Source: Bradyrhizobium genosp. SA-3 (GTDB lineage Bacteria; Pseudomonadota; Alphaproteobacteria; Rhizobiales; Xanthobacteraceae). From it: a stretch of DNA of 64,000 nt. Below the pieces are notes generated by a model. The model was not told the DNA's origin and made no database searches. It was given only the letters and a program-made list of their open reading frames with translations. The stretch spans positions 1 through 64,000 of the forward strand of contig NZ_PSRT01000007.1 in assembly GCF_004212635.1 (NCBI RefSeq). The letters are read 5' to 3'. Positions 1-64,000 of this stretch are shown here, in pieces (the stretch's first letter is position 1; the number at the start of each line of letters is the position of its first letter). Made by a program: the position numbers and the translations under genes.

Positions 1-1762
<1,762 letters not shown>

Positions 1763-1776
1763 TAGTGCAGTAGTGC

Positions 1777-1874
1777 CGTAGGGTGGGCAAAGCGAAGCGT
1801 GCCCACCATGCAACGGCGAATCCGCAGGCAGATGGTGGGCACGGCGCGAAATGCGCGCCCTTACCCACCCTACG
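1777..1874. repeat. Interspersed palindromic element, family B (GTAGGGTGGGC...CCCACCCTACG)
   Basis: Inverted ends GTAGGGTGGGC and CCCACCCTAC enclose a variable middle with internal complementary arms. Similar elements lie at 11720-11833, 21463-21590 and 33854-33976. It sits between the convergent mutS and membrane-protein genes, where it could act as a bidirectional transcript end. Confidence 0.75.
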
Positions 1875-1886
1875 AAGGTACGAAGC

Positions 1887-2687
1887 TCACGCCGCCGCCA
1901 GCCGCTTCCTTCGCCCGTTCCACCACAGCGTCAGATTCCAGACGATGCAGGTGGCGAAACCCATGCTGAGGCCGATCGCGGAGCCGAAGTTTGCGGCGCC
2001 GAGATGCATCACTGCGATCGCCATACCGAACCCGAGCAGGCCCCAGGCAGAATTGGCAAGCACCGCGGCGGTCGGCGGGCCGCCGATGCGCGGATGCAGG
2101 ATCACCATCATGCTGGTGAAGACGATCGGATAGAGCGCGATGACGCCGGAGACACGCGGGCCGACCCAACCCGACGTCGAGACCACGATCGCGACCAGCG
2201 TCGCCACCAGCGCGGCGCGGAACGGAATGTCGTACCAGCGACGCGTGACCAACGGCATCTTCACATGGCGATACTTAGCCAGTAGCGGAATGCAGATGCC
2301 GAAGGCAATCAGGTTCACGGCGAGTCCGGCCGTCAAGGTCCAGTCGAACAGGCGGATGATGGAGGCCAGCACGATCCACACGGCGATCGCGCTGCCGGCA
2401 CTCACCAGCAAATTATTCCGCTGCGCCAGCACGACATAACAGAGGCCAAGAACGATCGTCGCAGCGTTCACCGGAAGGCTCGACAGCGCGCCTTGCGCGA
2501 TGAAGGCGGCGTCATGGTCGAGCGCGAGGAATACATAGGAAGGCCCCGCCGAGATCGGCAGCGTTGCCACCAGCGCGCCGATCACCGGTCCCGAGCGTTC
2601 GGTGATGATCGATGCCGTCACGACGAACGCCGCCGCGATCGCCATGCGCAGGAGAAGGAAGAAGATGAAGTGGAGGTCGGGGGACAT
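1887..2687 (-). CDS. Conserved multi-pass membrane protein of unknown function
   Basis: A 266-residue, very hydrophobic protein with about eight predicted membrane segments and a short basic C-terminus (NGRRKRLAAA). I do not recognise a family with confidence. A conserved-looking GPVIGALVATLPISAGPSYVFLAL stretch lies near residues 33-56, and a second GPRVSGVIALYPIVF segment near residue 175 resembles it, which suggests an internal duplication of the membrane unit, as in small transporters. The ATG at 2687 follows purine-rich sequence. It is monocistronic: the gene faces mutS at its end and a palindromic repeat separates it from the OsmC gene upstream. The function is unknown. Confidence 0.75.
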   Translation of the reverse strand: MSPDLHFIFFLLLRMAIAAAFVVTASIITERSGPVIGALVATLPISAGPSYVFLALDHDAAFIAQGALSSLPVNAATIVLGLCYVVLAQRNNLLVSAGSAIAVWIVLASIIRLFDWTLTAGLAVNLIAFGICIPLLAKYRHVKMPLVTRRWYDIPFRAALVATLVAIVVSTSGWVGPRVSGVIALYPIVFTSMMVILHPRIGGPPTAAVLANSAWGLLGFGMAIAVMHLGAANFGSAIGLSMGFATCIVWNLTLWWNGRRKRLAAA

Positions 2688-2732
2688 CTAACGCGGGATG
2701 TTTTTTTGAGTCGAATTATCCGCGGGGTCGTT

Positions 2733-2852
2733 CACCTCTCCCGTAGGGAGAGGTCGATTTGCGCAGCAAATCGGGTGAGGGCTTTAAGTCCCACGATGGA
2801 GCGCAGCCCCTCACCCGCGCTTTCAGCGCGACCTCTCCCTATGGGAGAGGTG
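2733..2852. repeat. Interspersed palindromic element, family C (CACCTCTCCC...GGGAGAGGTGG)
   Basis: Nested inverted repeats: CCTCTCCCgtaGGGAGAGG, GATTTGCgcaGCAAATC, then a mirrored half ending in CCTCTCCCtatGGGAGAGG. Relatives are at 30586-30730, 44668-44799 and 55155-55263, with a half element at 36010-36032. The structure is terminator-like but lacks a U tract. Confidence 0.75.
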
Positions 2853-2857
2853 GGCAG

Positions 2858-3367
2858 CTACATCCGCTGCATCGACACGGACACCTTCGGGCCGTTCTTG
2901 ATGGTCTGATAGACCACGCAATAGCGCTCGGTGAGTTTCAGCAACAGATCGAGCTTGTCTTGCGGCGCATCAGTGTCGACCTCGAAGCGCAGGCGGATCT
3001 CGGCGAAGCCGACCGGGGTCTCCTTGTCGACGCCGAGCGTGCCGCGGAAATCGAGATCGCCCTCGGCATAGACATTGCCGGTCCTAAGCGGCAACTCGAT
3101 CGCGGTCGCAACCGATTTCAGCGTGACGCCGGCACAGGCGACCAGCGCTTCCAGCAACATGTCGCCGGAGCAGAGCTCGAGGCCCGAGCCGCCGGTGGCG
3201 GGATGCAGACCGGCCATCGCGATGGCGCGGCCGGTCTCGACCTTGCAGGCGATGCCGTCGCGGTCCGTTGACCCCTTGGCCTTCAGCGTGATCAGCGCAG
3301 CCTTGGGATCGGTCTTGTAGCGCTCCTTGATCGGGGCCTGCATCTGGCGCAATTGGGCAGCGTCCAT
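2858..3367 (-). CDS. OsmC family protein (peroxide/organic hydroperoxide resistance type)
   Basis: A 169-residue OsmC/Ohr-fold protein, expected in the cytoplasm, where the family reduces organic peroxides with a cysteine pair. One Cys sits in the central helix region (LVACAGVTL) and the second in the C-terminal ERYCVVYQT segment, in the positions the family uses. The ATG at 3367 is preferred over upstream options because GGGAG precedes it at good spacing and the sequence upstream is not family-like. It lies 55 bp behind the sulfonate ABC ATPase gene on the same strand, so it may be the last gene of that operon. A peroxidase role is inferred from family only. Confidence 0.85.
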   Translation of the reverse strand: MDAAQLRQMQAPIKERYKTDPKAALITLKAKGSTDRDGIACKVETGRAIAMAGLHPATGGSGLELCSGDMLLEALVACAGVTLKSVATAIELPLRTGNVYAEGDLDFRGTLGVDKETPVGFAEIRLRFEVDTDAPQDKLDLLLKLTERYCVVYQTIKNGPKVSVSMQRM

Positions 3368-3422
3368 GTTCGTTTTCTCCCGGAAAGATTGCTCCTCGAT
3401 GTACCGGCTTGAAGGCGAATTG

Positions 3423-4208
3423 TCACCACCACATGGCCTGACCGGGACCCTGGGTTGCGTCACGGTCGGGCACGCTGCGGTCGAGCGAACGGTCGAGTGA
3501 CGTCAGCACACTTCGCTTGAAGTTCTCGAACAGCGGCGAATTGCGGTCGCGCGGCCGGCCGAGGTTGATCTCGATCTGGTCGAACAGCCGGCCCGGCCGC
3601 GGCCGCATCACCAGCACGCGATCGGCCAGCACCACGGCCTCGTCAACGTCATGTGTGACGAGGATCAAGGTCGGCCGCGTGTCGGCCCAGAGGTCGAGCA
3701 GATGATCCTGAAGGTCGCGGCGAGTGAAGGCGTCGAGTGCGGAGAAGGGCTCATCGAGCAAGAGCACCTCCGGCTGCGGCACCAGTGCGCGTGCGATCGC
3801 GACGCGCTGTGCCTGTCCGCCGGAGAGCTCGCGCGGCCAGGCCTGCGCCTTGTCAGCAAGACCGACACACGCGAGCGCGCGCGCCACCTTCTCGCGCCGC
3901 TCGGCTGCGGGCAGATCAGCAAGGCCGAAGCCGATATTGTCGGCGACGCCGAGCCAGGGCAACAGCCGCGGCTCCTGGAAGATGATGCCGATTTTGGCGT
4001 GCGGCGAACTGATCGCCTCATCATCGAGCGTCACCGTGCCGGAGCTGGCGCGATCGAGGCCGGCGATGGCGCGCAGCAACGTTGATTTGCCGCAGCCGGA
4101 ACCGCCGATGATGGCGATGATCTCGCCCTGGCGGATCTGGGCGGAGAAGCGCGCCAACGCCTGCACGCCATTGGGATAGGTCTTGCTGACCCGGTCGAGC
4201 GCCAGCAT
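3423..4208 (-). CDS. ssuB: Aliphatic sulfonate/nitrate/taurine-type ABC transporter ATP-binding protein
   Basis: A 261-residue ATPase subunit at the inner face of the membrane. It shows Walker A GGSGCGKST, Q-loop EPRLLPW, signature LSGGQAQR, Walker B VLLLDEPFSALD and the switch histidine in LVTHDVDEA. The EPRLLPW/GLADL pattern is typical of the SsuB/TauB/NrtD group. The ATG at 4208 has AAGGGAG upstream; the open frame extends further but without family match. It is last of the ssuA-ssuC-ssuB order and starts 4 bp after the permease stop, so it is translationally coupled. The exact substrate (sulfonate, taurine or a relative) cannot be read from sequence. Confidence 0.88.
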   Translation of the reverse strand: MLALDRVSKTYPNGVQALARFSAQIRQGEIIAIIGGSGCGKSTLLRAIAGLDRASSGTVTLDDEAISSPHAKIGIIFQEPRLLPWLGVADNIGFGLADLPAAERREKVARALACVGLADKAQAWPRELSGGQAQRVAIARALVPQPEVLLLDEPFSALDAFTRRDLQDHLLDLWADTRPTLILVTHDVDEAVVLADRVLVMRPRPGRLFDQIEINLGRPRDRNSPLFENFKRSVLTSLDRSLDRSVPDRDATQGPGQAMWW

Positions 4209-4212
4209 CGTC

Positions 4213-5052
4213 TCAAGCTCCCTTCGCGCGGGAGAAGGCGTCCTGCCAGCGCAGGAAGGGCGCGGCGGCAACCTCGATCAGCCAGTCCGTGAGCTTGCCG
4301 AGGATGGCGAAGATCACGATGGCCGCGAGGATCTGTGCGGGCTTGCCGAGCTGCTGGCCGTCGAGCAGGAGATAGCCGAGGCCTTCGGAGGCGCCGATCA
4401 GCTCGGCGGCCACCACGAACATCCAGCCCAGACCAAGGCCGACGCGCAAGGAGACGACATAGGCCGGCAGCACCGCGGGCAACAGGATGCGGCGGATCAT
4501 GGCGACCCCGGAGAGACGGAAAGTACGACCGACCTCGACGATCTTGCGATCGGCCGAAAGGATCGCGCCCACCACGCCGAGATAGACCGGGAAGAACACG
4601 CCGACCGCGATCAGCGCGATCTTCGATGTCTCGAAGATGCCGAGCCAGAGAATGAACAGCGGCACCCAGGCGAGCGAAGGGATCGCGCGCAGTGCCTGCA
4701 CGGTCGGATCGAGCAGCCGGCGCGCCAGCGACCAATAGCCGGAAATGGCACCTAACAGCGTGCCTGCGACGACGCCGAAGGCAAAACCGAGCCCGACCCG
4801 CCACAGCGTCGCTGTGATGTGGCGGACCAGCTCGCCCGAGCGGGCGAGCTCGGTGATGGTGGCAAACACGCGCGAGGGCGGCGGCACCAGCCGTCCGTTG
4901 GACCAGCCGAGCCAGACCACGAGCTCCCAGCCAAGCGCCAGCGTCAGCGGCAACAACAGCCCCAGCATCGGCCGCGCATAACGTGCGACGCGCGAAGGCG
5001 CGGCAACGCTGTCGGCCGAGGATTGTTGCAGGACTGGCGCGTCGGAGATCAT
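4213..5052 (-). CDS. ssuC: Aliphatic sulfonate-type ABC transporter permease
   Basis: A 279-residue inner-membrane permease with a cytoplasmic N-terminus and six membrane segments. The binding-protein-dependent permease EAA region reads TFRLSGVAMIRRILLPAVLP (about residues 178-197), as in SsuC/TauC. It pairs with the ATPase gene 4 bp downstream and the binding-protein gene upstream. A 208-bp gap holding a palindromic repeat separates it from ssuA, which may reduce downstream expression relative to ssuA. Confidence 0.87.
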   Translation of the reverse strand: MISDAPVLQQSSADSVAAPSRVARYARPMLGLLLPLTLALGWELVVWLGWSNGRLVPPPSRVFATITELARSGELVRHITATLWRVGLGFAFGVVAGTLLGAISGYWSLARRLLDPTVQALRAIPSLAWVPLFILWLGIFETSKIALIAVGVFFPVYLGVVGAILSADRKIVEVGRTFRLSGVAMIRRILLPAVLPAYVVSLRVGLGLGWMFVVAAELIGASEGLGYLLLDGQQLGKPAQILAAIVIFAILGKLTDWLIEVAAAPFLRWQDAFSRAKGA

Positions 5053-5109
5053 GGAGCTAGCAAGCGCGTCTGGTCGGGGAATGTAACAGTGTTGCCTATG
5101 TTCTCAGCC

Positions 5110-5232
5110 GTCGTCCCGGCGAAGGCCGGGACCCATAACCACAGGGCAGCATGGTTACGGGGACTCGGAGTTATCGCCTTCGCGCAACAACCACTCTCAG
5201 TGGGTATGGGTCCCGGCCTTCGCCGGGACGAC
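5110..5232. repeat. Interspersed palindromic element, family A (GTCGTCCCGG...CCGGGACGAC)
   Basis: Long inverted ends TCGTCCCGGCGAAGGCCGGG and its complement flank a middle with a second arm pair CCCATAACCACAGG. Relatives are at 22135-22264, 27580-27733, 32110-32229 and 38054-38193. This copy sits inside the ssu operon between ssuA and ssuC. Confidence 0.8.
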
Positions 5233-5260
5233 ACCTGAGTTTGCCGCGCGCTTGCCGACA

Positions 5261-6232
5261 TCAATTCGTCGGCAGCGGGACCTGGTCGTCGATCAGGGTA
5301 TCGAGCGTCGCCTTCACATCGACCTTGGCGTCGACGACGCCGGCCTGCTGGAGCGCGAGGCCGGCGGCGAGGATCGACTCGCGCTGGGGCGCGCCGATGC
5401 GGCTGTGGGTGAGCTCGGTGCGCTCCTTGAGCTGCTTGTCGACGACGGCCTCCGGCAGTTTTGTGACTGCGATGAAGGTCTTCTTCAGCTCGCCGTAATT
5501 CGCCAGCGAATACTTTCGCGCTTCCTCGTATACCGCAAGCACGCGGCGGGCGGCGTCCGGATAGTCCTTCAAAAACTGCTCGCGCACATTGAGGATGCCC
5601 CAGGTGTTGGCGTCGGCCTTGCGATAGAACAGCTTGGCGCCCTCCTCGACCTCGGCCTGCGCCATCATCGGATCGAGGCCGGCCCAGGCATCGACGTCGC
5701 CGCGGATCAGCGCGGTCTTGCCATCGGCATGCTGGAGCAGCACCGGCGTGATGTCCTTTTCGGTGAGACCCGCGCCAAGCAGGGCGCGCACCAGGAAGAT
5801 GTGCGGATCGGTGCCGCGCGTGACCGCGACACGCTTGCCCTTGAGGTCAGCAACGCCGGCGATCTTGGAATCCTTTGACGTCACCAGCGCCGTCCATTCG
5901 GGACGCGAATAAACGTAGATCGCCTTGATCGGATTGCCGTTGATGCGGGCGACCAGCGCCGCCGAGCCCGCGGTCGAGCCGAAATCGATCGAGCCGGCGT
6001 TGAGGAATTCGAGCGCCTTGTTGGAGCCGGCCGACTGCACCCAGGTGATGGTGATGCCGTCCTTGGCAAACTCCTTCTCCAGCAGGCCCTTCTGCTTCAG
6101 GAGCATCGACACCGGATTGTAGGTCGCCCAGTCGATGCGGATCTCCTTGAGCGGATCCGCCGCCCGCGCCACTGGGCTCATTGCGAGCGCGACGGCTCCC
6201 GCCAACAGAATGCGTCGTGTAATCCCGGTCAT
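5261..6232 (-). CDS. ssuA: Aliphatic sulfonate-type ABC transporter substrate-binding protein
   Basis: A 323-residue periplasmic binding protein. A cleavable signal is seen (MTGITRRILLAGAVALAMSP, then VARAADP with AxA-type cleavage near residue 26). The body matches the NMT1/SsuA fold: IRIDWATYNPVSMLLKQKG, EFLNAGSIDFGSTAG and LKGKRVAVTRGTDPH. The ATG at 6232 has GAGGAG at 6-nt spacing; the 35 codons upstream in frame are not family-like. It is first gene of the ssuACB operon and divergent from glnD, with 187 bp between the two starts for both promoters. Confidence 0.88.
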   Translation of the reverse strand: MTGITRRILLAGAVALAMSPVARAADPLKEIRIDWATYNPVSMLLKQKGLLEKEFAKDGITITWVQSAGSNKALEFLNAGSIDFGSTAGSAALVARINGNPIKAIYVYSRPEWTALVTSKDSKIAGVADLKGKRVAVTRGTDPHIFLVRALLGAGLTEKDITPVLLQHADGKTALIRGDVDAWAGLDPMMAQAEVEEGAKLFYRKADANTWGILNVREQFLKDYPDAARRVLAVYEEARKYSLANYGELKKTFIAVTKLPEAVVDKQLKERTELTHSRIGAPQRESILAAGLALQQAGVVDAKVDVKATLDTLIDDQVPLPTN

Positions 6233-6419
6233 GCCCAGCTCCTCAAAAATTTCATTGTTTTTCAAGGAGTTATGTCTAGAGGTCAACGAGAAAATCCGTC
6301 CCTTGCGAGCGTGCGGCCCGAGAACAGATTTGCCCAAAGCCGCAGCTTTCCGGCATGGAACGGCTATTGCCAGAGAATGGCGGGTGACAGCGCCTGCCGC
6401 CTCTTATATCCGGTGAGAT

Positions 6420-9209
6420 ATGGACAGCGTCGCGATTGAGCAGAAGCCAGAGACGGATGACCGCTTCGACACCGCGCGGATCACCGCCGCGGTCGATGCG
6501 CTCGCCGAAAAGCACGAGGGCCGCGAGGACACGTTCCGCACGGCCATGGCGCAATTGCTCAAGGCTGAACTGATCGCCTCGCGCGCCGCGGCACAGGCGA
6601 TCCTTTTGAAGGACCGCCACGGAAGGCGCTGCGCCGAGCGGCTGTGCCATGTGCAGGACGAGATCATCCGCATCCTCTATTCAGCGGCAACGCGGCATCT
6701 CTACCGCTCGCCGATCCCGAGCGGCGCCGAGCGTATGGCGGTGGTGGCGACCGGCGGCTATGGCCGCGGCCTGATGGCGCCGGAATCCGACATCGATCTC
6801 TTGTTCATTCTGCCCTACAAGCAGACCGCCTGGGGCGAGCAGGTCGCCGAAGCCATCCTCTACTGCCTCTGGGACATGGGGCTGAAGGTCGGCCACGCCA
6901 CCCGCTCGGTCGACGAATCGATCCGTCAGGCGCGCGGCGACATGACGATCCGCACCGCGATCCTGGAGACGCGCTTCCTGACCGGTGACAAGCCGCTCTA
7001 TGACGAATTGGTCGAGCGCTTCGACAAGGAGGTGGTGCAGGGCACTGCGTCCGAATTCGTCACCGCAAAACTCGCCGAGCGCGAGGAGCGGCATCGCCGC
7101 GGCGGCCAGTCGCGCTATCTGGTCGAACCCAACGTCAAGGACGGCAAGGGCGCCCTGCGCGACCTGCACACGCTGTTCTGGATCGCAAAGTACGTCTATC
7201 GGGTCCGCGACACCGACGAGCTGGTCGAGCGCGGCGTGTTCGACGCGCAGGAATATCGCAGCTTCCGCCGCTGCGCCGATTTCCTCTGGTCGGTGCGCTG
7301 CAATCTGCATTTCTACTGCAATCGCGCCGAAGAGCGCCTCTCCTTCGATCTGCAGCGCGAGATCGCGGTCCGGCTCGGCTACACCTCGCATCCCGGCATG
7401 CAGGACGTCGAGCGCTTCATGAAGCATTACTTCCTGGTCGCTAAGGAAGTCGGAAACCTCACCGCCATCCTCTGCGCCAAGCTTGAGGACCAGCAGGCCA
7501 AGCCGGCGCCGGTGCTGAGCCGGATGATGGCGCGGCTGCGGCCCAGCACCGTGAAGCGGCGCGTCCCCGATAGCGACGACTTCATCGTCGACAACAACCG
7601 CATCAACGTCGCCGCGCCCGACGTCTTCAAGCACGATCCGGTCAATCTGATCCGCATCTTCCGCCTGGCGCAGAAGAACAACCTTGCCTTTCATCCGGAT
7701 GCGATGCGCGACGTGACGCGCTCGCTCGGTCTGGTCAACGGGCAGCTTCGCGAGAATCCCGAAGCCAACCGGCTGTTCATGGAGATCCTGACCTCCAACG
7801 ACGCCGAGACCGTGCTGCGGCGGATGAACGAGACCGGCGTGCTCGGGCAATTCATCCGCGCCTTCGGCAAGATCGTCTCGATGATGCAGTTCAACATGTA
7901 TCATCACTACACCGTGGACGAGCATCTGATCCGCTGCATCGGCTTCCTCCAGGACATCGAGCGTGGCGGCATCGAGGAGTTCACGCTTGCGAGCGACCTC
8001 ATGCGCAAGACGAGGCCCGAGCACCGCGCGGTGATCTACATCGCGACGCTGCTGCACGATGTCGCCAAGGGCCGGCCCGAGGATCACTCCATCGCCGGCG
8101 CCAAGGTGGCGCGGCGGCTGTGCCCGCGGCTCGGCTTCAGTCCGGCGGATACCGAGCTGGTGGCCTGGCTGATCGAAGAACACCTGACGATGTCGACGGT
8201 CGCACAGTCGCGCGACTTGTCAGATCGTAAAACGATCGAGAACTTCGCTGCCGTGGTGCAGTCGGTCGAGCAGATGAAGCTGCTGACGATCCTTACCACC
8301 GCCGACATCCGCGGCGTCGGCCCGGGCGTGTGGAACGGCTGGAAGGCGCAGCTGCTGCGCTCGCTCTATTACGAGACCGAGCCGGTGCTGACCGGCGGCT
8401 TCTCGGAGGTCGATCGCGGCAAGCGCCTCGCCGCCGCCTACGCAGAATTCCGTATGGCCTACGCCGAATGGCCGGAGGACGAGCTCGATGCCTATATCGG
8501 CCGGCACTATCCGGCCTATTGGCTCAAGGTCGAGCTGCCGCGCAAGATCCGCCATGCCCGCTTCGTCCGCTCCAGCGAGCAGGCCGGCCACAAGCTCGCG
8601 ATCAATGTCGGCTTCGACGAGGTGCGCGGTGTCACCGAGCTCACGATCTTCGCGGCCGACCACCCCTGGCTGCTCTCGATCATCGCGGGCGCCTGCGCCT
8701 CGGCCGGCGCCAACATCGTCGACGCCCAGATCTACACCACGACTGACGGCCGCGCGCTCGACACGATCTCGATCTCCCGGGAATACGACCGCGACGAGGA
8801 CGAGGGAAGGCGCGCCACGCGGATTGGCGAGATGATCGAGGACGTGCTGGAAGGCAAGCTGCGCCTGCCGGAAGTGGTGGCGCGGCGCACCGTGCGCAGC
8901 AAGGCGAAGCCTTTCGTGATCGAGCCGGAAGTGACCATCAACAACCAGTGGTCGGACCGTTACACCGTGATCGAGGTCTCCGGCCTCGACCGGCCCGGCC
9001 TGCTCTACGAGCTGACCACCGCGATCTCGAAGCTCAACCTCAACATCGCCTCGGCCCATGTCGCGACCTTCGGCGAGCGCGCGCGCGACGTGTTCTATGT
9101 CACCGACCTCCTGGGCGCGCAGATCAACGCGCCGACGCGGCAGGCCGCCATCAAGAGCGCGCTGACCCATGTGATGGCCGGCGACAAGGCGGTGCAGCCG
9201 GCGGCGTGA
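6420..9209 (+). CDS. glnD: Bifunctional [protein-PII] uridylyltransferase/uridylyl-removing enzyme
   Basis: GlnD adds UMP to PII proteins when glutamine is low and removes it when glutamine is high, and so sets nitrogen status. The 929 residues show the nucleotidyltransferase site GGYGRGLMAPESDIDLLF (about residues 112-129), the PII-UTase domain, an HD hydrolase motif LLHDVAKGRPEDHS near residue 543, and two C-terminal ACT domains (from about 730 and 847) that sense glutamine. Length and domain order are as in the family. The ATG at 6420 follows the GGTGA of the upstream region. The gene stands alone, divergent from ssuA and followed by a palindromic repeat. Confidence 0.97.
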   Translation: MDSVAIEQKPETDDRFDTARITAAVDALAEKHEGREDTFRTAMAQLLKAELIASRAAAQAILLKDRHGRRCAERLCHVQDEIIRILYSAATRHLYRSPIPSGAERMAVVATGGYGRGLMAPESDIDLLFILPYKQTAWGEQVAEAILYCLWDMGLKVGHATRSVDESIRQARGDMTIRTAILETRFLTGDKPLYDELVERFDKEVVQGTASEFVTAKLAEREERHRRGGQSRYLVEPNVKDGKGALRDLHTLFWIAKYVYRVRDTDELVERGVFDAQEYRSFRRCADFLWSVRCNLHFYCNRAEERLSFDLQREIAVRLGYTSHPGMQDVERFMKHYFLVAKEVGNLTAILCAKLEDQQAKPAPVLSRMMARLRPSTVKRRVPDSDDFIVDNNRINVAAPDVFKHDPVNLIRIFRLAQKNNLAFHPDAMRDVTRSLGLVNGQLRENPEANRLFMEILTSNDAETVLRRMNETGVLGQFIRAFGKIVSMMQFNMYHHYTVDEHLIRCIGFLQDIERGGIEEFTLASDLMRKTRPEHRAVIYIATLLHDVAKGRPEDHSIAGAKVARRLCPRLGFSPADTELVAWLIEEHLTMSTVAQSRDLSDRKTIENFAAVVQSVEQMKLLTILTTADIRGVGPGVWNGWKAQLLRSLYYETEPVLTGGFSEVDRGKRLAAAYAEFRMAYAEWPEDELDAYIGRHYPAYWLKVELPRKIRHARFVRSSEQAGHKLAINVGFDEVRGVTELTIFAADHPWLLSIIAGACASAGANIVDAQIYTTTDGRALDTISISREYDRDEDEGRRATRIGEMIEDVLEGKLRLPEVVARRTVRSKAKPFVIEPEVTINNQWSDRYTVIEVSGLDRPGLLYELTTAISKLNLNIASAHVATFGERARDVFYVTDLLGAQINAPTRQAAIKSALTHVMAGDKAVQPAA

Positions 9210-9217
9210 CCCTCGTC

Positions 9218-9343
9218 CGTCATTCCGGGGCGCGCGTAGCGCGAGCCCGGAATCCATTCATCGGCAGAGTCGGTGGCGCGATAGATTCTCAGGTGCGCAA
9301 TTGCGCACCATAGCTCGCCGCTCCGCGGCACCCCGGAATGACG
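9218..9343. repeat. Interspersed palindromic element, family F (GTCATTCCGGGG...CCCCGGAATGAC)
   Basis: Inverted ends CGTCATTCCGGGG and CCCCGGAATGACG flank a GCGCGTAGCGCGAGC arm and GTGCGCAATTGCGCAC, itself a palindrome. It lies between the ends of the convergent glnD and ogt genes. A relative with altered arms is at 14845-14982, and a looser one at 33711-33834. Confidence 0.75.
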
Positions 9344-9351
9344 GCGGAGTA

Positions 9352-9861
9352 CTAAACCTCCACCCCCTCATGCCGCAGCAGCCAGCGCTTGCGCTCGAGG
9401 CCACCGCCGTACTTCACCAGTGAACCATCGGCACCGATCAGGCGGTGGCAGGGCAGCACCACGCTGATCGGATTGGAGCCGTTGGCGTGGCCGACAGCCC
9501 GAATGGCTTTGGGCATGCCGATCTTTGCGGCAAGCGCGCCGTAGCTCATCGTGGTCCCACTGGGGATTTGCGCGAGTGCGGTCCAGACCTTTTGCTGGAA
9601 CGACGTGCCGGCGATGCGCCATGCGATGGCCGAGAGCTGGCCGAGATCGCCTTCAAAATAGCCCGACAGCGCGGTCCGCATCTGCGTCGGTGCAGGCTGA
9701 TCGCGGAGGTCCACCGCACCATAATGCAGCCGCAACAGCTCGCGCATGCGGTGCTCGTAGTCTTCCCAATCGAGCGCGCGCAACACGCCCTCGGCGTCGG
9801 TGACGAGCAGCGCGATGCCGATCGGCGTCGTCAGGCGATCGAGACCGAAGCGTTCAGGCAT
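9352..9861 (-). CDS. ogt: Methylated-DNA-[protein]-cysteine S-methyltransferase
   Basis: A suicide DNA-repair protein that moves the alkyl group from O6-alkylguanine to its own cysteine. The 169 residues carry the active-site motif VLPCHRLIG (Cys about residue 138), the preceding recognition helix with AVGHANGSNP, and the N-terminal RNase-H-like part. I start at the ATG at 9861 (MPERFGLDRL); an ATG at 9882 seven codons upstream is possible, and neither has a strong ribosome site. It is divergent from the DUF1304 gene with about 110 bp between starts. One of several repair genes in the window. Confidence 0.92.
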   Translation of the reverse strand: MPERFGLDRLTTPIGIALLVTDAEGVLRALDWEDYEHRMRELLRLHYGAVDLRDQPAPTQMRTALSGYFEGDLGQLSAIAWRIAGTSFQQKVWTALAQIPSGTTMSYGALAAKIGMPKAIRAVGHANGSNPISVVLPCHRLIGADGSLVKYGGGLERKRWLLRHEGVEV

Positions 9862-9975
9862 TTTGGTTGACCGAGCGGGCATTGCGGCACCGTTGCATCG
9901 AAACACGTCCGTCGCACTTGCCACGCCGGCCGTGCTAACGTCCACCCGAAAGCTGACGCTTTGGGGGAGCTCAAC

Positions 9976-10338
9976 TTGATTTTGATCGCCAATCTTCTGG
10001 TGGTGCTGGCCGCCATCCTGCATGTCTTCTTCCTGATCCTGGAGATGTTTCTCTGGGACAAGCCGCTGGGCTTGAAGGTGTTTCGCAACACGCCTGACAA
10101 GGCCGAGATCACGAAGGTGCTGGCCGCCAATCAGGGCCTCTATAACGGCTTCCTCGCCGCCGGCCTGATCTGGGGTCTCGCCCATGGCAATCCCGCCTTC
10201 GCGTTCCAGATCAAGGCGTTCTTCCTGCTTTGCGTGATCGTTGCCGGCGCTTATGGCGCCGCGACCGTCAGCACACGCATCCTGATGGTGCAGGCGCTGC
10301 CGGCGGCGATTGCGCTGGTGGCATTGTTCCTGGCTTAA
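9976..10338 (+). CDS. DUF1304 family small membrane protein
   Basis: A 120-residue protein with four hydrophobic segments and the DUF1304 pattern: HVFFLILEMFLW near the N-terminus, NQGLYNGFLAAGL centrally and a C-terminal GAYGAATVSTRIL. The function of the family is unknown. The start is read as TTG at 9976 because a strong GGGGGAG lies six bases upstream; a TTG at 9961 in the same frame would put that ribosome site inside the gene. Divergent from ogt. Confidence 0.85.
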   Translation: MILIANLLVVLAAILHVFFLILEMFLWDKPLGLKVFRNTPDKAEITKVLAANQGLYNGFLAAGLIWGLAHGNPAFAFQIKAFFLLCVIVAGAYGAATVSTRILMVQALPAAIALVALFLA

Positions 10339-10485
10339 GCTTTTGGCCTGAGACGCTACGGCGCAGCGCCGTGATCCTTGCGCGGCGGCGAACGTTCCTC
10401 CACAATCTTCGGCAGCGATGGCGACCGTTGCAATCAACGGACAAAGACCATCGATCGAAAATTCCGTCAGGAGGAACGACCCAAT

Positions 10486-11712
10486 ATGACCAATCGCAGA
10501 GCTTTCCTAGCTGCCACGGCGGCGCTCGCCTTCGCGTTCTCCGCGAGCCAAGCCCTCGCCCAGAAGAAATACGACACCGGCGCGAGCGACACCGAGATCA
10601 AGATCGGCCAGACCGTCCCGTTCTCCGGCGCCTATTCCGTCTATGCCAATATCGGCAAGACCCAGGCCGCCTATTTCAAGATGATCAACGATCAGGGCGG
10701 CATCAACGGTCGCAAGATCAATTTGATCCAGTATGACGACGCCTATTCGCCACCGAAGACCGTCGAGCAGGTGCGCAAGCTGGTCGAAGGCGACGAGGTG
10801 CTATTCACTTTCCAGCTGATCGGCACCGCTGCGAACGCCGCCGTGCAGAAATATCTCAACGGCAAGAAGATCCCGCAGCTCCTCGCCTCGACCGGCGCGG
10901 CGCGGTTCAACGACCCGCAGAACTATCCCTGGACCATCGCCTATAATCCCAACTACGTGTCCGAGGGGCGTATCTACGCAAAATACATTCTCGCCAATCA
11001 TCCCAACGCCAAGATCGGCGTGCTCTACCAGAACGACGACATGGGCCGCGACTATCTCGCGGGCCTCAAGAGCGGTCTCGGCGACAAGGCCGCCAGCATG
11101 ATCGTCGGCGAGGTCTCCTATGAGGTCACCGACCCGACCGTCGACTCGCAGGTGGTCAAGCTGAAATCGATGGGCGTCGACCTGTTCTACGACGCGTCGA
11201 CGCCGAAATTCGCGGCCCAAGCGATCAAGAAGCTCGCCGACCTCGGCTGGTCCCCGGTGCATATCCTCGACATCAATGCGAGCCCGGTGTCGGCGACGTT
11301 GAAGCCCGCAGGCCTCGACATCTCCAAGGGCATCATCTCGACCAATTACGGCAAGGACCCCGGCGATCCCCAGTGGAAGGACGACGCTGGCGTGAAGGCT
11401 TTCTTCGCCTTCATGGACAAGTACTTCCCCGAAGGCGACAAGCTCAACACCGTCAACACCTACGCCTATTCGGTGGCCGAGCTGCTGGTGCAAGTGCTGA
11501 AGCAATGCGGCGACAACCTGACGCGTGAGAACGTCATGAAGCAAGTCGCCGGCATCAAGGGCTATACGCCGAGCCTGGCGCTGCCCGGCATCAAGATCAC
11601 CACGGGCCCGAACGACTATCGCGTCAACAAGCAGATGCAGATGATGAAGTTCAACGGCGAACGCTGGGAGCTGTTCGGGCCGGTCATCGAAGACACGGGG
11701 CCGTCGGGCTAG
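10486..11712 (+). CDS. ABC transporter substrate-binding protein (LivK/amide type), orphan
   Basis: A 408-residue periplasmic binding protein of the branched-chain amino acid/amide family. Signal peptide MTNRRAFLAATAALAFAFSA ends at ALAQ, cleavage near residue 26. The core shows IKIGQTVPFSGAYSVYANIG, FKMINDQGGINGRKINLI and a typical second lobe. The ATG at 10486 has AGGAGGA at 10469-10475. No permease or ATPase genes are adjacent, so it must share a transporter elsewhere or be a spare receptor. The ligand is unknown. Confidence 0.9.
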   Translation: MTNRRAFLAATAALAFAFSASQALAQKKYDTGASDTEIKIGQTVPFSGAYSVYANIGKTQAAYFKMINDQGGINGRKINLIQYDDAYSPPKTVEQVRKLVEGDEVLFTFQLIGTAANAAVQKYLNGKKIPQLLASTGAARFNDPQNYPWTIAYNPNYVSEGRIYAKYILANHPNAKIGVLYQNDDMGRDYLAGLKSGLGDKAASMIVGEVSYEVTDPTVDSQVVKLKSMGVDLFYDASTPKFAAQAIKKLADLGWSPVHILDINASPVSATLKPAGLDISKGIISTNYGKDPGDPQWKDDAGVKAFFAFMDKYFPEGDKLNTVNTYAYSVAELLVQVLKQCGDNLTRENVMKQVAGIKGYTPSLALPGIKITTGPNDYRVNKQMQMMKFNGERWELFGPVIEDTGPSG

Positions 11713-11719
11713 GCGACAT

Positions 11720-11833
11720 CGTAGGGTGGGTTAGCCGAAGGCGTAACCCACCACTTCTGCCGATACACGGGAAAGCGAACAGGTGGGTTACGCCCAGCGG
11801 ACTGCGCTTCGCGCAGCCGCTGCGCTCCCTACG
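11720..11833. repeat. Interspersed palindromic element, family B
   Basis: CGTAGGGTGGGTTAGCC with GGCGTAACCCACC and a distal TGCGCTCCCTACG. It separates the convergent binding-protein and DUF1330 genes. Confidence 0.65.
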
Positions 11834-11838
11834 AACTA

Positions 11839-12264
11839 CTACGTTGGTATCTCCCCAAAGTTCTTCCCCACCGGCAGCACTGCATGCCGAATCAGACGCG
11901 AATCCTCCACCGCCGCCTGGCGATGCTTCACCGCTTCGCGATAGACGGGATCGCGGATCATCTCGACGAAGGCAGCAACGCTCGGGTATTCGGCGATGAA
12001 GCAATGGTCCCAGCGCTCGTCCTGCGGACCGATCAGCATCAGCTCGAACCTGCCCTGCCAGACGATGCGGCCGCCGAGGCGCTCGAACACCGGGCCGCTC
12101 TCGCGGCCATAGGCCGCGTAGGCTTCCGCGCCGCTGGCCTTGCGGCCGTCCGGGTAGGCCGCTTCCTTGCGCAAGCGCACCAGGTTGAGCATGTGGATCG
12201 GACCCGGGCGGTCGTTGTCCCGGAATTGCGCGAAGATCTCCTTGGTCGGATCGATATGGCCCAT
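11839..12264 (-). CDS. DUF1330 domain-containing protein
   Basis: A 141-residue cytoplasmic protein with the ferredoxin-like DUF1330 fold (dimeric alpha/beta barrel type): PIHMLNLVRLRKEA, GRIVWQGRFELMLIG, WDHCFIAEYPSVAAFVEM and a C-terminal helix with YREAVKHRQAAVEDS. No enzyme activity is established for the family. The ATG at 12264 has GAGGGAA upstream. Alone on its strand, divergent from the penicillin-binding protein gene with 168 bp between. Confidence 0.85.
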   Translation of the reverse strand: MGHIDPTKEIFAQFRDNDRPGPIHMLNLVRLRKEAAYPDGRKASGAEAYAAYGRESGPVFERLGGRIVWQGRFELMLIGPQDERWDHCFIAEYPSVAAFVEMIRDPVYREAVKHRQAAVEDSRLIRHAVLPVGKNFGEIPT

Positions 12265-12432
12265 GCGAGTTCCCTCTTTCTTGATGCCTGCGATCCTAGC
12301 TTCGCCGGCCCAGAAGCGGAACTGCGGCCGGCGAATGCCGCACCTCCTAATCGCGCGTTAAGCTTTGTGTAACCGGGCCTTAAACAGCGACCGCTAGCGT
12401 GCGGCGGGGCGGGTTGACCGGGCGTTTGGCGT

Positions 12433-14643
12433 ATGGCGTGGGGAAAGAAAAAAGGTGGGCGAAAGGAGCCGCTGTTCGGCTTGCCCGCGGCGCTCTCCGA
12501 TTTGCGCCTGACCGCGGCGGATCGCGTTCCCGGCGGCGAGGACAAGCCCAGGAAATCAGCGAAATCATCCGCCAAACGCAAGAGCGACGATGCCGGCGAG
12601 GAGCCGCCGCGCGAACGCAAGGCCTCGGCTGGCCGCAGCGGCGCCAAGCGCCGGTCGAAATCGCGCGGAGGCTTCAGCCTCGGCCGCCTGGTCTATTGGG
12701 GCGCAGTGCTCGGCCTGTGGGGCGTCATCGCCGTGATCGGCGTCGTGGTCTATGTCGGCGCGCATCTGCCGCCGATCCAGTCGCTGGAGATCCCCAAGCG
12801 CCCGCCGACGATCCAGATCGTCGGCATCGACGGCAGCATGCTGGCGCAGCGCGGCGAGATGGCCGGCGCCAATATCGCGCTGAACGACCTGCCGCCCTAT
12901 CTGCCCAAGGCGTTCATCGCCATCGAGGACCGCCGCTTCTATTCGCATCTCGGCATCGACCCGGTCGGCATCCTGCGCGCCCTCGTCACCAACGTGCTCC
13001 ATCGCGGTGTCTCGCAGGGCGGCTCGACGCTGACGCAGCAGCTCGCCAAAAACCTGTTCCTGACCCAGGAGCGCACCATGCAGCGCAAGCTGCAGGAGGC
13101 GGAGCTCGCGATCTGGCTGGAGCGCAAGCATTCCAAGAACGAGATTTTGGAGCTCTACCTGAACCGCGTCTATTTCGGCTCCGGCGCCTATGGCGTCGAG
13201 GCCGCGGCGCAGAAGTATTTCGGCAAGTCGGCCAAGAGCGTCACGATTGCCGAAGCCGCCATGCTGGCGGGCCTCGTCAAATCGCCCTCGCGCCTCGCAC
13301 CGAACCGCAATCCGGAAGGCGCGGAAGCACGCGCGCAAATCGTGCTCGCGGCGATGGCGGATGCGAAGTTCATCACCGACGCGCAGGCCAAGGCCTCCAT
13401 CGGCCATCCCTCCTACAATGTGAAGCCGGTCGGCGCCGGCACGGTCAACTACGTCGCCGACTGGATCGGCGAGGTGCTGGACGACCTGGTCGGCCAGATC
13501 GACGAGAGCATCAAGGTCGAAACCACGATCGATCCAAAACTCCAGAGCGTGGCGGAAGCCGCCATCATCGACGAGCTCGCGGCCAAGAGCGTCAAGTTCA
13601 ACGTCAGCCAGGGCGCGCTGGTGGCGATGACGCCCGACGGCGCTGTGCGCGCCATGGTCGGCGGGCGGAACTATTCCGAGAGCCAGTACAACCGCGCGGT
13701 CACGGCTAAGCGCCAGCCGGGCTCCTCGTTCAAACCATTCGTGTATCTCACTGCGCTCGAGCAGGGGCTGACACCGGATACCGTCCGCCAGGACGCGCCG
13801 ATCGAGGTCAAGGGCTGGCGACCCGAGAACTACACCCACGAATATTTCGGCGCGGTGACGCTGACGCAGGCGCTGGCGATGTCGCTCAATACGGTCGCGA
13901 TCCGCCTCGGCCTCGAGGTCGGGCCGAAGAACGTGGTGCGTACCGCGCACCGGCTCGGCATCACCTCGAAACTCGAGCCCAACGCCTCGATCGCGCTCGG
14001 CACGTCCGAAGTCTCCGTCGTCGAGCTGGTCGGCGCCTATGCCCCCTTCGCCAATGGCGGCTTGGCGGTGGCGCCGCATGTCGTGACGCGAATCAAGACG
14101 CTGGGCGGCAAGCTGCTCTACATGCGCCAGCCGGACGAGCGCAACCAGGTGATCGACCCCCGCTATGTCGGCATGATGAACTCGATGATGCGGGAAACCT
14201 TGATCAACGGCACCGCCAAGAAGGCCGAGATCCCCGGCTGGCCCGCGGCCGGCAAGACCGGCACCAGCCAGGATTACCGCGACGCCTGGTTCATCGGCTA
14301 CACCGCCAACCTCGTCACCGGCGTCTGGCTCGGCAATGACGACAACTCGCCAACCAAGAAGGCGACTGGCGGCGGCCTGCCGGTCGAAGTCTGGACGCGC
14401 TTCATGCGCACGGCGCACGAGGGCGTGCCGGTGGCCGCCTTGCCGAATTCACAAGCCAGCTGGGGCCTGTCGAACCTCGCGCAGGCGGCCTCGCAGATCT
14501 CGCCGCCCGCGCCGGCGGCACCGGCACCCGCGAACGCAGGCGGCTATCGCCCGCCGCCTCCCACGCGCGCCAATGTGCGCCCCGAGGCGGCGGCAGGGCT
14601 CGATGGCTGGCTGATGGACCGACTGTTCGGCGGGAATCGATAG
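12433..14643 (+). CDS. mrcA: Class A penicillin-binding protein 1A (bifunctional transglycosylase/transpeptidase)
   Basis: Builds and cross-links peptidoglycan in the periplasm. The 736 residues have a long Lys/Arg-rich cytoplasmic tail (1-87), one membrane anchor (about 88-112), a GT51 domain (IAIEDRRFYSHLGID, GGSTLTQQLAKNLFL, ILELYLNRVYFGSGAYG) and a transpeptidase domain with SxxK in PGSSFKPF, SLN and KTGTS. The C-terminal 60 residues are Pro/Ala-rich and low in complexity. The ATG at 12433 lacks a clear ribosome site, but the protein begins as relatives do. The symbol marks the family; paralogues are expected elsewhere in the genome. Confidence 0.92.
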   Translation: MAWGKKKGGRKEPLFGLPAALSDLRLTAADRVPGGEDKPRKSAKSSAKRKSDDAGEEPPRERKASAGRSGAKRRSKSRGGFSLGRLVYWGAVLGLWGVIAVIGVVVYVGAHLPPIQSLEIPKRPPTIQIVGIDGSMLAQRGEMAGANIALNDLPPYLPKAFIAIEDRRFYSHLGIDPVGILRALVTNVLHRGVSQGGSTLTQQLAKNLFLTQERTMQRKLQEAELAIWLERKHSKNEILELYLNRVYFGSGAYGVEAAAQKYFGKSAKSVTIAEAAMLAGLVKSPSRLAPNRNPEGAEARAQIVLAAMADAKFITDAQAKASIGHPSYNVKPVGAGTVNYVADWIGEVLDDLVGQIDESIKVETTIDPKLQSVAEAAIIDELAAKSVKFNVSQGALVAMTPDGAVRAMVGGRNYSESQYNRAVTAKRQPGSSFKPFVYLTALEQGLTPDTVRQDAPIEVKGWRPENYTHEYFGAVTLTQALAMSLNTVAIRLGLEVGPKNVVRTAHRLGITSKLEPNASIALGTSEVSVVELVGAYAPFANGGLAVAPHVVTRIKTLGGKLLYMRQPDERNQVIDPRYVGMMNSMMRETLINGTAKKAEIPGWPAAGKTGTSQDYRDAWFIGYTANLVTGVWLGNDDNSPTKKATGGGLPVEVWTRFMRTAHEGVPVAALPNSQASWGLSNLAQAASQISPPAPAAPAPANAGGYRPPPPTRANVRPEAAAGLDGWLMDRLFGGNR

Positions 14644-15007
14644 GTTCGGGGTGAGGGCCACGGGGCCTCAAAACAAAAACTGCGAAAACAACCCCATGCA
14701 CAGTAGAACGCGACGTCCGGCGTGACGCTGGGTGGATTGTAAGAAGCGTTTGATGTGACGAGGCAAATCAGACCCGCGGCGCAATCCTCGCGGGGTTGGG
14801 CAACAATCGCACGAAACGCGCAAGATGCTACCTCGCTCTCCGCTGTCATTCCCCGCCACCGGGTCTCGCCTTCGGCGAGCCCGATGACAGGCTCCGGCGG
14901 GGAATCCAGTACGCCGCGGCCTCTCGATTCAATTACGACGGCCTCTGGAATACTGGATCGCCCGCTTTCGCGGGCGATGACACCTTCCAAGACCGCAGCA
15001 GCGAAGC
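14644..15007. other. Intergenic region without a gene, mostly a palindromic repeat
   Basis: It lies between two convergent genes. Bases 14845-14982 hold a palindromic element. An imperfect GC hairpin directly after the PBP stop (about 14651-14674) is followed by a few A rather than T. I see no open frame with coding character and no RNA gene. Confidence 0.6.
14845..14982. repeat. Interspersed palindromic element, family F variant
   Basis: Begins GTCATTCCCCGCC and has arms TGGATTCC/GGAATCCAGTA and GCCCGCTTTCGCGGGC ending GATGACAC. The middle repeats TACTGGATT in inverse orientation. Lies between convergent genes. Confidence 0.65.
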
Positions 15008-15763
15008 CTAATCCTCGGCCCCATACCGATGCAGGTCATTGCCGTACGTATCGAGCCACTTCTTGGCGCGTTCCATCGACGGGCAGACTTTTCCGCAGAC
15101 GCGCCAGAACCGTGCCGAGTGGTTCATCTCGACGAGATGGGCGACCTCGTGGGCGGCGAGGTAGTCGAGCACGAAGGGCGGCGCGAGGATCAGGCGCCAG
15201 GAGAACGACAGCGAGCCGGCCGAGGTGCAGGAGCCCCAGCGGCTGGACTGATCGCGGATCGAGAGCCGCTTGACCCTGACGCCGAGCTCGGACGCGTAGG
15301 CCTCCGCCGAGCGCTGAAGGTCACGGCGCGCCTCGCGCTTGAGGAAATCGCTGACGCGGCGGTCGATATAGTCGAAGCCGCCAGCGACGCAGAGAATGCG
15401 TTCACCGCTGTCGCGCATCTCGGTCCACACCGTGCCACGCTCACCGGCGCGGTGAACGATGCGATGGGGAACGCCGCGCAGCGGTATCACCGTTCCCGAC
15501 TGGAACGGAGCGGCCTTCGGCAAGCGGCCGAGACGTGCGGCGATCCAGGCACCGTGACGCTGCGCGAAGTCCTTGGCCTCGACGAGCGTGCCACGCGGCG
15601 GCATGGTGAGGATGGCTTCGCGGTCACTCGGATGAATTCTGAGCGTGTAGCGGCGCGCGCGTCTGTGTCGGCGCAACCGGATCGCGAAAAACTGCGATCC
15701 GTGGGTGATGACGAGGGTCTTCGGTTCGTGGGGCCGCCGATAAAGGAGCGCGCGAGTGGCCAT
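15008..15763 (-). CDS. YgjP-type zinc metallopeptidase (DUF45)
   Basis: A 251-residue predicted zinc protease of the SprT/YgjP-like group. The conserved SSRWGSCTSAGSLSFSWRLI segment is followed by the zinc-binding helix AAHEVAHLVEMNHSARFW (HExxH near residue 200, third ligand H in MNHS), then WLDTYGNDLHRY at the end. No signal peptide or membrane segment, so probably cytoplasmic. The ATG at 15763 is chosen because the 28 codons upstream are unlike relatives. Substrate unknown. Confidence 0.88.
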   Translation of the reverse strand: MATRALLYRRPHEPKTLVITHGSQFFAIRLRRHRRARRYTLRIHPSDREAILTMPPRGTLVEAKDFAQRHGAWIAARLGRLPKAAPFQSGTVIPLRGVPHRIVHRAGERGTVWTEMRDSGERILCVAGGFDYIDRRVSDFLKREARRDLQRSAEAYASELGVRVKRLSIRDQSSRWGSCTSAGSLSFSWRLILAPPFVLDYLAAHEVAHLVEMNHSARFWRVCGKVCPSMERAKKWLDTYGNDLHRYGAED

Positions 15764-16157
15764 GTCTGTCAGTCCGGGGGGCAGGAGGGCGCCCGGATTC
15801 TGCCATAACCGCCGCCATGGAAAGCGCTCGGCGCAAAAACAAATCATTTGCCCAATATACAGCGGTCAAGCGTCCGGGAGACCCTACAGACTGGGGTTGG
15901 AACCCGCTTTTTTCGCCCCCGCTGGACGCATGCGGCACCCCCAAGGGGTGAGTGCCGACTCACTCCTATAAGGCTACCTAAATACCGCGAATCTGGACGG
16001 AAGTGACCCCCGTCAGAGCCTCCAATAGGGCCTGAATTTTCGACGGGAAAGCCGAAATACGCGACTAGAGCCGTTCCGATGAAATCGGAGCGGCTCTATT
16101 TCCTGTCTTGACGCGTTTTCTTTACGCGAACCGGTCGCCACTTCGCTCGAAAACGCT
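15764..16157. other. Intergenic region without a protein gene; terminator-like and hairpin features
   Basis: No coding frame is convincing. On the plus strand GGGTTGGAACCC is followed by GC and six T (15894-15913), the look of a weak intrinsic terminator although no plus-strand gene precedes it. A 10-bp hairpin AGGGGTGAGT-GCCG-ACTCACTCCT (one G-T pair) lies at 15944-15967. The last 92 bases are repeat family D. A short plus-strand RNA ending near 15913 is possible but unproven. Confidence 0.4.
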
Positions 16158-16160
16158 CTA
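16066..16160. repeat. Interspersed element, family D (TAGAGCCGTTCC...CGAAAACGCTCTA)
   Basis: Left hairpin TAGAGCCG.TCCGAT/ATCGGAGCGGCTCTA, then CTTGACGCG-TTTTCTTTA-CGCGAACCGG and CACTTCGCTCGAAAACGCTCTA. Copies at 27061-27120 (lacking the left hairpin) and 52746-52850. Its last three bases are the stop codon of phaZ. Confidence 0.8.
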
Positions 16161-17486
16161 TTCGGCCGCGAGCGCCTGCAATGAGGTCGGATTCGCCGCC
16201 GAGACCATGAAATCATGAATCCGCGGCACGATTTCCGACTTGAAACGCGAGCCGTTGAACACGCCGTAATGTCCGACGCCCTTCTGGACGTAATGAACGC
16301 GGCGATGATCGGGAATCGAGCTGCACAATGTGTGCGTTGCTTCGGTCTGACCGAGACCGGAGATGTCGTCCTTCTCGCCTTCGACCGTCATCAACGCCAC
16401 GCGCGTGATCTTGGAGGGATCGACGCGTGTTCCACGATGGGTCATCTCGCCCTTGGGCAGCGCGTGCTTCACGAACACGGTGTCGACGGTTTGCAGATAA
16501 TACTCGGCGGGAAGGTCCATCACCGCGAGATATTCATCGTAGAACTCGCGATGCTTGTCGACGAGATCGCCGTCGCCCTTCACCAGATTGGCGAAGAGCT
16601 GCTTGTGGGCGTTCATATGCCGGTCGAGATTCATGCTGATGAAGCCGTTGAGCTGCAGGAATCCCGGATAGACGTCGCGCATCATGCCCGGATGCGGGAA
16701 CGGCACCTTGGTGATGACATGGTTGCGGAACCAGTCGATGCCGCGCTCCTGAGCGAGGTTGTTCACCGCGGTCGGATTGCGGCGGGTATCGATCGGCCCG
16801 CCCATCAGCGTCATCGAGGTCGGCACGAAGGGATCGCGCCGCGCTTCCATGATCGAGACGGCGGCGACAACGGGCACGGAGGGCTGGCACACCGCCATGA
16901 CATGGGTGTTGCCGCCGAGGACGTGCAGCATCTCGATGACATAGTCGATGTAATCGTCGAGATCGAAGCGGCCCTCGCTGAGCGGCACCATGCGGGCATC
17001 GGCCCAATCGGTGATGTAGACCTCATGCGCGGGCAGGAAGGCTTCCACCGTGCCGCGCAGCAGCGTGGCATAATGGCCGGACATCGGCGCCACGATCAGC
17101 ACGCGCGGCTGCGGGCTGCGCAAGGGGCGAGCGAACTTGCGATCGAAGTAGAGCAGGTTGCAGAACGGCTTTTCCCAGACCGAGCGGATCTCGACGGGGA
17201 CGCGGATGCCGTTGACCTCGGTGTCGTTGAGGCCCCATTCCGGCTTGCCGTAGCGGCGCGTGGTGCGCTCGAACAATTCGCAGGCCGCCGCGACCGACTT
17301 GCCGACCTCAGTGCGCGCCCAGGGATTGAGGGGATTCTGAAACAGGAGCCTGGTCGCGTCCGTGACCGCACGCGCCGGATTGAGAGAGGCATGCGCCATC
17401 TCGTACATCCAATACATCGGCGTCGTCAGGCCGGGACTGCCTTCAGCCGCCAGGGGCGGCGCGCCGCCAAACTCACCAATAGGCAT
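16158..17486 (-). CDS. phaZ: Intracellular polyhydroxyalkanoate (PHB) depolymerase
   Basis: Breaks down stored polyhydroxybutyrate granules in the cytoplasm. The 442 residues match the granule-bound depolymerase family: MYWMYEMAHASLNPARA at the N-terminus, VLIVAPMSGHYATLLRGTV, and MAVCQPSVPVVAA with the nucleophile Cys at residue 200 (family knowledge: a Cys replaces the usual Ser). A C-terminal EGEKDDISG and GVGHYGVFNG supply the Asp and His. The ATG at 17486 follows GAGGAA. The TAG stop lies within a family D repeat. Palindromes upstream (17508-17537) may bind a regulator. Confidence 0.95.
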   Translation of the reverse strand: MPIGEFGGAPPLAAEGSPGLTTPMYWMYEMAHASLNPARAVTDATRLLFQNPLNPWARTEVGKSVAAACELFERTTRRYGKPEWGLNDTEVNGIRVPVEIRSVWEKPFCNLLYFDRKFARPLRSPQPRVLIVAPMSGHYATLLRGTVEAFLPAHEVYITDWADARMVPLSEGRFDLDDYIDYVIEMLHVLGGNTHVMAVCQPSVPVVAAVSIMEARRDPFVPTSMTLMGGPIDTRRNPTAVNNLAQERGIDWFRNHVITKVPFPHPGMMRDVYPGFLQLNGFISMNLDRHMNAHKQLFANLVKGDGDLVDKHREFYDEYLAVMDLPAEYYLQTVDTVFVKHALPKGEMTHRGTRVDPSKITRVALMTVEGEKDDISGLGQTEATHTLCSSIPDHRRVHYVQKGVGHYGVFNGSRFKSEIVPRIHDFMVSAANPTSLQALAAE

Positions 17487-17507
17487 CGCTATATTCCTCT
17501 TCGCATC

Positions 17508-17537
17508 GCAGCATACTGCCGAATGCGCAATATTGCG
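17508..17537. promoter_or_regulatory. Two small palindromes upstream of phaZ, possible PhaR-type operator
   Basis: GCAG-CATA-CTGC (17508-17519) and the perfect 12-mer CGCAATATTGCG (17526-17537) lie 22-51 bp before the phaZ start, in promoter position. PhaR regulators of PHA genes are known to bind TGC-rich inverted repeats. The assignment is inference. Confidence 0.35.
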
Positions 17538-17607
17538 TCAATGCATGGTTCCGTACATCTACGTGGCGGGAAAGCCCAAACCAACCTGAATCCACGGGAA
17601 AGTGACG

Positions 17608-18423
17608 TTATTCGCCAGCCGAGAGCAGAGAGCCGTGCTTCCTGGCGCTTCTCAACAGGGCAAGGAATGCCCCAAAAGATGCAACCAGTAGTACCGCGTT
17701 GATGGCCAATGCCTCCAGCATCAGATCGGTCCTAAAGGTTTGCTCGATCAGGAGTGCGCGCATGCCCTCGAAAGCATAGGTCGGCGGTAACGCCCAGGCG
17801 ACGTATTGCAGCCAGACCGGCAGCACACTGACGGGATAGTAGACGCAGGCCAGCGGCAGGATGGCGAACATCAAGGTCCAGACGATGCTCTCGGCGCCGA
17901 GGCCGTTTCGCAGCACCAGGCCCGAGACGAAGATGCCGACTGACCAACTCGTGAAGATCAAATTGCAGAAGAAGGCGATCAGCGGCAGGCCGAGGGCATA
18001 GACATTGAAGTGAAACAGGAACAGCGCGAGCAGGGTCATCGGGATGATGCCGATCGCGAGCCGGATCAGGCTCATGACCATCAGCGACAGCAGAAACTCG
18101 ATCGGCTTGAGCGGGCTCATCATGAGATTGCCGATGTTGCGCGCCCACATCTCCTCCAGGAACGAGATGGAGAAGCCGAGCTGCCCGCGGAACAGGATGT
18201 CCCAGAGGATGACGGCGCCGATCAGCGTGCCGCCGGCGCGCGCGAAGAAATTGGCATTTTCGGCGATGTAGAGCTGGAGAAAGCCCCAGGTGATGACTTG
18301 CAGCGCCGGCCAGTACAAGAGCTCGAGCAGCCGCGGCCAGGACGACATCAAGAGATACCAATAGCGCAGGATCATCGCGCTGATGCGATGGACGGAGATG
18401 CCGCGATGGAGGGACAGCGTCAT
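17608..18423 (-). CDS. ABC-2 type transporter permease
   Basis: A 271-residue inner-membrane protein with six hydrophobic segments and the ABC-2 (NodJ-like) pattern: RYWYLLMSSWPRLLELLYWP, GFSISFLEEMWARNIGNLMM and a late LPPTYAFEGMRALL. It forms an exporter with the ATPase encoded upstream, but a 142-bp gap filled by a palindromic repeat separates them, and the repeat supplies the first two codons (ATG ACG). A GTG or later ATG (ISAMILRYW, about codon 17) could be the original start. Substrate unknown. Confidence 0.87.
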   Translation of the reverse strand: MTLSLHRGISVHRISAMILRYWYLLMSSWPRLLELLYWPALQVITWGFLQLYIAENANFFARAGGTLIGAVILWDILFRGQLGFSISFLEEMWARNIGNLMMSPLKPIEFLLSLMVMSLIRLAIGIIPMTLLALFLFHFNVYALGLPLIAFFCNLIFTSWSVGIFVSGLVLRNGLGAESIVWTLMFAILPLACVYYPVSVLPVWLQYVAWALPPTYAFEGMRALLIEQTFRTDLMLEALAINAVLLVASFGAFLALLRSARKHGSLLSAGE

Positions 18424-18535
18424 TGCGAGGAGCTCGCGACAAAATTGCGTAGCAATTTTGCGCTGATGCGACGAAGCAATCCAGAGTCCCTCCCGCGGGA
18501 CGATTCTGGATTGCTTCGCTTCGCTCGCAATGACG
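18418..18535. repeat. Interspersed palindromic element, family E (CGTCATTGCGAG...CTCGCAATGACG)
   Basis: Ends CGTCATTGCGAG and CTCGCAATGACG are inverted; GAAGCAATCCAGA pairs with TCTGGATTGCTTC, and an extra AAAATTGCGTAGCAATTTT hairpin is inserted in the left arm. It lies inside the ABC-2 operon and overlaps the permease start codon. Second copy at 24036-24115. Confidence 0.8.
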
Positions 18536-18565
18536 AAAGAAGCGCCCTAGCCCGGATGGACCCGC

Positions 18566-19369
18566 TCATCGTGCCGCCTCCTTTGCGCCGTTCACGCGGC
18601 CGCGCGCGACGTCCAAAAACACCTCCTCCAGCGTGGTGCGGTTGTAGCGCGCCATGATGGCCTCCGGCGTGTCGTCGTCCTCGATGCGGCCGCGCTTCAT
18701 GATGATGATGCGGTCGCAGAGCCGCTCGACCTCGAGCATGTTGTGCGACGCCAGGAGGATGGTGGCGTTGTGCTGCTTGCGATAGCGCTCCAGATGCGCC
18801 CGCACCCAATCGGCGGTATCAGGATCGAGCGAGGCGGTCGGCTCGTCCAGCAAGAGCAGCTCGGGCTGATTGATCAGCGCCTTCGCGAGCGCAACACGGG
18901 TCTTCTGCCCGGCGGAGAGCTTGCCGTTGGCGCGGTCGATGAAATCGCCGAGGTCGAGATCATTGGCGAGCCCGGCGATGCGGTCAGCGAGGTTCTTCAC
19001 CGCGTAGAGCTTGCCGAACACGGTGAGGTTCTGCCGCACCGTGAGCCGCATCGGCATGTCGACATAGGGACTCTCGAAATTCATCCGCCCCAGCACGGAC
19101 GCGCTCTCCTCGGGCATGCGATGCCCGAGCACCTGCACACGGCCGGAGGTCGGCAGCACCAGGCCCATGATCATCGCGATGGTCGTGGTTTTGCCGGCGC
19201 CGTTGCCGCCGAGCAGCCCGGTGATGCTGCCGCACGGAAGCGAAAAGGAGATATCGTCGACGGCGCGGGTCTGCTTGTAGACCTTGACGAGATGATCGAC
19301 CGCAATCGCCGCGGGTGCGCTGCGATCCGCGACAGTCGGCCAGCTTGAAGCCTTGTCATTCTCGGTCAT
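18566..19369 (-). CDS. ABC transporter ATP-binding protein (ABC-2 exporter)
   Basis: A 267-residue ATPase with Walker A GGNGAGKTT, Q-loop MNFESPYVDM, signature KLSAGQKTR, Walker B LLLLDEPTASLDP and H-loop LASHNMLE, in the NodI/CcmA-like exporter group. It pairs with the membrane gene downstream. The ATG at 19369 is chosen because relatives begin near here; the frame continues upstream into regS promoter sequence. Divergent from regS with 61 bp between. Confidence 0.88.
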   Translation of the reverse strand: MTENDKASSWPTVADRSAPAAIAVDHLVKVYKQTRAVDDISFSLPCGSITGLLGGNGAGKTTTIAMIMGLVLPTSGRVQVLGHRMPEESASVLGRMNFESPYVDMPMRLTVRQNLTVFGKLYAVKNLADRIAGLANDLDLGDFIDRANGKLSAGQKTRVALAKALINQPELLLLDEPTASLDPDTADWVRAHLERYRKQHNATILLASHNMLEVERLCDRIIIMKRGRIEDDDTPEAIMARYNRTTLEEVFLDVARGRVNGAKEAAR

Positions 19370-19430
19370 GCTGGCCGTTCTTCTGCTATTGCAGCGGATA
19401 GCGCAAGGCTTGTAATTCCTGGGTGGTTCC

Positions 19431-20798
19431 GTGAGCCGCGCGTTTGTGACCTTAGAAGGCAGCGCCACATTGGCCGATATGACCGAAATTGCCGATTCCG
19501 ACTTTCGCCACGCGCAGCGGCATATCCGGCTGGACACGATCCTGCGGCTGCGCTGGCTCGCGGTGCTGGGGCAGCTCGCCGCGATCTTCATCGTGGCGCA
19601 GGGGCTGGAGTTCAATGTCGAGATCGCCCCCTGCGTCAGCATCATCGCCCTGTCGGCGGCGCTCAATCTGGCGCTCCAGACCGCGGCCAATCCGATGCAG
19701 CGGCTGGAGCCGATGCAGGCGGCCGGGCTGCTGGCGCTGAACATCGTGGAATTGGCTGGTCTGTTGTTCTTCACCGGCGGCCTCCAGAACCCGTTCTCGT
19801 TCCTGTTCCTCGCGCCCGTGCTGATCTCGGCCACGGCGCTGCCGGCCCGCTTCACCTTCGGCCTCGGCCTCCTCGCTGTGGCCTGCGCCTCGGTCCTGTT
19901 CTTCTTCCATTCGCCGCTGCCGTGGGATTCCGACGATCCGCTGGTGCTGCCGCCGATCTATCTCGTCGGTGTCTGGCTCTCGATCGCGCTCGCGATCGGC
20001 GTCACCAGCCTCTACTCCTTCCAGGTGACCGAGGAGGCGCGCAAGCTCGCGGACGCGCTGGCCGCAACCGAGCTGGTGTTGACGCGCGAGCAGCATCTGA
20101 CCCAGCTCGACGGATTGGCTGCCGCGGCCGCGCACGAGCTCGGCACGCCGCTCGCGACCATCTTCCTGATCTCGCGCGAGCTGGAAAAAACGGTGAAGGA
20201 CCCGAGCTTTGCCGCCGACCTGAAAACCTTGCGCGAGCAGACCCAGCGCTGCCGCGACATCCTGAGCAAGATCACCCAGCTGTCCTCCACCGGCGCGCCG
20301 TTCGACCGCATGAAGCTGTCGGAGCTGATCGAGGAGGTGGTGGCGCCGCACCGCGATTTCGGTGTCGACATCAAGGTGCGGATCGCAGTGGCCGTCGCAG
20401 CCGAGCCGGTCGGCTCACGCAATCCGGCAATCCTCTACGGCATCGGCAACATCGTCGAGAACGCGGTCGATTTCGCTCGCACCACCGTCGAGGTGAACGC
20501 CTGGTGGAACAAGGACGATATCGAGCTCGTGATCTCCGACGACGGCCCCGGCATCCCGCCCGACATCCTCAACCGGATCGGCGAGCCCTATCTGTCGCGG
20601 CGGCGCACCCAGGATGAAGGCAGCGAACGACGCGGCCTCGGCCTCGGCGTCTTCATCGCGCGCACACTGCTCGAACGCACTGGCGCCAAGGTCTCGTTTA
20701 CCAACCGGACCTTTCCGGACCACGGCGCGGTGGTCCAGATCAATTGGCCGCGAGAGCGTTTTGAGGCTATCGAGACGCTTGAAGAAACAATAGGATAG
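19431..20798 (+). CDS. regS: Redox-sensing histidine kinase RegS (RegB/PrrB/ActS family)
   Basis: Inner-membrane kinase that phosphorylates RegR when respiration or quinone redox state changes. The 455 residues show six membrane segments, GGLQNPF between segments (about residue 116, where RegB relatives carry the quinone-binding motif), an H-box AAAHELGTPLATI (His about 235), a QRCRDIL stretch whose Cys (about 272) matches the redox Cys of RegB, and ATP-binding N and G boxes (DDGPGIP, GLGLGVF). I start at GTG 19431; an ATG at 19479 (MTEIADSDF) is as likely. regR lies 103 bp downstream. Confidence 0.93.
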   Translation: MSRAFVTLEGSATLADMTEIADSDFRHAQRHIRLDTILRLRWLAVLGQLAAIFIVAQGLEFNVEIAPCVSIIALSAALNLALQTAANPMQRLEPMQAAGLLALNIVELAGLLFFTGGLQNPFSFLFLAPVLISATALPARFTFGLGLLAVACASVLFFFHSPLPWDSDDPLVLPPIYLVGVWLSIALAIGVTSLYSFQVTEEARKLADALAATELVLTREQHLTQLDGLAAAAAHELGTPLATIFLISRELEKTVKDPSFAADLKTLREQTQRCRDILSKITQLSSTGAPFDRMKLSELIEEVVAPHRDFGVDIKVRIAVAVAAEPVGSRNPAILYGIGNIVENAVDFARTTVEVNAWWNKDDIELVISDDGPGIPPDILNRIGEPYLSRRRTQDEGSERRGLGLGVFIARTLLERTGAKVSFTNRTFPDHGAVVQINWPRERFEAIETLEETIG

Positions 20799-20901
20799 GC
20801 CGCGACCTTGCGTCGCACAACGGGACCGATCGACCATTTGCCGCCTTGGCACCGACCGATTGCGACGCCATATGTCAATGCGCTGGAGAGAGGACAACAC
20901 C

Positions 20902-21456
20902 TTGAACGCCATCGCCGAACTGAACGAACAGACCGACCGCTCGCTTCTCATCGTGGAAGACGACAAGCCGTTTCTGGAGCGGCTGTCGCGCGCGATGGAG
21001 ACACGGGGCTTTGCCGTAACGTCGTGCGACACCGTCTCGGACGGGCTCGCGCAGATCGGCAAGTCCGCTCCGGCCTACGCGGTGGTCGATCTGCGGCTCG
21101 GCGACGGCAACGGTCTCGACGTGGTCTCAGCGCTGAAGAAGAAGCGCCCGGATGCGCGCGCGATCGTGCTGACCGGCTATGGCAACATCGCCACCGCCGT
21201 CACCGCGGTGAAGATGGGCGCGATCGATTATCTGTCGAAGCCGGCCGACGCCGACGACGTCGTCGCCGCGCTGCTCTCGACCAGCGCGGAGAAATCCGAG
21301 CTGCCGACCAATCCGATGTCCGCCGACCGCGTGCGCTGGGAGCACATCCAGCGCATCTACGAAATGTGCAACCGCAACGTCTCGGAGACGGCGCGCCGGC
21401 TCAACATGCACCGCCGCACGCTGCAGCGCATTCTGGCCAAGCGCGCGCCGCGGTAA
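20902..21456 (+). CDS. regR: Response regulator RegR (RegA/PrrA/ActR family)
   Basis: DNA-binding partner of RegS; in Bradyrhizobium the pair activates nitrogen-fixation and anaerobic genes through nifA. With the TTG at 20902 the protein is 184 residues, the classic RegA length, and puts the phospho-acceptor at Asp63 (VVDLRLGDG). AGGA lies 7 bases before this TTG, while in-frame ATGs at 20872 and 20878 have none. The receiver domain is followed by a short linker with prolines and a Fis-type helix-turn-helix (NVSETARRLNMHRRTLQRIL). Confidence 0.95.
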   Translation: MNAIAELNEQTDRSLLIVEDDKPFLERLSRAMETRGFAVTSCDTVSDGLAQIGKSAPAYAVVDLRLGDGNGLDVVSALKKKRPDARAIVLTGYGNIATAVTAVKMGAIDYLSKPADADDVVAALLSTSAEKSELPTNPMSADRVRWEHIQRIYEMCNRNVSETARRLNMHRRTLQRILAKRAPR

Positions 21457-21462
21457 CGGTCT

Positions 21463-21590
21463 CGTAGGGTGGGCAAAGGCGCGCAGCGCCGTGCCCACCG
21501 CTTCTGCCTCAATTCTGATGTTGAATGGTGGGCACGCTTCCGCCTTCGCTCTTCGAGCTACGGCGGACAAGTCGCTTTGCCCACCCTACG
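21463..21590. repeat. Interspersed palindromic element, family B
   Basis: CGTAGGGTGGGCAAAGGCG at one end and CGCTTTGCCCACCCTACG at the other, with GTGCCCACC/GGTGGGCAC inner arms. Lies between the convergent regR and mmcB genes. Confidence 0.8.
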
Positions 21591-21612
21591 GCGTCTGCGC
21601 TCGCGATCGCCG

Positions 21613-22104
21613 CTACTCCCAGAAATCCGCATGCCCCTGCGGATCGACCAGGCGGTTGATCCGCAGCGCAGCCGCCATCGCAAAGCGCACCGTCATCTGC
21701 TTGCGCGTGGCGGCAGCAAGCTTGTGCTCGGGCGCCGCGCAATGCATGTGCGCGCCATAGGCGTCGGCGACGATCAGGCCGGTGTCTTCAGGAAAGATCT
21801 CGCACGGCAGATCCTGCGTGAAGGCGAAGAACAGCCGGTCGCAATGGGCGCGGTATTCGTGCCATTTCTGATCAGCGCGCAGATCCTCGACCGACGATTT
21901 GATCTCGATGATCCAGATCTCGCCGCGCTCGTTCAGCGCGACGAGATCGGCGCGGCGGCCCGAGGGCAGCGGCAATTCGCTGATGCAGGAGAAACCGAGC
22001 GAGCGCAGCAGCCGCGCGGTGCCGCGCGCGACCGCCAGTGCGGTCTCCGACTGGCGACGGTCGGGTGGTGGAACAAGAGCGATGTTGCGGGCGGTGCTGT
22101 CCAT
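21613..22104 (-). CDS. mmcB: MmcB family DNA repair protein
   Basis: A 163-residue alphaproteobacterial protein of the PD-(D/E)XK-like fold, linked to mutagenic DNA repair. Visible are GFSCISELPLPSGRRADLVAL and WIIEIKSSVEDLRADQKW, where the Asp and the ExK motif form the expected metal site, then AHCDRLFFAFTQDL and a C-terminal FAMAAALRINRLVDPQGHA. The ATG at 22104 fits relatives; no clear ribosome site. Overlaps no other gene; divergent from the GH13 gene, with a family A repeat in the gap. Confidence 0.85.
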   Translation of the reverse strand: MDSTARNIALVPPPDRRQSETALAVARGTARLLRSLGFSCISELPLPSGRRADLVALNERGEIWIIEIKSSVEDLRADQKWHEYRAHCDRLFFAFTQDLPCEIFPEDTGLIVADAYGAHMHCAAPEHKLAAATRKQMTVRFAMAAALRINRLVDPQGHADFWE

Positions 22105-22134
22105 GGGGGGAGGATAGCCGATTCCGTTCTCGAT

Positions 22135-22264
22135 GTCGTCCCGGCGCAGGCCGGGACCCATAACCACAGGGAGGCGTTTGGCGAAGACTCGTAGTGAGCC
22201 CTTTCTCGGTATGAATACCGCGCTCCACCGATAGATCACGCGGTATGGGCTTCGCCGGGACGAC
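22135..22264. repeat. Interspersed palindromic element, family A
   Basis: GTCGTCCCGGCGCAGGCCGGG with a matching GCTTCGCCGGGACGAC end and the shared CCCATAACCACAGG and GGCGAAGACTCGTAGT middle. It lies in the gap between divergent mmcB and the GH13 gene, so promoters must read around it. Confidence 0.8.
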
Positions 22265-22339
22265 ACTCGGGAACCTCCCTCCTCCCTCGCACTTATCACG
22301 CAGCCGCCGCACCTCGGCGGCCCACGAGTCTGCGCGCGC

Positions 22340-24013
22340 ATGATCGACGATCTCTGGTACAAGAACGGCGTGATCTACTGCCTTTCCGTCGGCTCCTATA
22401 TGGATGCCAATGGCGACGGCGTCGGCGACTTCAAGGGCCTCTTGCGCCGGCTCGACTATCTGCACGGTCTCGGCATCACCACGATCTGGCTGATGCCGTT
22501 CCAGATTTCGCCGCAGCGCGACGACGGCTACGACATTGCGGACTATTACAGCGTCGATTCCCGCTACGGCACGCTCGGCGATTTCGTCGAGTTCACCCAT
22601 GGCTGCAAGCAGCGTGGCATCCGCGTCATCATCGATCTCGTCGTCAACCACACCTCGGACCAGCATCACTGGTTCAAGGAGGCGCGGCGCGACAAGAACT
22701 CGCCCTATCGCGACTGGTACGTCTGGTCCGACAAGAAGCCGGCTAACGCCAACGAGGGGATGGTGTTTCCCGGCGTGCAGAAATCGACCTGGACGCGCGA
22801 CAAGGAAGCCGGCGCCTGGTATTTTCATCGCTTCTACGATTTCCAGCCCGATCTCAACACCTCGAACCCGCACGTGCAGGCTGAGATCCTGAAGATCATG
22901 GGCTTCTGGATCCAGCTCGGCGTCTCCGGCTTTCGCATGGATGCGGTGCCGTTCGTGATCGCGACCAAGGGCGCCAAGGTGAAGAAGCCGGTCGAACAGT
23001 ACGACATGCTGCGCGCGTTTCGCGAATTCCTGCAATGGCGGCAGGGCGACGCCATCATCCTCGCCGAGGCCAATGTGCTGCCGAAGACGGACATGGAATA
23101 TTTCGGCCGCGACGCCGACCGCATGCACATGATGTTCAACTTCCAGGTCAACCAGCATCTGTTCTATGCGCTGGCCTCGGCCGATTCGCGGCCGCTGGCG
23201 AAGGCGCTGAAGGCGACCAAGCCGCGGCCCGCCACGGCGCAATGGGGCCTGTTCCTGCGCAATCACGACGAGCTCGATCTCGGACGGTTGACCAAGGCGC
23301 AGCGCGAGGTCGTGTTCAAATGCTTCGGACCCGACAAGGATATGCAGCTCTACGATCGCGGCATAAGGCGGCGCCTCGCACCGATGCTGGGCGGCGACCG
23401 CCGGCGGCTCGAACTCGCCTACAGCCTGGTGTGCACATTGCCGGGGACGCCCGTGATCCGCTATGGCGACGAGATCGCGATGGGCGATGACCTGTCGCTG
23501 CCCGAACGCGATTGCGCGCGCACGCCGATGCAATGGTCGACCGAGCCGCATGGCGGCTTCACCAAGAGCGACAAACCGGCATGCCCTGTGATCGACAAGG
23601 GGCCGTACGGCTATCCGCATGTCAACGTCGCAAAACAGCGACGCGATCCCAACTCCATGCTGAACTGGACCGAACGCATCGTGCGCATGCGCAAGGAGGT
23701 GCCGGAAGTCGGCTGGGGCGACTTCACGATCATTCCTGTGCGCGATCCCGCTGTGTTCATCATGCGCTATGACTGGCGCAACAATTCGGTGCTGTTCATG
23801 CACAATCTCGACGAGAAGCCGCGCGAGATCGCGTTCTCGGCGGGGCTGCCTGATGGGGCCGGCGCGCACCTCATCAACCTGCTCGCGGAAGATCACAGCC
23901 ACGCCGACAAGCGCGGCCAGCACCGCGTCGTGCTGGAGCCCTACGGCTATCGCTGGTATCGCGTCGGCGGGCTGGATTATCTGCTGAAGCGGAGCGACAT
24001 TGAGATGCGATAG
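22340..24013 (+). CDS. GH13 alpha-amylase family protein, trehalose synthase-like
   Basis: A 557-residue cytoplasmic GH13 enzyme. The catalytic set is present: DLVVNHTSDQH (region I), GFRMDAVPF with nucleophile Asp (region II), ILAEANV with the acid/base Glu, and LRNHDELD (region IV). The QPDLNTSNPHVQ stretch and the overall start VIYCLSVGSYMDANGDGVGD resemble maltose-trehalose interconverting enzymes (TreS), but it lacks a fused maltokinase domain. Either trehalose synthase or a related glucosyl transferase; this cannot be settled from motifs. Faces the second GH13 gene across a palindromic repeat. Confidence 0.85.
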   Translation: MIDDLWYKNGVIYCLSVGSYMDANGDGVGDFKGLLRRLDYLHGLGITTIWLMPFQISPQRDDGYDIADYYSVDSRYGTLGDFVEFTHGCKQRGIRVIIDLVVNHTSDQHHWFKEARRDKNSPYRDWYVWSDKKPANANEGMVFPGVQKSTWTRDKEAGAWYFHRFYDFQPDLNTSNPHVQAEILKIMGFWIQLGVSGFRMDAVPFVIATKGAKVKKPVEQYDMLRAFREFLQWRQGDAIILAEANVLPKTDMEYFGRDADRMHMMFNFQVNQHLFYALASADSRPLAKALKATKPRPATAQWGLFLRNHDELDLGRLTKAQREVVFKCFGPDKDMQLYDRGIRRRLAPMLGGDRRRLELAYSLVCTLPGTPVIRYGDEIAMGDDLSLPERDCARTPMQWSTEPHGGFTKSDKPACPVIDKGPYGYPHVNVAKQRRDPNSMLNWTERIVRMRKEVPEVGWGDFTIIPVRDPAVFIMRYDWRNNSVLFMHNLDEKPREIAFSAGLPDGAGAHLINLLAEDHSHADKRGQHRVVLEPYGYRWYRVGGLDYLLKRSDIEMR

Positions 24014-24035
24014 TTTGCCCCGCGGCTTCAACGAT

Positions 24036-24115
24036 CGTCATTGCGAGCGCAGCGAAGCAATCCAGAATCTTTCCGCGGAGGGACTCTGGATTGCTTCGCT
24101 ACGCTCGCAATGACG
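24036..24115. repeat. Interspersed palindromic element, family E
   Basis: CGTCATTGCGAGCGCAGCGA and its inverse TCGCTACGCTCGCAATGACG with GAAGCAATCCAGA/TCTGGATTGCTTC arms: a near-perfect 80-bp hairpin between two convergent genes. Companion of 18418-18535. Confidence 0.85.
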
Positions 24116-24201
24116 AGGAGATAGTGTCGGCCACAACTCTCCGCCGTTGCGCTTCGCTTGTCCAGGACGGCGGAGCATGACGCTGTCGCCTCATTCTCCG
24201 T

Positions 24202-25800
24202 TTACGGCGCCGCCACCACCACGCCCTCATTCCCGCGCAAATCCAGCACGCCCTCCAGCCGCTCACCCTCCCGATCGAGAAACGTTGACAGCAGGATCTC
24301 GCTGCCGAAGCGGATGGCGCTGGTGGTCACGGCGATCGGATCGGCGCCGAGATTGAGCGCCACGACCACGGCCCGGCCGCCGGCCTCGCGGCGATAGATC
24401 AGGAGATCGCCTTGCGCCGCGATCGGATGATAGTCGCCTGCCATCAGCGGCGGCGAGCCCTTCCGCAAGGCGATCAAGCGCTTGTACAGCGTCAGGATCG
24501 AGCGCGAATCGGCCTCGAGATTGGCGACGTTCTCGTGGATATGATCCTCCGGCAGCGGCAGCCACGGCCGGACCTCGGAGAAGCCGGCGAAATTGGAGGA
24601 ATCCCACTGCATCGGGGTACGGCAGCCGTCGCGGCCGACACCGATGCCGGGCACGTTCTTCTCGAAGGGATCGCGCACGTCCTCCGGCGCGATCGCGAGC
24701 TGATGCATGCCGATCTCGTCGCCGTAATAGAGCGTCGGCGTGCCGCGCAGCGTCAGCAGCAGCATGGCGGCGACGCGGGCCTGCTCGGGACCAACCCGGC
24801 TTGCGACGCGCGGACGATCGTGATTGCCGAGCACCCAGTTCGGCCAGGCGCCGCGCGGCAGCGCCTTCTCGTAATCCTCGATGATCTTCTCGATCGAGCG
24901 CGCGCTCCAGAAGGTCGAGAGCAGCGCGAAGTTGAACGGCATCTGCGCGCCGGTGAGATCGTTGCCGTAATAGGCCATCAAGCGATGCAGCGGCAGATAG
25001 ATCTCGCCGATCAAGACGCGCGCGCCAAAGGCATCGGTGACACGCCGCATCTCGGCGATCACGTCATGCACCTCGGGCTGATCGGTCGAGTATTGCGTCA
25101 GGATCTTCTCGTTCGGCGGCCGGCCCTCGACGTAATGCGGGTTCGGCGGATTGTCGCGGAATTCGACGTCCTTGATCAGGTGCCAGATCACGTCGACGCG
25201 GAAGCCGTCGACGCCCTTCTCCAGCCAGAATCGCATCACGTCGTAGATCGCGGCGCGCGCGTCCGGATTGCGCCAGTTGAGGTCCGGCTGCTGGGCGAGG
25301 AAGGCGTGGTAGTAATATTGGCCGGTGGTCTCGTCGAATTGCCACGCGCTGCCGCCGAACTCGGACAGCCAGTTGTTCGGCACCCCGCCATCAGGCGCCG
25401 GATCGCGCCAGATGTACCAGTCGCGCTTGGGATTGTCGCGCGAGGACCGGCTCTCGACGAACCAGGGATGCTGGTCCGAGGTGTGGTTCGGCACGAGGTC
25501 GAGGATCAGCTTCAGGCCATTTTCGTGGGCGGCGGCGAGCAGCGCATCGAAATCGGCCATCGTGCCGAACAGCGGCTCGATGCCGGTATAGTCGGAAATG
25601 TCGTAGCCGAAATCCGCCATCGGCGAGGGGAAGATTGGCGACAGCCAGATCGCGTCGACGCCGAGCGATTTGACGTAAGGCAGCCGTCCGAGGATGCCAG
25701 CGAGATCGCCGACGCCGTCGCCATCCGAGTCCTGAAAGGAGCGCGGATAGATCTGATAGAAGATGCCGTCGCGCCACCAATTCTCGCCGCTCTGAGCCAT
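24202..25800 (-). CDS. GH13 alpha-glucosidase / oligo-1,6-glucosidase
   Basis: A 532-residue GH13 enzyme releasing glucose from short alpha-glucosides. Motifs: DGVGDLAGI, LVPNHTSDQHPWF (region I), GFRVDVIWHLI (nucleophile Asp), LIGEIYLP (acid/base Glu), LGNHDRPR (region IV). The C-terminal beta domain is complete. No signal peptide, so intracellular. The ATG at 25800 (MAQSGENWWRDGIFYQIYPR) is the family start. Opposes the TreS-like gene, so the two enzymes probably act on the same trehalose/maltose pool but are transcribed separately. Confidence 0.9.
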   Translation of the reverse strand: MAQSGENWWRDGIFYQIYPRSFQDSDGDGVGDLAGILGRLPYVKSLGVDAIWLSPIFPSPMADFGYDISDYTGIEPLFGTMADFDALLAAAHENGLKLILDLVPNHTSDQHPWFVESRSSRDNPKRDWYIWRDPAPDGGVPNNWLSEFGGSAWQFDETTGQYYYHAFLAQQPDLNWRNPDARAAIYDVMRFWLEKGVDGFRVDVIWHLIKDVEFRDNPPNPHYVEGRPPNEKILTQYSTDQPEVHDVIAEMRRVTDAFGARVLIGEIYLPLHRLMAYYGNDLTGAQMPFNFALLSTFWSARSIEKIIEDYEKALPRGAWPNWVLGNHDRPRVASRVGPEQARVAAMLLLTLRGTPTLYYGDEIGMHQLAIAPEDVRDPFEKNVPGIGVGRDGCRTPMQWDSSNFAGFSEVRPWLPLPEDHIHENVANLEADSRSILTLYKRLIALRKGSPPLMAGDYHPIAAQGDLLIYRREAGGRAVVVALNLGADPIAVTTSAIRFGSEILLSTFLDREGERLEGVLDLRGNEGVVVAAP

Positions 25801-25978
25801 GCCGGAAAACCCACCGAAAAGTCTGCGCCTCGCGCGGGAGAACGCGACAGCAACGCCCCGGTTCAGATTGGCAGGTCAATTGGGACGGCCGTGTGACGGT
25901 TGTTCCCCGGGCTCGTTCCGAATGTTTGCCCCCGAATCTTTTGCTTGGCGGCCTGGCAAAAATCGGCATTGTGAGGCC

Positions 25979-26647
25979 ATGACCGAGCAAAACGATACCA
26001 AAGCCAAAGCTGGCGCGATCATCGTTCCCGTGACGCTGTTCGAGCAGAACTGCACCGTCATCTGGGACGAGCCTTCCAAGAAGGCCGTGGTGATTGATCC
26101 CGGCGGCGACGTGCCGAAGATTCTGGATGCGATCAAGCAGACCGGCGTCAGCGTGGAGAAGATCTGGCTGACCCATGGTCATATCGACCATGTCGGCGGC
26201 GCTGCCGACTTGCGCGACGCGCTGAAGGTGCCGATCGAGGGCCCGCATGAAGCGGACAAGTTCCTGCTCGACAACGTGGTCGAGAGCGGCGCGCGCTTCG
26301 GCATGACCGGGGTGCGCAATTTTGCGCCGGACCGCTGGCTCAACGAAGGCGACAGCGTCTCGATCGGCGGCCTGCAGTTCGACATCCTGCACTGCCCCGG
26401 GCATTCGCCCGGCAGCGTGGTGTTCTTCAACAAGGACTTGCGTTTTGCCCATGTCGGCGACGTCCTGTTCGCAGGTTCGGTCGGACGCACCGACCTGCCC
26501 GGCGGCAGTCACGCCACGCTGATCAACTCAATTCTGACCAAGCTGTTGCCGCTCGGCGACGACGTCGGCTTCATCTGCGGCCATGGCGCCGGCTCGAGCA
26601 TCGGCCAGGAGCGGATGACCAATCCGTTCATCACCGGCGAGATGTAA
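25979..26647 (+). CDS. MBL-fold metallo-hydrolase (glyoxalase II-like)
   Basis: A 222-residue cytoplasmic metallo-beta-lactamase fold hydrolase. The metal ligands are seen in LTHGHIDHVGG (THxHxDH, about residues 67-74), the CPGHSPGS histidine, the Asp in HVGDVLFAGSVGR and the C-terminal GHG. Close to the YcbL/glyoxalase II-like group, so a thioester substrate is possible. The ATG at 25979 follows GTGAGGCC. Its 3' end lies 4 bp from the end of the convergent HxlR gene. Confidence 0.88.
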   Translation: MTEQNDTKAKAGAIIVPVTLFEQNCTVIWDEPSKKAVVIDPGGDVPKILDAIKQTGVSVEKIWLTHGHIDHVGGAADLRDALKVPIEGPHEADKFLLDNVVESGARFGMTGVRNFAPDRWLNEGDSVSIGGLQFDILHCPGHSPGSVVFFNKDLRFAHVGDVLFAGSVGRTDLPGGSHATLINSILTKLLPLGDDVGFICGHGAGSSIGQERMTNPFITGEM

Positions 26648-26651
26648 GGTA

Positions 26652-27038
26652 TTACTCGGCGGCGTCCGCCAGCGCCGCGGGTTCGCCGAGGTTGCGCTCG
26701 CCCCATTCCCGGATCGCAGCGACGACCGGCACAAAACTCCTGCCCTTGCGGGTCAGGCGATATTCGACCTTGGGCGGCACCTCGCCGAAATCCTTGCGGT
26801 CGATCAGGCCGCTTTGCGTCAGCGCCTTCAATTCGCGGCTGAGCACGCGCGGGGTGATCTCGGCGCTGCCTTCCGTGCCGCGCAGCAGGCCGCTCCTGAT
26901 CTCGCCATAGCGGCGCGGACCGTCCTTGAGGTCCCAGACGATGCGCAGCTTGTACTTGCCGCTGATCATCTTCTGAAACGCCGCGACCGGACAGGTGCGC
27001 GCGGGGTTCGGTCTTGCCTTCGCCCTTGCCTTGGCCAT
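26652..27038 (-). CDS. HxlR family winged-helix transcriptional regulator
   Basis: A 128-residue regulator with CPVAAFQKMISGKYKLRIVWDL (HxlR-type N-terminal cysteine and helix), the winged helix ITPRVLSRELKALTQSGLI and KVEYRLTRKGRSF. HxlR members often sense thiol or aldehyde stress through that Cys. The ATG at 27038 has GGAGGAG at ideal spacing, and the upstream 58 codons of the open frame run through a repeat and are rejected. Divergent from the small 27235 gene, which it probably regulates. Confidence 0.9.
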   Translation of the reverse strand: MAKARAKARPNPARTCPVAAFQKMISGKYKLRIVWDLKDGPRRYGEIRSGLLRGTEGSAEITPRVLSRELKALTQSGLIDRKDFGEVPPKVEYRLTRKGRSFVPVVAAIREWGERNLGEPAALADAAE

Positions 27039-27060
27039 GTCGTCTCCTCCAGGCGCAGAA

Positions 27061-27120
27061 TTCCTGTCTTGACGCGTTTTCTTTACGCGAACCGGTCTCC
27101 ACTTCGCTCGAAAGCGCTTT
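27061..27120. repeat. Interspersed element, family D, right part only
   Basis: TTCCTGTCTTGACGCG, TTTTCTTTACGCGAACCGG and CACTTCGCTCGAAAGCGCTTT match the right two thirds of 16066-16160 and 52746-52850; the TAGAGCC hairpin is absent. Sits between the HxlR gene and its divergent neighbour. Confidence 0.75.
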
Positions 27121-27234
27121 GGCACGAGGATAGGAGCGACACCGAAAAAGTCCATACTATCAATTTTGTCCATACTTGCAGGATCGCTTGCAAGCCGCAG
27201 ATGATGACGCACACGACGAAGTAAGGAGCGTCAC

Positions 27235-27543
27235 ATGAAGCACTTCATGATCACATATGCGTTCAGGAACGGCACGACGGAGGCCTGGCACCAGGAGATC
27301 GGCCGTTTCATCAAGGCGATCGACGGCGATCCGGAACTGAAAGGGCGGATCGGCTATCGTGTCCTGAAGCACCGCGATGACGGCAGCTATATCCACCTCG
27401 CCAGCGTCACCGACGATGCCGCGCAAAAAACGCTGCAATCGCGCGACTTCTTTAAGGCCTATCAGGAGATGACGCGGAAGGTGGCCGGCGGCGAGGTCAC
27501 GGTGACGCCGATCGAGGTGATTGACGCAACGGCTTCGGGTTGA
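27235..27543 (+). CDS. Small hypothetical protein, probable dimeric alpha/beta-barrel (ABM-like)
   Basis: A 102-residue protein. The layout MKHFMITYAFRNGT, a long first helix WHQEIGRFIKAIDG, YRVLKHRDDGSYIHLASV, a second helix and a last strand VTVTPIEVI resemble the ferredoxin-like dimeric barrel of antibiotic-biosynthesis monooxygenase-type proteins. No cofactor site is evident. GGAG lies upstream of the ATG. Divergent from the HxlR regulator, the usual target position. Confidence 0.7.
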   Translation: MKHFMITYAFRNGTTEAWHQEIGRFIKAIDGDPELKGRIGYRVLKHRDDGSYIHLASVTDDAAQKTLQSRDFFKAYQEMTRKVAGGEVTVTPIEVIDATASG

Positions 27544-27579
27544 CGCGAACGACGCGACGGCGCCGCCAAAAACTCCGCT

Positions 27580-27733
27580 GTCGTCCCGGACAAGCGCAAG
27601 CGCAGATCCGGGACCCATAACCACAGGGAGGAGTTTGGGGCAGCCTGATAATTCCGAGTCCCCGCAACCACGTCCGCCTGTGGTTATGGGTCCCGGATCG
27701 GCGCGCACTTGGGGCGCGCTTGTCCGGGACGAC
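27580..27733. repeat. Interspersed palindromic element, family A, longest variant
   Basis: GTCGTCCCGGACAAGCGC...GCGCGCTTGTCCGGGACGAC ends, with TCCGGGACCCATAACCACAG and its inverse CTGTGGTTATGGGTCCCGGA. The arms differ from other copies in a compensated way, which points to selection for pairing. Lies between convergent genes. Confidence 0.8.
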
Positions 27734-27746
27734 GGCGGGGACGGAG

Positions 27747-28922
27747 CTACTTCATCAACCCCGCCGCCGTGAGCGCGCGCGTGATGATCTGGCCGAGATC
27801 GAAGCTGCGTGTCCGCTCGGGCTTCGCCTCGACCGGCTGTGCGGCGACCGCTGCGCGGATCGAGCGGGCGAGATGCGGCGCGGGCGTCAGCGCCGGCTTC
27901 GGCGTTGCAGGCTTTGCCTCCGCCTTTGGCGCCGCCTCCGCAATCCAGCCGGTGAGACCGAAGAACTTTGCGATGTGGTAGGACGAGGAGATGCCGGCCT
28001 CGATCAGGAACGCGCCTTCCATGCCGTAACGCTGGTCGTTGTCGGCAAGGCCGAGCGGCGTGCCGTGCGCCATGTCGGTGATGGCGTAGGATTCGACCAG
28101 GGTCTCGCCGTCCTGGTTCCACCAGGCCTGGCGCGGATAGCCGTCGACATTGGTCTCGGCCATCGGCACCTCAGGCAGACCGTGGAGATCGAGCCATTGC
28201 TTGACGATCTCGTTGGCATTGCCGGGATTGACGGTGCGGTCGGCGCTGCCGTGCCACACCGACACCTTCGGCCAGGGACCACGATGGTTGGTGGCGTTGC
28301 GCACGAGATCGCCGAGCTCGCGCGCCGGACGCGCCGGGGAATGAAACATGCCGTCCAGCGCCTCGCGCAGGTTCGAGGCGATGCCATAGGGCAAGCCCGC
28401 GATCACCGCGCCGGCTGCGAAAACTTCCGGATAGGTCGCAAGCATCACCGATGTCATGCCGCCGCCGGCGGACAGGCCGGTGATGAAGATGCGCCTCTGA
28501 TCGATGCGATGCGCTTCCACCATGTGGGCGATCATCTCGCGGATCGAACGCGCCTCACCGTTGTCCCGTGCGGTGTCCTCCGGATTGAACCAGTTGAAGC
28601 AGGTGTTGCCGTTGTTGATCCTCTGCTGCTCGGGCATCAGCAGCGCGAAGCCGTAATGCTTCGCCAGCGTCGACCAGCCGGCGCCGAGATCGTAGCCGGA
28701 AGCGATCTGGCCGCAGCCATGCAGCACGACGACGAGCGCGCGCGGCTTCTGCAGCTGCGTCGGCACGAAGGCGAACATGCGCAAGGCCCCCGGATTGTCA
28801 CCGAAGCCCGTGACCTCTTGCAGTGGGCTGGATGAATCCGCGCTGCGGCCGAGCTCGGCGAAGCGCAGACCGTCCAGCTTTGGCAGACGTCTCAACAGAT
28901 CGACATTTCGGGCTAGTGACAC
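27747..28922 (-). CDS. PHB depolymerase-family alpha/beta-hydrolase esterase
   Basis: A 391-residue alpha/beta hydrolase of the esterase PHB (LpqC/feruloyl esterase) group. It has the oxyanion strand ALVVVLHGCGQ, lipase box GLSAGGGM (Ser near residue 160), DRTVNPGN with the acid and MAHGTPLG with the His. There is no signal peptide, although relatives are often secreted. An Ala/Pro-rich linker leads to a short C-terminal tail. I start at GTG 28922, which has AGGAAG six bases upstream; a TTG at 28949 also opens the frame. Substrate uncertain. Confidence 0.85.
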   Translation of the reverse strand: MSLARNVDLLRRLPKLDGLRFAELGRSADSSSPLQEVTGFGDNPGALRMFAFVPTQLQKPRALVVVLHGCGQIASGYDLGAGWSTLAKHYGFALLMPEQQRINNGNTCFNWFNPEDTARDNGEARSIREMIAHMVEAHRIDQRRIFITGLSAGGGMTSVMLATYPEVFAAGAVIAGLPYGIASNLREALDGMFHSPARPARELGDLVRNATNHRGPWPKVSVWHGSADRTVNPGNANEIVKQWLDLHGLPEVPMAETNVDGYPRQAWWNQDGETLVESYAITDMAHGTPLGLADNDQRYGMEGAFLIEAGISSSYHIAKFFGLTGWIAEAAPKAEAKPATPKPALTPAPHLARSIRAAVAAQPVEAKPERTRSFDLGQIITRALTAAGLMK

Positions 28923-29063
28923 GGCAACTTCCTGGTGGGCAACTTCCAACGTTCAGCCAAACCAGATAGTTGCTGCGTTGCAAAATAAAAAGACCGTGCG
29001 CTGTCAATCGCGCGAAAATCGCCGGGATTTCCCGCGGAATCCGCACTTATTAACCGCTATGCC

Positions 29064-30476
29064 TCAACTTGGTGCAGAGGCGCGGCGCATCCAGGCCAGA
29101 AATGCGGCGCAGATCATGATGAATGTCACAAACAGCGCAAGCGAGACGAGAAATCCTGCGCGCGCTGATTGCAAGGATTCGACGGCGAAGAACAATGTGC
29201 CGATTGCGGCCACTCCGGCCGCATTTCCGATCTGCGCCGTGGTGCCGTACATGCCGGAGGCCGAGCCTGCGGCGACAGGTTTTACGCTCGCGAGCACCGC
29301 ACCCGACAACGGCGCCATCACCAGTCCCTGACCGTAGCCGAAGACGATCATCGTGAGCGCAAGCGCAATCGGCGTCGGTGCATCGACATAGAGCGCGACG
29401 AGCGCAAGCGCAGCAAGGCCTGCGATCTGGAGCGCGCAGCCCTCGAGCAACACCTTGGTGCCGCGATGCCGCGCCCGTGCGCCGCTGTGGCGCGAGGCCA
29501 CGACGAAGGCAAGCGCGAGCGGGATGAAGGCCATGCCGGCCGTGAGCGGCGGGATCTTCAAGCCGCGCTGCATGTACAGCGTCATCACTAGGTAGAACGA
29601 GAGGTTGGCGACGAAAAAGAAGAACGCCGCGCCGAGCCCGCGCAGGAAGGCTGCGTCCGACAGCAGCGTGAGATCGATCAGCGGCATGCCGCCGTCGCGC
29701 GCGACCGCGTGCTCCAGCTTCAGGAACGCGGCGAGGATCGCGCCGCCGCTTGCCATCACTGCCCATAGCCACGGCGCCCAGCCGACATCGTGACCGAACA
29801 GCAGCGGCCCGATCAGGCATAACAAGCCTGCGAACAGCACCACGCTGCCCTTGATGTCGAGCTTTGTACCTGATCGCCGCGGCACCGACGGCATGATGCG
29901 CCAGGCGGCAGCGGCGATGGCGAGGCCACCGGGCACGTTGACGAAGAACACCGCGCGCCAGCCGGTGCCGGCGAGATCGAGAGTGACCAGCAGACCGCCA
30001 AGCAGGAAGCCCGCGGCGCCGGCAAGCCCGAGCACGATGCCATAGATGGCGAAGGCGCGGCTGCGCGTCTCGTCCGTGAACAACAGATGCAGCGTCGCCA
30101 GCACCTGCGGCACCATCAGCGCCGCGGTCGCGCCCTGCGCCAGCCGGGCGATGATCAGCTCTGCGCCAGATTGCGCGAGGCCGCACCACAGCGACGTCAG
30201 GGTGAAGCCGAGCACGCCCGCCAGGAAGACATTCTTGGTGCCGTGAATGTCGCCAAGCCGGCCGCCAGTGACGACCAGCGTGGCATAGGCGATCAGGTAG
30301 ATCGCAATCACGGATTCGATCTGCGCCGGCGACGCTTTCAGATCGACCGCGATGGTGGGGATGGCGACGTTGACCACGAAGGCGTCGACGCCGAACATGA
30401 ACTGGGCGGCGACGACGATGGCCAGCACCCACCAGCGGCGCGAGGAGTCGAGCTGTCGTGTGACGATCTGATGCAT
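29064..30476 (-). CDS. MFS transporter, DHA2 (EmrB/QacA) family
   Basis: A 470-residue inner-membrane protein with about 14 hydrophobic segments. The first loop carries VTGGRLGDIHGTKNVFLAGV (MFS motif A), and FMFGVDAFVVNVAIPTIAVDLKA and GGLLVTLDLAGTGWRAVFFVNVPGG are typical of proton-driven multidrug exporters. No EmrA-like partner lies next to it. The ATG at 30476 (MHQIVTRQ) fits. A drug or toxicant efflux role is inferred from family. Confidence 0.9.
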   Translation of the reverse strand: MHQIVTRQLDSSRRWWVLAIVVAAQFMFGVDAFVVNVAIPTIAVDLKASPAQIESVIAIYLIAYATLVVTGGRLGDIHGTKNVFLAGVLGFTLTSLWCGLAQSGAELIIARLAQGATAALMVPQVLATLHLLFTDETRSRAFAIYGIVLGLAGAAGFLLGGLLVTLDLAGTGWRAVFFVNVPGGLAIAAAAWRIMPSVPRRSGTKLDIKGSVVLFAGLLCLIGPLLFGHDVGWAPWLWAVMASGGAILAAFLKLEHAVARDGGMPLIDLTLLSDAAFLRGLGAAFFFFVANLSFYLVMTLYMQRGLKIPPLTAGMAFIPLALAFVVASRHSGARARHRGTKVLLEGCALQIAGLAALALVALYVDAPTPIALALTMIVFGYGQGLVMAPLSGAVLASVKPVAAGSASGMYGTTAQIGNAAGVAAIGTLFFAVESLQSARAGFLVSLALFVTFIMICAAFLAWMRRASAPS

Positions 30477-30863
30477 GGGAGCATGATCCCGGACTATCGT
30501 TGCCGGATCATTTCAGATCCCGTGCGGTGTCGCGATTACCTGCGAGGTAGGATTCGCGTGCCTCATTCGAAGGCGCGATTGCTTCGCCTCTCCCCGCGTG
30601 CGGGGAGAGGCCGGAATTCAAACGCAGTTTGAATTCCGGGTGAGGGGGAGCTTCCGCGAGTCGCACTGCCACTGAATTTGCGGAAGCAGCCCCTCACCCC
30701 GCCCTCTCCCCGTAAGAACGGGGAGAGGGAGACGAGACATCTCATCGCGCCTCCGCGCATGCCTGCATTCCGCCGCGCGGGACACCGTGCGATTGCGTTC
30801 GCTTCCGCGAGCACGTAGCCTCGCCGCCTCAACAAACAGAAAATCGAAGCCGGAGAGAACGCC
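30477..30863. other. Intergenic region between divergent genes, holding a family C repeat
   Basis: No gene seen. The repeat takes 30586-30730; the remaining 133 bp before the LLM gene must hold its promoter, and GGAGAG lies just before that start. Nothing else recognised. Confidence 0.55.
30586..30730. repeat. Interspersed palindromic element, family C
   Basis: CGCCTCTCCCCGCGTGCGGG hairpin, then a GAATTCAAACGCAGTTTGAATTC palindrome (arms GAATTCAAAC/GTTTGAATTC), and a mirrored CCCTCTCCCCGTAAGAACGG half. Confidence 0.75.
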
Positions 30864-32099
30864 ATGGCGCGCCTGAAATTCGGAGCCTTTCTTGCCCCGC
30901 ATCACCCGGTCGGGGAGCATCCGATGCTCCAGTTCCGGCGCGATCTCGACCTGGCCGAGCAGCTCGATAGCCTCGGTTATGACGAGTTCTGGTGCGGCGA
31001 GCATCACTCTTCCGGCTGGGAGATGATCGCATCGCCCGAGATGTTCCTGGCCGCGGCCGGCGAGCGCACCAAGCGGATCAAGCTCGGCACCGGCGTGGTG
31101 TCGCTGCCCTACCACCACCCCTTCAACGTCGCCCAGCGCATGGTGCAGCTCGATCACATGACCGGCGGCCGCGCCATCTTCGGCTCCGGTCCCGGCGCGC
31201 TCGCCTCCGACGCGCATACGCTGGGCATTGACCCGATGACGCAGCGCGACCGCCAGGACGAGGCGATCGGCGTGATCCGCCGCCTCTTCAACGGCGAGCG
31301 CGTCACCGCGAAGAGCGACTGGTTCACCATGAACGACGCCGCGCTGCAGATCCTGCCGTTGCAGGAGGAAATGCCGTTCGTGGTGGCCTCGCAGATCTCT
31401 CCGTCCGGCATGACGCTGGCCGGCAAATACGGCATCGGCATCATCTCGCTGGGCTCGATGACGACGCAGGGTCTGATGTCGCTGCAGCAGCAATGGCAGT
31501 TCGCCGAGGACGCCGCGAAAAAACACGGCACCAGGGTGAGCCGCGCCGACTGGCGCGTGCTCCTGACCTGGCATATCGCCGAAACCCGCGAGCAGGCGCG
31601 CCGCGAAGCGGGCGCCGGGCTGATGCGCTGGCACAACGAATATAATGTCGGCACGCTGCAGCGGCCGGGTCTCACCGCTTTCTCCTCGCCCGATGAAGCC
31701 GTGGACAAGACCGCCTTCGTCGAGGGCGCAGCCTCCACCATCGGCACGCCCGACGATCTCGTCAAGACCATCAAGAACGTGATGCAGGTGTCCGGCGGCG
31801 TCGGCGCCATCATCGGCTTCGTGCACGACTGGGCCAATCCGGAAAACACCCGCCGCAGCTGGGACATGGTCGCGCGCTACGTCGTGCCGGAGATCAACGG
31901 CTACATCGACGGTCTTCGCAAGTCGCAAAAATTCGTGATCGAGAATCGCGCGATCTTCGAGCGCGCAGGCCAGGCTGTGATGGCCAAGATCATGGAGAAC
32001 GAGAAGGCCGCCGAGGCGCTGAAGGTGACCGGCCCCGGCCGCGTCGCCATTCCCGCCGTCAACGCCCCGGATTTGCAGAAAGAAGCGGCGAAGCGGTAG
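30864..32099 (+). CDS. LLM class flavin-dependent monooxygenase (limonene 1,2-monooxygenase-like)
   Basis: A 411-residue bacterial luciferase-like enzyme using reduced flavin and oxygen. The TIM-barrel start RLKFGAFLAPHHPVGEHP, the DEFWCGEHHSSGWE segment, LGTGVVSLPYHHPFNVAQR and GRAIFGSGPGAL match limonene-type monooxygenases. No flavin reductase is adjacent. The ATG at 30864 has GGAGAG upstream. It lies directly before a P450 gene (with a repeat between), so the two oxygenases may belong to one catabolic function, which is inference. Confidence 0.87.
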   Translation: MARLKFGAFLAPHHPVGEHPMLQFRRDLDLAEQLDSLGYDEFWCGEHHSSGWEMIASPEMFLAAAGERTKRIKLGTGVVSLPYHHPFNVAQRMVQLDHMTGGRAIFGSGPGALASDAHTLGIDPMTQRDRQDEAIGVIRRLFNGERVTAKSDWFTMNDAALQILPLQEEMPFVVASQISPSGMTLAGKYGIGIISLGSMTTQGLMSLQQQWQFAEDAAKKHGTRVSRADWRVLLTWHIAETREQARREAGAGLMRWHNEYNVGTLQRPGLTAFSSPDEAVDKTAFVEGAASTIGTPDDLVKTIKNVMQVSGGVGAIIGFVHDWANPENTRRSWDMVARYVVPEINGYIDGLRKSQKFVIENRAIFERAGQAVMAKIMENEKAAEALKVTGPGRVAIPAVNAPDLQKEAAKR

Positions 32100-32109
32100 G
32101 TCTATCTCT

Positions 32110-32229
32110 GTCGTCCCGGCGAAAGCCGGGACCCATAACCCCAAGGAGCAATTTTTCGCGAGCTGACAACCGCGAGTCTTCGCCAAACACAATTCGGTGG
32201 CTATGGGTCCCGGCCTTCGCCGGGACGAC
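32110..32229. repeat. Interspersed palindromic element, family A
   Basis: GTCGTCCCGGCGAAAGCCGG and inverse CCGGCCTTCGCCGGGACGAC ends with CCCATAACC middle arms. Between the LLM and P450 genes on the same strand. Confidence 0.8.
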
Positions 32230-32327
32230 GATGATGATACGTGTCGCGATTTTGTGCGCAAGACGACCGCAGCTCATCGCGACCGGATCGTGCTATGCTC
32301 GCGGAGCTTGCCAACCGGAGCATCGTC

Positions 32328-33704
32328 ATGTCGATGCAGAATGTGGCCGCCCCTGCGCTTGGCTTCACCCCGCCCAGACGCAATGAGCTGACCCACATCC
32401 CCGGCGACGAAGGCTGGCCGATCATCGGCAAGACCTTGCAGGTGCTCGCCGACCCCAAGGGCCACATCGAGGCGAACGGTGCCAAATACGGCCCGGTCTA
32501 CCGCACGCACATTTTCGGCGAGACCAATGTCGTGCTGCTCGGGCCCGAGGCCAACGAGCTCGTGCTGTTCGACCAGCAGAAACTGTTCTCCTCGACGCAC
32601 GGCTGGAACAAGGTGCTCGGCCTGTTGTTTCCGCGCGGCTTGATGCTGCTCGATTTCGACGAGCACCGCCTGCATCGCAAGGCGCTGTCGGTCGCGTTCA
32701 AGGCGGGGCCGATGAAGTCATATCTCAGCGATCTCGATCGCGGCATTTCCGCGCGCGTGGCGCAGTGGAAGGCCAAACCCGGCGAGATGCAGCTTTATCC
32801 GGCGATGAAGCAGCTCACGCTCGATCTCGCTGCGGCCTCGTTCCTCGGCGCCGACATCGGCCCCGAGGTCGACGAAATCAACCGCGCCTTCGTCGACATG
32901 GTCGCGGCCGCCGTCGCCCCGGTCCGCCGCCCCGTGCCCGGCACCCAGATGGCGCGAGGGGTGAAGGGACGCAAACGCATCGTCGCCTATTTCCGCGAGC
33001 AGATTCCGCTGCGACGCGGAAATCACGGCGGCGATGACCTGTTCTCGCAGCTCTGCCGCGCGACCCACGAGGACGGCGCGCTGCTCTCGGAGCAGGATAT
33101 CATCGACCATATGAGCTTTTTGATGATGGCGGCGCACGACACGCTGACCTCGTCGCTGACCTCCTTCATCGGCGAGCTCGCCGCCAATCCGGACTGGCAG
33201 GACAGGCTGCGGGCGGAGGTCCTCGCGCTCGGCCTTGCCCCGGATGCGCCGAGCAGCTTCGACGATCTGGAAAAAATGCCGCTGACGGAGATGGCGTTCA
33301 AGGAGACGCTGCGGATCAAGCCGCCGGTGCCCTCGATGCCGCGCCGCTCGATGCGCGATTTCAGCTTCAAGGGCTTTACGGTTCCGGCCGGCACCGCCGT
33401 AGGCGTCAATCCGCTCTACACCCATCACATGAAGGACATCTGGCCGCAGCCGGACCGGTTCGACCCCCTGCGCTTCACCGAGGAGGCGCAGCGTGGCCGC
33501 CACCGCTTCGCCTTTGTGCCGTTCGGCGGCGGCGCGCATATGTGCCTCGGCCTGCACTTCGCCTATATGCAGGCGAAGTGCTTCGCGCGGCATTTCCTGC
33601 AGAACATCGAGGTATCGCTGCAGCCGGGTTACAAGCCGGACTGGCAGATGTGGCCGATCCCCAAGCCGCGAGACGGTTTGCGGGTGCGGGTGAAGGCGGT
33701 GTGA
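32328..33704 (+). CDS. Cytochrome P450
   Basis: A 458-residue soluble bacterial P450. The heme loop reads FVPFGGGAHMCLGLHFA (Cys ligand about residue 403), the oxygen-activating I helix is MMAAHDTLTSSL, and the K helix is FKETLRIKPPVPSMPRR (ExxR). Start ATG 32328 has GGAG seven bases upstream; ATG 32295 is less likely. No ferredoxin or reductase is nearby, so electrons come from elsewhere. Relatives are of the CYP120/CYP26-like bacterial type; substrate unknown. Confidence 0.92.
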   Translation: MSMQNVAAPALGFTPPRRNELTHIPGDEGWPIIGKTLQVLADPKGHIEANGAKYGPVYRTHIFGETNVVLLGPEANELVLFDQQKLFSSTHGWNKVLGLLFPRGLMLLDFDEHRLHRKALSVAFKAGPMKSYLSDLDRGISARVAQWKAKPGEMQLYPAMKQLTLDLAAASFLGADIGPEVDEINRAFVDMVAAAVAPVRRPVPGTQMARGVKGRKRIVAYFREQIPLRRGNHGGDDLFSQLCRATHEDGALLSEQDIIDHMSFLMMAAHDTLTSSLTSFIGELAANPDWQDRLRAEVLALGLAPDAPSSFDDLEKMPLTEMAFKETLRIKPPVPSMPRRSMRDFSFKGFTVPAGTAVGVNPLYTHHMKDIWPQPDRFDPLRFTEEAQRGRHRFAFVPFGGGAHMCLGLHFAYMQAKCFARHFLQNIEVSLQPGYKPDWQMWPIPKPRDGLRVRVKAV

Positions 33705-33710
33705 GCCTCC

Positions 33711-33834
33711 CGTGTCCCGGACGCGCGAAGCGCGAGCCGGGACCCAGAATTTTGCGACACGTTCAGCTCGGAGAGATGGGCCCCGGCTCTGCAGCGCACC
33801 GCTGAAGGAGCGCTGCGCTGCGTCCGGGGCACGA
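33711..33834. repeat. Interspersed palindromic element, family F-like
   Basis: CGTGTCCCGGACGCGCGAAG ... GCTGCGTCCGGGGCACGAG inverted ends with internal CCGGGACCCAG/CTGGGCCCCGG-like arms. It directly follows the P450 stop. Confidence 0.6.
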
Positions 33835-33853
33835 GAACTCCCTGGCGAGATAT

Positions 33854-33976
33854 CGTAGGATGGGGCAAAGCCACCGGGTCGCGCGTACGCGCGCCCGATG
33901 ACAGGCTCCGCGTGCCCACCACGCCGCTCCGGTCTCGAACATCGATGGTGGGCACGCTGCGCTTTGCCCACCCTAC
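33854..33976. repeat. Interspersed palindromic element, family B
   Basis: CGTAGGATGGGGCAAAGCC at one end and GCGCTTTGCCCACCCTACG at the other, with an insertion matching the GCGCCCGATGACAGGCTCCG piece seen at 14880-14895, so this copy is a mosaic of families B and F. Confidence 0.65.
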
Positions 33977-33995
33977 GGCTTCGGCGCCGTGGCTC

Positions 33996-34835
33996 CTACG
34001 TCCCCTGGTCGAACGCCTTGCGCAAGGCCACATAACCCTGCTGCTGCTGGCTCCAGTTGCGGCCACCGGTCATGGCACCGTCGATGACGAGGTCGTGGCC
34101 GTTGATGAAGCTGGATTCGTCGCTCGCCAGGAACACCGCGGCGTGGGCGATGTCATCGGGGAGACCGGCGCGCGGGATCGGCTGCGCGGTCTTGTAGACC
34201 TCGCGCATCACCGCCGGCGTCTTCTCGGCCGCGTCGGTCGACAGCCCCAGCGCCTTGCCGAAGATGCCGGTTGCGATCGCGCCGGGCGAGATCGAGTTGA
34301 CGCGCACATTGGACTCGCCGAGCTCCATCGCCACGCATTTGGTGAGATGGATCACCGCCGCCTTGGCCGCGCTATAGACCATCGAGGACGAGAACCCGGC
34401 GAGACGGCCGGCGATGCTGCCATTGTTGATGATGCTGCCAAAACCCTGCTTCTTCATGTGGGGCGCGGCGTGCTTCATGCCGAGCATGACGCTGCGCACC
34501 AGCGTCGCCATCGCCGCATCGAACCGCTCGACCTCGAGGCCCTCGATGCCCCCGGTCTGTGCCGGGCCGCCCGCATTATTGAACAGGCAGTCGATCCGGC
34601 CGAATGTGTCGACCGCGAGCGCGATCAGCGCCTGCATCTGCGCTTCGACGGTGACGTCGGTCTGGCGGAAGATGCAAGTCGCCCCGAGCTGCTTCGCCAG
34701 CGCCTCGCCTTCCGGCACGCGCCGACCCGCGATCACAATTTTGGCACCTTCGGCAACGAAGACTTCCGCGGTACGCAATCCGATCCCGCTCGTCGCGCCG
34801 GTGATGACCGCAACCTTGCCGTCCAGCCTGCCCAT
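33996..34835 (-). CDS. SDR family NAD(P)-dependent oxidoreductase
   Basis: A 279-residue classical short-chain dehydrogenase: TGATSGIG nucleotide-binding loop (residues 13-20), CLFNNAG, catalytic Ser-Tyr-Lys in NGSIAGRLAG...VYSAAKAA, and SPGAIATGIFG after the active site. The R-rich GRRVPEG after strand 2 suggests NADP or NAD with a basic neighbour. The ATG at 34835 (MGRLDGKVAVITG) is the family start; the longer open frame upstream is antisense to the kinase gene. It lies tail to tail with the P450 gene. Confidence 0.93.
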   Translation of the reverse strand: MGRLDGKVAVITGATSGIGLRTAEVFVAEGAKIVIAGRRVPEGEALAKQLGATCIFRQTDVTVEAQMQALIALAVDTFGRIDCLFNNAGGPAQTGGIEGLEVERFDAAMATLVRSVMLGMKHAAPHMKKQGFGSIINNGSIAGRLAGFSSSMVYSAAKAAVIHLTKCVAMELGESNVRVNSISPGAIATGIFGKALGLSTDAAEKTPAVMREVYKTAQPIPRAGLPDDIAHAAVFLASDESSFINGHDLVIDGAMTGGRNWSQQQQGYVALRKAFDQGT

Positions 34836-35015
34836 GGAATGTTCCCGTTTTTGAATGATTTGATTTTCAGATGGCGGACACTGACAGATGACGGCGCCGC
34901 GACGGTCACTATTCCCGCCGGCCCGCGGCAAGGCAAGCTTTGCTTGCGCGTCCGACATGCGTAACATTCGCAACCATGGCTCGATTTTCGAACGGGCATC
35001 GCGACCGGGCGGGGC

Positions 35016-35981
35016 ATGGGGAAGCTGATCGACGAGTTCCGCAAAGGCTGGCAGGGCGTGGCACCGCCATCGCTCGGTCTGAGCATCGCCTTTGCGGTCG
35101 TCTGCCTGCTGATTGCGACGCTGGTGCGCTGGGGTCTCGCGCATGTCCGGCCCGACGTCTACTTCACCCCGTATTTCCCGGCCGTGTTCTTTGCCGCCGC
35201 GTTCGGCGGCTTCCGGATCGGCATCGTGACGGCACTCGTCGGCGGCGTGCTCGGCGTCGTCGTCAATTTCGGCGATGCCTTTGCCGATCGCGCCCGGTTT
35301 GCCCTGCTGACGCTCTATTGGGTGGTCTGTGCGCTCACCATCTGGGGCGTCGAGCATTATCGCTCGCTGCTGATCGAACAGCGCCGGATTTCCAAGCGCC
35401 TGATCGAGGAAGAAGACTATCGCAAGCTGCTGGTCGATGAGCTCCAGCACCGACTGAAGAACAAGCTGTCGACGGTGCACGCCGTGCTGCACCAGGTGCT
35501 GCACGACCAGCCGCAGGTCTGGGCCCGCATCGATCCGAGGCTGCGGTCGCTGGCCACGACCGACGATTTGATCTCGCGGATCGACAAGGCGGGCTGCGAC
35601 ATCCGCGATCTCCTGATCTCGGAACTCGGACCTTACGGCCACGTCCGCTTCACGCTCAATGGCGACCGGCTGTTCCTGCCGCCGAAGCTCGCAGTCACGC
35701 TGTCACTGATGTTTCACGAGCTCGCCACCAACGCGGGCAAGTATGGTGCGTTCTCTGCGCCGCGCGGATTGTTGCAGGTATCATGGACGGTCACCGGCGA
35801 TCGCCTGACCATCACCTGGGACGAGACCGAGGGACCGAGCATCGGCGAAGTGTCGGCACCGGGCTTCGGCACCAAATTGCTGAAGTCGGCGCTAACCGGC
35901 TTCGACGGCAAGACCGAGCTCTCATTCTTGAAGACCGGCCTCCATTGCATCATGCAATGCCGTATCCCCAAGAGCGGCTGA
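35016..35981 (+). CDS. Sensor histidine kinase, HWE/HisKA_2 type
   Basis: A 321-residue membrane kinase. Three to four membrane segments fill residues 20-112, with little periplasmic loop. The phospho-acceptor region reads VDELQHRLKNKLSTV (His near 145), typical of HisKA_2/HWE kinases; FHELATNAGKYGAF is the N box and TITWDETEGP holds the diagnostic W-x-E. The last segment GFGTKLL is the G box. No response regulator is adjacent, so it is an orphan; general stress kinases of this kind pair with PhyR-type regulators, but nothing here shows it. Confidence 0.88.
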   Translation: MGKLIDEFRKGWQGVAPPSLGLSIAFAVVCLLIATLVRWGLAHVRPDVYFTPYFPAVFFAAAFGGFRIGIVTALVGGVLGVVVNFGDAFADRARFALLTLYWVVCALTIWGVEHYRSLLIEQRRISKRLIEEEDYRKLLVDELQHRLKNKLSTVHAVLHQVLHDQPQVWARIDPRLRSLATTDDLISRIDKAGCDIRDLLISELGPYGHVRFTLNGDRLFLPPKLAVTLSLMFHELATNAGKYGAFSAPRGLLQVSWTVTGDRLTITWDETEGPSIGEVSAPGFGTKLLKSALTGFDGKTELSFLKTGLHCIMQCRIPKSG

Positions 35982-36288
35982 CGGACAACAAAGTTAGGTC
36001 GATCGGGTGACCTCTCCCCAACGGGGAGAGGTGTGACTACGGCTTGCACCGTTTCAACCCAGGCTCATCGCGGGATCAGGTTCGATACAAGCGAAAGAGA
36101 ACCGCGCGCTCCGCTCGCAGTTTCGCGGGCGCATTGACCCTCTGTTAATGACGATCGACGTCGCGCGTCGCATCGTCGCAAGTTTCGTCCAAAACACCCC
36201 CGTATTTCCTCGGACCCCTTAACCAAACTTAAGAGGGAACCGCGCTAGATCGCGCCCATTGCAAAAGCGCGCTGAAACAACAAGATTC
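35982..36288. other. Intergenic region, half repeat and promoter space
   Basis: A single family C half hairpin ACCTCTCCCC-AAC-GGGGAGAGGT (36010-36032) directly follows the kinase gene and may end its transcript. The remaining 250 bp carry no recognisable gene; the AT-richer stretch 36190-36240 before the next start is the likely promoter. Confidence 0.5.
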
Positions 36289-38031
36289 ATGACTTCTATG
36301 AACGACAACGGATATTTTGGCGCGAGCGAAGCCGAGCTCGGATTTCTCAAGGAAATCGTTAGAATGCTGCCGGCCGGCCTGACCGTGCAGGACGCGCATG
36401 GCGAGCTTTTGCTGGTTAACGATGCCGCGGCTTCCCAGCTCGGCATGGACGGCAGCCGTCCCTCGCCCGATCTCGCGCCGCGCCGCGAAGCCTGCCGACA
36501 GGCGCTGAGCGCCGGCCAGGCGGTCGTCACCGAGGAAGCCCTTCATAACGGCGCCGCGCGCCAGGTGCTGCTCACGACCCATCGTCCCCTCCGCCTCGCC
36601 GGACGCCAGCTCCTGATCTCGGCGTCGTCCGACATCACCGAGCAGAAGAATTTCGAGGACCAGCTGTTCCGCTCGGCCTATTTCGACGAGCTGACCGGGC
36701 TGCCCTCGCGGCGCGTGATCGAACATCGCACCAACGGCCTGCTCGCACGCGATGGCGGCGAACGTTTCGCGCTGGCCTTTCTCGACGTCGACAATTTCAA
36801 GCACATCAACGACTATTACGGCCACGCCGTCGGCGATGCGCTGCTGGTCGAGCTGTCGAAGCGGCTCGGACGCGACTTGCGCGATTCCGACATGCTCTCG
36901 CGCATTTCAGGCGACGAATTCCTGCTGCTGCTGTCGCCGATCCAGAGCCAGGAGGAAGTCGCCGAATTCATGCAATCGACGCTGCAGCGGCTGACCGCGC
37001 CGTTCTTCATCGACCATTCGGAAATCTTCGCCTCCACCTCGGTCGGCATCAGCCTCTACCCCGATCACGGCAGCAGCTTCGAGACCCTGCGCCAGAACGC
37101 CGACATTGCGATGTACCGCATCAAGAACGACGGCAAGGGGTCGGCGGCCTTCTTCGATTCCAGCATGGAGCGCGAGGCGCTGGCGCGGATGAAGGTCGAG
37201 CAGTCGCTGCGCCTCGCGATCCTGGAAAAGCGCTTCTGCTGCGCGTTCCAATCCAAGGTCGACATCAGAACACAGGCGGTGAAGGGTATCGAGGCCCTGG
37301 TGCGCCTGCGCGACGACGAAGGCGTGATTCAGGCGCCCGGCTCGTTCATCAACCTCGCCAGCGAGCTCGGGCTGATCGACGAGCTGACTCATCTCGTGCT
37401 GGCCGAGATCGTCAGGTCTATCGACCTGATCAACGAGACGTTCGGCGCGGAAGCGACCATCAGCATCAACGTCGCCGCCAAGCAGGCCGGCAATCCCGAG
37501 TTCATGCGCAGCTTCGCGCAGGCGCTGCACGACACCGGTTTTCCGCAACGATTCATGATCGAGCTGACGGAAGACGCCTTCGTCGCCAAGAATCATTTCC
37601 AGGACGAGATCCTGCCGATGTTCCGCAAGCTCGGCGTCGGCATCTCGATCGACGATTTCGGCACCGGCTATTCCTCGCTCTCGGCGCTCGCCGACATCAC
37701 CGCCGACGAGATCAAGATCGACCGCTCCTTCATCACCGACATCCATAAGCGTCCGCGCAGCCAGGGCATTCTGCGCGCGATCGAATCCTTGAGCGAAGCG
37801 CTCGGCATGACCGTGATTGCCGAGGGCCTCGAATCCTACGAGGAGCTTGCCTATCTCCAGGCCGCGACCAAGATCCGCTACGCGCAGGGCTATTACTTCT
37901 CCCGGCCGATCTTCCTGGAAGAGTTGAAGCTCGCAACGACGGTGGCCAGCGAAGCGCGGGTCAACGTGGCGAGCCGCCCGATGCAGCAGAACCGCCAGGG
38001 CTATTCGCGAGCGAGCGGGTATCGGCGGTAG
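36289..38031 (+). CDS. PAS-GGDEF-EAL protein, probable c-di-GMP phosphodiesterase
   Basis: A 580-residue cytoplasmic protein: PAS (about 15-125), GGDEF domain with a changed motif SGDEF (about 206-210), EAL domain from about 325. The EAL residues needed for hydrolysis are present: EALVRL, the Asn in INVAAKQ, ELTED, IDDFGTGYSSL, EIKIDRS and IAEGLES. Ser for the first Gly of the GGDEF motif makes strong cyclase activity doubtful, so net phosphodiesterase is the better guess. Start is ATG 36289 or 36298; no clear ribosome site. Confidence 0.9.
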   Translation: MTSMNDNGYFGASEAELGFLKEIVRMLPAGLTVQDAHGELLLVNDAAASQLGMDGSRPSPDLAPRREACRQALSAGQAVVTEEALHNGAARQVLLTTHRPLRLAGRQLLISASSDITEQKNFEDQLFRSAYFDELTGLPSRRVIEHRTNGLLARDGGERFALAFLDVDNFKHINDYYGHAVGDALLVELSKRLGRDLRDSDMLSRISGDEFLLLLSPIQSQEEVAEFMQSTLQRLTAPFFIDHSEIFASTSVGISLYPDHGSSFETLRQNADIAMYRIKNDGKGSAAFFDSSMEREALARMKVEQSLRLAILEKRFCCAFQSKVDIRTQAVKGIEALVRLRDDEGVIQAPGSFINLASELGLIDELTHLVLAEIVRSIDLINETFGAEATISINVAAKQAGNPEFMRSFAQALHDTGFPQRFMIELTEDAFVAKNHFQDEILPMFRKLGVGISIDDFGTGYSSLSALADITADEIKIDRSFITDIHKRPRSQGILRAIESLSEALGMTVIAEGLESYEELAYLQAATKIRYAQGYYFSRPIFLEELKLATTVASEARVNVASRPMQQNRQGYSRASGYRR

Positions 38032-38053
38032 GGGGCGCTCCACAATCTCGGCC

Positions 38054-38193
38054 ATCGTCCCGGCGAAGGCCGGGACCCATAACCACAGGATGAGGTTTGG
38101 CGAAGACTCGTAGTCACCAGCTCGCCCCACGACGACTGCCGCGGAGTATGGGTCCCGGCCCCCGTGCGCAACTGCGCACTAGGCCGGGACGAC
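38054..38193. repeat. Interspersed palindromic element, family A
   Basis: ATCGTCCCGGCGAAGGCCGG and CCGGGACGAC ends, CCCATAACCACAGG and GGCGAAGACTCGTAGT middle, with a GTGCGCAACTGCGCAC hairpin inserted in the right arm. That insert also appears in family F at 9290-9310, so families exchange modules. Confidence 0.75.
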
Positions 38194-38287
38194 ACCGAGG
38201 ATGGGGTCGCACTCCCATCGACCAATTCCCCCTTTGAAATTACTGGCCTTTTGCTAATAAGCAGCCAGACTTCCCGCGAGGTACGTC

Positions 38288-39724
<1,437 letters not shown>

Positions 39725-39740
39725 GTTTCGAGACACGGAC

Positions 39741-39790
39741 TGTCCGGAGTCTCGGATTCCGGACAGCGCAGCGTGCCGCTTTGTCCGGAT
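39741..39790. promoter_or_regulatory. Candidate upstream activating sequence for the sigma-54 activator
   Basis: Perfect inverted repeat TGTCCGGA (39741-39748) - 9 nt - TCCGGACA (39758-39765), followed by a further direct half-site TGTCCGGA at 39783-39790. It ends about 55-80 bp before the -24 element, the usual enhancer distance. It starts 16 bp after the activator gene stop. Confidence 0.7.
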
Positions 39791-39841
39791 GACTCCACTG
39801 AAATTGCTGGGGTTTCGCCCATTTGCACCAATTGACGCCAT

Positions 39842-39858
39842 CTGGCGCGGACCTTGCT
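39842..39858 (+). promoter_or_regulatory. Sigma-54 (-24/-12) promoter before the symporter gene
   Basis: CTGGCGCGGACCTTGCT matches the consensus YTGGCACGrNNNTTGCW at all but one position; GG (39844-39845) and GC (39856-39857) are separated by exactly 10 bases. The expected start of transcription is near 39869, giving a 50-nt leader to the ATG at 39919. Confidence 0.8.
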
Positions 39859-39918
39859 CTTCGCTCTTGCACAATGACGCGTGCTGCACACGCGCATTCG
39901 CAACCAGGGAGGACGCAG

Positions 39919-41229
39919 ATGAGTGAAGCGATCTCAGTCCATCAGCTTCAGGCCAAACAGCCCTCGCACGTCACCGTCGCCACCGCGAGCCTGATCGGCA
40001 CGGCCATCGAGTGGTACGACTTCTTCCTCTACGGCACCGCCGCGGCGCTGATCTTCAACAAGCTGTTCTTTCCGACCTTCGACCCGATGATGGGAACGCT
40101 GCTGGCGTTCGCGACCTATGCGCTCGGCTTCATTGCGCGTCCGCTCGGCGGCGTCGTGTTCGGGCATTACGGCGACAAGATCGGCCGCAAGACCATGCTT
40201 TATCTGACGCTGCTGATCATGGGCGCCGCCACCGCGGCGATCGGCTTCCTGCCGACCTATGAGACCGCCGGCATCTGGGCCGCGATCCTGCTCGTCACCT
40301 GCCGCCTGATCCAGGGCTTTGGCTTAGGGGGCGAATGGGGCGGCGCGGTGCTGATGGCGGTCGAGCACGCGCCCGCCGACAAAAAGGGCTTCTACGGCAG
40401 CTGGCCGCAACTCGGCGCACCGCTCGGCCTCGTGCTCGGCACGCTGGTGTTCTCGGTGGTGTCCTCGATGCTGACCGACGCGCAGCTCTATGCCTGGGGC
40501 TGGCGCATCCCGTTCCTGTTTTCGATCGCGCTGGTGCTGGTCGGCCTGTGGATCCGCTTCACCATCGCGGAATCGCCGGAGTTCCAGAAAGTCAAGGACA
40601 CCAAGCAAGAAGTTAAGATGCCGATCCTCGAGGCTGTCCGGATGTATCCCAAGAACATCCTGCTGGCGATGGGCGCGCGCTTTGCCGAGAACGGCTTCTT
40701 CTATATCTACGCGACTTTCGTGCTCGCCTATGCCACGCAATCGCTCGGCATGAACAAGCAGGACATGCTCAACGGCGTCTTGATCGGCGCGGCGATCGAG
40801 ACCTTCACCATTCCGGCGTTCGGCGCGCTCTCCGACCGCGTCGGACGGCGGCCGATCTACATCTTCGGCGCGGTGTTCTCGGCGCTGATGTCGTTCCCGC
40901 TGTTCATGCTGCTGGCGACCAAGAACCCGCAATATGCCTGGATCGCGATCGTGCTGGGCCTCGCCATTGGCCATGCCGCGATGTATGGCCCGCAGGCGAG
41001 CTTCCTGTCGGAGCTGTTCGGCACCAAGGTGCGCTATAGCGGCGTCTCGCTCGGCTACAACCTCGCCTCGATCTTCGCCGGCGCGCTGTCGCCGCTGATC
41101 GCGACGGGATTGATGACGGCGTACGCGCCGGCGACCTGGCCGATCTCGCTTTACATGATCGCGCTGGCGCTCATCACCATCGTGTCGGTCTACTTTGCCA
41201 CCGAAACGCGCAAGATAATTCAGGGCTGA
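39919..41229 (+). CDS. MFS metabolite:H+ symporter (MHS family), probable carboxylate uptake
   Basis: A 436-residue inner-membrane transporter with 12 hydrophobic segments. The MHS family pattern is clear: SLIGTAIEWYDFFLYGTAAAL, FIARPLGGVVFGHYGDKIGRK and QGFGLGGEWGGAVLM. Members import shikimate, alpha-ketoglutarate, proline/betaine or citrate with protons; the substrate here is unknown. ATG 39919 has AGGGAGGA upstream. It is first behind the sigma-54 promoter, and the CoA-transferase follows after 106 bp, which suggests uptake of an organic acid that is then activated. Confidence 0.92.
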   Translation: MSEAISVHQLQAKQPSHVTVATASLIGTAIEWYDFFLYGTAAALIFNKLFFPTFDPMMGTLLAFATYALGFIARPLGGVVFGHYGDKIGRKTMLYLTLLIMGAATAAIGFLPTYETAGIWAAILLVTCRLIQGFGLGGEWGGAVLMAVEHAPADKKGFYGSWPQLGAPLGLVLGTLVFSVVSSMLTDAQLYAWGWRIPFLFSIALVLVGLWIRFTIAESPEFQKVKDTKQEVKMPILEAVRMYPKNILLAMGARFAENGFFYIYATFVLAYATQSLGMNKQDMLNGVLIGAAIETFTIPAFGALSDRVGRRPIYIFGAVFSALMSFPLFMLLATKNPQYAWIAIVLGLAIGHAAMYGPQASFLSELFGTKVRYSGVSLGYNLASIFAGALSPLIATGLMTAYAPATWPISLYMIALALITIVSVYFATETRKIIQG

Positions 41230-41250
41230 ATGCCCCGATCAGCCTTCCAG

Positions 41251-41286
41251 CGCGAGGAGCAGCCTGTTCCAGGGCTGCTTCTCGCG
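41251..41286 (+). terminator. Strong stem-loop between symporter and CoA-transferase genes
   Basis: CGCGAGGAGCAGCC (41251-41264) pairs with GGGCTGCTTCTCGCG (41272-41286), with one G-T pair and a 7-nt loop. No U run follows, so it may be an mRNA 3' stabiliser or partial terminator that sets the ratio of the two products. Confidence 0.5.
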
Positions 41287-41335
41287 ATAGGATCGGCACC
41301 AACGGCATACGGTCAAAACGATCGGGAGGAACGCC

Positions 41336-43372
41336 GTGAGCCATCACCCAGCTCTGCCTTACCTGCGCAATTCCGAGAAGGGCAAGGTCGTCACCGCAGC
41401 CGAAGCGGTCATGCTGATCCGCGACGGCGATACGGTGGCGACCGGCGGCTTCGTCGGCATCGGCTTTGCCGAGGAGATCGCGATCGCATTGGAGGAGCTC
41501 TATCTCTCCAACGAGGGCGATGCGCCCTACACGCAGGGCAAGCCGCGCAATTTGACGCTGGTCTATGCTGCCGGCCAAGGCGACGGCAAGCAGCGCGGCC
41601 TCAATCATTTCGCGCATGAAGGCCTGGTCCGCCGCGTGATCGGCGGGCACTGGGGCCTTGCGCCGAAATTGCAGCAGCTTGCGATCGCGGGCCAGATCGA
41701 GGCCTATAACCTGCCGCAGGGCGTCATCACGCATCTGTTCCGCGATATCGCGGCGCACCGGCCCGGCCACATCACCCGCGTCGGCATGGGCACCTTCGTC
41801 GATCCCCGGCACGGCGGCGGCAAGCTGAACGCGCGCACCACCGAGGACATGGTGGAGATGATCACGCTGCGCGGCGAGGACTGCCTGCTCTACAGGACGT
41901 TCCCGATCAATGTCGGGATCATCCGCGCCACCACAGGCGATCCCGACGGCAACCTCACCATGGAGAAGGAGGCGCTGACGCTGGAAGCGCTCGCCATTGC
42001 CATGGCCGCGCATAATTCCGGCGGCATCGTCATCGCCCAGGTCGAGCGCGTCGCCGAGGCCGGCAGCCTCAATCCGCGCCAGGTCAAGATCCCCGGCATT
42101 CTCGTCGACTGCGTGGTCGTGGCGAGGCCGGAGAACCACTGGCAGACCTTCGGCACGCCATACAATCCGGCGTTCTCGAGCGAGATCCGCGTCCGCGCCG
42201 CTTCGCTGCCGGTGATGCCGGTCAGCGAGCGCAAGATCATCGCCCGGCGCGCCGCCCTGGAGCTGAAGGCCAACAGCGTCGTCAATCTCGGCATCGGCAT
42301 GCCCGAGGGGATTGCCTCGGTCGCCAACGAGGAGCGGATCATCGACCTCATCACGCTGACGGCGGAGCCGGGCGTGATCGGCGGCATCCCGGCGAGCGGC
42401 ATCGATTTCGGCGCGGCGATCAACACGCAGGCCGTGATCGACCAGCCCTATCAGTTCGACTTCTACGACGGTGGCGGCTTGGATGCCGCCTTCCTCGGCC
42501 TCGCCCAGGTCGACCGCGCCGGCAACCTCAATGTCAGCAAGTTCGGGCCGAAACTCGCGGGTGCCGGCGGCTTCATCAACATCAGCCAGAACGCCAAGGA
42601 GGTCATCTTCGTCGGCACCTTCGGCGCGGGCAAGCAGCGCATCGCGGTGAACGACGGCAAGCTCGTCATCCTCGACGAAGCCAAATCGCGCAAGTTCGTC
42701 GATAGCGTCGAGCACGTCACCTTCAGCGGCCCGTTTGCCGCCGCGCGCAAGCAGCGCACGCTGTACGTCACCGAGCGCTGCGTGTTCGAGCTCAGGCCCG
42801 ACGGCCTCGAGCTAACGGAAGTTGCGCCCGGCATCGACATCGAGCGCGACATCCTGCGCCTGATGGATTTCAAGCCGCTGATCCCGCGCGATCCTGTTCT
42901 GATGGACGGCCGCATCTTCCGCGACGATCTCATGGAGCTGCGCGAGCGCCTGCTCACCATCCCGCTCGACCAGCGCTTCACGCTGGACGAGCAGCAGAAC
43001 CTGTTCTTCGTCAATCTGGAGCGCTACCCGCTGCGTAGCAAGGCCGAGATCGACACCATCGCTTCCATCGTCGAGGCGAGGCTCGCCCCGCTCGGCCGCC
43101 GGGTCTACGCCATCGTCAATTATGACAATTTTTCCATCCTGCCGGAGCTGATGGACGATTATTCGGCCATGGTCCGCAGCCTGGTCGATCGCTTCTATTC
43201 CGGCGTGTCGCGCTACACCACGTCGGGCTTCCTGCGCATCAAGCTCGGCGAAGCCCTGGAGAAGCGCGGCGTTGCGCCGCATATTTTCGAGAGCGCGGAC
43301 GAAGCGCAGTCCGATCGGCGGCAGGTCGAAGGAGTCGGCGTTGCGCGCGCCATGCAGCAGGTCCAAAAATGA
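41336..43372 (+). CDS. Acyl-CoA:acetate/3-ketoacid CoA-transferase with C-terminal extension
   Basis: Transfers CoA between acyl-CoA and a short carboxylic acid. The 678 residues fuse alpha and beta halves, as in YdiF and propionate CoA-transferase: [17 protein letters not shown] at the start, then [14 protein letters not shown], and the active-site Glu in TAEPGVIGG (ExGxxG, about residue 343). Past about residue 520 there is a further 150-residue domain ([18 protein letters not shown] and [16 protein letters not shown]) absent from the short enzymes. Start GTG 41336 follows GGGAGGAA. Natural acid substrate not determinable; context suggests the substrate of the preceding symporter. Confidence 0.92.
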
Positions 43373-43477
43373 TGCATGCTCGCAAGGCCAATCCGCTTCG
43401 CCGGAAGGTTCAATTGCAATGTTCGTAGTGTTGTGCAAATCGCTGTTGCCAGAAGCTTTGAATCAGGAGGGACCATC

Positions 43478-44662
43478 GTGCGTCGATCACTCATCATAAC
43501 AACAACCATCCTCGCGCTCGCCGCGGGCGCGTCCGCACGGGCCGACGATCTCAAGATCGCGCTGATCTACGGCAAGACCGGTCCGCTCGAGGCTTATGCC
43601 AAGCAGACCGAGACCGGCCTGAAAATGGGCTTTGAATACGCCACCAAGGGCACCATGACGCTCGACGGCCGCAAGATCGTCGTCATCACCAAGGACGATC
43701 AGGGCAAGCCGGACCTCGCGAAGGCGGCGCTCGCGGAAGCCTATCAGGACGACAAGGCCGACATCGCGATCGGCACGACCTCGTCGGCCGGGGCGCTCGC
43801 CATTCTCCCCGTCGCCGAGGAGAACAAGAAGATCCTGATCGTCGAGCCCGCGGTCGCGGATCAGATTACCGGCGAAAAGTGGAATCGCTACATCTTCCGC
43901 ACCGCGCGTAACTCCTCGCAGGACGCGATCTCCAACGCGGTCGCCATCGGCAAGCAGGGCGTCACCGTCGCGACGCTGGCGCAGGACTACGCCTTCGGCC
44001 GCGACGGCGTCGCCGCCTTCAAGGAGGCGCTCGCCAAGACCGGCGCGACGCTCGCCGCGGAAGAATATGCTCCGACCTCGACCACCGACTTCACCGCCGT
44101 CGGCCAGCGCCTGTTCGACGCGCTGAAGGACAAGCCGGGCCGCAAGGTGATCTGGGTGATCTGGGCCGGCGCCGGCAATCCGCTGGCCAAGCTCCAGGAC
44201 ATGGATCCGAAGCGCTACGGCATCGAGCTGTCGACCGGCGGCAACATCCTGCCGGCCCTCGCCGCCTATAAGGGCCTGCCCGGCATGGAAGGCGCGACGT
44301 ACTATTTCTATGCGATCCCGAAGAACCCGGTGAACGACTGGCTGGTCGCCGAGCACCAGAAGCGCTTCAACGCGCCGCCGGATTTCTTCACCGCGGGGGG
44401 CTTTGCCGCCGCGATGTCCGTCGTCGCCGCCGTCACCAAGGCGAAGTCGACCGACACCGAGAAGCTGATCACGGCCATGGAAGGCCTGGAGTTCGACACG
44501 CCGAAGGGCAAGATGATGTTCCGCAAAGAGGACCATCAGGCGCTGCAGAGCATGTATCACTTCAAGGTCAAGGTCGATCCGAACGTCGCCTGGGCCGTGC
44601 TCGAGCCGGTGCGCGAGCTGAAGATCGAGGACATGGACGTGCCCGTTAAGAACAAGCGCTGA
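43478..44662 (+). CDS. ABC transporter substrate-binding protein (branched-chain amino acid/amide type)
   Basis: A 394-residue periplasmic protein with a signal peptide (VRRSLIITTTILALAAGASA, then RADD, cleavage near residue 22). The body matches the LivK-like fold: LKIALIYGKTGPLEAYAKQT, a TTSSAGALAILPVAEE first-lobe stretch, and FTAVGQRLFDALKD. GTG 43478 is supported by AGGAGGGA at 43465-43472; the open frame upstream is not coding. It is first of a set with livG, livF, livH and livM, though a family C repeat separates it from livG. Its place after the CoA-transferase suggests an organic-acid or related ligand. Confidence 0.9.
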   Translation: MRRSLIITTTILALAAGASARADDLKIALIYGKTGPLEAYAKQTETGLKMGFEYATKGTMTLDGRKIVVITKDDQGKPDLAKAALAEAYQDDKADIAIGTTSSAGALAILPVAEENKKILIVEPAVADQITGEKWNRYIFRTARNSSQDAISNAVAIGKQGVTVATLAQDYAFGRDGVAAFKEALAKTGATLAAEEYAPTSTTDFTAVGQRLFDALKDKPGRKVIWVIWAGAGNPLAKLQDMDPKRYGIELSTGGNILPALAAYKGLPGMEGATYYFYAIPKNPVNDWLVAEHQKRFNAPPDFFTAGGFAAAMSVVAAVTKAKSTDTEKLITAMEGLEFDTPKGKMMFRKEDHQALQSMYHFKVKVDPNVAWAVLEPVRELKIEDMDVPVKNKR

Positions 44663-44667
44663 GTGCC

Positions 44668-44799
44668 CACCTCTCCCGCTTGCGGGAGAGGTCGGATCGC
44701 ATCGTAAGATGCGATCCGGGTGAGGGCTTTCTCCTCTTGGGGGTTCTCGCCAGCGGAGACACCCTCTCCCCTACCCTCCCCCGCACGCGGGGGAGGGAG
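44668..44799. repeat. Interspersed palindromic element, family C
   Basis: CACCTCTCCCGCTTGCGGGA hairpin, GGATCGCATCGTAAGATGCGATCC (arms GGATCGCATC/GATGCGATCC), and a mirrored CTCCCCCGCACGCGGGGGAG end. Lies within the transporter gene set between the binding-protein gene and livG, as in other ABC operons where it could lower downstream expression. Confidence 0.8.
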
Positions 44800-44849
44800 C
44801 GCAGCGTGATCGCGGATATATCTCCGTTCCCATCATTCGCCGGACTCCA

Positions 44850-45626
44850 ATGCCGCTGACCCTCGAAACCCGCGACCTCACCATCCGCTTTGGCGGCCAT
44901 GTCGCGGTCAACAACGTCACCTGCACGTTCCGCCCGGGCGAGCTCACGGCCATCGTCGGGCCGAACGGCGCCGGCAAGACCACCTATTTCAATTTGATCT
45001 CGGGTCAGCTGCGCGCATCCCGCGGCAGCATCCTGTTCGACGGCACCGACATCACGGGGCAGTCCGCGCCGATGCGCACCCGCGCAGGCCTCGGGCGCGC
45101 CTTCCAGCTTACGAATCTCTTCCCGAACCTCACCGTGGAGGAGAACGTCCGCCTCGCGGTGCAGGCGGCGAACGGCACCCATTACGACATGCTGCGGCCC
45201 TGGATGGTCCGCCGCGACCTGATCGCGCGTGCTGACGCCATCCTCGACCAGGTCGCGCTCGGCAGCCGCCGCGGCGTCGCTGCGACCGCGCTGTCGCATG
45301 GCGACCAGCGCAAGCTCGAAGTGGCGCTGATGATCGCGCTGGAGCCTGATGTCTTCATGTTCGACGAGCCGACCGCCGGCATGAGCATCGACGAGGTGCC
45401 TGTCGTCCTTAACCTGATCGCGCAGCTCAAGCAGGACCGGAGCAAGATCATCCTGCTCGTCGAGCACAAGATGGACGTGGTGCGCTCGCTCGCCGACCGC
45501 ATCATCGTGCTGCATAACGGCCAGCTGGTTGCGGACGGCCCGCCCGCCGAAGTGATCGCCTCGCCAATCGTGCAGGAGGCCTATCTCGGCGTAGCACCCA
45601 AGACCGCTGCAGGGAGTGCAGCATGA
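44850..45626 (+). CDS. livG: High-affinity branched-chain amino acid-type ABC transporter ATP-binding protein LivG
   Basis: A 258-residue ATPase of the LivG group: LTIRFGGHVAVNNVTCTFRP, Walker A GPNGAGKTT, ITGQSAPMRTRAGLGRAFQL, the signature reads ALSHGDQRKLE (a usual LivG variant), Walker B VFMFDEPTAGM, and LVEHKMDVV. Its stop overlaps the livF start by four bases (ATGA), so the four transporter genes are translationally coupled. Confidence 0.92.
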   Translation: MPLTLETRDLTIRFGGHVAVNNVTCTFRPGELTAIVGPNGAGKTTYFNLISGQLRASRGSILFDGTDITGQSAPMRTRAGLGRAFQLTNLFPNLTVEENVRLAVQAANGTHYDMLRPWMVRRDLIARADAILDQVALGSRRGVAATALSHGDQRKLEVALMIALEPDVFMFDEPTAGMSIDEVPVVLNLIAQLKQDRSKIILLVEHKMDVVRSLADRIIVLHNGQLVADGPPAEVIASPIVQEAYLGVAPKTAAGSAA

Positions 45627-46345
45627 CCGACCTTTTGAAACTCTCCGGCGTGCACACCCATATCGGCCGCTATCACATCCTCCAGGGCATCGATCTCGCA
45701 GTTCCGCAGGGGCAGACCACGATGCTGCTCGGCCGCAACGGCGCCGGCAAGACCACGACGCTGCGCACCATCATGGGCCTCTGGCAGGCCTCGCACGGCG
45801 AGATCAGCCTCGCCGGCGAGCGCATCGAGAGCCGCGCCACGCCGGACATCGCGCGGCTCGGCGTCGGCTACGTGCCGGAGAGCATGGCGGTGTTCTCCGA
45901 TCTCACGGTGAAGGAGAATTTGGTGCTGGCGGCGCGCGATGGGCCGCTGGACGATGCCCAGCTCGACTGGATTTTCGGCTTCTTTCCAGCGCTGCGCCGA
46001 TTCTGGCTGTCGCGGGCGGGCAGTCTCTCGGGCGGGCAGAAGCAGATGTTGTCCATTGCGCGCGCCATCATCGAGCCGCGCAAGCTCCTCTTGATCGACG
46101 AGCCGACCAAGGGCCTCGCGCCCGCCATCGTGATGGCGCTGATCGAGTGCCTGAAGGAGATCAAGCGCAAGGGCGCGACCATCCTTCTGGTCGAGCAGAA
46201 TTTCTTTGCCGCCCGCGAGCTCGGCGACAAGGTGCTGGTGATGGACAACGGCACCGTCGTCCATCGCGGCGAGATGGCGGCGCTGGCGGCCGACGTGCCG
46301 CTGCAAGAGCGACTGCTCGGCCTGAGCCTGGAGGCGCATCAGTGA
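45623..46345 (+). CDS. livF: High-affinity branched-chain amino acid-type ABC transporter ATP-binding protein LivF
   Basis: A 240-residue ATPase: GVHTHIGRYHILQGIDLAVP, Walker A GRNGAGKTT, GYVPESMAVFSDLTV (LivF Q-loop), signature LSGGQKQML, Walker B LLLIDEPTKGL and LVEQNFFAA. It overlaps livG by ATGA upstream and livH by GTGA downstream. Confidence 0.93.
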   Translation: MTDLLKLSGVHTHIGRYHILQGIDLAVPQGQTTMLLGRNGAGKTTTLRTIMGLWQASHGEISLAGERIESRATPDIARLGVGYVPESMAVFSDLTVKENLVLAARDGPLDDAQLDWIFGFFPALRRFWLSRAGSLSGGQKQMLSIARAIIEPRKLLLIDEPTKGLAPAIVMALIECLKEIKRKGATILLVEQNFFAARELGDKVLVMDNGTVVHRGEMAALAADVPLQERLLGLSLEAHQ

Positions 46346-47352
46346 CTGAACTCGCCGCAAACGATCCGCTGCCGAAGCCGAAGCGCGATCTCGCGCCGAT
46401 CCTGCTGCCGGTCGCGCTCGCGCTTCTCATGATCCCGCTGATCGGCTCGACCAGCTCGTGGCTGACGCTGACGGCCGCGAGCCTCGCCATGGGCATGATG
46501 ATCTTCATCATGGCCTCCGGACTTACATTAGTGTTCGGCCTGATGGACGTGCTCAATTTCGGCCACGGCGCCTTCATCGCGGTCGGCGCCTATGTCGCAA
46601 CGCTCGTGCTGGCGCCGTTTGCGGCCTCGATCCAGGCCGATTCGCTGTGGGTGAACCTGGCGGTGCTGGCGCCGGCAGCGCTGCTGTCGATGGCGGTATC
46701 AGGCGCGCTCGGCCTGATCGTCGAGCGCGTGCTGATCCTGCCCGTTTACGGCCAGCATCTGAAGCAGATCCTGATGACGACGGGCGGCCTGATCGTCGCC
46801 GAGCAGACGCTGTATGCGCTGTGGGGACCGCAGATCATCCCGATGCCACTGCCCACTTCGCTGCGAGGGTCCTTCATCCTCGGCGACGTCGCAATTGCAA
46901 AGTACCGCGTGCTGGCGATGCTGATCGGCCTTGCCATCTTCATCGCGATCCAGCTCGTGCTTAATCGCAGCAAGCTTGGCCTCCTGATCCGCGCCGGCGT
47001 CGAGAACCGCGAGATGGTGGAGGCGCTCGGCTATCGCATCCGCCGGCTATTCCTCGGCGTGTTCATGACGGGATCGGCGCTCGCGGGTCTCGGCGGCGTG
47101 ATGTGGGCGCTCTATCGCGAGCAGGTTCACGCCTCCATGAGCGACGACCTCACCGTGCTGATCTTCATCGTCGTCATCATCGGCGGGCTCGGGTCGATCG
47201 GCGGCTGCTTCATCGGCGCGATCCTCGTGGCCATGGTTGCCAATTACGGCGGCTTCCTGGTGCCGAAACTTGCCCTCGTCTCCAACATCCTGCTGATGGT
47301 CGCCATTCTGATGTGGCGGCCGCGCGGCCTCTATGCGGTGACCAGCCGATGA
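46342..47352 (+). CDS. livH: Branched-chain amino acid-type ABC transporter permease LivH
   Basis: A 336-residue inner-membrane permease with about eight hydrophobic segments and the LivH signature ASGLTLVFGLMDVLNFGHGAFI near residue 54. GLIVERVLILPVYGQHLKQIL and GLGSIGGCFIGAILVAM are also typical. GTG 46342 overlaps the livF stop (GTGA); its own stop overlaps the livM start (ATGA). Confidence 0.93.
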   Translation: MTELAANDPLPKPKRDLAPILLPVALALLMIPLIGSTSSWLTLTAASLAMGMMIFIMASGLTLVFGLMDVLNFGHGAFIAVGAYVATLVLAPFAASIQADSLWVNLAVLAPAALLSMAVSGALGLIVERVLILPVYGQHLKQILMTTGGLIVAEQTLYALWGPQIIPMPLPTSLRGSFILGDVAIAKYRVLAMLIGLAIFIAIQLVLNRSKLGLLIRAGVENREMVEALGYRIRRLFLGVFMTGSALAGLGGVMWALYREQVHASMSDDLTVLIFIVVIIGGLGSIGGCFIGAILVAMVANYGGFLVPKLALVSNILLMVAILMWRPRGLYAVTSR

Positions 47353-48434
47353 TGACCCTCTCCGGTGACCCGCCGCGCAGCCGTGTCCTCACGCTCGTTC
47401 TCGTCCTCATCATCCTGGCGCTGGCGGCGACGCCGTTCCTGTTCCCGGGCGCCAAGGCGCTGAACGTCGCGGCCAAGATCTGCGTTTTCGCCGCCCTCGT
47501 TGCGTCCTACGACCTGTTGCTCGGTTACACCGGCTCGGTGTCGTTCGCCCACACCATGTTCTACGGCATCGGCAGCTACGCGATCGCGATCGCGCTGTAC
47601 GGGATGGGCCCGAACTGGGCCGCAGTCGCAACCGGCATCGTCATTGGCCTGCCGCTCGCAGCCTTGCTCGCGCTCGCAATCGGGCTGTTCTCGCTGCGGG
47701 TCGCCGCGATCTTCTTTGCCATGATCACGCTCGCGGTCGCCTCCGCCTTCCAGGTGCTGGCCTCGCAGCTCTCCTGGCTGACCGGCGGCGAGGACGGGCG
47801 CAGTTTTCAGCTGCCCGAGCTGCTGCGGCCCGGCACCGTGCTGGTCTCCAAGAGCCTGTTCGGCTTCGAGATCAACGGCCGCATCCTGACCTTCTACCTG
47901 GTGTTCGCGATCTCCGCCCTAATGATCCTGGCTCTGCTGCGGGTGGTGAACTCGCCGTTCGGACGTGTGCTCCAGGCGATCCGCGAGAATCGTTTTCGCG
48001 CCGAGGCGCTCGGCTTCCGTACCGTCTTCCATTTGACCTACGCCAACTGTCTCGCGGCGCTGGTCGCCGCGAGCGCCGGCATCCTGAATGCGCTGTGGCT
48101 CCGTTATGCCGGGCCCGACACCTCGCTCAGCTTCTCGATCATGCTGGACATCCTGCTGATGGTCGTGATCGGCGGCATGGGCACGATCTACGGCGCGATC
48201 ATCGGGGCCACCATCTTCATCCTCGCCCAGAACTATTTGCAGTCGCTGATGGGCGTCGCGTCCACGGCGGCGTCGGAAGCCGGCCTGCCGCTGCTGCCGG
48301 GCCTGTTGCATCCCGACCGCTGGCTGCTGTGGCTCGGGCTGCTGTTCATCGCCAGCGTTTACTTCTTCCCGACCGGCGTGGTCGGACGGCTGCGCAAGGC
48401 CGGCGGCGACAAGAGCGCGGGCGCCTCGCATTAA
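47349..48434 (+). CDS. livM: Branched-chain amino acid-type ABC transporter permease LivM
   Basis: A 361-residue permease: DLLLGYTGSVSFAHTMFYGIG, LRVAAIFFAMITLAVASAFQ, RVLQAIRENRFRAEALGF (the conserved permease-ATPase coupling stretch) and MVVIGGMGTIYGAIIGA. It starts with ATG 47349 (or the adjacent ATG 47352), overlapping the livH stop, and ends the transporter operon. The large GGDEF gene begins 137 bp later. Confidence 0.93.
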   Translation: MMTLSGDPPRSRVLTLVLVLIILALAATPFLFPGAKALNVAAKICVFAALVASYDLLLGYTGSVSFAHTMFYGIGSYAIAIALYGMGPNWAAVATGIVIGLPLAALLALAIGLFSLRVAAIFFAMITLAVASAFQVLASQLSWLTGGEDGRSFQLPELLRPGTVLVSKSLFGFEINGRILTFYLVFAISALMILALLRVVNSPFGRVLQAIRENRFRAEALGFRTVFHLTYANCLAALVAASAGILNALWLRYAGPDTSLSFSIMLDILLMVVIGGMGTIYGAIIGATIFILAQNYLQSLMGVASTAASEAGLPLLPGLLHPDRWLLWLGLLFIASVYFFPTGVVGRLRKAGGDKSAGASH

Positions 48435-48570
48435 GCGAAGATTAATGATGCAGCGCGGGGGTTCGTTGCATTTGGATGCGATCTCGCAATGGGATTAATG
48501 CCCAGGTAACTGGCTTTCCTAAGGTTTAGGCCATTTGTGTGGTGTATTCCTGCCCTTCCAGGGAGGGGGA

Positions 48571-51500
48571 ATGCGCCACGTCTTGTCAGGGATCGCAGCC
48601 GGAATGTCCCTAGCCGCGAAGAACGGCTGGGAGGCGGCGCTTCGGCGCGGGCCAGTGCTGTGGCTGACCCTGTGCGGCGTGTTGCTGGTCGCGGGCATCT
48701 TCACCGTGACCGCCATGGCCATCGGCGAATTCCGCGAGCGGACCCTCGCCAACCGCGAGCGCGAGCTGGAAAACACGGTGCAGCTGATCGCGCGGCACTT
48801 CGATCAACAATTTGAAGATTCCGACGCCGTCGCCGCCGATGTGATCGGGCAGATGAACCTGCCGGAGATCACCTCGCCCGCGATGTTTCGCGAGCGCATG
48901 TCCGGGCCTGCGGCGAACCAGATGCTGCGCAGCAAGATCAGCTCGGTGTCTTATCTCGGCGACATCGCGATCTACGACGCCGACGGCGAGCTGATCAACT
49001 GGTCGCGGGCGCAGCCGCTGCCGAAGATCAACATCTCCTCTCGCGCCTACTTCCAGACGTTCAAATCCGATCCGACGGCCGAGCCGGTCATCCTGGAATC
49101 CGTCCGCAGCTTCATCATCGCCAAATGGACCACCGTCGTCGCGCGACGGCTGAACGGCGCCGACGGAGCCTTCCTCGGCGCGATAGTGCGGCGAATCGAT
49201 CCGGACAGCTACCAGCAATATTTCGCATCCGTCGCGCTTGCCGAGGGCACGGCGATCTCGCTGTTCGATCGCGAAGGCAAGATGCTGGCGCGCTATCCGC
49301 ATCTCGAAGAGATGATCGGACGAAGCTTCAAGAATGCGCCGCTGATGCAGAAGGTGCTGGCCAAGGGCGGTCAGCACACACTCCGCGTCAGGAGTCCGCT
49401 CGACGGCGAGGAGCGGCTCGGCTCGGCCGTGTCCCTGAATCATTTTCCCCTGGTCATCGTGGCGACCAATACCATGTCGGCTGCGCTCGCGGACTGGAGG
49501 CAGCAGACCGGCTTCATGGTCACGACGGCGACGCTCTCGGCAGCCGTGATCGCGCTGATCCTCTATCTGATCATCCGCCAGATCCACCGGCAGAACCGCG
49601 AGGCCCAGGAGCGAATCGAGGCGGAGCGGCAGCGGCTCGATACCGCCCTCAACAACATGTCGCAGGGGCTGATCCTGTACGATGCCGCCGGATACATCGT
49701 CATTTGCAACCGCCGCTACGCTGACATGTTCGGTCTCTCCCACGATGTCATCAAGCCCGGCTGTCACATCCACGAGGCGATGTACCATCGCAAGGAGCGC
49801 GGCGCGTTCGACGGCAATGTCGAGGAATTTTGCGCAGACGTCATGCGGATCGTCGCCGAAGGCACGGTCTCCACGAGAACTCATCAGCTGGCCAACGGCC
49901 GCGCCTTCCACGTCATCAACACCCCGCTCGCGCAGGGCGGCTGGGTCGCCACGATCGAGGACATCACCGAGCGCCGTAACCTGGAGCAGGAGCGCGACCG
50001 CAACCACACCTTCCTGCGCGAGATCATCGACCACATCCCCTCGCAGATCACGGTAAAGGACGCGCGCACGCGGCAGTATCTGCTGATCAACGGCGTCGCC
50101 GAGCAGCAATTCGGCCAGTCACGCGAGGACGTCGTCGGCAAGACTGCCTTCGACATCTTCCCGACGCCGTCAGCGACGGTGGTGACCGAGGACGACAACA
50201 AGGCACTGCGATCTCCCAAGGGGCTCTTCAAGGACGAGCATCCCTGGCAGACCCAGGCCATGGGGCTGCGCTACATCACCTCGACCCGGATCGGCCTCCG
50301 CGACAAGGCCGGCGAGCCGCGCTACCTCATCCACGTCGTCGATGACGTCACCGAGCGGCGGCGCGCCCACGAGAAGATCGCGCATATGGCGCACTACGAT
50401 GCGCTGACCGACCTGCCGAACCGCACGCTGTTCCGCGAGCAGATCGAACGCGAGCTGGCGAAGGTTGCCAGCGGCGGGCAGTTCGCGCTGCTCTACATTG
50501 ACGTCGACGAATTCAAGGGCATCAACGATTCGCTCGGCCACCATGTCGGCGACGAACTGTTGAAGGCGATCGCGGGCCGTCTGCGCGGCTGCCTCAAGCA
50601 GGACGACCTGATCGCGCGGCTCGGCGGCGACGAATTCGCGGTCATCCAGACCGGGATCCAGTCCTCCACCGACGTGGTGTGGTTCGTGACGCGGATCTAC
50701 GAAGCGATCCGGCAGCCCTATCACTGTCTCGGCCATCAGCTCTCCACCGACGCGAGCATCGGGATCGCGCTGGCACCGCAGGACGGCTCCGATCTCGATC
50801 AGCTCATCAAGAACGCCGACCTCGCGATGTACGGCGCCAAGGCCGAAGGGCGCCGCACCCACCGCTTCTTCGAGCCGGCGATGGACGCCTGCGCCAAGGC
50901 GCGCCTGGCCATGGAGCAGGATCTGCGCCAGGCCCTGGTCAACGGCGGCTTCGAGATTCACTACCAGCCCCTGGTCGATCTGCGCTCGGGCAAGGTCTCC
51001 GGCTGCGAGGCGCTGCTGCGCTGGCGCCATCCCGAGCGCGGCATGGTGTCGCCGGCGGAGTTCATTCCGGTCGCCGAAGACACCGGCCTGATCAACGAGC
51101 TCGGCGACTGGGTGCTGCGCATGGCCTGCAACGAGGCCGCGACCTGGCCTGCGCATGTCCGCGTTGCGGTCAACGTCTCGCCGGTGCAGCTCAAATGCGA
51201 CACGCTGGCCTTGCGGATCGCCGGCGCGCTCGCCGCCTCCGGGCTCGACCCGCGCCGTCTCGAGCTCGAGATCACCGAGGCCGTGCTGATCCGCGACGAC
51301 GAAGCGGCGCTCTCGATCCTGCACCAGCTCCGCGCCATCGGCGTGCGCATCGCGCTCGACGATTTCGGCACCGGCTACTCCTCGCTCAGCTATCTGAAGC
51401 GCTTCCCGTTCGACAAGATCAAGATCGACCGCTGCTTCGTCGCCGACATCGCGGAGACGAACGGCGCGCCGGTGATCGTGCAAGCCGTGGTCAACATCGC

Positions 51501-51693
51501 CGCCGCCAGCAGCATGACCACGGTCGCCGAGGGCGTCGAGACCGAGGCCCAGCGTGAGATGCTGCGCAACCTCGGCTGCACGGAGATGCAGGGTTATCTG
51601 TTCAGCGCGCCGAAGCCGGCCACCGAAGCGCGAAAGCTGTTCGACACGGGCGATGGCTTGCCGGGCGCCTTGCCGGTGGCGGCGGTGGCCTGA
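48571..51693 (+). CDS. Membrane-bound Cache-PAS-PAS-GGDEF-EAL c-di-GMP signalling protein
   Basis: A 1040-residue inner-membrane protein. It has two membrane segments (about 29-50 and 315-338) with a periplasmic double-Cache sensor between, then two PAS domains (from about 360 and 480), GGDEF with intact LGGDEFAV (about 685) and EAL with GCEALLRW (about 812), DDFGTGYSSL and AEGVETE. Both active sites look whole, so it may make or break c-di-GMP depending on the ligand. ATG 48571 has AGGGAGG upstream. It overlaps the next gene by one base (TGATG). Its Cache domain may sense a compound taken up by the neighbouring transporter. Confidence 0.93.
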   Translation: MRHVLSGIAAGMSLAAKNGWEAALRRGPVLWLTLCGVLLVAGIFTVTAMAIGEFRERTLANRERELENTVQLIARHFDQQFEDSDAVAADVIGQMNLPEITSPAMFRERMSGPAANQMLRSKISSVSYLGDIAIYDADGELINWSRAQPLPKINISSRAYFQTFKSDPTAEPVILESVRSFIIAKWTTVVARRLNGADGAFLGAIVRRIDPDSYQQYFASVALAEGTAISLFDREGKMLARYPHLEEMIGRSFKNAPLMQKVLAKGGQHTLRVRSPLDGEERLGSAVSLNHFPLVIVATNTMSAALADWRQQTGFMVTTATLSAAVIALILYLIIRQIHRQNREAQERIEAERQRLDTALNNMSQGLILYDAAGYIVICNRRYADMFGLSHDVIKPGCHIHEAMYHRKERGAFDGNVEEFCADVMRIVAEGTVSTRTHQLANGRAFHVINTPLAQGGWVATIEDITERRNLEQERDRNHTFLREIIDHIPSQITVKDARTRQYLLINGVAEQQFGQSREDVVGKTAFDIFPTPSATVVTEDDNKALRSPKGLFKDEHPWQTQAMGLRYITSTRIGLRDKAGEPRYLIHVVDDVTERRRAHEKIAHMAHYDALTDLPNRTLFREQIERELAKVASGGQFALLYIDVDEFKGINDSLGHHVGDELLKAIAGRLRGCLKQDDLIARLGGDEFAVIQTGIQSSTDVVWFVTRIYEAIRQPYHCLGHQLSTDASIGIALAPQDGSDLDQLIKNADLAMYGAKAEGRRTHRFFEPAMDACAKARLAMEQDLRQALVNGGFEIHYQPLVDLRSGKVSGCEALLRWRHPERGMVSPAEFIPVAEDTGLINELGDWVLRMACNEAATWPAHVRVAVNVSPVQLKCDTLALRIAGALAASGLDPRRLELEITEAVLIRDDEAALSILHQLRAIGVRIALDDFGTGYSSLSYLKRFPFDKIKIDRCFVADIAETNGAPVIVQAVVNIAAASSMTTVAEGVETEAQREMLRNLGCTEMQGYLFSAPKPATEARKLFDTGDGLPGALPVAAVA

Positions 51694-52748
51694 TGGCGAA
51701 GCCAGGCAAGGCTCCGGCCAAGACCGTCGATGTCGCCGATTCCTATGCCGTGCGGCTGATGCAGCATCTGGTGGTGCCGACCTTCGTGATCGACCCGAAG
51801 CGCCGCGTCGTGATCTGGAACAGAGCCTGCGAGCGGCTGACCGGCGTCACCGCCTCGGAGGTGATCGGCACCAATAAGCACTGGCGGGCCTTCTACGAGA
51901 CCAAGCGCCCCTGCCTCGCCGACCTGGTTGCACTGGACCGACCAGAGCAGCTTCCGGAGTACTATTCGGAATATGCCGCGCGCGGCCATAACGGCCTCGG
52001 CTTCAGCGCCGAGAACTGGTGCGTGATGCCGAAGCTCGGCAGCCAGCTGTATCTCGCCATCGACGCCGGCCCGATCCACGACGAGGCCGGCCAGCTGATC
52101 GCCGTGGTGGAGACGCTGCGCGACCTCACCGACCAGAAGCGCGCCGAGATGGCGCTGAAGGAGCTCGCCACCAAGGACGGGCTGACCGGCCTGTCGAACC
52201 GCCGCGCCTTCGACCAGAAGCTGATGAGCGAATGGGCCCGCGCCCAGCGCACGCAGAAGCCGCTGGCGCTGCTGTTCGTCGACGTCGACCATTTCAAGCT
52301 GTTCAACGACCGGCACGGCCACCAGAGCGGCGACGAATGCCTGCGCGCAGTCGCCGCCGCGGTCAGCCGGCACGCCATGCGCCCGCTCGACCTCGCCAGC
52401 CGCTATGGCGGCGAGGAGTTCGCGCTGATCCTGCCGGACATGGGTTGCGATACCGCCTGCGTCGTCGCCGAGGAGATCCGCTGCGCCGTCATGGCCTTGC
52501 AGATCGCCCACGGTGCCGTGGGCGCCGGCGAGCACGTCACCCTCAGCGTCGGCGTCGCAAGCCAGATTCCCAGTGGTGCCGATGGCGGCCCCGACCGGCT
52601 GCTCGGCGCGGCCGACGAGGCGCTCTATGTGGCCAAACGGCTCGGCCGCAACCGCGTCATCTGCGCCGAATGGGCGCTGGCCGAGTTCGCCGCCCTCGGC
52701 CGGGAGGCCGCAGCGGTTCCGGCCCCTGTCCGGCGCAAATCGGCCTAG
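51693..52748 (+). CDS. PAS-GGDEF diguanylate cyclase
   Basis: A 351-residue cytoplasmic protein with a PAS domain (about 20-140; FVIDPKRRVVIWNRACERLTG) and a GGDEF domain with GGEEF (about 239), a fully active variant. The RxxD inhibitory site is not obvious. The start codon ATG shares its A with the preceding stop (TGATG), so the two c-di-GMP genes are co-translated. The stop codon TAG coincides with the first bases of a family D repeat. Confidence 0.93.
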   Translation: MAKPGKAPAKTVDVADSYAVRLMQHLVVPTFVIDPKRRVVIWNRACERLTGVTASEVIGTNKHWRAFYETKRPCLADLVALDRPEQLPEYYSEYAARGHNGLGFSAENWCVMPKLGSQLYLAIDAGPIHDEAGQLIAVVETLRDLTDQKRAEMALKELATKDGLTGLSNRRAFDQKLMSEWARAQRTQKPLALLFVDVDHFKLFNDRHGHQSGDECLRAVAAAVSRHAMRPLDLASRYGGEEFALILPDMGCDTACVVAEEIRCAVMALQIAHGAVGAGEHVTLSVGVASQIPSGADGGPDRLLGAADEALYVAKRLGRNRVICAEWALAEFAALGREAAAVPAPVRRKSA

Positions 52749-52850
52749 AGCCATTTCCGTTCCGATGGAATCGGGACGGGGCTCTAGATTCTTGTTTTGA
52801 CGCGTTTTCTTTACGCGAACCGGATCCACTTCGCTCGAAAACGCTTCTAG
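52746..52850. repeat. Interspersed element, family D, full copy
   Basis: TAGAGCCATTTCCG.TTCCGATGGAATC hairpin start, then TTGACGCG-TTTTCTTTA-CGCGAACCGG and CACTTCGCTCGAAAACGCTT ending CTAG. Its first three bases are the stop codon of the diguanylate cyclase gene, as at phaZ. Confidence 0.8.
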
Positions 52851-52911
52851 CGCGAGCCCGCGAGAAGCGGTTGCCCGCCCCTCGCCAATCGGCTACATGA
52901 AGCCTCGACTA

Positions 52912-52988
52912 GCACCCGTAGCTCAGCTGGATAGAGCGTTGCCCTCCGAAGGCAAAGGTCACACGTTCGAATCGTGTCGGGTGCGCCA
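52912..52988 (+). tRNA. tRNA-Arg (anticodon CCG)
   Basis: A 77-nt cloverleaf: acceptor GCACCCG pairs with CGGGTGC, D-arm GCTC...GAGC, anticodon stem TTGCC/GGCAA with loop CTCCGAA (anticodon CCG), T-arm ACACG-TTCGAAT-CGTGT, discriminator G and an encoded CCA. The 3' end (GGTGCGCCA plus CTTCGC) is repeated exactly at 53802. Confidence 0.97.
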
Positions 52989-52994
52989 CTTCGC
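52980..52994. repeat. Direct repeat copy 1, over the tRNA-Arg 3' end (att-like)
   Basis: GGTGCGCCACTTCGC: the last nine bases of the tRNA plus six downstream. The same 15 bases occur at 53802-53816, bracketing the toxin-antitoxin genes; this is the geometry left by integration at a tRNA 3' end. No integrase is seen. Confidence 0.6.
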
Positions 52995-53103
52995 CAGAGC
53001 ACGCCACGCTCGCCATTCGTGACCGAAGCCTGACCAAATCCGCGACGGAACGTTTCGCTCTCGCCGCTTGCCGCCACTACCGATATCCGGTACCATCCGC
53101 TGC

Positions 53104-53391
53104 GTGCAATACGAATGGGACGATCGCAAAGCCGCCGATAACCTTCGCAAACACGGCGTGGATTTTGCGGATGCCATTGCGGCCCTCGAAGACTCGAACC
53201 GTCTGGAAGAAATCGACACGCGGTTCGCCTACGGCGAGGAGCGAATGCAAGTCATCGGAATGGCGCACCGACACGTCCTGTTCGTGGTTGTGACCGTGCG
53301 TGACGACGACATCTGTAGAATCATTTCGGCCCGAAAGGTCACACGACATGAGCAAGACCGGTACTACGCGGGTGACCGTGAAACGTGGTGA
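53104..53391 (+). CDS. brnT: BrnT family ribonuclease toxin
   Basis: A 95-residue RelE-fold-like RNase toxin that blocks translation. It fits BrnT throughout: YEWDDRKAADNLRKHGVDFADA, the Glu-Arg pair in YGEERMQVIGMA, and the C-terminal RIISARKVTRHEQDRYY with the basic active residues. Start is GTG 53104 (VQYEWDDRK), as in relatives that begin at this residue. The antitoxin gene overlaps its end by 44 bp. The pair lies between two copies of the tRNA-tail repeat. Confidence 0.9.
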   Translation: MQYEWDDRKAADNLRKHGVDFADAIAALEDSNRLEEIDTRFAYGEERMQVIGMAHRHVLFVVVTVRDDDICRIISARKVTRHEQDRYYAGDRETW

Positions 53392-53722
53392 GCCCCTCCC
53401 ACGGGGCGGCACCGATTGGACGCGACTCGATGCGATGAGCGACAAGGAGGTGATGGGTGCCGCGCGGTCCGACCCTGATGCGCAGCCGCTCACGCCCGAA
53501 CAACTCGCTAAGATGCGCCGGGTGTCGCGCGTGAAGGTGCTGCGACAGCGCCTCGGGATGACGCAGGCGGAATTTGCCGAAGCCTTCCACCTGCCCATCA
53601 CGACGTTGCGTGATTGGGAGCAGCGCCGCAGCACGCCCGACGCACCAGCCCGTGCGTTGTTGCTGGCCATCGAGCGCAACCCGAAGGTCATGCGGAGATT
53701 GCTTGCGGATAGTGCGGCGTAG
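53348..53722 (+). CDS. XRE-type helix-turn-helix antitoxin partner of BrnT
   Basis: A 124-residue DNA-binding protein. The C-terminal half is an XRE/HigA-type helix-turn-helix (VKVLRQRLGMTQAEFAEAFHLP, TTLRDWEQRRSTPDAPARAL), not the ribbon-helix-helix fold of classical BrnA. The N-terminal half (GGTDWTRLDAMSDKEVMGAA) resembles the toxin-facing part of BrnA-like antitoxins. ATG 53348 lies inside brnT, so translation is coupled. It likely neutralises BrnT and represses the operon. Confidence 0.82.
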   Translation: MSKTGTTRVTVKRGEPLPRGGTDWTRLDAMSDKEVMGAARSDPDAQPLTPEQLAKMRRVSRVKVLRQRLGMTQAEFAEAFHLPITTLRDWEQRRSTPDAPARALLLAIERNPKVMRRLLADSAA

Positions 53723-53801
53723 TCTCGGCGGCTTTCTCGACCTGCGGAGCACCACATCATAGCGCTACGGTGAGGCAGAAGTGCCCATCTTCGTCAGCCG
53801 T

Positions 53802-53816
53802 GGTGCGCCACTTCGC
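53802..53816. repeat. Direct repeat copy 2 of the tRNA-Arg 3' end
   Basis: Exact 15-bp copy of 52980-52994 (GGTGCGCCACTTCGC), 822 bp downstream and 79 bp after the antitoxin stop. Flanking bases differ on both sides, so the match is limited to the repeat. Confidence 0.6.
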
Positions 53817-53986
53817 GACATTGCGCGAATTCATGGCCTGCAATCCTCCGCCCGACCGCGCACGGCAGCCGCAGATCTGCGAGAACGGCCCGCAGAAATG
53901 CATCATGCGGTACGTTCGAAAGCGGTCCATGGACGCGGGAGCATGGCCACCTCGCGCTTCGCTTCGCTCAATTGTATCATCCTTCC

Positions 53987-55087
53987 ATGAGCGAATCCGA
54001 CACGGTGACCGGCGAGGCCTCGCCCGTCCGCAAGATCATCCATATCGACATGGATGCTTTCTATGCGTCCGTGGAACAGCGCGATAATCCGGACCTGCGC
54101 GGAAAGCCGGTCGCAGTCGGAGGCTCTGCGGAACGCGGCGTCGTCGCAGCCGCCAGCTATGAAGCGCGCAAGTTCGGTGTTCGCTCTGCCATGCCTTCCG
54201 TGACTGCGAAGCGGCAGTGCCCCGATCTGATCTTCGTCAAACCGCGCTTCGAGGTCTACAAGGCGATCAGCCGACAGATCCGCGACATCTTTGCCGAGCA
54301 TACGCCCATCATCGAGCCACTGTCGCTCGACGAGGCCTATCTCGACGTGACGGAAAACCTGCAAGGCATCCCCTTGGCACGGGACATCGCCCTGCGCATC
54401 CGCGAGAAGATCAAAGCCGAGACGGGCCTCAACGCTTCGGCGGGCATCTCCTACAACAAGTTTCTGGCAAAGCTCGCCTCCGATCATCGCAAGCCCAACG
54501 GTCAGTTCGTGATCTCGCCGGAAATGGGCCCCGCTTTCGTCGAGACGCTGCCCGTCGGCAAGTTCCACGGGATAGGCCCGGCGACGCGTGCGAAGATGAA
54601 CGCGCTCGGCATGTTCACCGGCCTCGACATCCGCAACCAGACGCTGGAGTTCATGAATGCGAACTTCGGCAAGTCAGGTGCGTATTACTACTGGATCTCG
54701 CGCGGTGTGGACGAACGTCCGGTCCGGGCCAACCGGATCCGCAAGTCGATCGGCGCGGAGAACACGTTCTCAACCGATCTCACCGAGTTCGACGCGCTGG
54801 TTGCCGAGCTCAGACCTCTCGTCGACAAGGTCTGGCGCCATTGCGAGTCCACCGGCAATCGCGGCCGCACCGTCACCCTGAAGATCAAGTTTGCCGACTT
54901 CGAGATCATCACGCGCAGCAGGTCCGTCGCAGCGGCGGTTGCGGGACGGGACGATTTGGAACGGCTGGCCTGCGGCCTGCTCGAAGCCGAGATGCCGCTG
55001 CCCAAGCGCGTCAGGCTGCTGGGAGTCTCGCTGTCTTCGCTCCAGGTCGGCGGCGATTCGGAGCCTCAGCTGACCTTGGGTATTTGA
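53987..55087 (+). CDS. dinB: DNA polymerase IV (Y-family translesion polymerase)
   Basis: Error-prone polymerase that copies past damaged bases. The 366 residues carry HIDMDAFYASVEQ (first metal Asp), SYEARKFGVRSAMP, SLDEAYLDVT (catalytic Asp-Glu), SAGISYNKFLAKLASD, the HhH region FHGIGPATRAKMNALG and the little-finger domain. Complete in length, though without the C-terminal clamp-binding extension of some relatives. ATG 53987 is chosen; a TTG at 53972 is unlikely. No LexA box was recognised in the 260 bp upstream. Confidence 0.95.
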   Translation: MSESDTVTGEASPVRKIIHIDMDAFYASVEQRDNPDLRGKPVAVGGSAERGVVAAASYEARKFGVRSAMPSVTAKRQCPDLIFVKPRFEVYKAISRQIRDIFAEHTPIIEPLSLDEAYLDVTENLQGIPLARDIALRIREKIKAETGLNASAGISYNKFLAKLASDHRKPNGQFVISPEMGPAFVETLPVGKFHGIGPATRAKMNALGMFTGLDIRNQTLEFMNANFGKSGAYYYWISRGVDERPVRANRIRKSIGAENTFSTDLTEFDALVAELRPLVDKVWRHCESTGNRGRTVTLKIKFADFEIITRSRSVAAAVAGRDDLERLACGLLEAEMPLPKRVRLLGVSLSSLQVGGDSEPQLTLGI

Positions 55088-55154
55088 ACGGGGCCGAAGG
55101 ATGCTTCTAAAGCGAGATGAGATGAGGCTCGATAGCCGCAAAGGCGAAGGTAGG

Positions 55155-55263
55155 CACCCTCTCCGCTTTGCGGGAGAGGGTGCTTCCGCAATGGGACAAT
55201 CCCCTAGTGGAGAGAGCCCTCACCCGGCGCTTCGCGCCGACCTCTCCCGCAAGCGGGAGAGGT
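55155..55263. repeat. Interspersed palindromic element, family C
   Basis: CACCCTCTCCGCTTTGCGGG and the mirrored CCTCTCCCGCAAGCGGGAGA end enclose a TTCCGCAATGGGACAATCC middle and CCCTCACCCGGCGCTTCGCG. Fills most of the 307 bp between dinB and the kinase gene. Confidence 0.75.
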
Positions 55264-55394
55264 GAACGAGCCCCGCGGCAATCGATTCAACCCAATGCCA
55301 TTCCGCGTTAGCTGGCGCGGCATCTTTATCCGCGACGCGGCGCCAAACCTGTCGTAGAGACATCAAAACACGCCTTTTCGCGATTGATGTTGGA

Positions 55395-56813
55395 ATGCTT
55401 GCCTTATTGATACGCCTCGGACTGCGCTTCGAAGACCGCATCGAGGAGCGGCGGTTTGTCGATCAGTACGTCCGAGGCAGTCTCGGGTGGACGCAGATCG
55501 CAATGCTGCTCGATGCCGCCACCTATGCCGGCTACACCATCTGGGATTGGGTGCTCTACCCCGAAGTCGTTCCGACCACGCTTGCAATCCGCGGTGGCAC
55601 TGCCCTGTTCGTGCTGCTCCCGCTGACCGCGCTGCTGTCACGGCGATGGATGAAGCCATGGGCAGAGACGATTTTCCTCGTCTACTGCGTCATTCCCGGC
55701 TGCATCCTGCCCAGCATTTATCTCGTGCTGCCGTCAGGCTTCACGTTTGCCGCTCCGGGCATGATGATGATCATCCTGTTCGTCTCGACCATGCTGCCAT
55801 TGCGGATCGGCTCGCTGGCGATTTTCTGCCTGCTGTCGTGGGTGGCGCTGCTGGTCGCCGAGACGTTCGCGCTGACGATGCCGCCGGGCCTGCGATTCAT
55901 CAATCATTCTCTCGTCGGAAACGCTTACGCATTGTCGCTCTATGCCGTGGCTGCGCGCGAGTACCGGGCGCGAAAGCAATTCCGGACGTCCGAGGCGCTG
56001 CAACGGGAGAAAGAACGCTCGGAGAAATCGCTCCGCGATCTACGCGCGACCCAGGAGCACCTCGTGCAGGCAGAAAAGCTCGCCTCGCTTGGGCAATTAG
56101 TGGCAGGCGTCGCTCACGAGGTCAGCACCCCGCTCGGCCTGGCCTTGACGACCTCGACAGCCATGCAGACTGATCTACAAGCAATGGCTGACGCATTGGG
56201 CGGAGCATCGGTCCGACGATCCGATCTGACCAAGGGCATTGACCGGCTCAAGCAGGGGCTCAACCTGACCTTCGACAACCTGCACCGCGCATCCGAGATG
56301 GTGCATAGTTTCAGGCAGGTCGCAGTCCATCAGGCCGATGAGGACCGGCGCACGTTCGAGCTCAGGGATTGGCTGTCGGAGTTGATGTCCAGGCTCGGGC
56401 CGCTATTGTCGCACCATGCCCTGACCGTCGACGTCCAATGCCCGGCGGGAATCACGCTCAACAGCTATCCCGGAGCGCTTGCTCAGGTCATCAGCAATCT
56501 CGCTCTCAACACGGCCGGGCACGCCTATCCTGACAAAAGCGGCGGCAGGTTTGTCATCACGGTGAGCCAGCCCGACTCCAAATCAGTCCGCCTGGTCTGC
56601 GCCGATGAAGGCGTCGGAATCCCCGAGCCGTTACAAGCGCACATCTTCGATCCGTTCGTTACGACCAGTCGGGAGCGTGGCAATGCCGGCCTCGGGCTGC
56701 ACATCGCGTTCAATTTGGTTGTCTCATCGCTCAACGGTCGGCTGCGACTCGAGAGCAAGGCGGGTCCGGGAACTCAGATCGCCATCGAGATTCCCGCCGA
56801 AGCAACATTGTAA
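55395..56813 (+). CDS. Sensor histidine kinase, orphan
   Basis: A 472-residue membrane kinase: six predicted membrane segments (about 35-190), a charged coiled coil (EALQREKERSEKSLRDLRAT), H-box GVAHEVSTPLGLAL (His near 240), N-box ISNLALNTAGHAY, and ATP lid ADEGVGIPEPLQ and NAGLGLHIAF. There is no response regulator next to it. ATG 55395 lacks a good ribosome site. Phosphorylation partner and signal are unknown. Confidence 0.88.
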   Translation: MLALLIRLGLRFEDRIEERRFVDQYVRGSLGWTQIAMLLDAATYAGYTIWDWVLYPEVVPTTLAIRGGTALFVLLPLTALLSRRWMKPWAETIFLVYCVIPGCILPSIYLVLPSGFTFAAPGMMMIILFVSTMLPLRIGSLAIFCLLSWVALLVAETFALTMPPGLRFINHSLVGNAYALSLYAVAAREYRARKQFRTSEALQREKERSEKSLRDLRATQEHLVQAEKLASLGQLVAGVAHEVSTPLGLALTTSTAMQTDLQAMADALGGASVRRSDLTKGIDRLKQGLNLTFDNLHRASEMVHSFRQVAVHQADEDRRTFELRDWLSELMSRLGPLLSHHALTVDVQCPAGITLNSYPGALAQVISNLALNTAGHAYPDKSGGRFVITVSQPDSKSVRLVCADEGVGIPEPLQAHIFDPFVTTSRERGNAGLGLHIAFNLVVSSLNGRLRLESKAGPGTQIAIEIPAEATL

Positions 56814-57333
56814 GAGAACAGCGAAGTCTCGAGTCTGATGCTATTGCGAGCGGATCCCCATGAGTGGAGCCGGCTGGCTTCTTGATGCGGTCCGCCTCTC
56901 TGCAGCTCGAGCTCGGTCTTTTTCCCAATCGCCTCTCACGAGATCCCGCGGGCGCAAGCATCGAACGTCGACGCCGACGAGCTTCTGCTCGCCTGACTGT
57001 TTGACAGCCAGAGTCCGGTTACATTCTTTCTGTGTCGATCTTCGAGGCAGTGCCTGACGTGAACCTGACAGACGGCATCGACTTTCAATTCGACGCGCCG
57101 TTTTGAGCAAGATGTCTTCATTGCTTTCGTTCGAGCGCGAGCGACGCAAATTTTTTTGCGCGCGCAGTTTGCTCGCGCCATTCAAATGACACGTACTGAC
57201 GGATAGTCGTCGGCGTTCGCGATGTTGCTCACGCGCGACGCATGAAATCGAAAAGATAGATTGTCGTTGTATTCACCATCTCGCTTTCGAACTGCGCCTG
57301 AAGTTTCGTCGTTCGCCGCTCGAGGAGCTGATC
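56814..57333. other. 520-bp intergenic region without a recognisable gene
   Basis: No convincing coding frame on either strand. A strong imperfect stem-loop lies at 57135-57178: outer arms GCGCGAGC/GCTCGCGC, inner CGCAAA-TTTT-TTTGCG. GAGGAG just before 57334 is the ribosome site of the next gene. The rest has no feature I can name; it may be remnant DNA. Confidence 0.5.
57135..57178. repeat. Imperfect stem-loop in the intergenic region
   Basis: Outer 8-bp stem GCGCGAGC (57135-57142) / GCTCGCGC (57171-57178) and inner hairpin CGCAAA-TTTT-TTTGCG (57145-57160), with an unpaired bulge on the right. Could mark a transcript end for the kinase gene 320 bp upstream or a small RNA. Confidence 0.4.
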
Positions 57334-58808
57334 GTGACTCAACTCAACATGCGTTTCTCCGAAGACGAGCAGTCCCGGAACGTACGGACAGGTGCGCTCG
57401 CCGCGATCGTCACTCAGGTCGTGCGTGTTGCGACACAGACCGGATCTGTGATCCTGCTCTCGCGCCTGCTGACGCCAGTCGACTTTGGTACTTATGCGAT
57501 GGCTTCGCCGGTACTCGCCTTCGCGGTGCTATTCCAGGATCTCGGTCTTGGACACGCGACCGTGCAGAAGGACGAGTTGACGCACAACGAACTGAGTGCG
57601 CTGTTCTGGGTGAACCTCTCGGTCGGCGCGCTGCTGGCGGTCACCCAGATGGCGCTATCGCCACTTGTCGCCAGATTCTACAGCGCGCCGAATCTCGCCC
57701 CACTGACCTCTGGTATGAGCGTCACGTTGCTGCTCAGCGGCGCTGACGTCCAGCATCTGTCGTTGCTGACGCGCCAGATGAGATTCTGGACGCTGGCAGG
57801 CCTGGAATCCGCGGCCGCGCTGACTGGATTGCTGACCTCGGCCGTGGTCGCATTCGTCTATCATAGCTATTGGGCCATCCTCGCCGGCAGCTTGGCATCA
57901 GGCCTGGTGCTCGCGGGCGGCGCGTGGCTGAGTTCGGGATGGTTGCCGTCGAGGCCCGGCTCGATCACGGCTGCACGCGACATGCTGAACTTCGGGCTCG
58001 GCGTGACCGGTTACAATTTCGCTGAATTCCTTTCCCGCAACACCGACGGGGTGCTGATCGGCAAAGTCTGGGGGGCAGCCTCGCTTGGCGCGTATAACCG
58101 CGCCTACCGGCTGCTGCTGTTTCCGCTTCAGCAAGTCAGCAATCCGATGGTGCGGATCATGCTGCCGACGCTGTCGCGCCTGCTGAACGAGCCCGAGCGC
58201 TATCGGGATTCGTTCCGTCGCGCGCTGCTGCCGGCGTTCCTCCTCGTGTTGCCTGGCGTCGCCTTCATGATCGCATCCGCCGACACGCTTGTCGAAACTC
58301 TGCTCGGCGGCCAATGGAGCGAGGCTGCGCCGATCTTCGTCGCCCTCAGCATCGCCGGTCTGCTGCAGACCAGCAACAGCCCCGCCACCTGGCTGTTCCT
58401 CAGCCAGGGCCGCGCCAAGGAATACATGCGCTGGGCCTGTTCAATGTCTCAACATCGATTCTCGCCTTCATATGCGGGCTGCCGTTCGGACCAGTCGGCG
58501 TCGCCAGTGCATATTCGATCAGCGAGTGCGTGCGCACGCCCATCCTGTGGTGGCTGATTGGGCGAAGCGGCCCGGTGCGTCATCGAGACCTCATGAAAGT
58601 CGTCGGGCCTCATCTCGCCGGTGCCCTCGTTTCAGTCGTGATTGTGTGTCTGCTGCATCGCTGGCTGCTCGCGCGTTCGATCGGAGGGATTCCCGATTTG
58701 GCAGCCTGTTTCTGCCTTTCGTATGCGGTCTCGCTCACGATCATCGCGCTGTTTCCGGCCTGTCGCGGAGAAATCTGGCGCTACGCACGCAGCGTCCGTG
58801 GCGGATAA
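57334..58808 (+). pseudogene. Polysaccharide (Wzx-type) flippase, frameshifted near 58434
   Basis: An oligosaccharide flippase of the MATE-like superfamily moves lipid-linked sugar units across the inner membrane. The first frame (57334-58434) gives RTGALAAIVTQVVRVATQTGS, LLSRLLTPVDFGTYAMASP, LGHATVQKDELTHNELSALFW and later FLSQGRAKEYMRW. From 58434 the continuation GLFNVSTSILAFICGLPFGP runs in the next frame to 58808. TGG and GGC share one G, so one base of a four-G run is missing. GTG 57334 has GAGGAG upstream. Either a real loss of function or a sequencing error; no other exopolysaccharide genes surround it. Confidence 0.85.
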
Positions 58809-58947
58809 CACGATCGGCACCAAGCTCGTTGGCAAACAACGGAGCTGATTGCCACGTGATCAGGCACGCTAAAGCCGTGCGCCACAGCAGCGAACCGCAG
58901 TTCGCCGACCATGGCGCACGTGTCTCAAAATGTCCCGCTCGGGCCGA

Positions 58948-59241
58948 TCAATGCCTCACATGCTCGAACACCACGATCACGCCGGTCGGCTCCGGCTCGT
59001 GCGCCATCAGGCGGGTCAGGTCGGAATCGCCCCAATCGGCGAGGCTGACGACTTCGCCGCTCTCGCGATCGGTACCGAGCGACGGTGTGGGCTCGAGAAC
59101 TTTGAGGCCCATCTCGTCGACGAAGAAGGTGTGCTCACCGAACATGCTGTTGAGCTGCGGCATGGCGGGATGTTCGTCGGGCAGCACCTGAGCACCGAGT
59201 TGGTTGACAGTCTGCTTCACTTGTTCGGATGTGAGCTTCAT
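58948..59241 (-). CDS. Small conserved protein of unknown function
   Basis: A 97-residue protein (MKLTSEQVKQTVNQLGAQVLPDEHPAMPQ...). It is acidic, without membrane segments, and has a HPAMPQLNSMFGEHTFFVDE stretch and an ending EPTGVIVVFEHVRH. I do not recognise the family. ATG 59241 follows GGAG six bases upstream. A much longer frame running to 59958 joins unrelated sequence across the tag gene and is rejected. It lies 218 bp downstream of tag on the same strand. Confidence 0.65.
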   Translation of the reverse strand: MKLTSEQVKQTVNQLGAQVLPDEHPAMPQLNSMFGEHTFFVDEMGLKVLEPTPSLGTDRESGEVVSLADWGDSDLTRLMAHEPEPTGVIVVFEHVRH

Positions 59242-59459
59242 GAGCTGCTCCGTTCTGTCACGTCGGGTTTCATTGAGCTGAGCCAAAGCGGATGTTCCCT
59301 GCGCCGGTGTGCCGCCTGGCTCAAACTCCGAACAAGTGCTGCGCACAAATGTTCCTTCGAAATGTATTTCGTGATCGAGCGTTGCCTCTGCCGCGCTCAT
59401 GGCACGGGATCGCCACAGGATGTCCACGATCCAGCGGCCAACGGCGTTCCATGGACCCG

Positions 59460-60146
59460 CTACTCGCTCCTGTCCTCGCCGATCGACAGCGCGCAGATGC
59501 GTGACAGGTAGGTGTAGGGCAGGCCGGTCTCCTCGGACCAGGCGTTGAATTGCGCCTGCACCTTGGCGAGATCGCCCTTCGACTTCACCTCTTCGGCAAT
59601 GTCGAGACCTGTATCGCGCAGGCAAGCCACCACGTCCTTGGAGGTCACAAAACCGTCCCAGCCGATGAAGCGCAGCAGCATCTGGCCGGTGTTGCCCCCT
59701 AACCGGCTGCCGCGCTTGGTGAGGAGATCGAGCAGGCCGACCTCGTCGGACGATGGCCATTTCGCCAGAAACTTGCCGAAGCTGCCGTGTTCCTTCGCGA
59801 TCGCCTGCACGAAAGCGGCATTGTCGCGCACCGACATGATCTTGGCGCCGTTGCGCACGATGCGTGCATCGCGCAGCAGGCCTTCCCATTAATCCTCGGG
59901 CTGGAAGCTGAGCTTGGCCGGCTGGAAATGCAGGAAGGCGTCTTCGAAACTGTCCCATTTCGTCTCGATCACGCTCCAGGCAAAGCCGGCGCAGAACACC
60001 CGCTTCGTCATCTCGGCGAGGATGCGGTCGTCGCCGAGCTTCGCCAGCCGCTTGAGGTCCGGCTTGTTAGGCATCAGCTTCTCCAGCGCCTTGGGCCCGC
60101 CCTTGCGCTTCTCGGCACGGGCACGAATGGTCTTGAAGGGGGTCAT
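59460..60146 (-). pseudogene. tag: 3-methyladenine DNA glycosylase I-like protein, interrupted by an in-frame stop
   Basis: A base-excision enzyme removing alkylated adenine. The N-terminal 85 codons (MTPFKTIRARAEKRKGGPKA ... SFQPED) end at TAA 59889-59891, and the next codons in the same frame continue the family sequence (WEGLLRDARIVRNGAKIMSV ... LPYTYLSRICALSIGED). So one base change turned a codon (Tyr, Phe or Trp by analogy) into a stop; there is no frameshift. Glycosylase-fold features AWSVIETKWDSFEDAFLHF and the later GWDGFVTSKDVVACL are present. Restart at an internal ATG (MSVRDNAAF) is improbable to give an active enzyme. Confidence 0.82.
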
Positions 60147-60307
60147 ACGGACACGAGCGATTGAAGGGTGCGCCACGAGATCAGAATTCGATGAGCCGGT
60201 CCAGCCCGCTGCGCGGATTGACGAGAGGGGCAACCGTGCTGGCCTGCTTCTTGCTTCATGACATTTGGTATTTCCTGACATATTCAATTTTCCGCGGACG
60301 GATTTTA

Positions 60308-61135
60308 ATGCGCTGCCTGGTCGTCGCCGACCTGCATTATTCGCTGCCTCAGCTCGACTGGCTGGTCAGCGCGGCGCCGCAGTTCGACCTCGTGATCTTC
60401 GCGGGCGATGCGCTCGACATCGGCTCGATGGTGGATTTCCGCGCGCAGATCGTGGTGGTGAAGAAGTACCTCGCGCTGCTCGCCGCGAAGACCCGCGTGA
60501 TCCTCTGCTCCGGCAATCACGACCTCGATGAACGCAATGCGGACGGCGAGAAGATCTCGCGCTGGATCTCGGAGGTACGAGAGCTTGGGATTGCCTGCGA
60601 CGGCGACAGCCTCAGCATTGGCGACACCCTGTTCACGGTATGCCCGTGGTGGGACGGCCCGCTGGTCAAGCAGCGCCTCGTCACCCAGCTCGGCAACGCC
60701 GCGACTCGCCGCCCGCGGCGCTGGATCTGGGCCCATCATGCACCGCCGGCGGAATCGCCGACGAGCTGGGGCGGCAAGCGCTTCTTCGGCGACGTCGAGC
60801 TGGTGCAATGGATCATGCAGTACCAGCCGGCGATGGTGATCTCCGGCCATGTGCATCAGTCGCCCTTCATCACCAATGGCTCGTGGTTCGACCGGCTGGG
60901 CGAGAGCTGGGTCTTCAACACCGGCCTGCAACCCGGCCGTCCCCCAACCTACATCGTGCTCGACTTCGATGCGGACAAGGCGTTCTGGCTTGCGGCCGGG
61001 GAAGCGCAATGGATCGACCTGAGCGCGCCGCTGAAGCGGCCCGCCGCGCCCATCGAGGCGCCGCCGGACTGGCTCAGATCCTTGGATCGGATTGCCGATC
61101 CGAGCCTGGCGAGACCTCCTGCGGCGGCAGGTTGA
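60308..61135 (+). CDS. Calcineurin-like metallophosphoesterase
   Basis: A 275-residue cytoplasmic phosphoesterase with the two-metal motif set: VADLHY (DxH), FAGDALD (GDxxD), SGNHDLDE (GNHD), WAHHAPP and SGHVHQ (GHxH). Substrate (phosphodiester, nucleotide or protein) not readable. ATG 60308 fits the conserved start MRCLVVADLH. Its 3' end overlaps the convergent cNMP-binding gene by 62 bp. Confidence 0.9.
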   Translation: MRCLVVADLHYSLPQLDWLVSAAPQFDLVIFAGDALDIGSMVDFRAQIVVVKKYLALLAAKTRVILCSGNHDLDERNADGEKISRWISEVRELGIACDGDSLSIGDTLFTVCPWWDGPLVKQRLVTQLGNAATRRPRRWIWAHHAPPAESPTSWGGKRFFGDVELVQWIMQYQPAMVISGHVHQSPFITNGSWFDRLGESWVFNTGLQPGRPPTYIVLDFDADKAFWLAAGEAQWIDLSAPLKRPAAPIEAPPDWLRSLDRIADPSLARPPAAAG

Positions 61136-61559
61136 TCATGCTCTGCAGCACCTCGCCGACCATCGCCAGATGGGTCCCGTGGTCTGCATATTGCCGCTTG
61201 AGATCGGCGAGATAGGTGTTGGCGACGTTGAGCCGCTGCGCCAGCATCTTCGCGATCAGAAGCGCCATGCCGGGCTGCTGCTCGAGGAACGAGGCGGCAT
61301 CTTCGAATTCGTAGATGACCGCGTCGGCGCAGGCCCGCACCGTCGCGGTATGCGGCTGGCTCAGCAGTACCGACATTTCGCCGAGCACAGCACCCGGCTC
61401 GGTGACGGTGGCAACCACCATCTCGCCCTTGAGCACCTCGAGCTTGCCCTGCATCAGCACGTAGAGATGGCCGCTGGTGCCGCCCTCGGTGATCACCACG
61501 GTACCGGCTTTGACCTGCCGCTCCGTTCCGCCAGTGCAATAATCCAGAACTGCGCGCAT
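61074..61559 (-). CDS. Cyclic nucleotide-binding domain protein without DNA-binding domain
   Basis: A 161-residue protein made of one cNMP-binding fold: RQVKAGTVVITEGGTSGHLYVL, GEMVVATVTEPGAVLGEMSVLL (the phosphate-binding cassette) and ATVRACADAVIYEF, then a C-terminal helix region MLAQRLNVANTYLADLKRQY. There is no helix-turn-helix, unlike Crp. ATG 61559 has GGGGAG nine bases upstream; TTG 61565 is the alternative. It overlaps the phosphoesterase gene by 62 bp tail to tail and lies 83 bp behind uppS. Confidence 0.85.
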   Translation of the reverse strand: MRAVLDYCTGGTERQVKAGTVVITEGGTSGHLYVLMQGKLEVLKGEMVVATVTEPGAVLGEMSVLLSQPHTATVRACADAVIYEFEDAASFLEQQPGMALLIAKMLAQRLNVANTYLADLKRQYADHGTHLAMVGEVLQSMINLPPQEVSPGSDRQSDPRI

Positions 61560-61642
61560 CGCCAAAGGCTCCCCTCACGGCGACAGTAGAGCAGGATCCA
61601 CGCCCTGCGCTTGCTCAAAATTACACCAAGTGAAGGCCGGCG

Positions 61643-62383
61643 TCACGCTCGTGAGAGCGCAGGCACCTCCTCGGGCATGATCGCCTGGAGGCCGCCGAAA
61701 CGGCGTTCGCGACCATGGAAAGCGGCGAGCGCCTCGGCGAGATCGCCGGCATCGAATTCCGGCCACATCCGCTCGGTGAAGTGCAACTCGGCATAAGCAC
61801 CTTCCCAGAGCAGGAAGTCCGACAGCCGCTTCTCGCCCGAGGTGCGGATGATGAGATCGACGTCGCGCAGGCCGGCCTCGCCGGTGACGAGCTGCGAGAA
61901 CGCTTCGCGGGTGAGGCTGGTCAGCGCCGCTGCCTTCGCCGCGGCATTGAGGATGGCGTCGCGCGCGGAATAATCGACCGCGATGCGCAAATGCAGCGTG
62001 CTGCCTTGAGCGGTCGCCTCTTCGGCACGCGCGATCGCGCTGGCGATGCCGTCGGGCAGGCGGTCGCGGCGGCCGATCACGGTGAGGCGCACGCCGTTCT
62101 TGACCAGGCTCTGCACTTCATTGGAAAGGTAGAATCGCAGCAGCGTCATCAGCGCGGCGACCTCGGCCTTGGGCCTGCGCCAATTGTCGGTGGAGAAGGC
62201 ATAGAGCGTCAGCGTGCCGATGCCCTGCTTGGGCGCGGCCTCGACGATGCGTCGGATCGTCTCGACGCCGGCCTCGTGGCCGCGCAAACGCGACAGGCCG
62301 CGCCGCGTCGCCCATCTGCCGTTGCCGTCCATGATGATGCCGACGTGAAGCTTGTCGTCGCAGGACACAGGGTTACTTTGCAT
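61643..62383 (-). CDS. uppS: Isoprenyl transferase (undecaprenyl diphosphate synthase family)
   Basis: Condenses isopentenyl diphosphate units into a cis-polyprenyl chain used as glycan carrier. The 246 residues show IIMDGNGRWA (catalytic Asp), RGHEAGVETIRRIVE, LTLYAFSTDNWRRP, LRIAVDYSARDAIL and DLIIRTSGEKRLSDFLLWEGAYAEL. ATG 62383 with CGGAG upstream; a TTG at 62401 is possible. It begins 27 bp after the winged-helix gene. The start codon sits at the centre of a palindrome shared with the operon's own promoter. Its genome context is unlike the usual lpxA-dxr cluster, so it may be a paralogue. Confidence 0.92.
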   Translation of the reverse strand: MQSNPVSCDDKLHVGIIMDGNGRWATRRGLSRLRGHEAGVETIRRIVEAAPKQGIGTLTLYAFSTDNWRRPKAEVAALMTLLRFYLSNEVQSLVKNGVRLTVIGRRDRLPDGIASAIARAEEATAQGSTLHLRIAVDYSARDAILNAAAKAAALTSLTREAFSQLVTGEAGLRDVDLIIRTSGEKRLSDFLLWEGAYAELHFTERMWPEFDAGDLAEALAAFHGRERRFGGLQAIMPEEVPALSRA

Positions 62384-62391
62384 TACAAAGT
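62375..62391. promoter_or_regulatory. Operator palindrome ACTTTG-N5-CAAAGT over the uppS start
   Basis: ACTTTG-CATTA-CAAAGT; the ATG of uppS (minus strand) is in the spacer. The same arms occur at 63443-63459. Likely binding site of the winged-helix protein whose gene ends 20 bp away. Confidence 0.6.
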
Positions 62392-62410
62392 CTCCGGTCA
62401 AAAAGGGGGT

Positions 62411-62785
62411 TTAGGTCGAAACGAAACCGAGGCGTCCGAGCGGCGGTGCCTCGCGGCCGGCGGCCTTGGCGGCATCGCGCACGAGACGTTCGAGCACGGC
62501 GAGATAGTCGAGGAAGCGGCGGCGGCCGGACTTGGTGAGGCGACAGGTCGTGTGCGGGCGGTTGCCCTCATAACCCTTGGTCACCTCGACGAGGCCGGCC
62601 TCCTGCAGCACGGCAAGATGCCGGCTGAGATTGCCATCGGTGAGGCCGCAGAGCTGCTTGAGGTCGGCGAATGCCAGCCCCTTGGGATGTGCCATCAACG
62701 AGGTCAGCAGGCCGAGCCTCGCCTTCTCGTGGATGACGCGATCAAGCCCTTCATAGGAGAAGGGCGCGCTGTCAGACTTCGACAT
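62411..62785 (-). CDS. Winged-helix transcriptional regulator (HTH_34/ArsR-like)
   Basis: A 124-residue regulator: DRVIHEKARLGLLTSLMAHP, then the winged helix LKQLCGLTDGNLSRHLAVLQEAGLVEV and CRLTKSGRRRFLDYLAVLERLV. This small family is usually paired with a membrane protein gene. It starts inside the membrane protein gene's end (14 bp overlap), so it is coupled to it. It likely binds the ACTTTG-N5-CAAAGT sites at 63443 and 62375. Confidence 0.88.
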   Translation of the reverse strand: MSKSDSAPFSYEGLDRVIHEKARLGLLTSLMAHPKGLAFADLKQLCGLTDGNLSRHLAVLQEAGLVEVTKGYEGNRPHTTCRLTKSGRRRFLDYLAVLERLVRDAAKAAGREAPPLGRLGFVST

Positions 62786-63389
62786 CGTGGTCTCCGGACG
62801 CAACATACAGAATGGCAGCCATCACCGACTGCCCGATCGCGAAGGGCAGACCCATGGTCCATGGCGACAGCGTGTGGGTTTGGCTGGCGTGCACCACCAC
62901 TGCAAAGCCTGAAACGAAATACCAGGCGCCGGCGAGCGCGACGGTGCGCGGCAGCGAGCGGACGGAAGCGAAAATGCCAAGCGACACCAGGATCTGCCAC
63001 AAGCCGGGCAACAGCCACAGCGTTTCCGCCGCAAATTTCCACATCACTACCGCAAGCAGCACGCCGGCGACGCCTGCGGGCAGAAAATGCTCGACCGCCT
63101 GATGGATCATGGCATCGGCGAGGCCGGAATGATGGCGGCGCGAGCGCGCGCGCATCTCGATCCCGATTATCAGGCCGGAGAGCACTGCGGCGATGAACCA
63201 GCCGAAGAAGAAGCTGAGCGGCTCGCCGGTGGGATCGCCGAGCAGCCAGAATTGCAGAATCGCGGTGATGAGCGCGACCGCGGCGGTCACGGCCATGGTC
63301 GCCGGGCCGTAGCCGCGGAACGCAGTGCCCGCCGCGATCTGGCTGCGGATCGCCACGATGTCGGCCAGTGCCTTGTCGAGATCGCGCAT
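62772..63389 (-). CDS. Membrane protein, partner of the winged-helix regulator
   Basis: A 205-residue protein: a short soluble N-terminus (MRDLDKALADIVAIRSQIAA) followed by about five hydrophobic segments (MAVTAAVALITAILQFWLLG, FFFGWFIAAVLSGLIIGIEM, WLLPGLWQILVSLGIFASV, TVALAGAWYFVSGFAVVVHA and GLPFAIGQSVMAAILYVA). The sequence between the first two holds EPLSFF. Function unknown; the protein may bind the regulator, as in other membrane-protein/regulator pairs. ATG 63389 is chosen because the frame before it runs through promoter sequence. A shared operator lies 54 bp upstream. Confidence 0.8.
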   Translation of the reverse strand: MRDLDKALADIVAIRSQIAAGTAFRGYGPATMAVTAAVALITAILQFWLLGDPTGEPLSFFFGWFIAAVLSGLIIGIEMRARSRRHHSGLADAMIHQAVEHFLPAGVAGVLLAVVMWKFAAETLWLLPGLWQILVSLGIFASVRSLPRTVALAGAWYFVSGFAVVVHASQTHTLSPWTMGLPFAIGQSVMAAILYVASGDHDVEV

Positions 63390-63442
63390 TGGCAACGCCA
63401 AAACCTCGTTCCGCCCATGCTTCCCCGGGACTGCTCCCGTAA

Positions 63443-63459
63443 CTTTGTATCGCAAAGTA
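63443..63459. promoter_or_regulatory. Operator palindrome ACTTTG-N5-CAAAGT upstream of the membrane protein/regulator operon
   Basis: ACTTTG-TATCG-CAAAGT, followed by a further half-site TGCAAAGTAA (63469-63478). Lies 54 bp before the start of the membrane protein gene and about 130 bp before the divergent secreted-protein gene, so it may govern both. Confidence 0.65.
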
Positions 63460-63588
63460 TATAGCACTGCAAAGTAATGGCAAGTGCCGATGTCGCGGCA
63501 GCTAGATCGGACTTGTGCGAACAACTGGCGGTTGCGCGACACCGCATCCCACAGATAAGATGGAGCGAAAAGCATTCCGGGGGCTGGT

Positions 63589-64000
63589 ATGTGGCTTAAG
63601 TCATTTGTCGTTGCGTCTTTGTTGCACGTGGGTGTCGTCAGCGTCGCGCATGCGGCGGGACCGTTCGGCTCCGTCAATGTCGGCAACTGGATCGGCGGCG
63701 CCTTCAGCAATGATGAGACGGGAGCGTTCTCGCATTGCGCGGCCACCGCGCCTTACGCCAACGGGGTGAGTCTCGTCGTCGCGCAGAATGCGGCCGGCTC
63801 CTGGCTTCTGAGCCTTGCCAGCCCCGGCTTTCGCTTCAACAAGGGCGATACCGCGCCCGTCGACTTCATCTTCGACGGCCAGGAGCAGGCCAGGTTGTTT
63901 GCGACCTCCAACGCCCCCAACATGGTGACGACCATCCTGCCCCTCAATGTCGCTCGCACCTTCCAGAAGGCAAGCCTGATGGTAGTGACGACCAACGGCA
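63589..64000 (+). CDS. Secreted protein of unknown function, truncated by window end
   Basis: Only the first 137 codons are in view. A signal peptide is clear: MWLKSFVVASLLHVGVVSV, then AHA before AGPFGS (cleavage near residue 22). The mature part begins with GPFGSVNVGNWIGGAFSNDE and contains a Cys in AFSHCAATAPYANG; the region has no recognised catalytic motif. Relatives I recall carry extra C-terminal domains, so the function cannot be assigned. GGGGG lies upstream of ATG 63589. Divergent from the regulator operon. Confidence 0.75.
   Translation, partial: MWLKSFVVASLLHVGVVSVAHAAGPFGSVNVGNWIGGAFSNDETGAFSHCAATAPYANGVSLVVAQNAAGSWLLSLASPGFRFNKGDTAPVDFIFDGQEQARLFATSNAPNMVTTILPLNVARTFQKASLMVVTTNG

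Follow-up and report, generated by a model that had tools for sequence, protein, structure and literature searches.

Why should the same 17-bp palindrome stand both before an operon and on the start codon of its last gene, and which protein would read it there? The question is raised by a minus-strand operon in the 64,000-nucleotide stretch of Bradyrhizobium genosp. SA-3 DNA that we analysed (the window). The operon encodes a membrane protein, an HTH_34 winged-helix protein (wHTH) and a cis-prenyltransferase paralogue, UppS2, and is flanked by the two palindromes, named O1 and O2. In the order of transcription, the features are:

63478-63483, minus strand: predicted -35 element TTGCCA, with a CTTGC core that is 90-99% conserved per base in 80 loci
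63470-63475, minus strand: half-site ACTTTG, the left arm of a second, degenerate operator (63459-63475) that abuts O1
63456-63461, minus strand: predicted -10 element TATACT, sharing its final three bases with the start of O1
63442-63458, minus strand: putative operator O1, ACTTTG-N5-CAAAGT, covering the presumed -10 and transcript start
62772-63389, minus strand: membrane protein of 205 aa, its gene overlapping the HTH_34 gene by 14 bp
62411-62785, minus strand: HTH_34 winged-helix regulator of 124 aa, with recognition helix TDGNLSRHL
62400-62404, minus strand: T tract upstream of the uppS2 Shine-Dalgarno sequence, T in 95-100% per base in 81 loci
62392-62395, minus strand: predicted Shine-Dalgarno sequence GGAG of uppS2, 86-100% conserved per base in 81 loci
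62375-62391, minus strand: putative operator O2, whose spacer contains the uppS2 ATG (62381-62383) and whose right arm is codons 2-3 (Gln-Ser)
61643-62383, minus strand: uppS2, cis-prenyltransferase paralogue of 246 aa, matching NF011412 (PRK14839)

The regulator scores 76.2 bits against PF13601, above the Pfam gathering cut-off of 27; its length is counted from the chosen ATG, and another in-frame ATG lies seven codons upstream. The first-pass annotation had placed a winged-helix gene between the palindromes, which is where 62411-62785 lies, and had called the last gene uppS. The gene does encode a cis-prenyltransferase, but it is a paralogue and not the housekeeping gene. UppS2 scores 428.4 bits against NF011412, above the NCBIfam cut-off of 334, and the genome holds one other cis-prenyltransferase gene, located elsewhere and scoring better against Pfam, with neighbours that we take, from names assigned by eye, to be pyrH, frr, cdsA and dxr. 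The uppS2 gene lies outside the operon of the other, housekeeping uppS. The IIMDGNGRW, YAFST-NW-RP and DLIIRTSGE-R blocks are common to UppS2 and the housekeeping enzyme (best PDB match 4q9m), whereas UppS2 reads DYSAR where 4q9m has the NYGGR block, a change that may alter substrate or product.

Both palindromes are exact copies of ACTTTG-N5-CAAAGT, with the spacer CATTA in O2 and TATCG in O1. At O2 the first-pass annotation had reported precisely this word, with the uppS ATG in the spacer; at O1 it had the right word at 63443-63459, and the true position is one base lower. The further half-site that it listed is present as CAAAGT at 63470-63475, directly upstream of O1 and in a 17-bp register. 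With up to two mismatches allowed, O1 and O2 are the only matches in the window, and 100 shuffles of its 64 kb gave a mean of 0.53 matches at this threshold, with at least two matches in 11 shuffles. They are also the only two exact copies in the 8,722,424-base genome. The copy number of the word alone is unremarkable against a reversed control word, which has one exact copy in the genome and, at up to one mismatch, 10 places versus 8 for the real word. What goes beyond chance is the presence of both exact copies in a single 1.1-kb operon, together with their conservation at that place. A chance palindrome is ruled out by this conservation and co-location, and not by the genome count, which matches that of the control word.

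Across Bradyrhizobium, the exact word follows the wHTH gene. It occurs in 108 of 146 genomes, comprising 105 of the 107 genomes with the wHTH gene (all except G064 and G069) versus 3 of the 39 without it (G023, G078 and G127; compared by a Fisher test), and uppS2 and the wHTH gene are present in the same 107 of the 146 genomes. The 39 genomes without the gene contain four exact words (0.10 each), versus 23 copies of the reversed control in 146 genomes (0.16 each); in this partial test a larger regulon in the genus is unsupported. Extra exact words in the eight genomes inspected lie outside the operon and have varied spacers, among the places listed. One genome (G011, contig 16) carries two copies of the wHTH gene and uppS2 with both sites, near 454 kb and 1005 kb, about 550 kb apart.

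Conservation within the genus was scored in 81 loci, the window's own and 80 named ones; the latter are the best 80 of 142 related loci, a set that leans to close relatives and is nearly all Bradyrhizobium, with a few rows titled otherwise. O1 is found in all 80 readable loci (66 without mismatch, 13 with a single mismatch and 1 with two; L108 is cut before the site), and O2 in all 81 (61, 19 and 1 in the same classes), with the uppS2 ATG in place in each of the 81. The arm bases of both sites are 85-100% conserved per base, and the two sites are 1030-1087 bp apart over 80 loci. All 25 orthologue loci (L021-L045, the window's own locus included) likewise have both sites with at most two mismatches. 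A record titled Frankia sp. RB7 (L099) has a wHTH gene 94% identical to that of the window, and its label looks wrong.

The sites are also kept beyond the genus. Fifteen loci from other genera of the family, chosen at 61-77% identity (places at about 47-51% were taken as the housekeeping enzyme), carry all three genes; in L191 the contig end truncates the gene for the membrane protein. An order-wide search with HTH_34 added further loci, which brings those outside Bradyrhizobium with uppS2 adjoining the wHTH gene to 39, in 12 families that include the window's own; four Bradyrhizobium rows were deliberately excluded from this count. O1 is present with at most two mismatches in 37 of the 38 readable loci (the contig of L191 starts too late), and O2 in 30 of 39, spread over 11 families, with the ATG at O2 positions 9-11 in 26 of these 30. 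At L190, where O2 has one mismatch, the likely start codon, read by eye, lies upstream and the site falls inside the gene. In the other nine loci (L183, L184, L186, L192, L268, L269, L285, L287 and L299) uppS2 is kept but O2 is either missing or three mismatches off, and therefore O2 is not indispensable. A search for the palindrome near orthologous gene pairs, which had been named earlier as a check on the operator claim, has thereby been run: both palindromes persist in Bradyrhizobium, and elsewhere 30 of 39 loci retain O2.

At the upstream site, the palindrome coincides with a predicted promoter. The -35 lies 16 bp before the -10, whose T-A-T is 97-100% conserved per base in 80 loci and is weaker outside the genus (T 26/38, A 16/38, T 34/38). 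The C-T-T-T-G of the half-site is 82-100% conserved per base in 80 loci, and only 18 of 38 loci outside the genus have CTTTG in register. At greater distance from O1, conservation of the flanks drops to about 26-60% per column. Within the spacers, two inner bases of O1 and two bases of O2 are free, and the remaining spacer bases lean to a consensus. The predicted arrangement of O1, -10 and -35 is the geometry of a repressor site.

At the downstream site, the palindrome is kept against the codon preferences of the gene that it overlaps. Codon 2 is CAA in 78 of 79 loci, versus 33 of the 300 other Gln codons of uppS2, and codon 3 is AGT in 68 of 79, versus 16 of the 952 other Ser codons; the loci in these counts are related, and the trials are not independent. 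Since the O2 arm retains rare codons, the DNA word itself is selected, and this test rules out that coding constraint by itself accounts for O2. Two loci were left out of it (L066 and L108), for which the script found no uppS2 frame above 150 aa; in L066 the gene may be broken in that strain. Outside the genus, T stands at position 12 in 10 of 37 O1 sites and in none of 30 O2 sites, again counted over related, non-independent loci; its absence from O2 is explained by the stop codon that a T there would create after the ATG. On these patterns, O2 behaves as an operator under an added coding constraint. The T tract at 62400-62404 is also found in many loci outside the genus; as a terminator it was rejected, since no preceding hairpin is visible by eye.

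We propose, with a probability of about 0.72, that the HTH_34 protein is an autorepressor at O1 and holds a lock on uppS2 at O2, with the membrane protein as the probable sensor. Sequence comparison supports the operator status of O1 and O2, the HTH_34 protein as their reader and the overlap of O1 with the promoter; dimer binding, the block to elongation, sequestration and the signal are the parts that we infer. By occupying O1, and with it the -10 and the transcription start, a dimer of the HTH_34 protein would repress the whole operon and hence its own gene. On O2 it would form a second lock on uppS2 alone, most likely by halting any RNA polymerase that escapes repression at O1, and a roadblock just after the stop codon of the repressor gene would spare the supply of repressor. 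An envelope or lipid-carrier signal, probably sensed by the membrane protein, would take the repressor off the DNA, so that O1 and O2 open together and more cis-prenyl lipid is made. The first-pass annotation had suggested that the palindromes are operators, that the regulator autoregulates and that it blocks uppS translation or transcription at its start. Comparative evidence supports the operator claim (sites kept in the genus and in other families), autoregulation (O1 over the presumed -10) and the block at the start (O2), and disfavours the translational form of that block, in which O2 would act in RNA.

O2 might instead be the operator of an internal uppS2 promoter, where a bound protein would block initiation and not elongation. 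The sequence TTGACC just upstream of O2 resembles a -35 element and is 75-100% conserved per base. Yet no -10-like sequence is seen by eye at the right distance, a matching -10 would fall in uppS2 after the ATG, and the conserved T tract and GGAG fit a ribosome-binding region equally well. Because no fitting -10 was seen, we prefer a roadblock to elongation and regard an internal promoter as unlikely.

The lac operators are bound together with looping of the intervening DNA, and the identical arms of O1 and O2, about 1.05 kb apart, would suit a similar arrangement. Against this, their spacing of 1030-1087 bp over 80 loci has no visible phase, although phase matters little at such a length, and small HTH_34 proteins are not known to form tetramers. 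A loop is an improbable explanation of the paired sites.

The inverted repeat of O2 could also act in RNA, as a hairpin with the AUG in or beside its loop that tunes translation. The 17-nt O2 RNA folds at -4.3 kcal/mol (z -4.45), and its 51-nt context in the window at -8 kcal/mol (z -2.07), but two other loci give weaker context z-scores, of -0.89 and -0.33. The same arms recur at O1, where the site overlaps the presumed -10 of the promoter. Moreover, the outer pair of the hairpin varies without compensation, with an A-C mismatch in 12 of 80 loci and no G-C pair, and at position 6, 9 of the 30 O2 sites from other genera have A facing C. We prefer the roadblock because of the overlap of O1 with the presumed -10 and the uncompensated outer pair, and an RNA hairpin has very little in its favour as the function of O2.

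The roadblock and the autorepression both presuppose that the HTH_34 protein reads the palindrome, and related HTH_34 modules offer a comparison. A second module in Bradyrhizobium consists of a hydrolase, a membrane protein and an HTH_34 protein, its copy in the window's own genome being 41% identical to the window's regulator. In six loci of this module (L194-L198 and L200), the promoter carries ACTCTG-N5-CAGAGT, exact in two and with one arm base off in four, and in four of the six the site lies directly over TATACT. Eight HTH_34 loci were checked in this way, and L204, L205 and L206 have no such palindrome upstream.

We then compared recognition helices with operators in 115 HTH_34 loci, leaving base 4 of the site free. 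Proteins with DGNLS have T at base 4 in 47 of 47 sites (found at 45 of the 54 loci), and those with DGNLG or EGNLG have C in 15 of 15 (found at 13 of the 26 loci), so that helix residue S pairs with base T and G with base C. The stretch searched holds no site in 9 of the 54 DGNLS loci and 13 of the 26 DGNLG/EGNLG loci, and for some of the latter the promoter probably lies beyond it. In the same stretch, sites were found at none of seven QGNLS loci, none of ten DSVLS/DSVMS loci, two of ten DGNLD loci (both off-consensus) and one of four DGNLE loci (with C), L264 being counted among the last although the script had filed its helix as DSVLH. Shuffled sequence gave 0 to 0.10 sites per locus, depending on the helix group. 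Two sites lie off the usual place, that of L213 (-367) and one of the two in L289 (-987). On a tree of 56 HTH_34 domains, poorly resolved and with thin support, the T/C label changes only two to three times, and the helix-base match therefore rests on few independent events; the tree omits L213, L252, L255 and L256, which have a site, and L260 and L261, which are off-consensus, and includes L050 for sites lying beyond the searched stretch. O2-like downstream sites occur only at loci of the TDGNLSRH type, except for one poor match inside a gene. A TDGNLSRH-type pair of HTH_34 and membrane-protein genes at L232 has O1, no uppS2 match and no O2-like site; its next gene encodes a large protein with N-terminal hydrophobic stretches.

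The operators of related HTH_34 modules and the helix-base match make the HTH_34 protein the likely binder, and together they are good evidence, short of conclusive, that it reads the palindrome. Binding by a regulator other than the local HTH_34 protein is scarcely credible, given that sites in the same frame precede HTH_34 operons with other gene content, that base 4 follows the HTH_34 helix and that 36 of the 39 Bradyrhizobium genomes without the wHTH gene also lack the exact word.

The membrane protein matches no Pfam or NCBIfam family above cut-off. By sequence profile it does not score in an SdpI family of Pfam; a scan to E 1 gives only NDUF_B12, at E 0.023 and below cut-off. A confident structural model from a 43-row alignment (mean pLDDT 89.8) has an N-terminal helix followed by six long helices. 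With this model, a Foldseek search of the PDB returned nothing at E 0.001 or below, and the best VIA-align 2 hit is a designed helical barrel (Z 9.8, rmsd 4.2, 143 aligned), which possibly reflects only a common arrangement; neither program gave a clear match to a known fold. By a rule-based count, 74 of 115 loci have a hydrophobic ORF of 150-260 aa immediately upstream of the HTH_34 gene; the rule misses some true cases, including the window's own L021, and calls some starts too far upstream. By analogy with a known repressor-membrane protein pair, the membrane protein may be the sensor.

We speculate further that the membrane protein senses polyprenyl carriers and frees an HTH_34 repressor that gates the second cis-prenyltransferase through a start-codon operator, as an order-wide switch for lipid-carrier homeostasis, and that the module and its one-residue operator code are reused for other targets across Alphaproteobacteria; this extension is tentative, and on balance we doubt it in full. 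If true, one 17-bp word would be operator, translation start and coding sequence, a short piece of DNA under regulatory, translational and coding constraint together. The reading would also propose a DNA code for the HTH_34 family, for which our searches found no characterised operator, link that code to a recurrent membrane partner without a known family, and point to a second synthase as a regulated source of the lipid carrier used for cell wall and surface sugars. In the literature searched, with subscription papers mostly outside the search, we did not find a start-codon operator on a second cis-prenyltransferase, this operon or an HTH_34 code.

An autorepressor with a downstream site is a known kind of control, and the locus can be set beside several known systems. 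By sequence, the only solved relative of the regulator is PH1061 (PDB 1ub9, E 3.5e-07), deposited as a hypothetical protein; the papers searched held nothing relevant on PH1061 or HTH_34. The ArsR-type metalloregulators have a related winged helix, and the regulator passes HTH_5 (27.8 bits, cut-off 22) but fails the ArsR/SmtB metalloregulator model NF033788 (34.2 bits, below the NCBIfam cut-off of 55).

The closest likeness in gene arrangement is to SdpR and SdpI of Bacillus subtilis. There, the autorepressor SdpR is cotranscribed with the polytopic membrane protein SdpI, which sequesters it on meeting the signal (PMC1626106). Here, too, a small winged-helix protein adjoins a polytopic membrane protein, with a putative operator at the shared promoter, and autorepression would follow the same pattern. 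Unlike SdpR/SdpI, the operon has a third gene, uppS2, under a second operator, and we noticed no toxin gene in it. SdpI-like sequestration of the HTH_34 repressor would be an analogy only.

For the downstream site, the likeness is to the controller protein C.Kpn2I, whose site in coding sequence is reported to stall RNA polymerase (PMC6237814). O2, too, is conserved, stands at coding sequence and lies downstream of the promoter, and stalling there would work in the same way. The C.Kpn2I site lies inside the regulator's own gene, whereas O2 spares the regulator gene and covers the start codon of the gene that follows.
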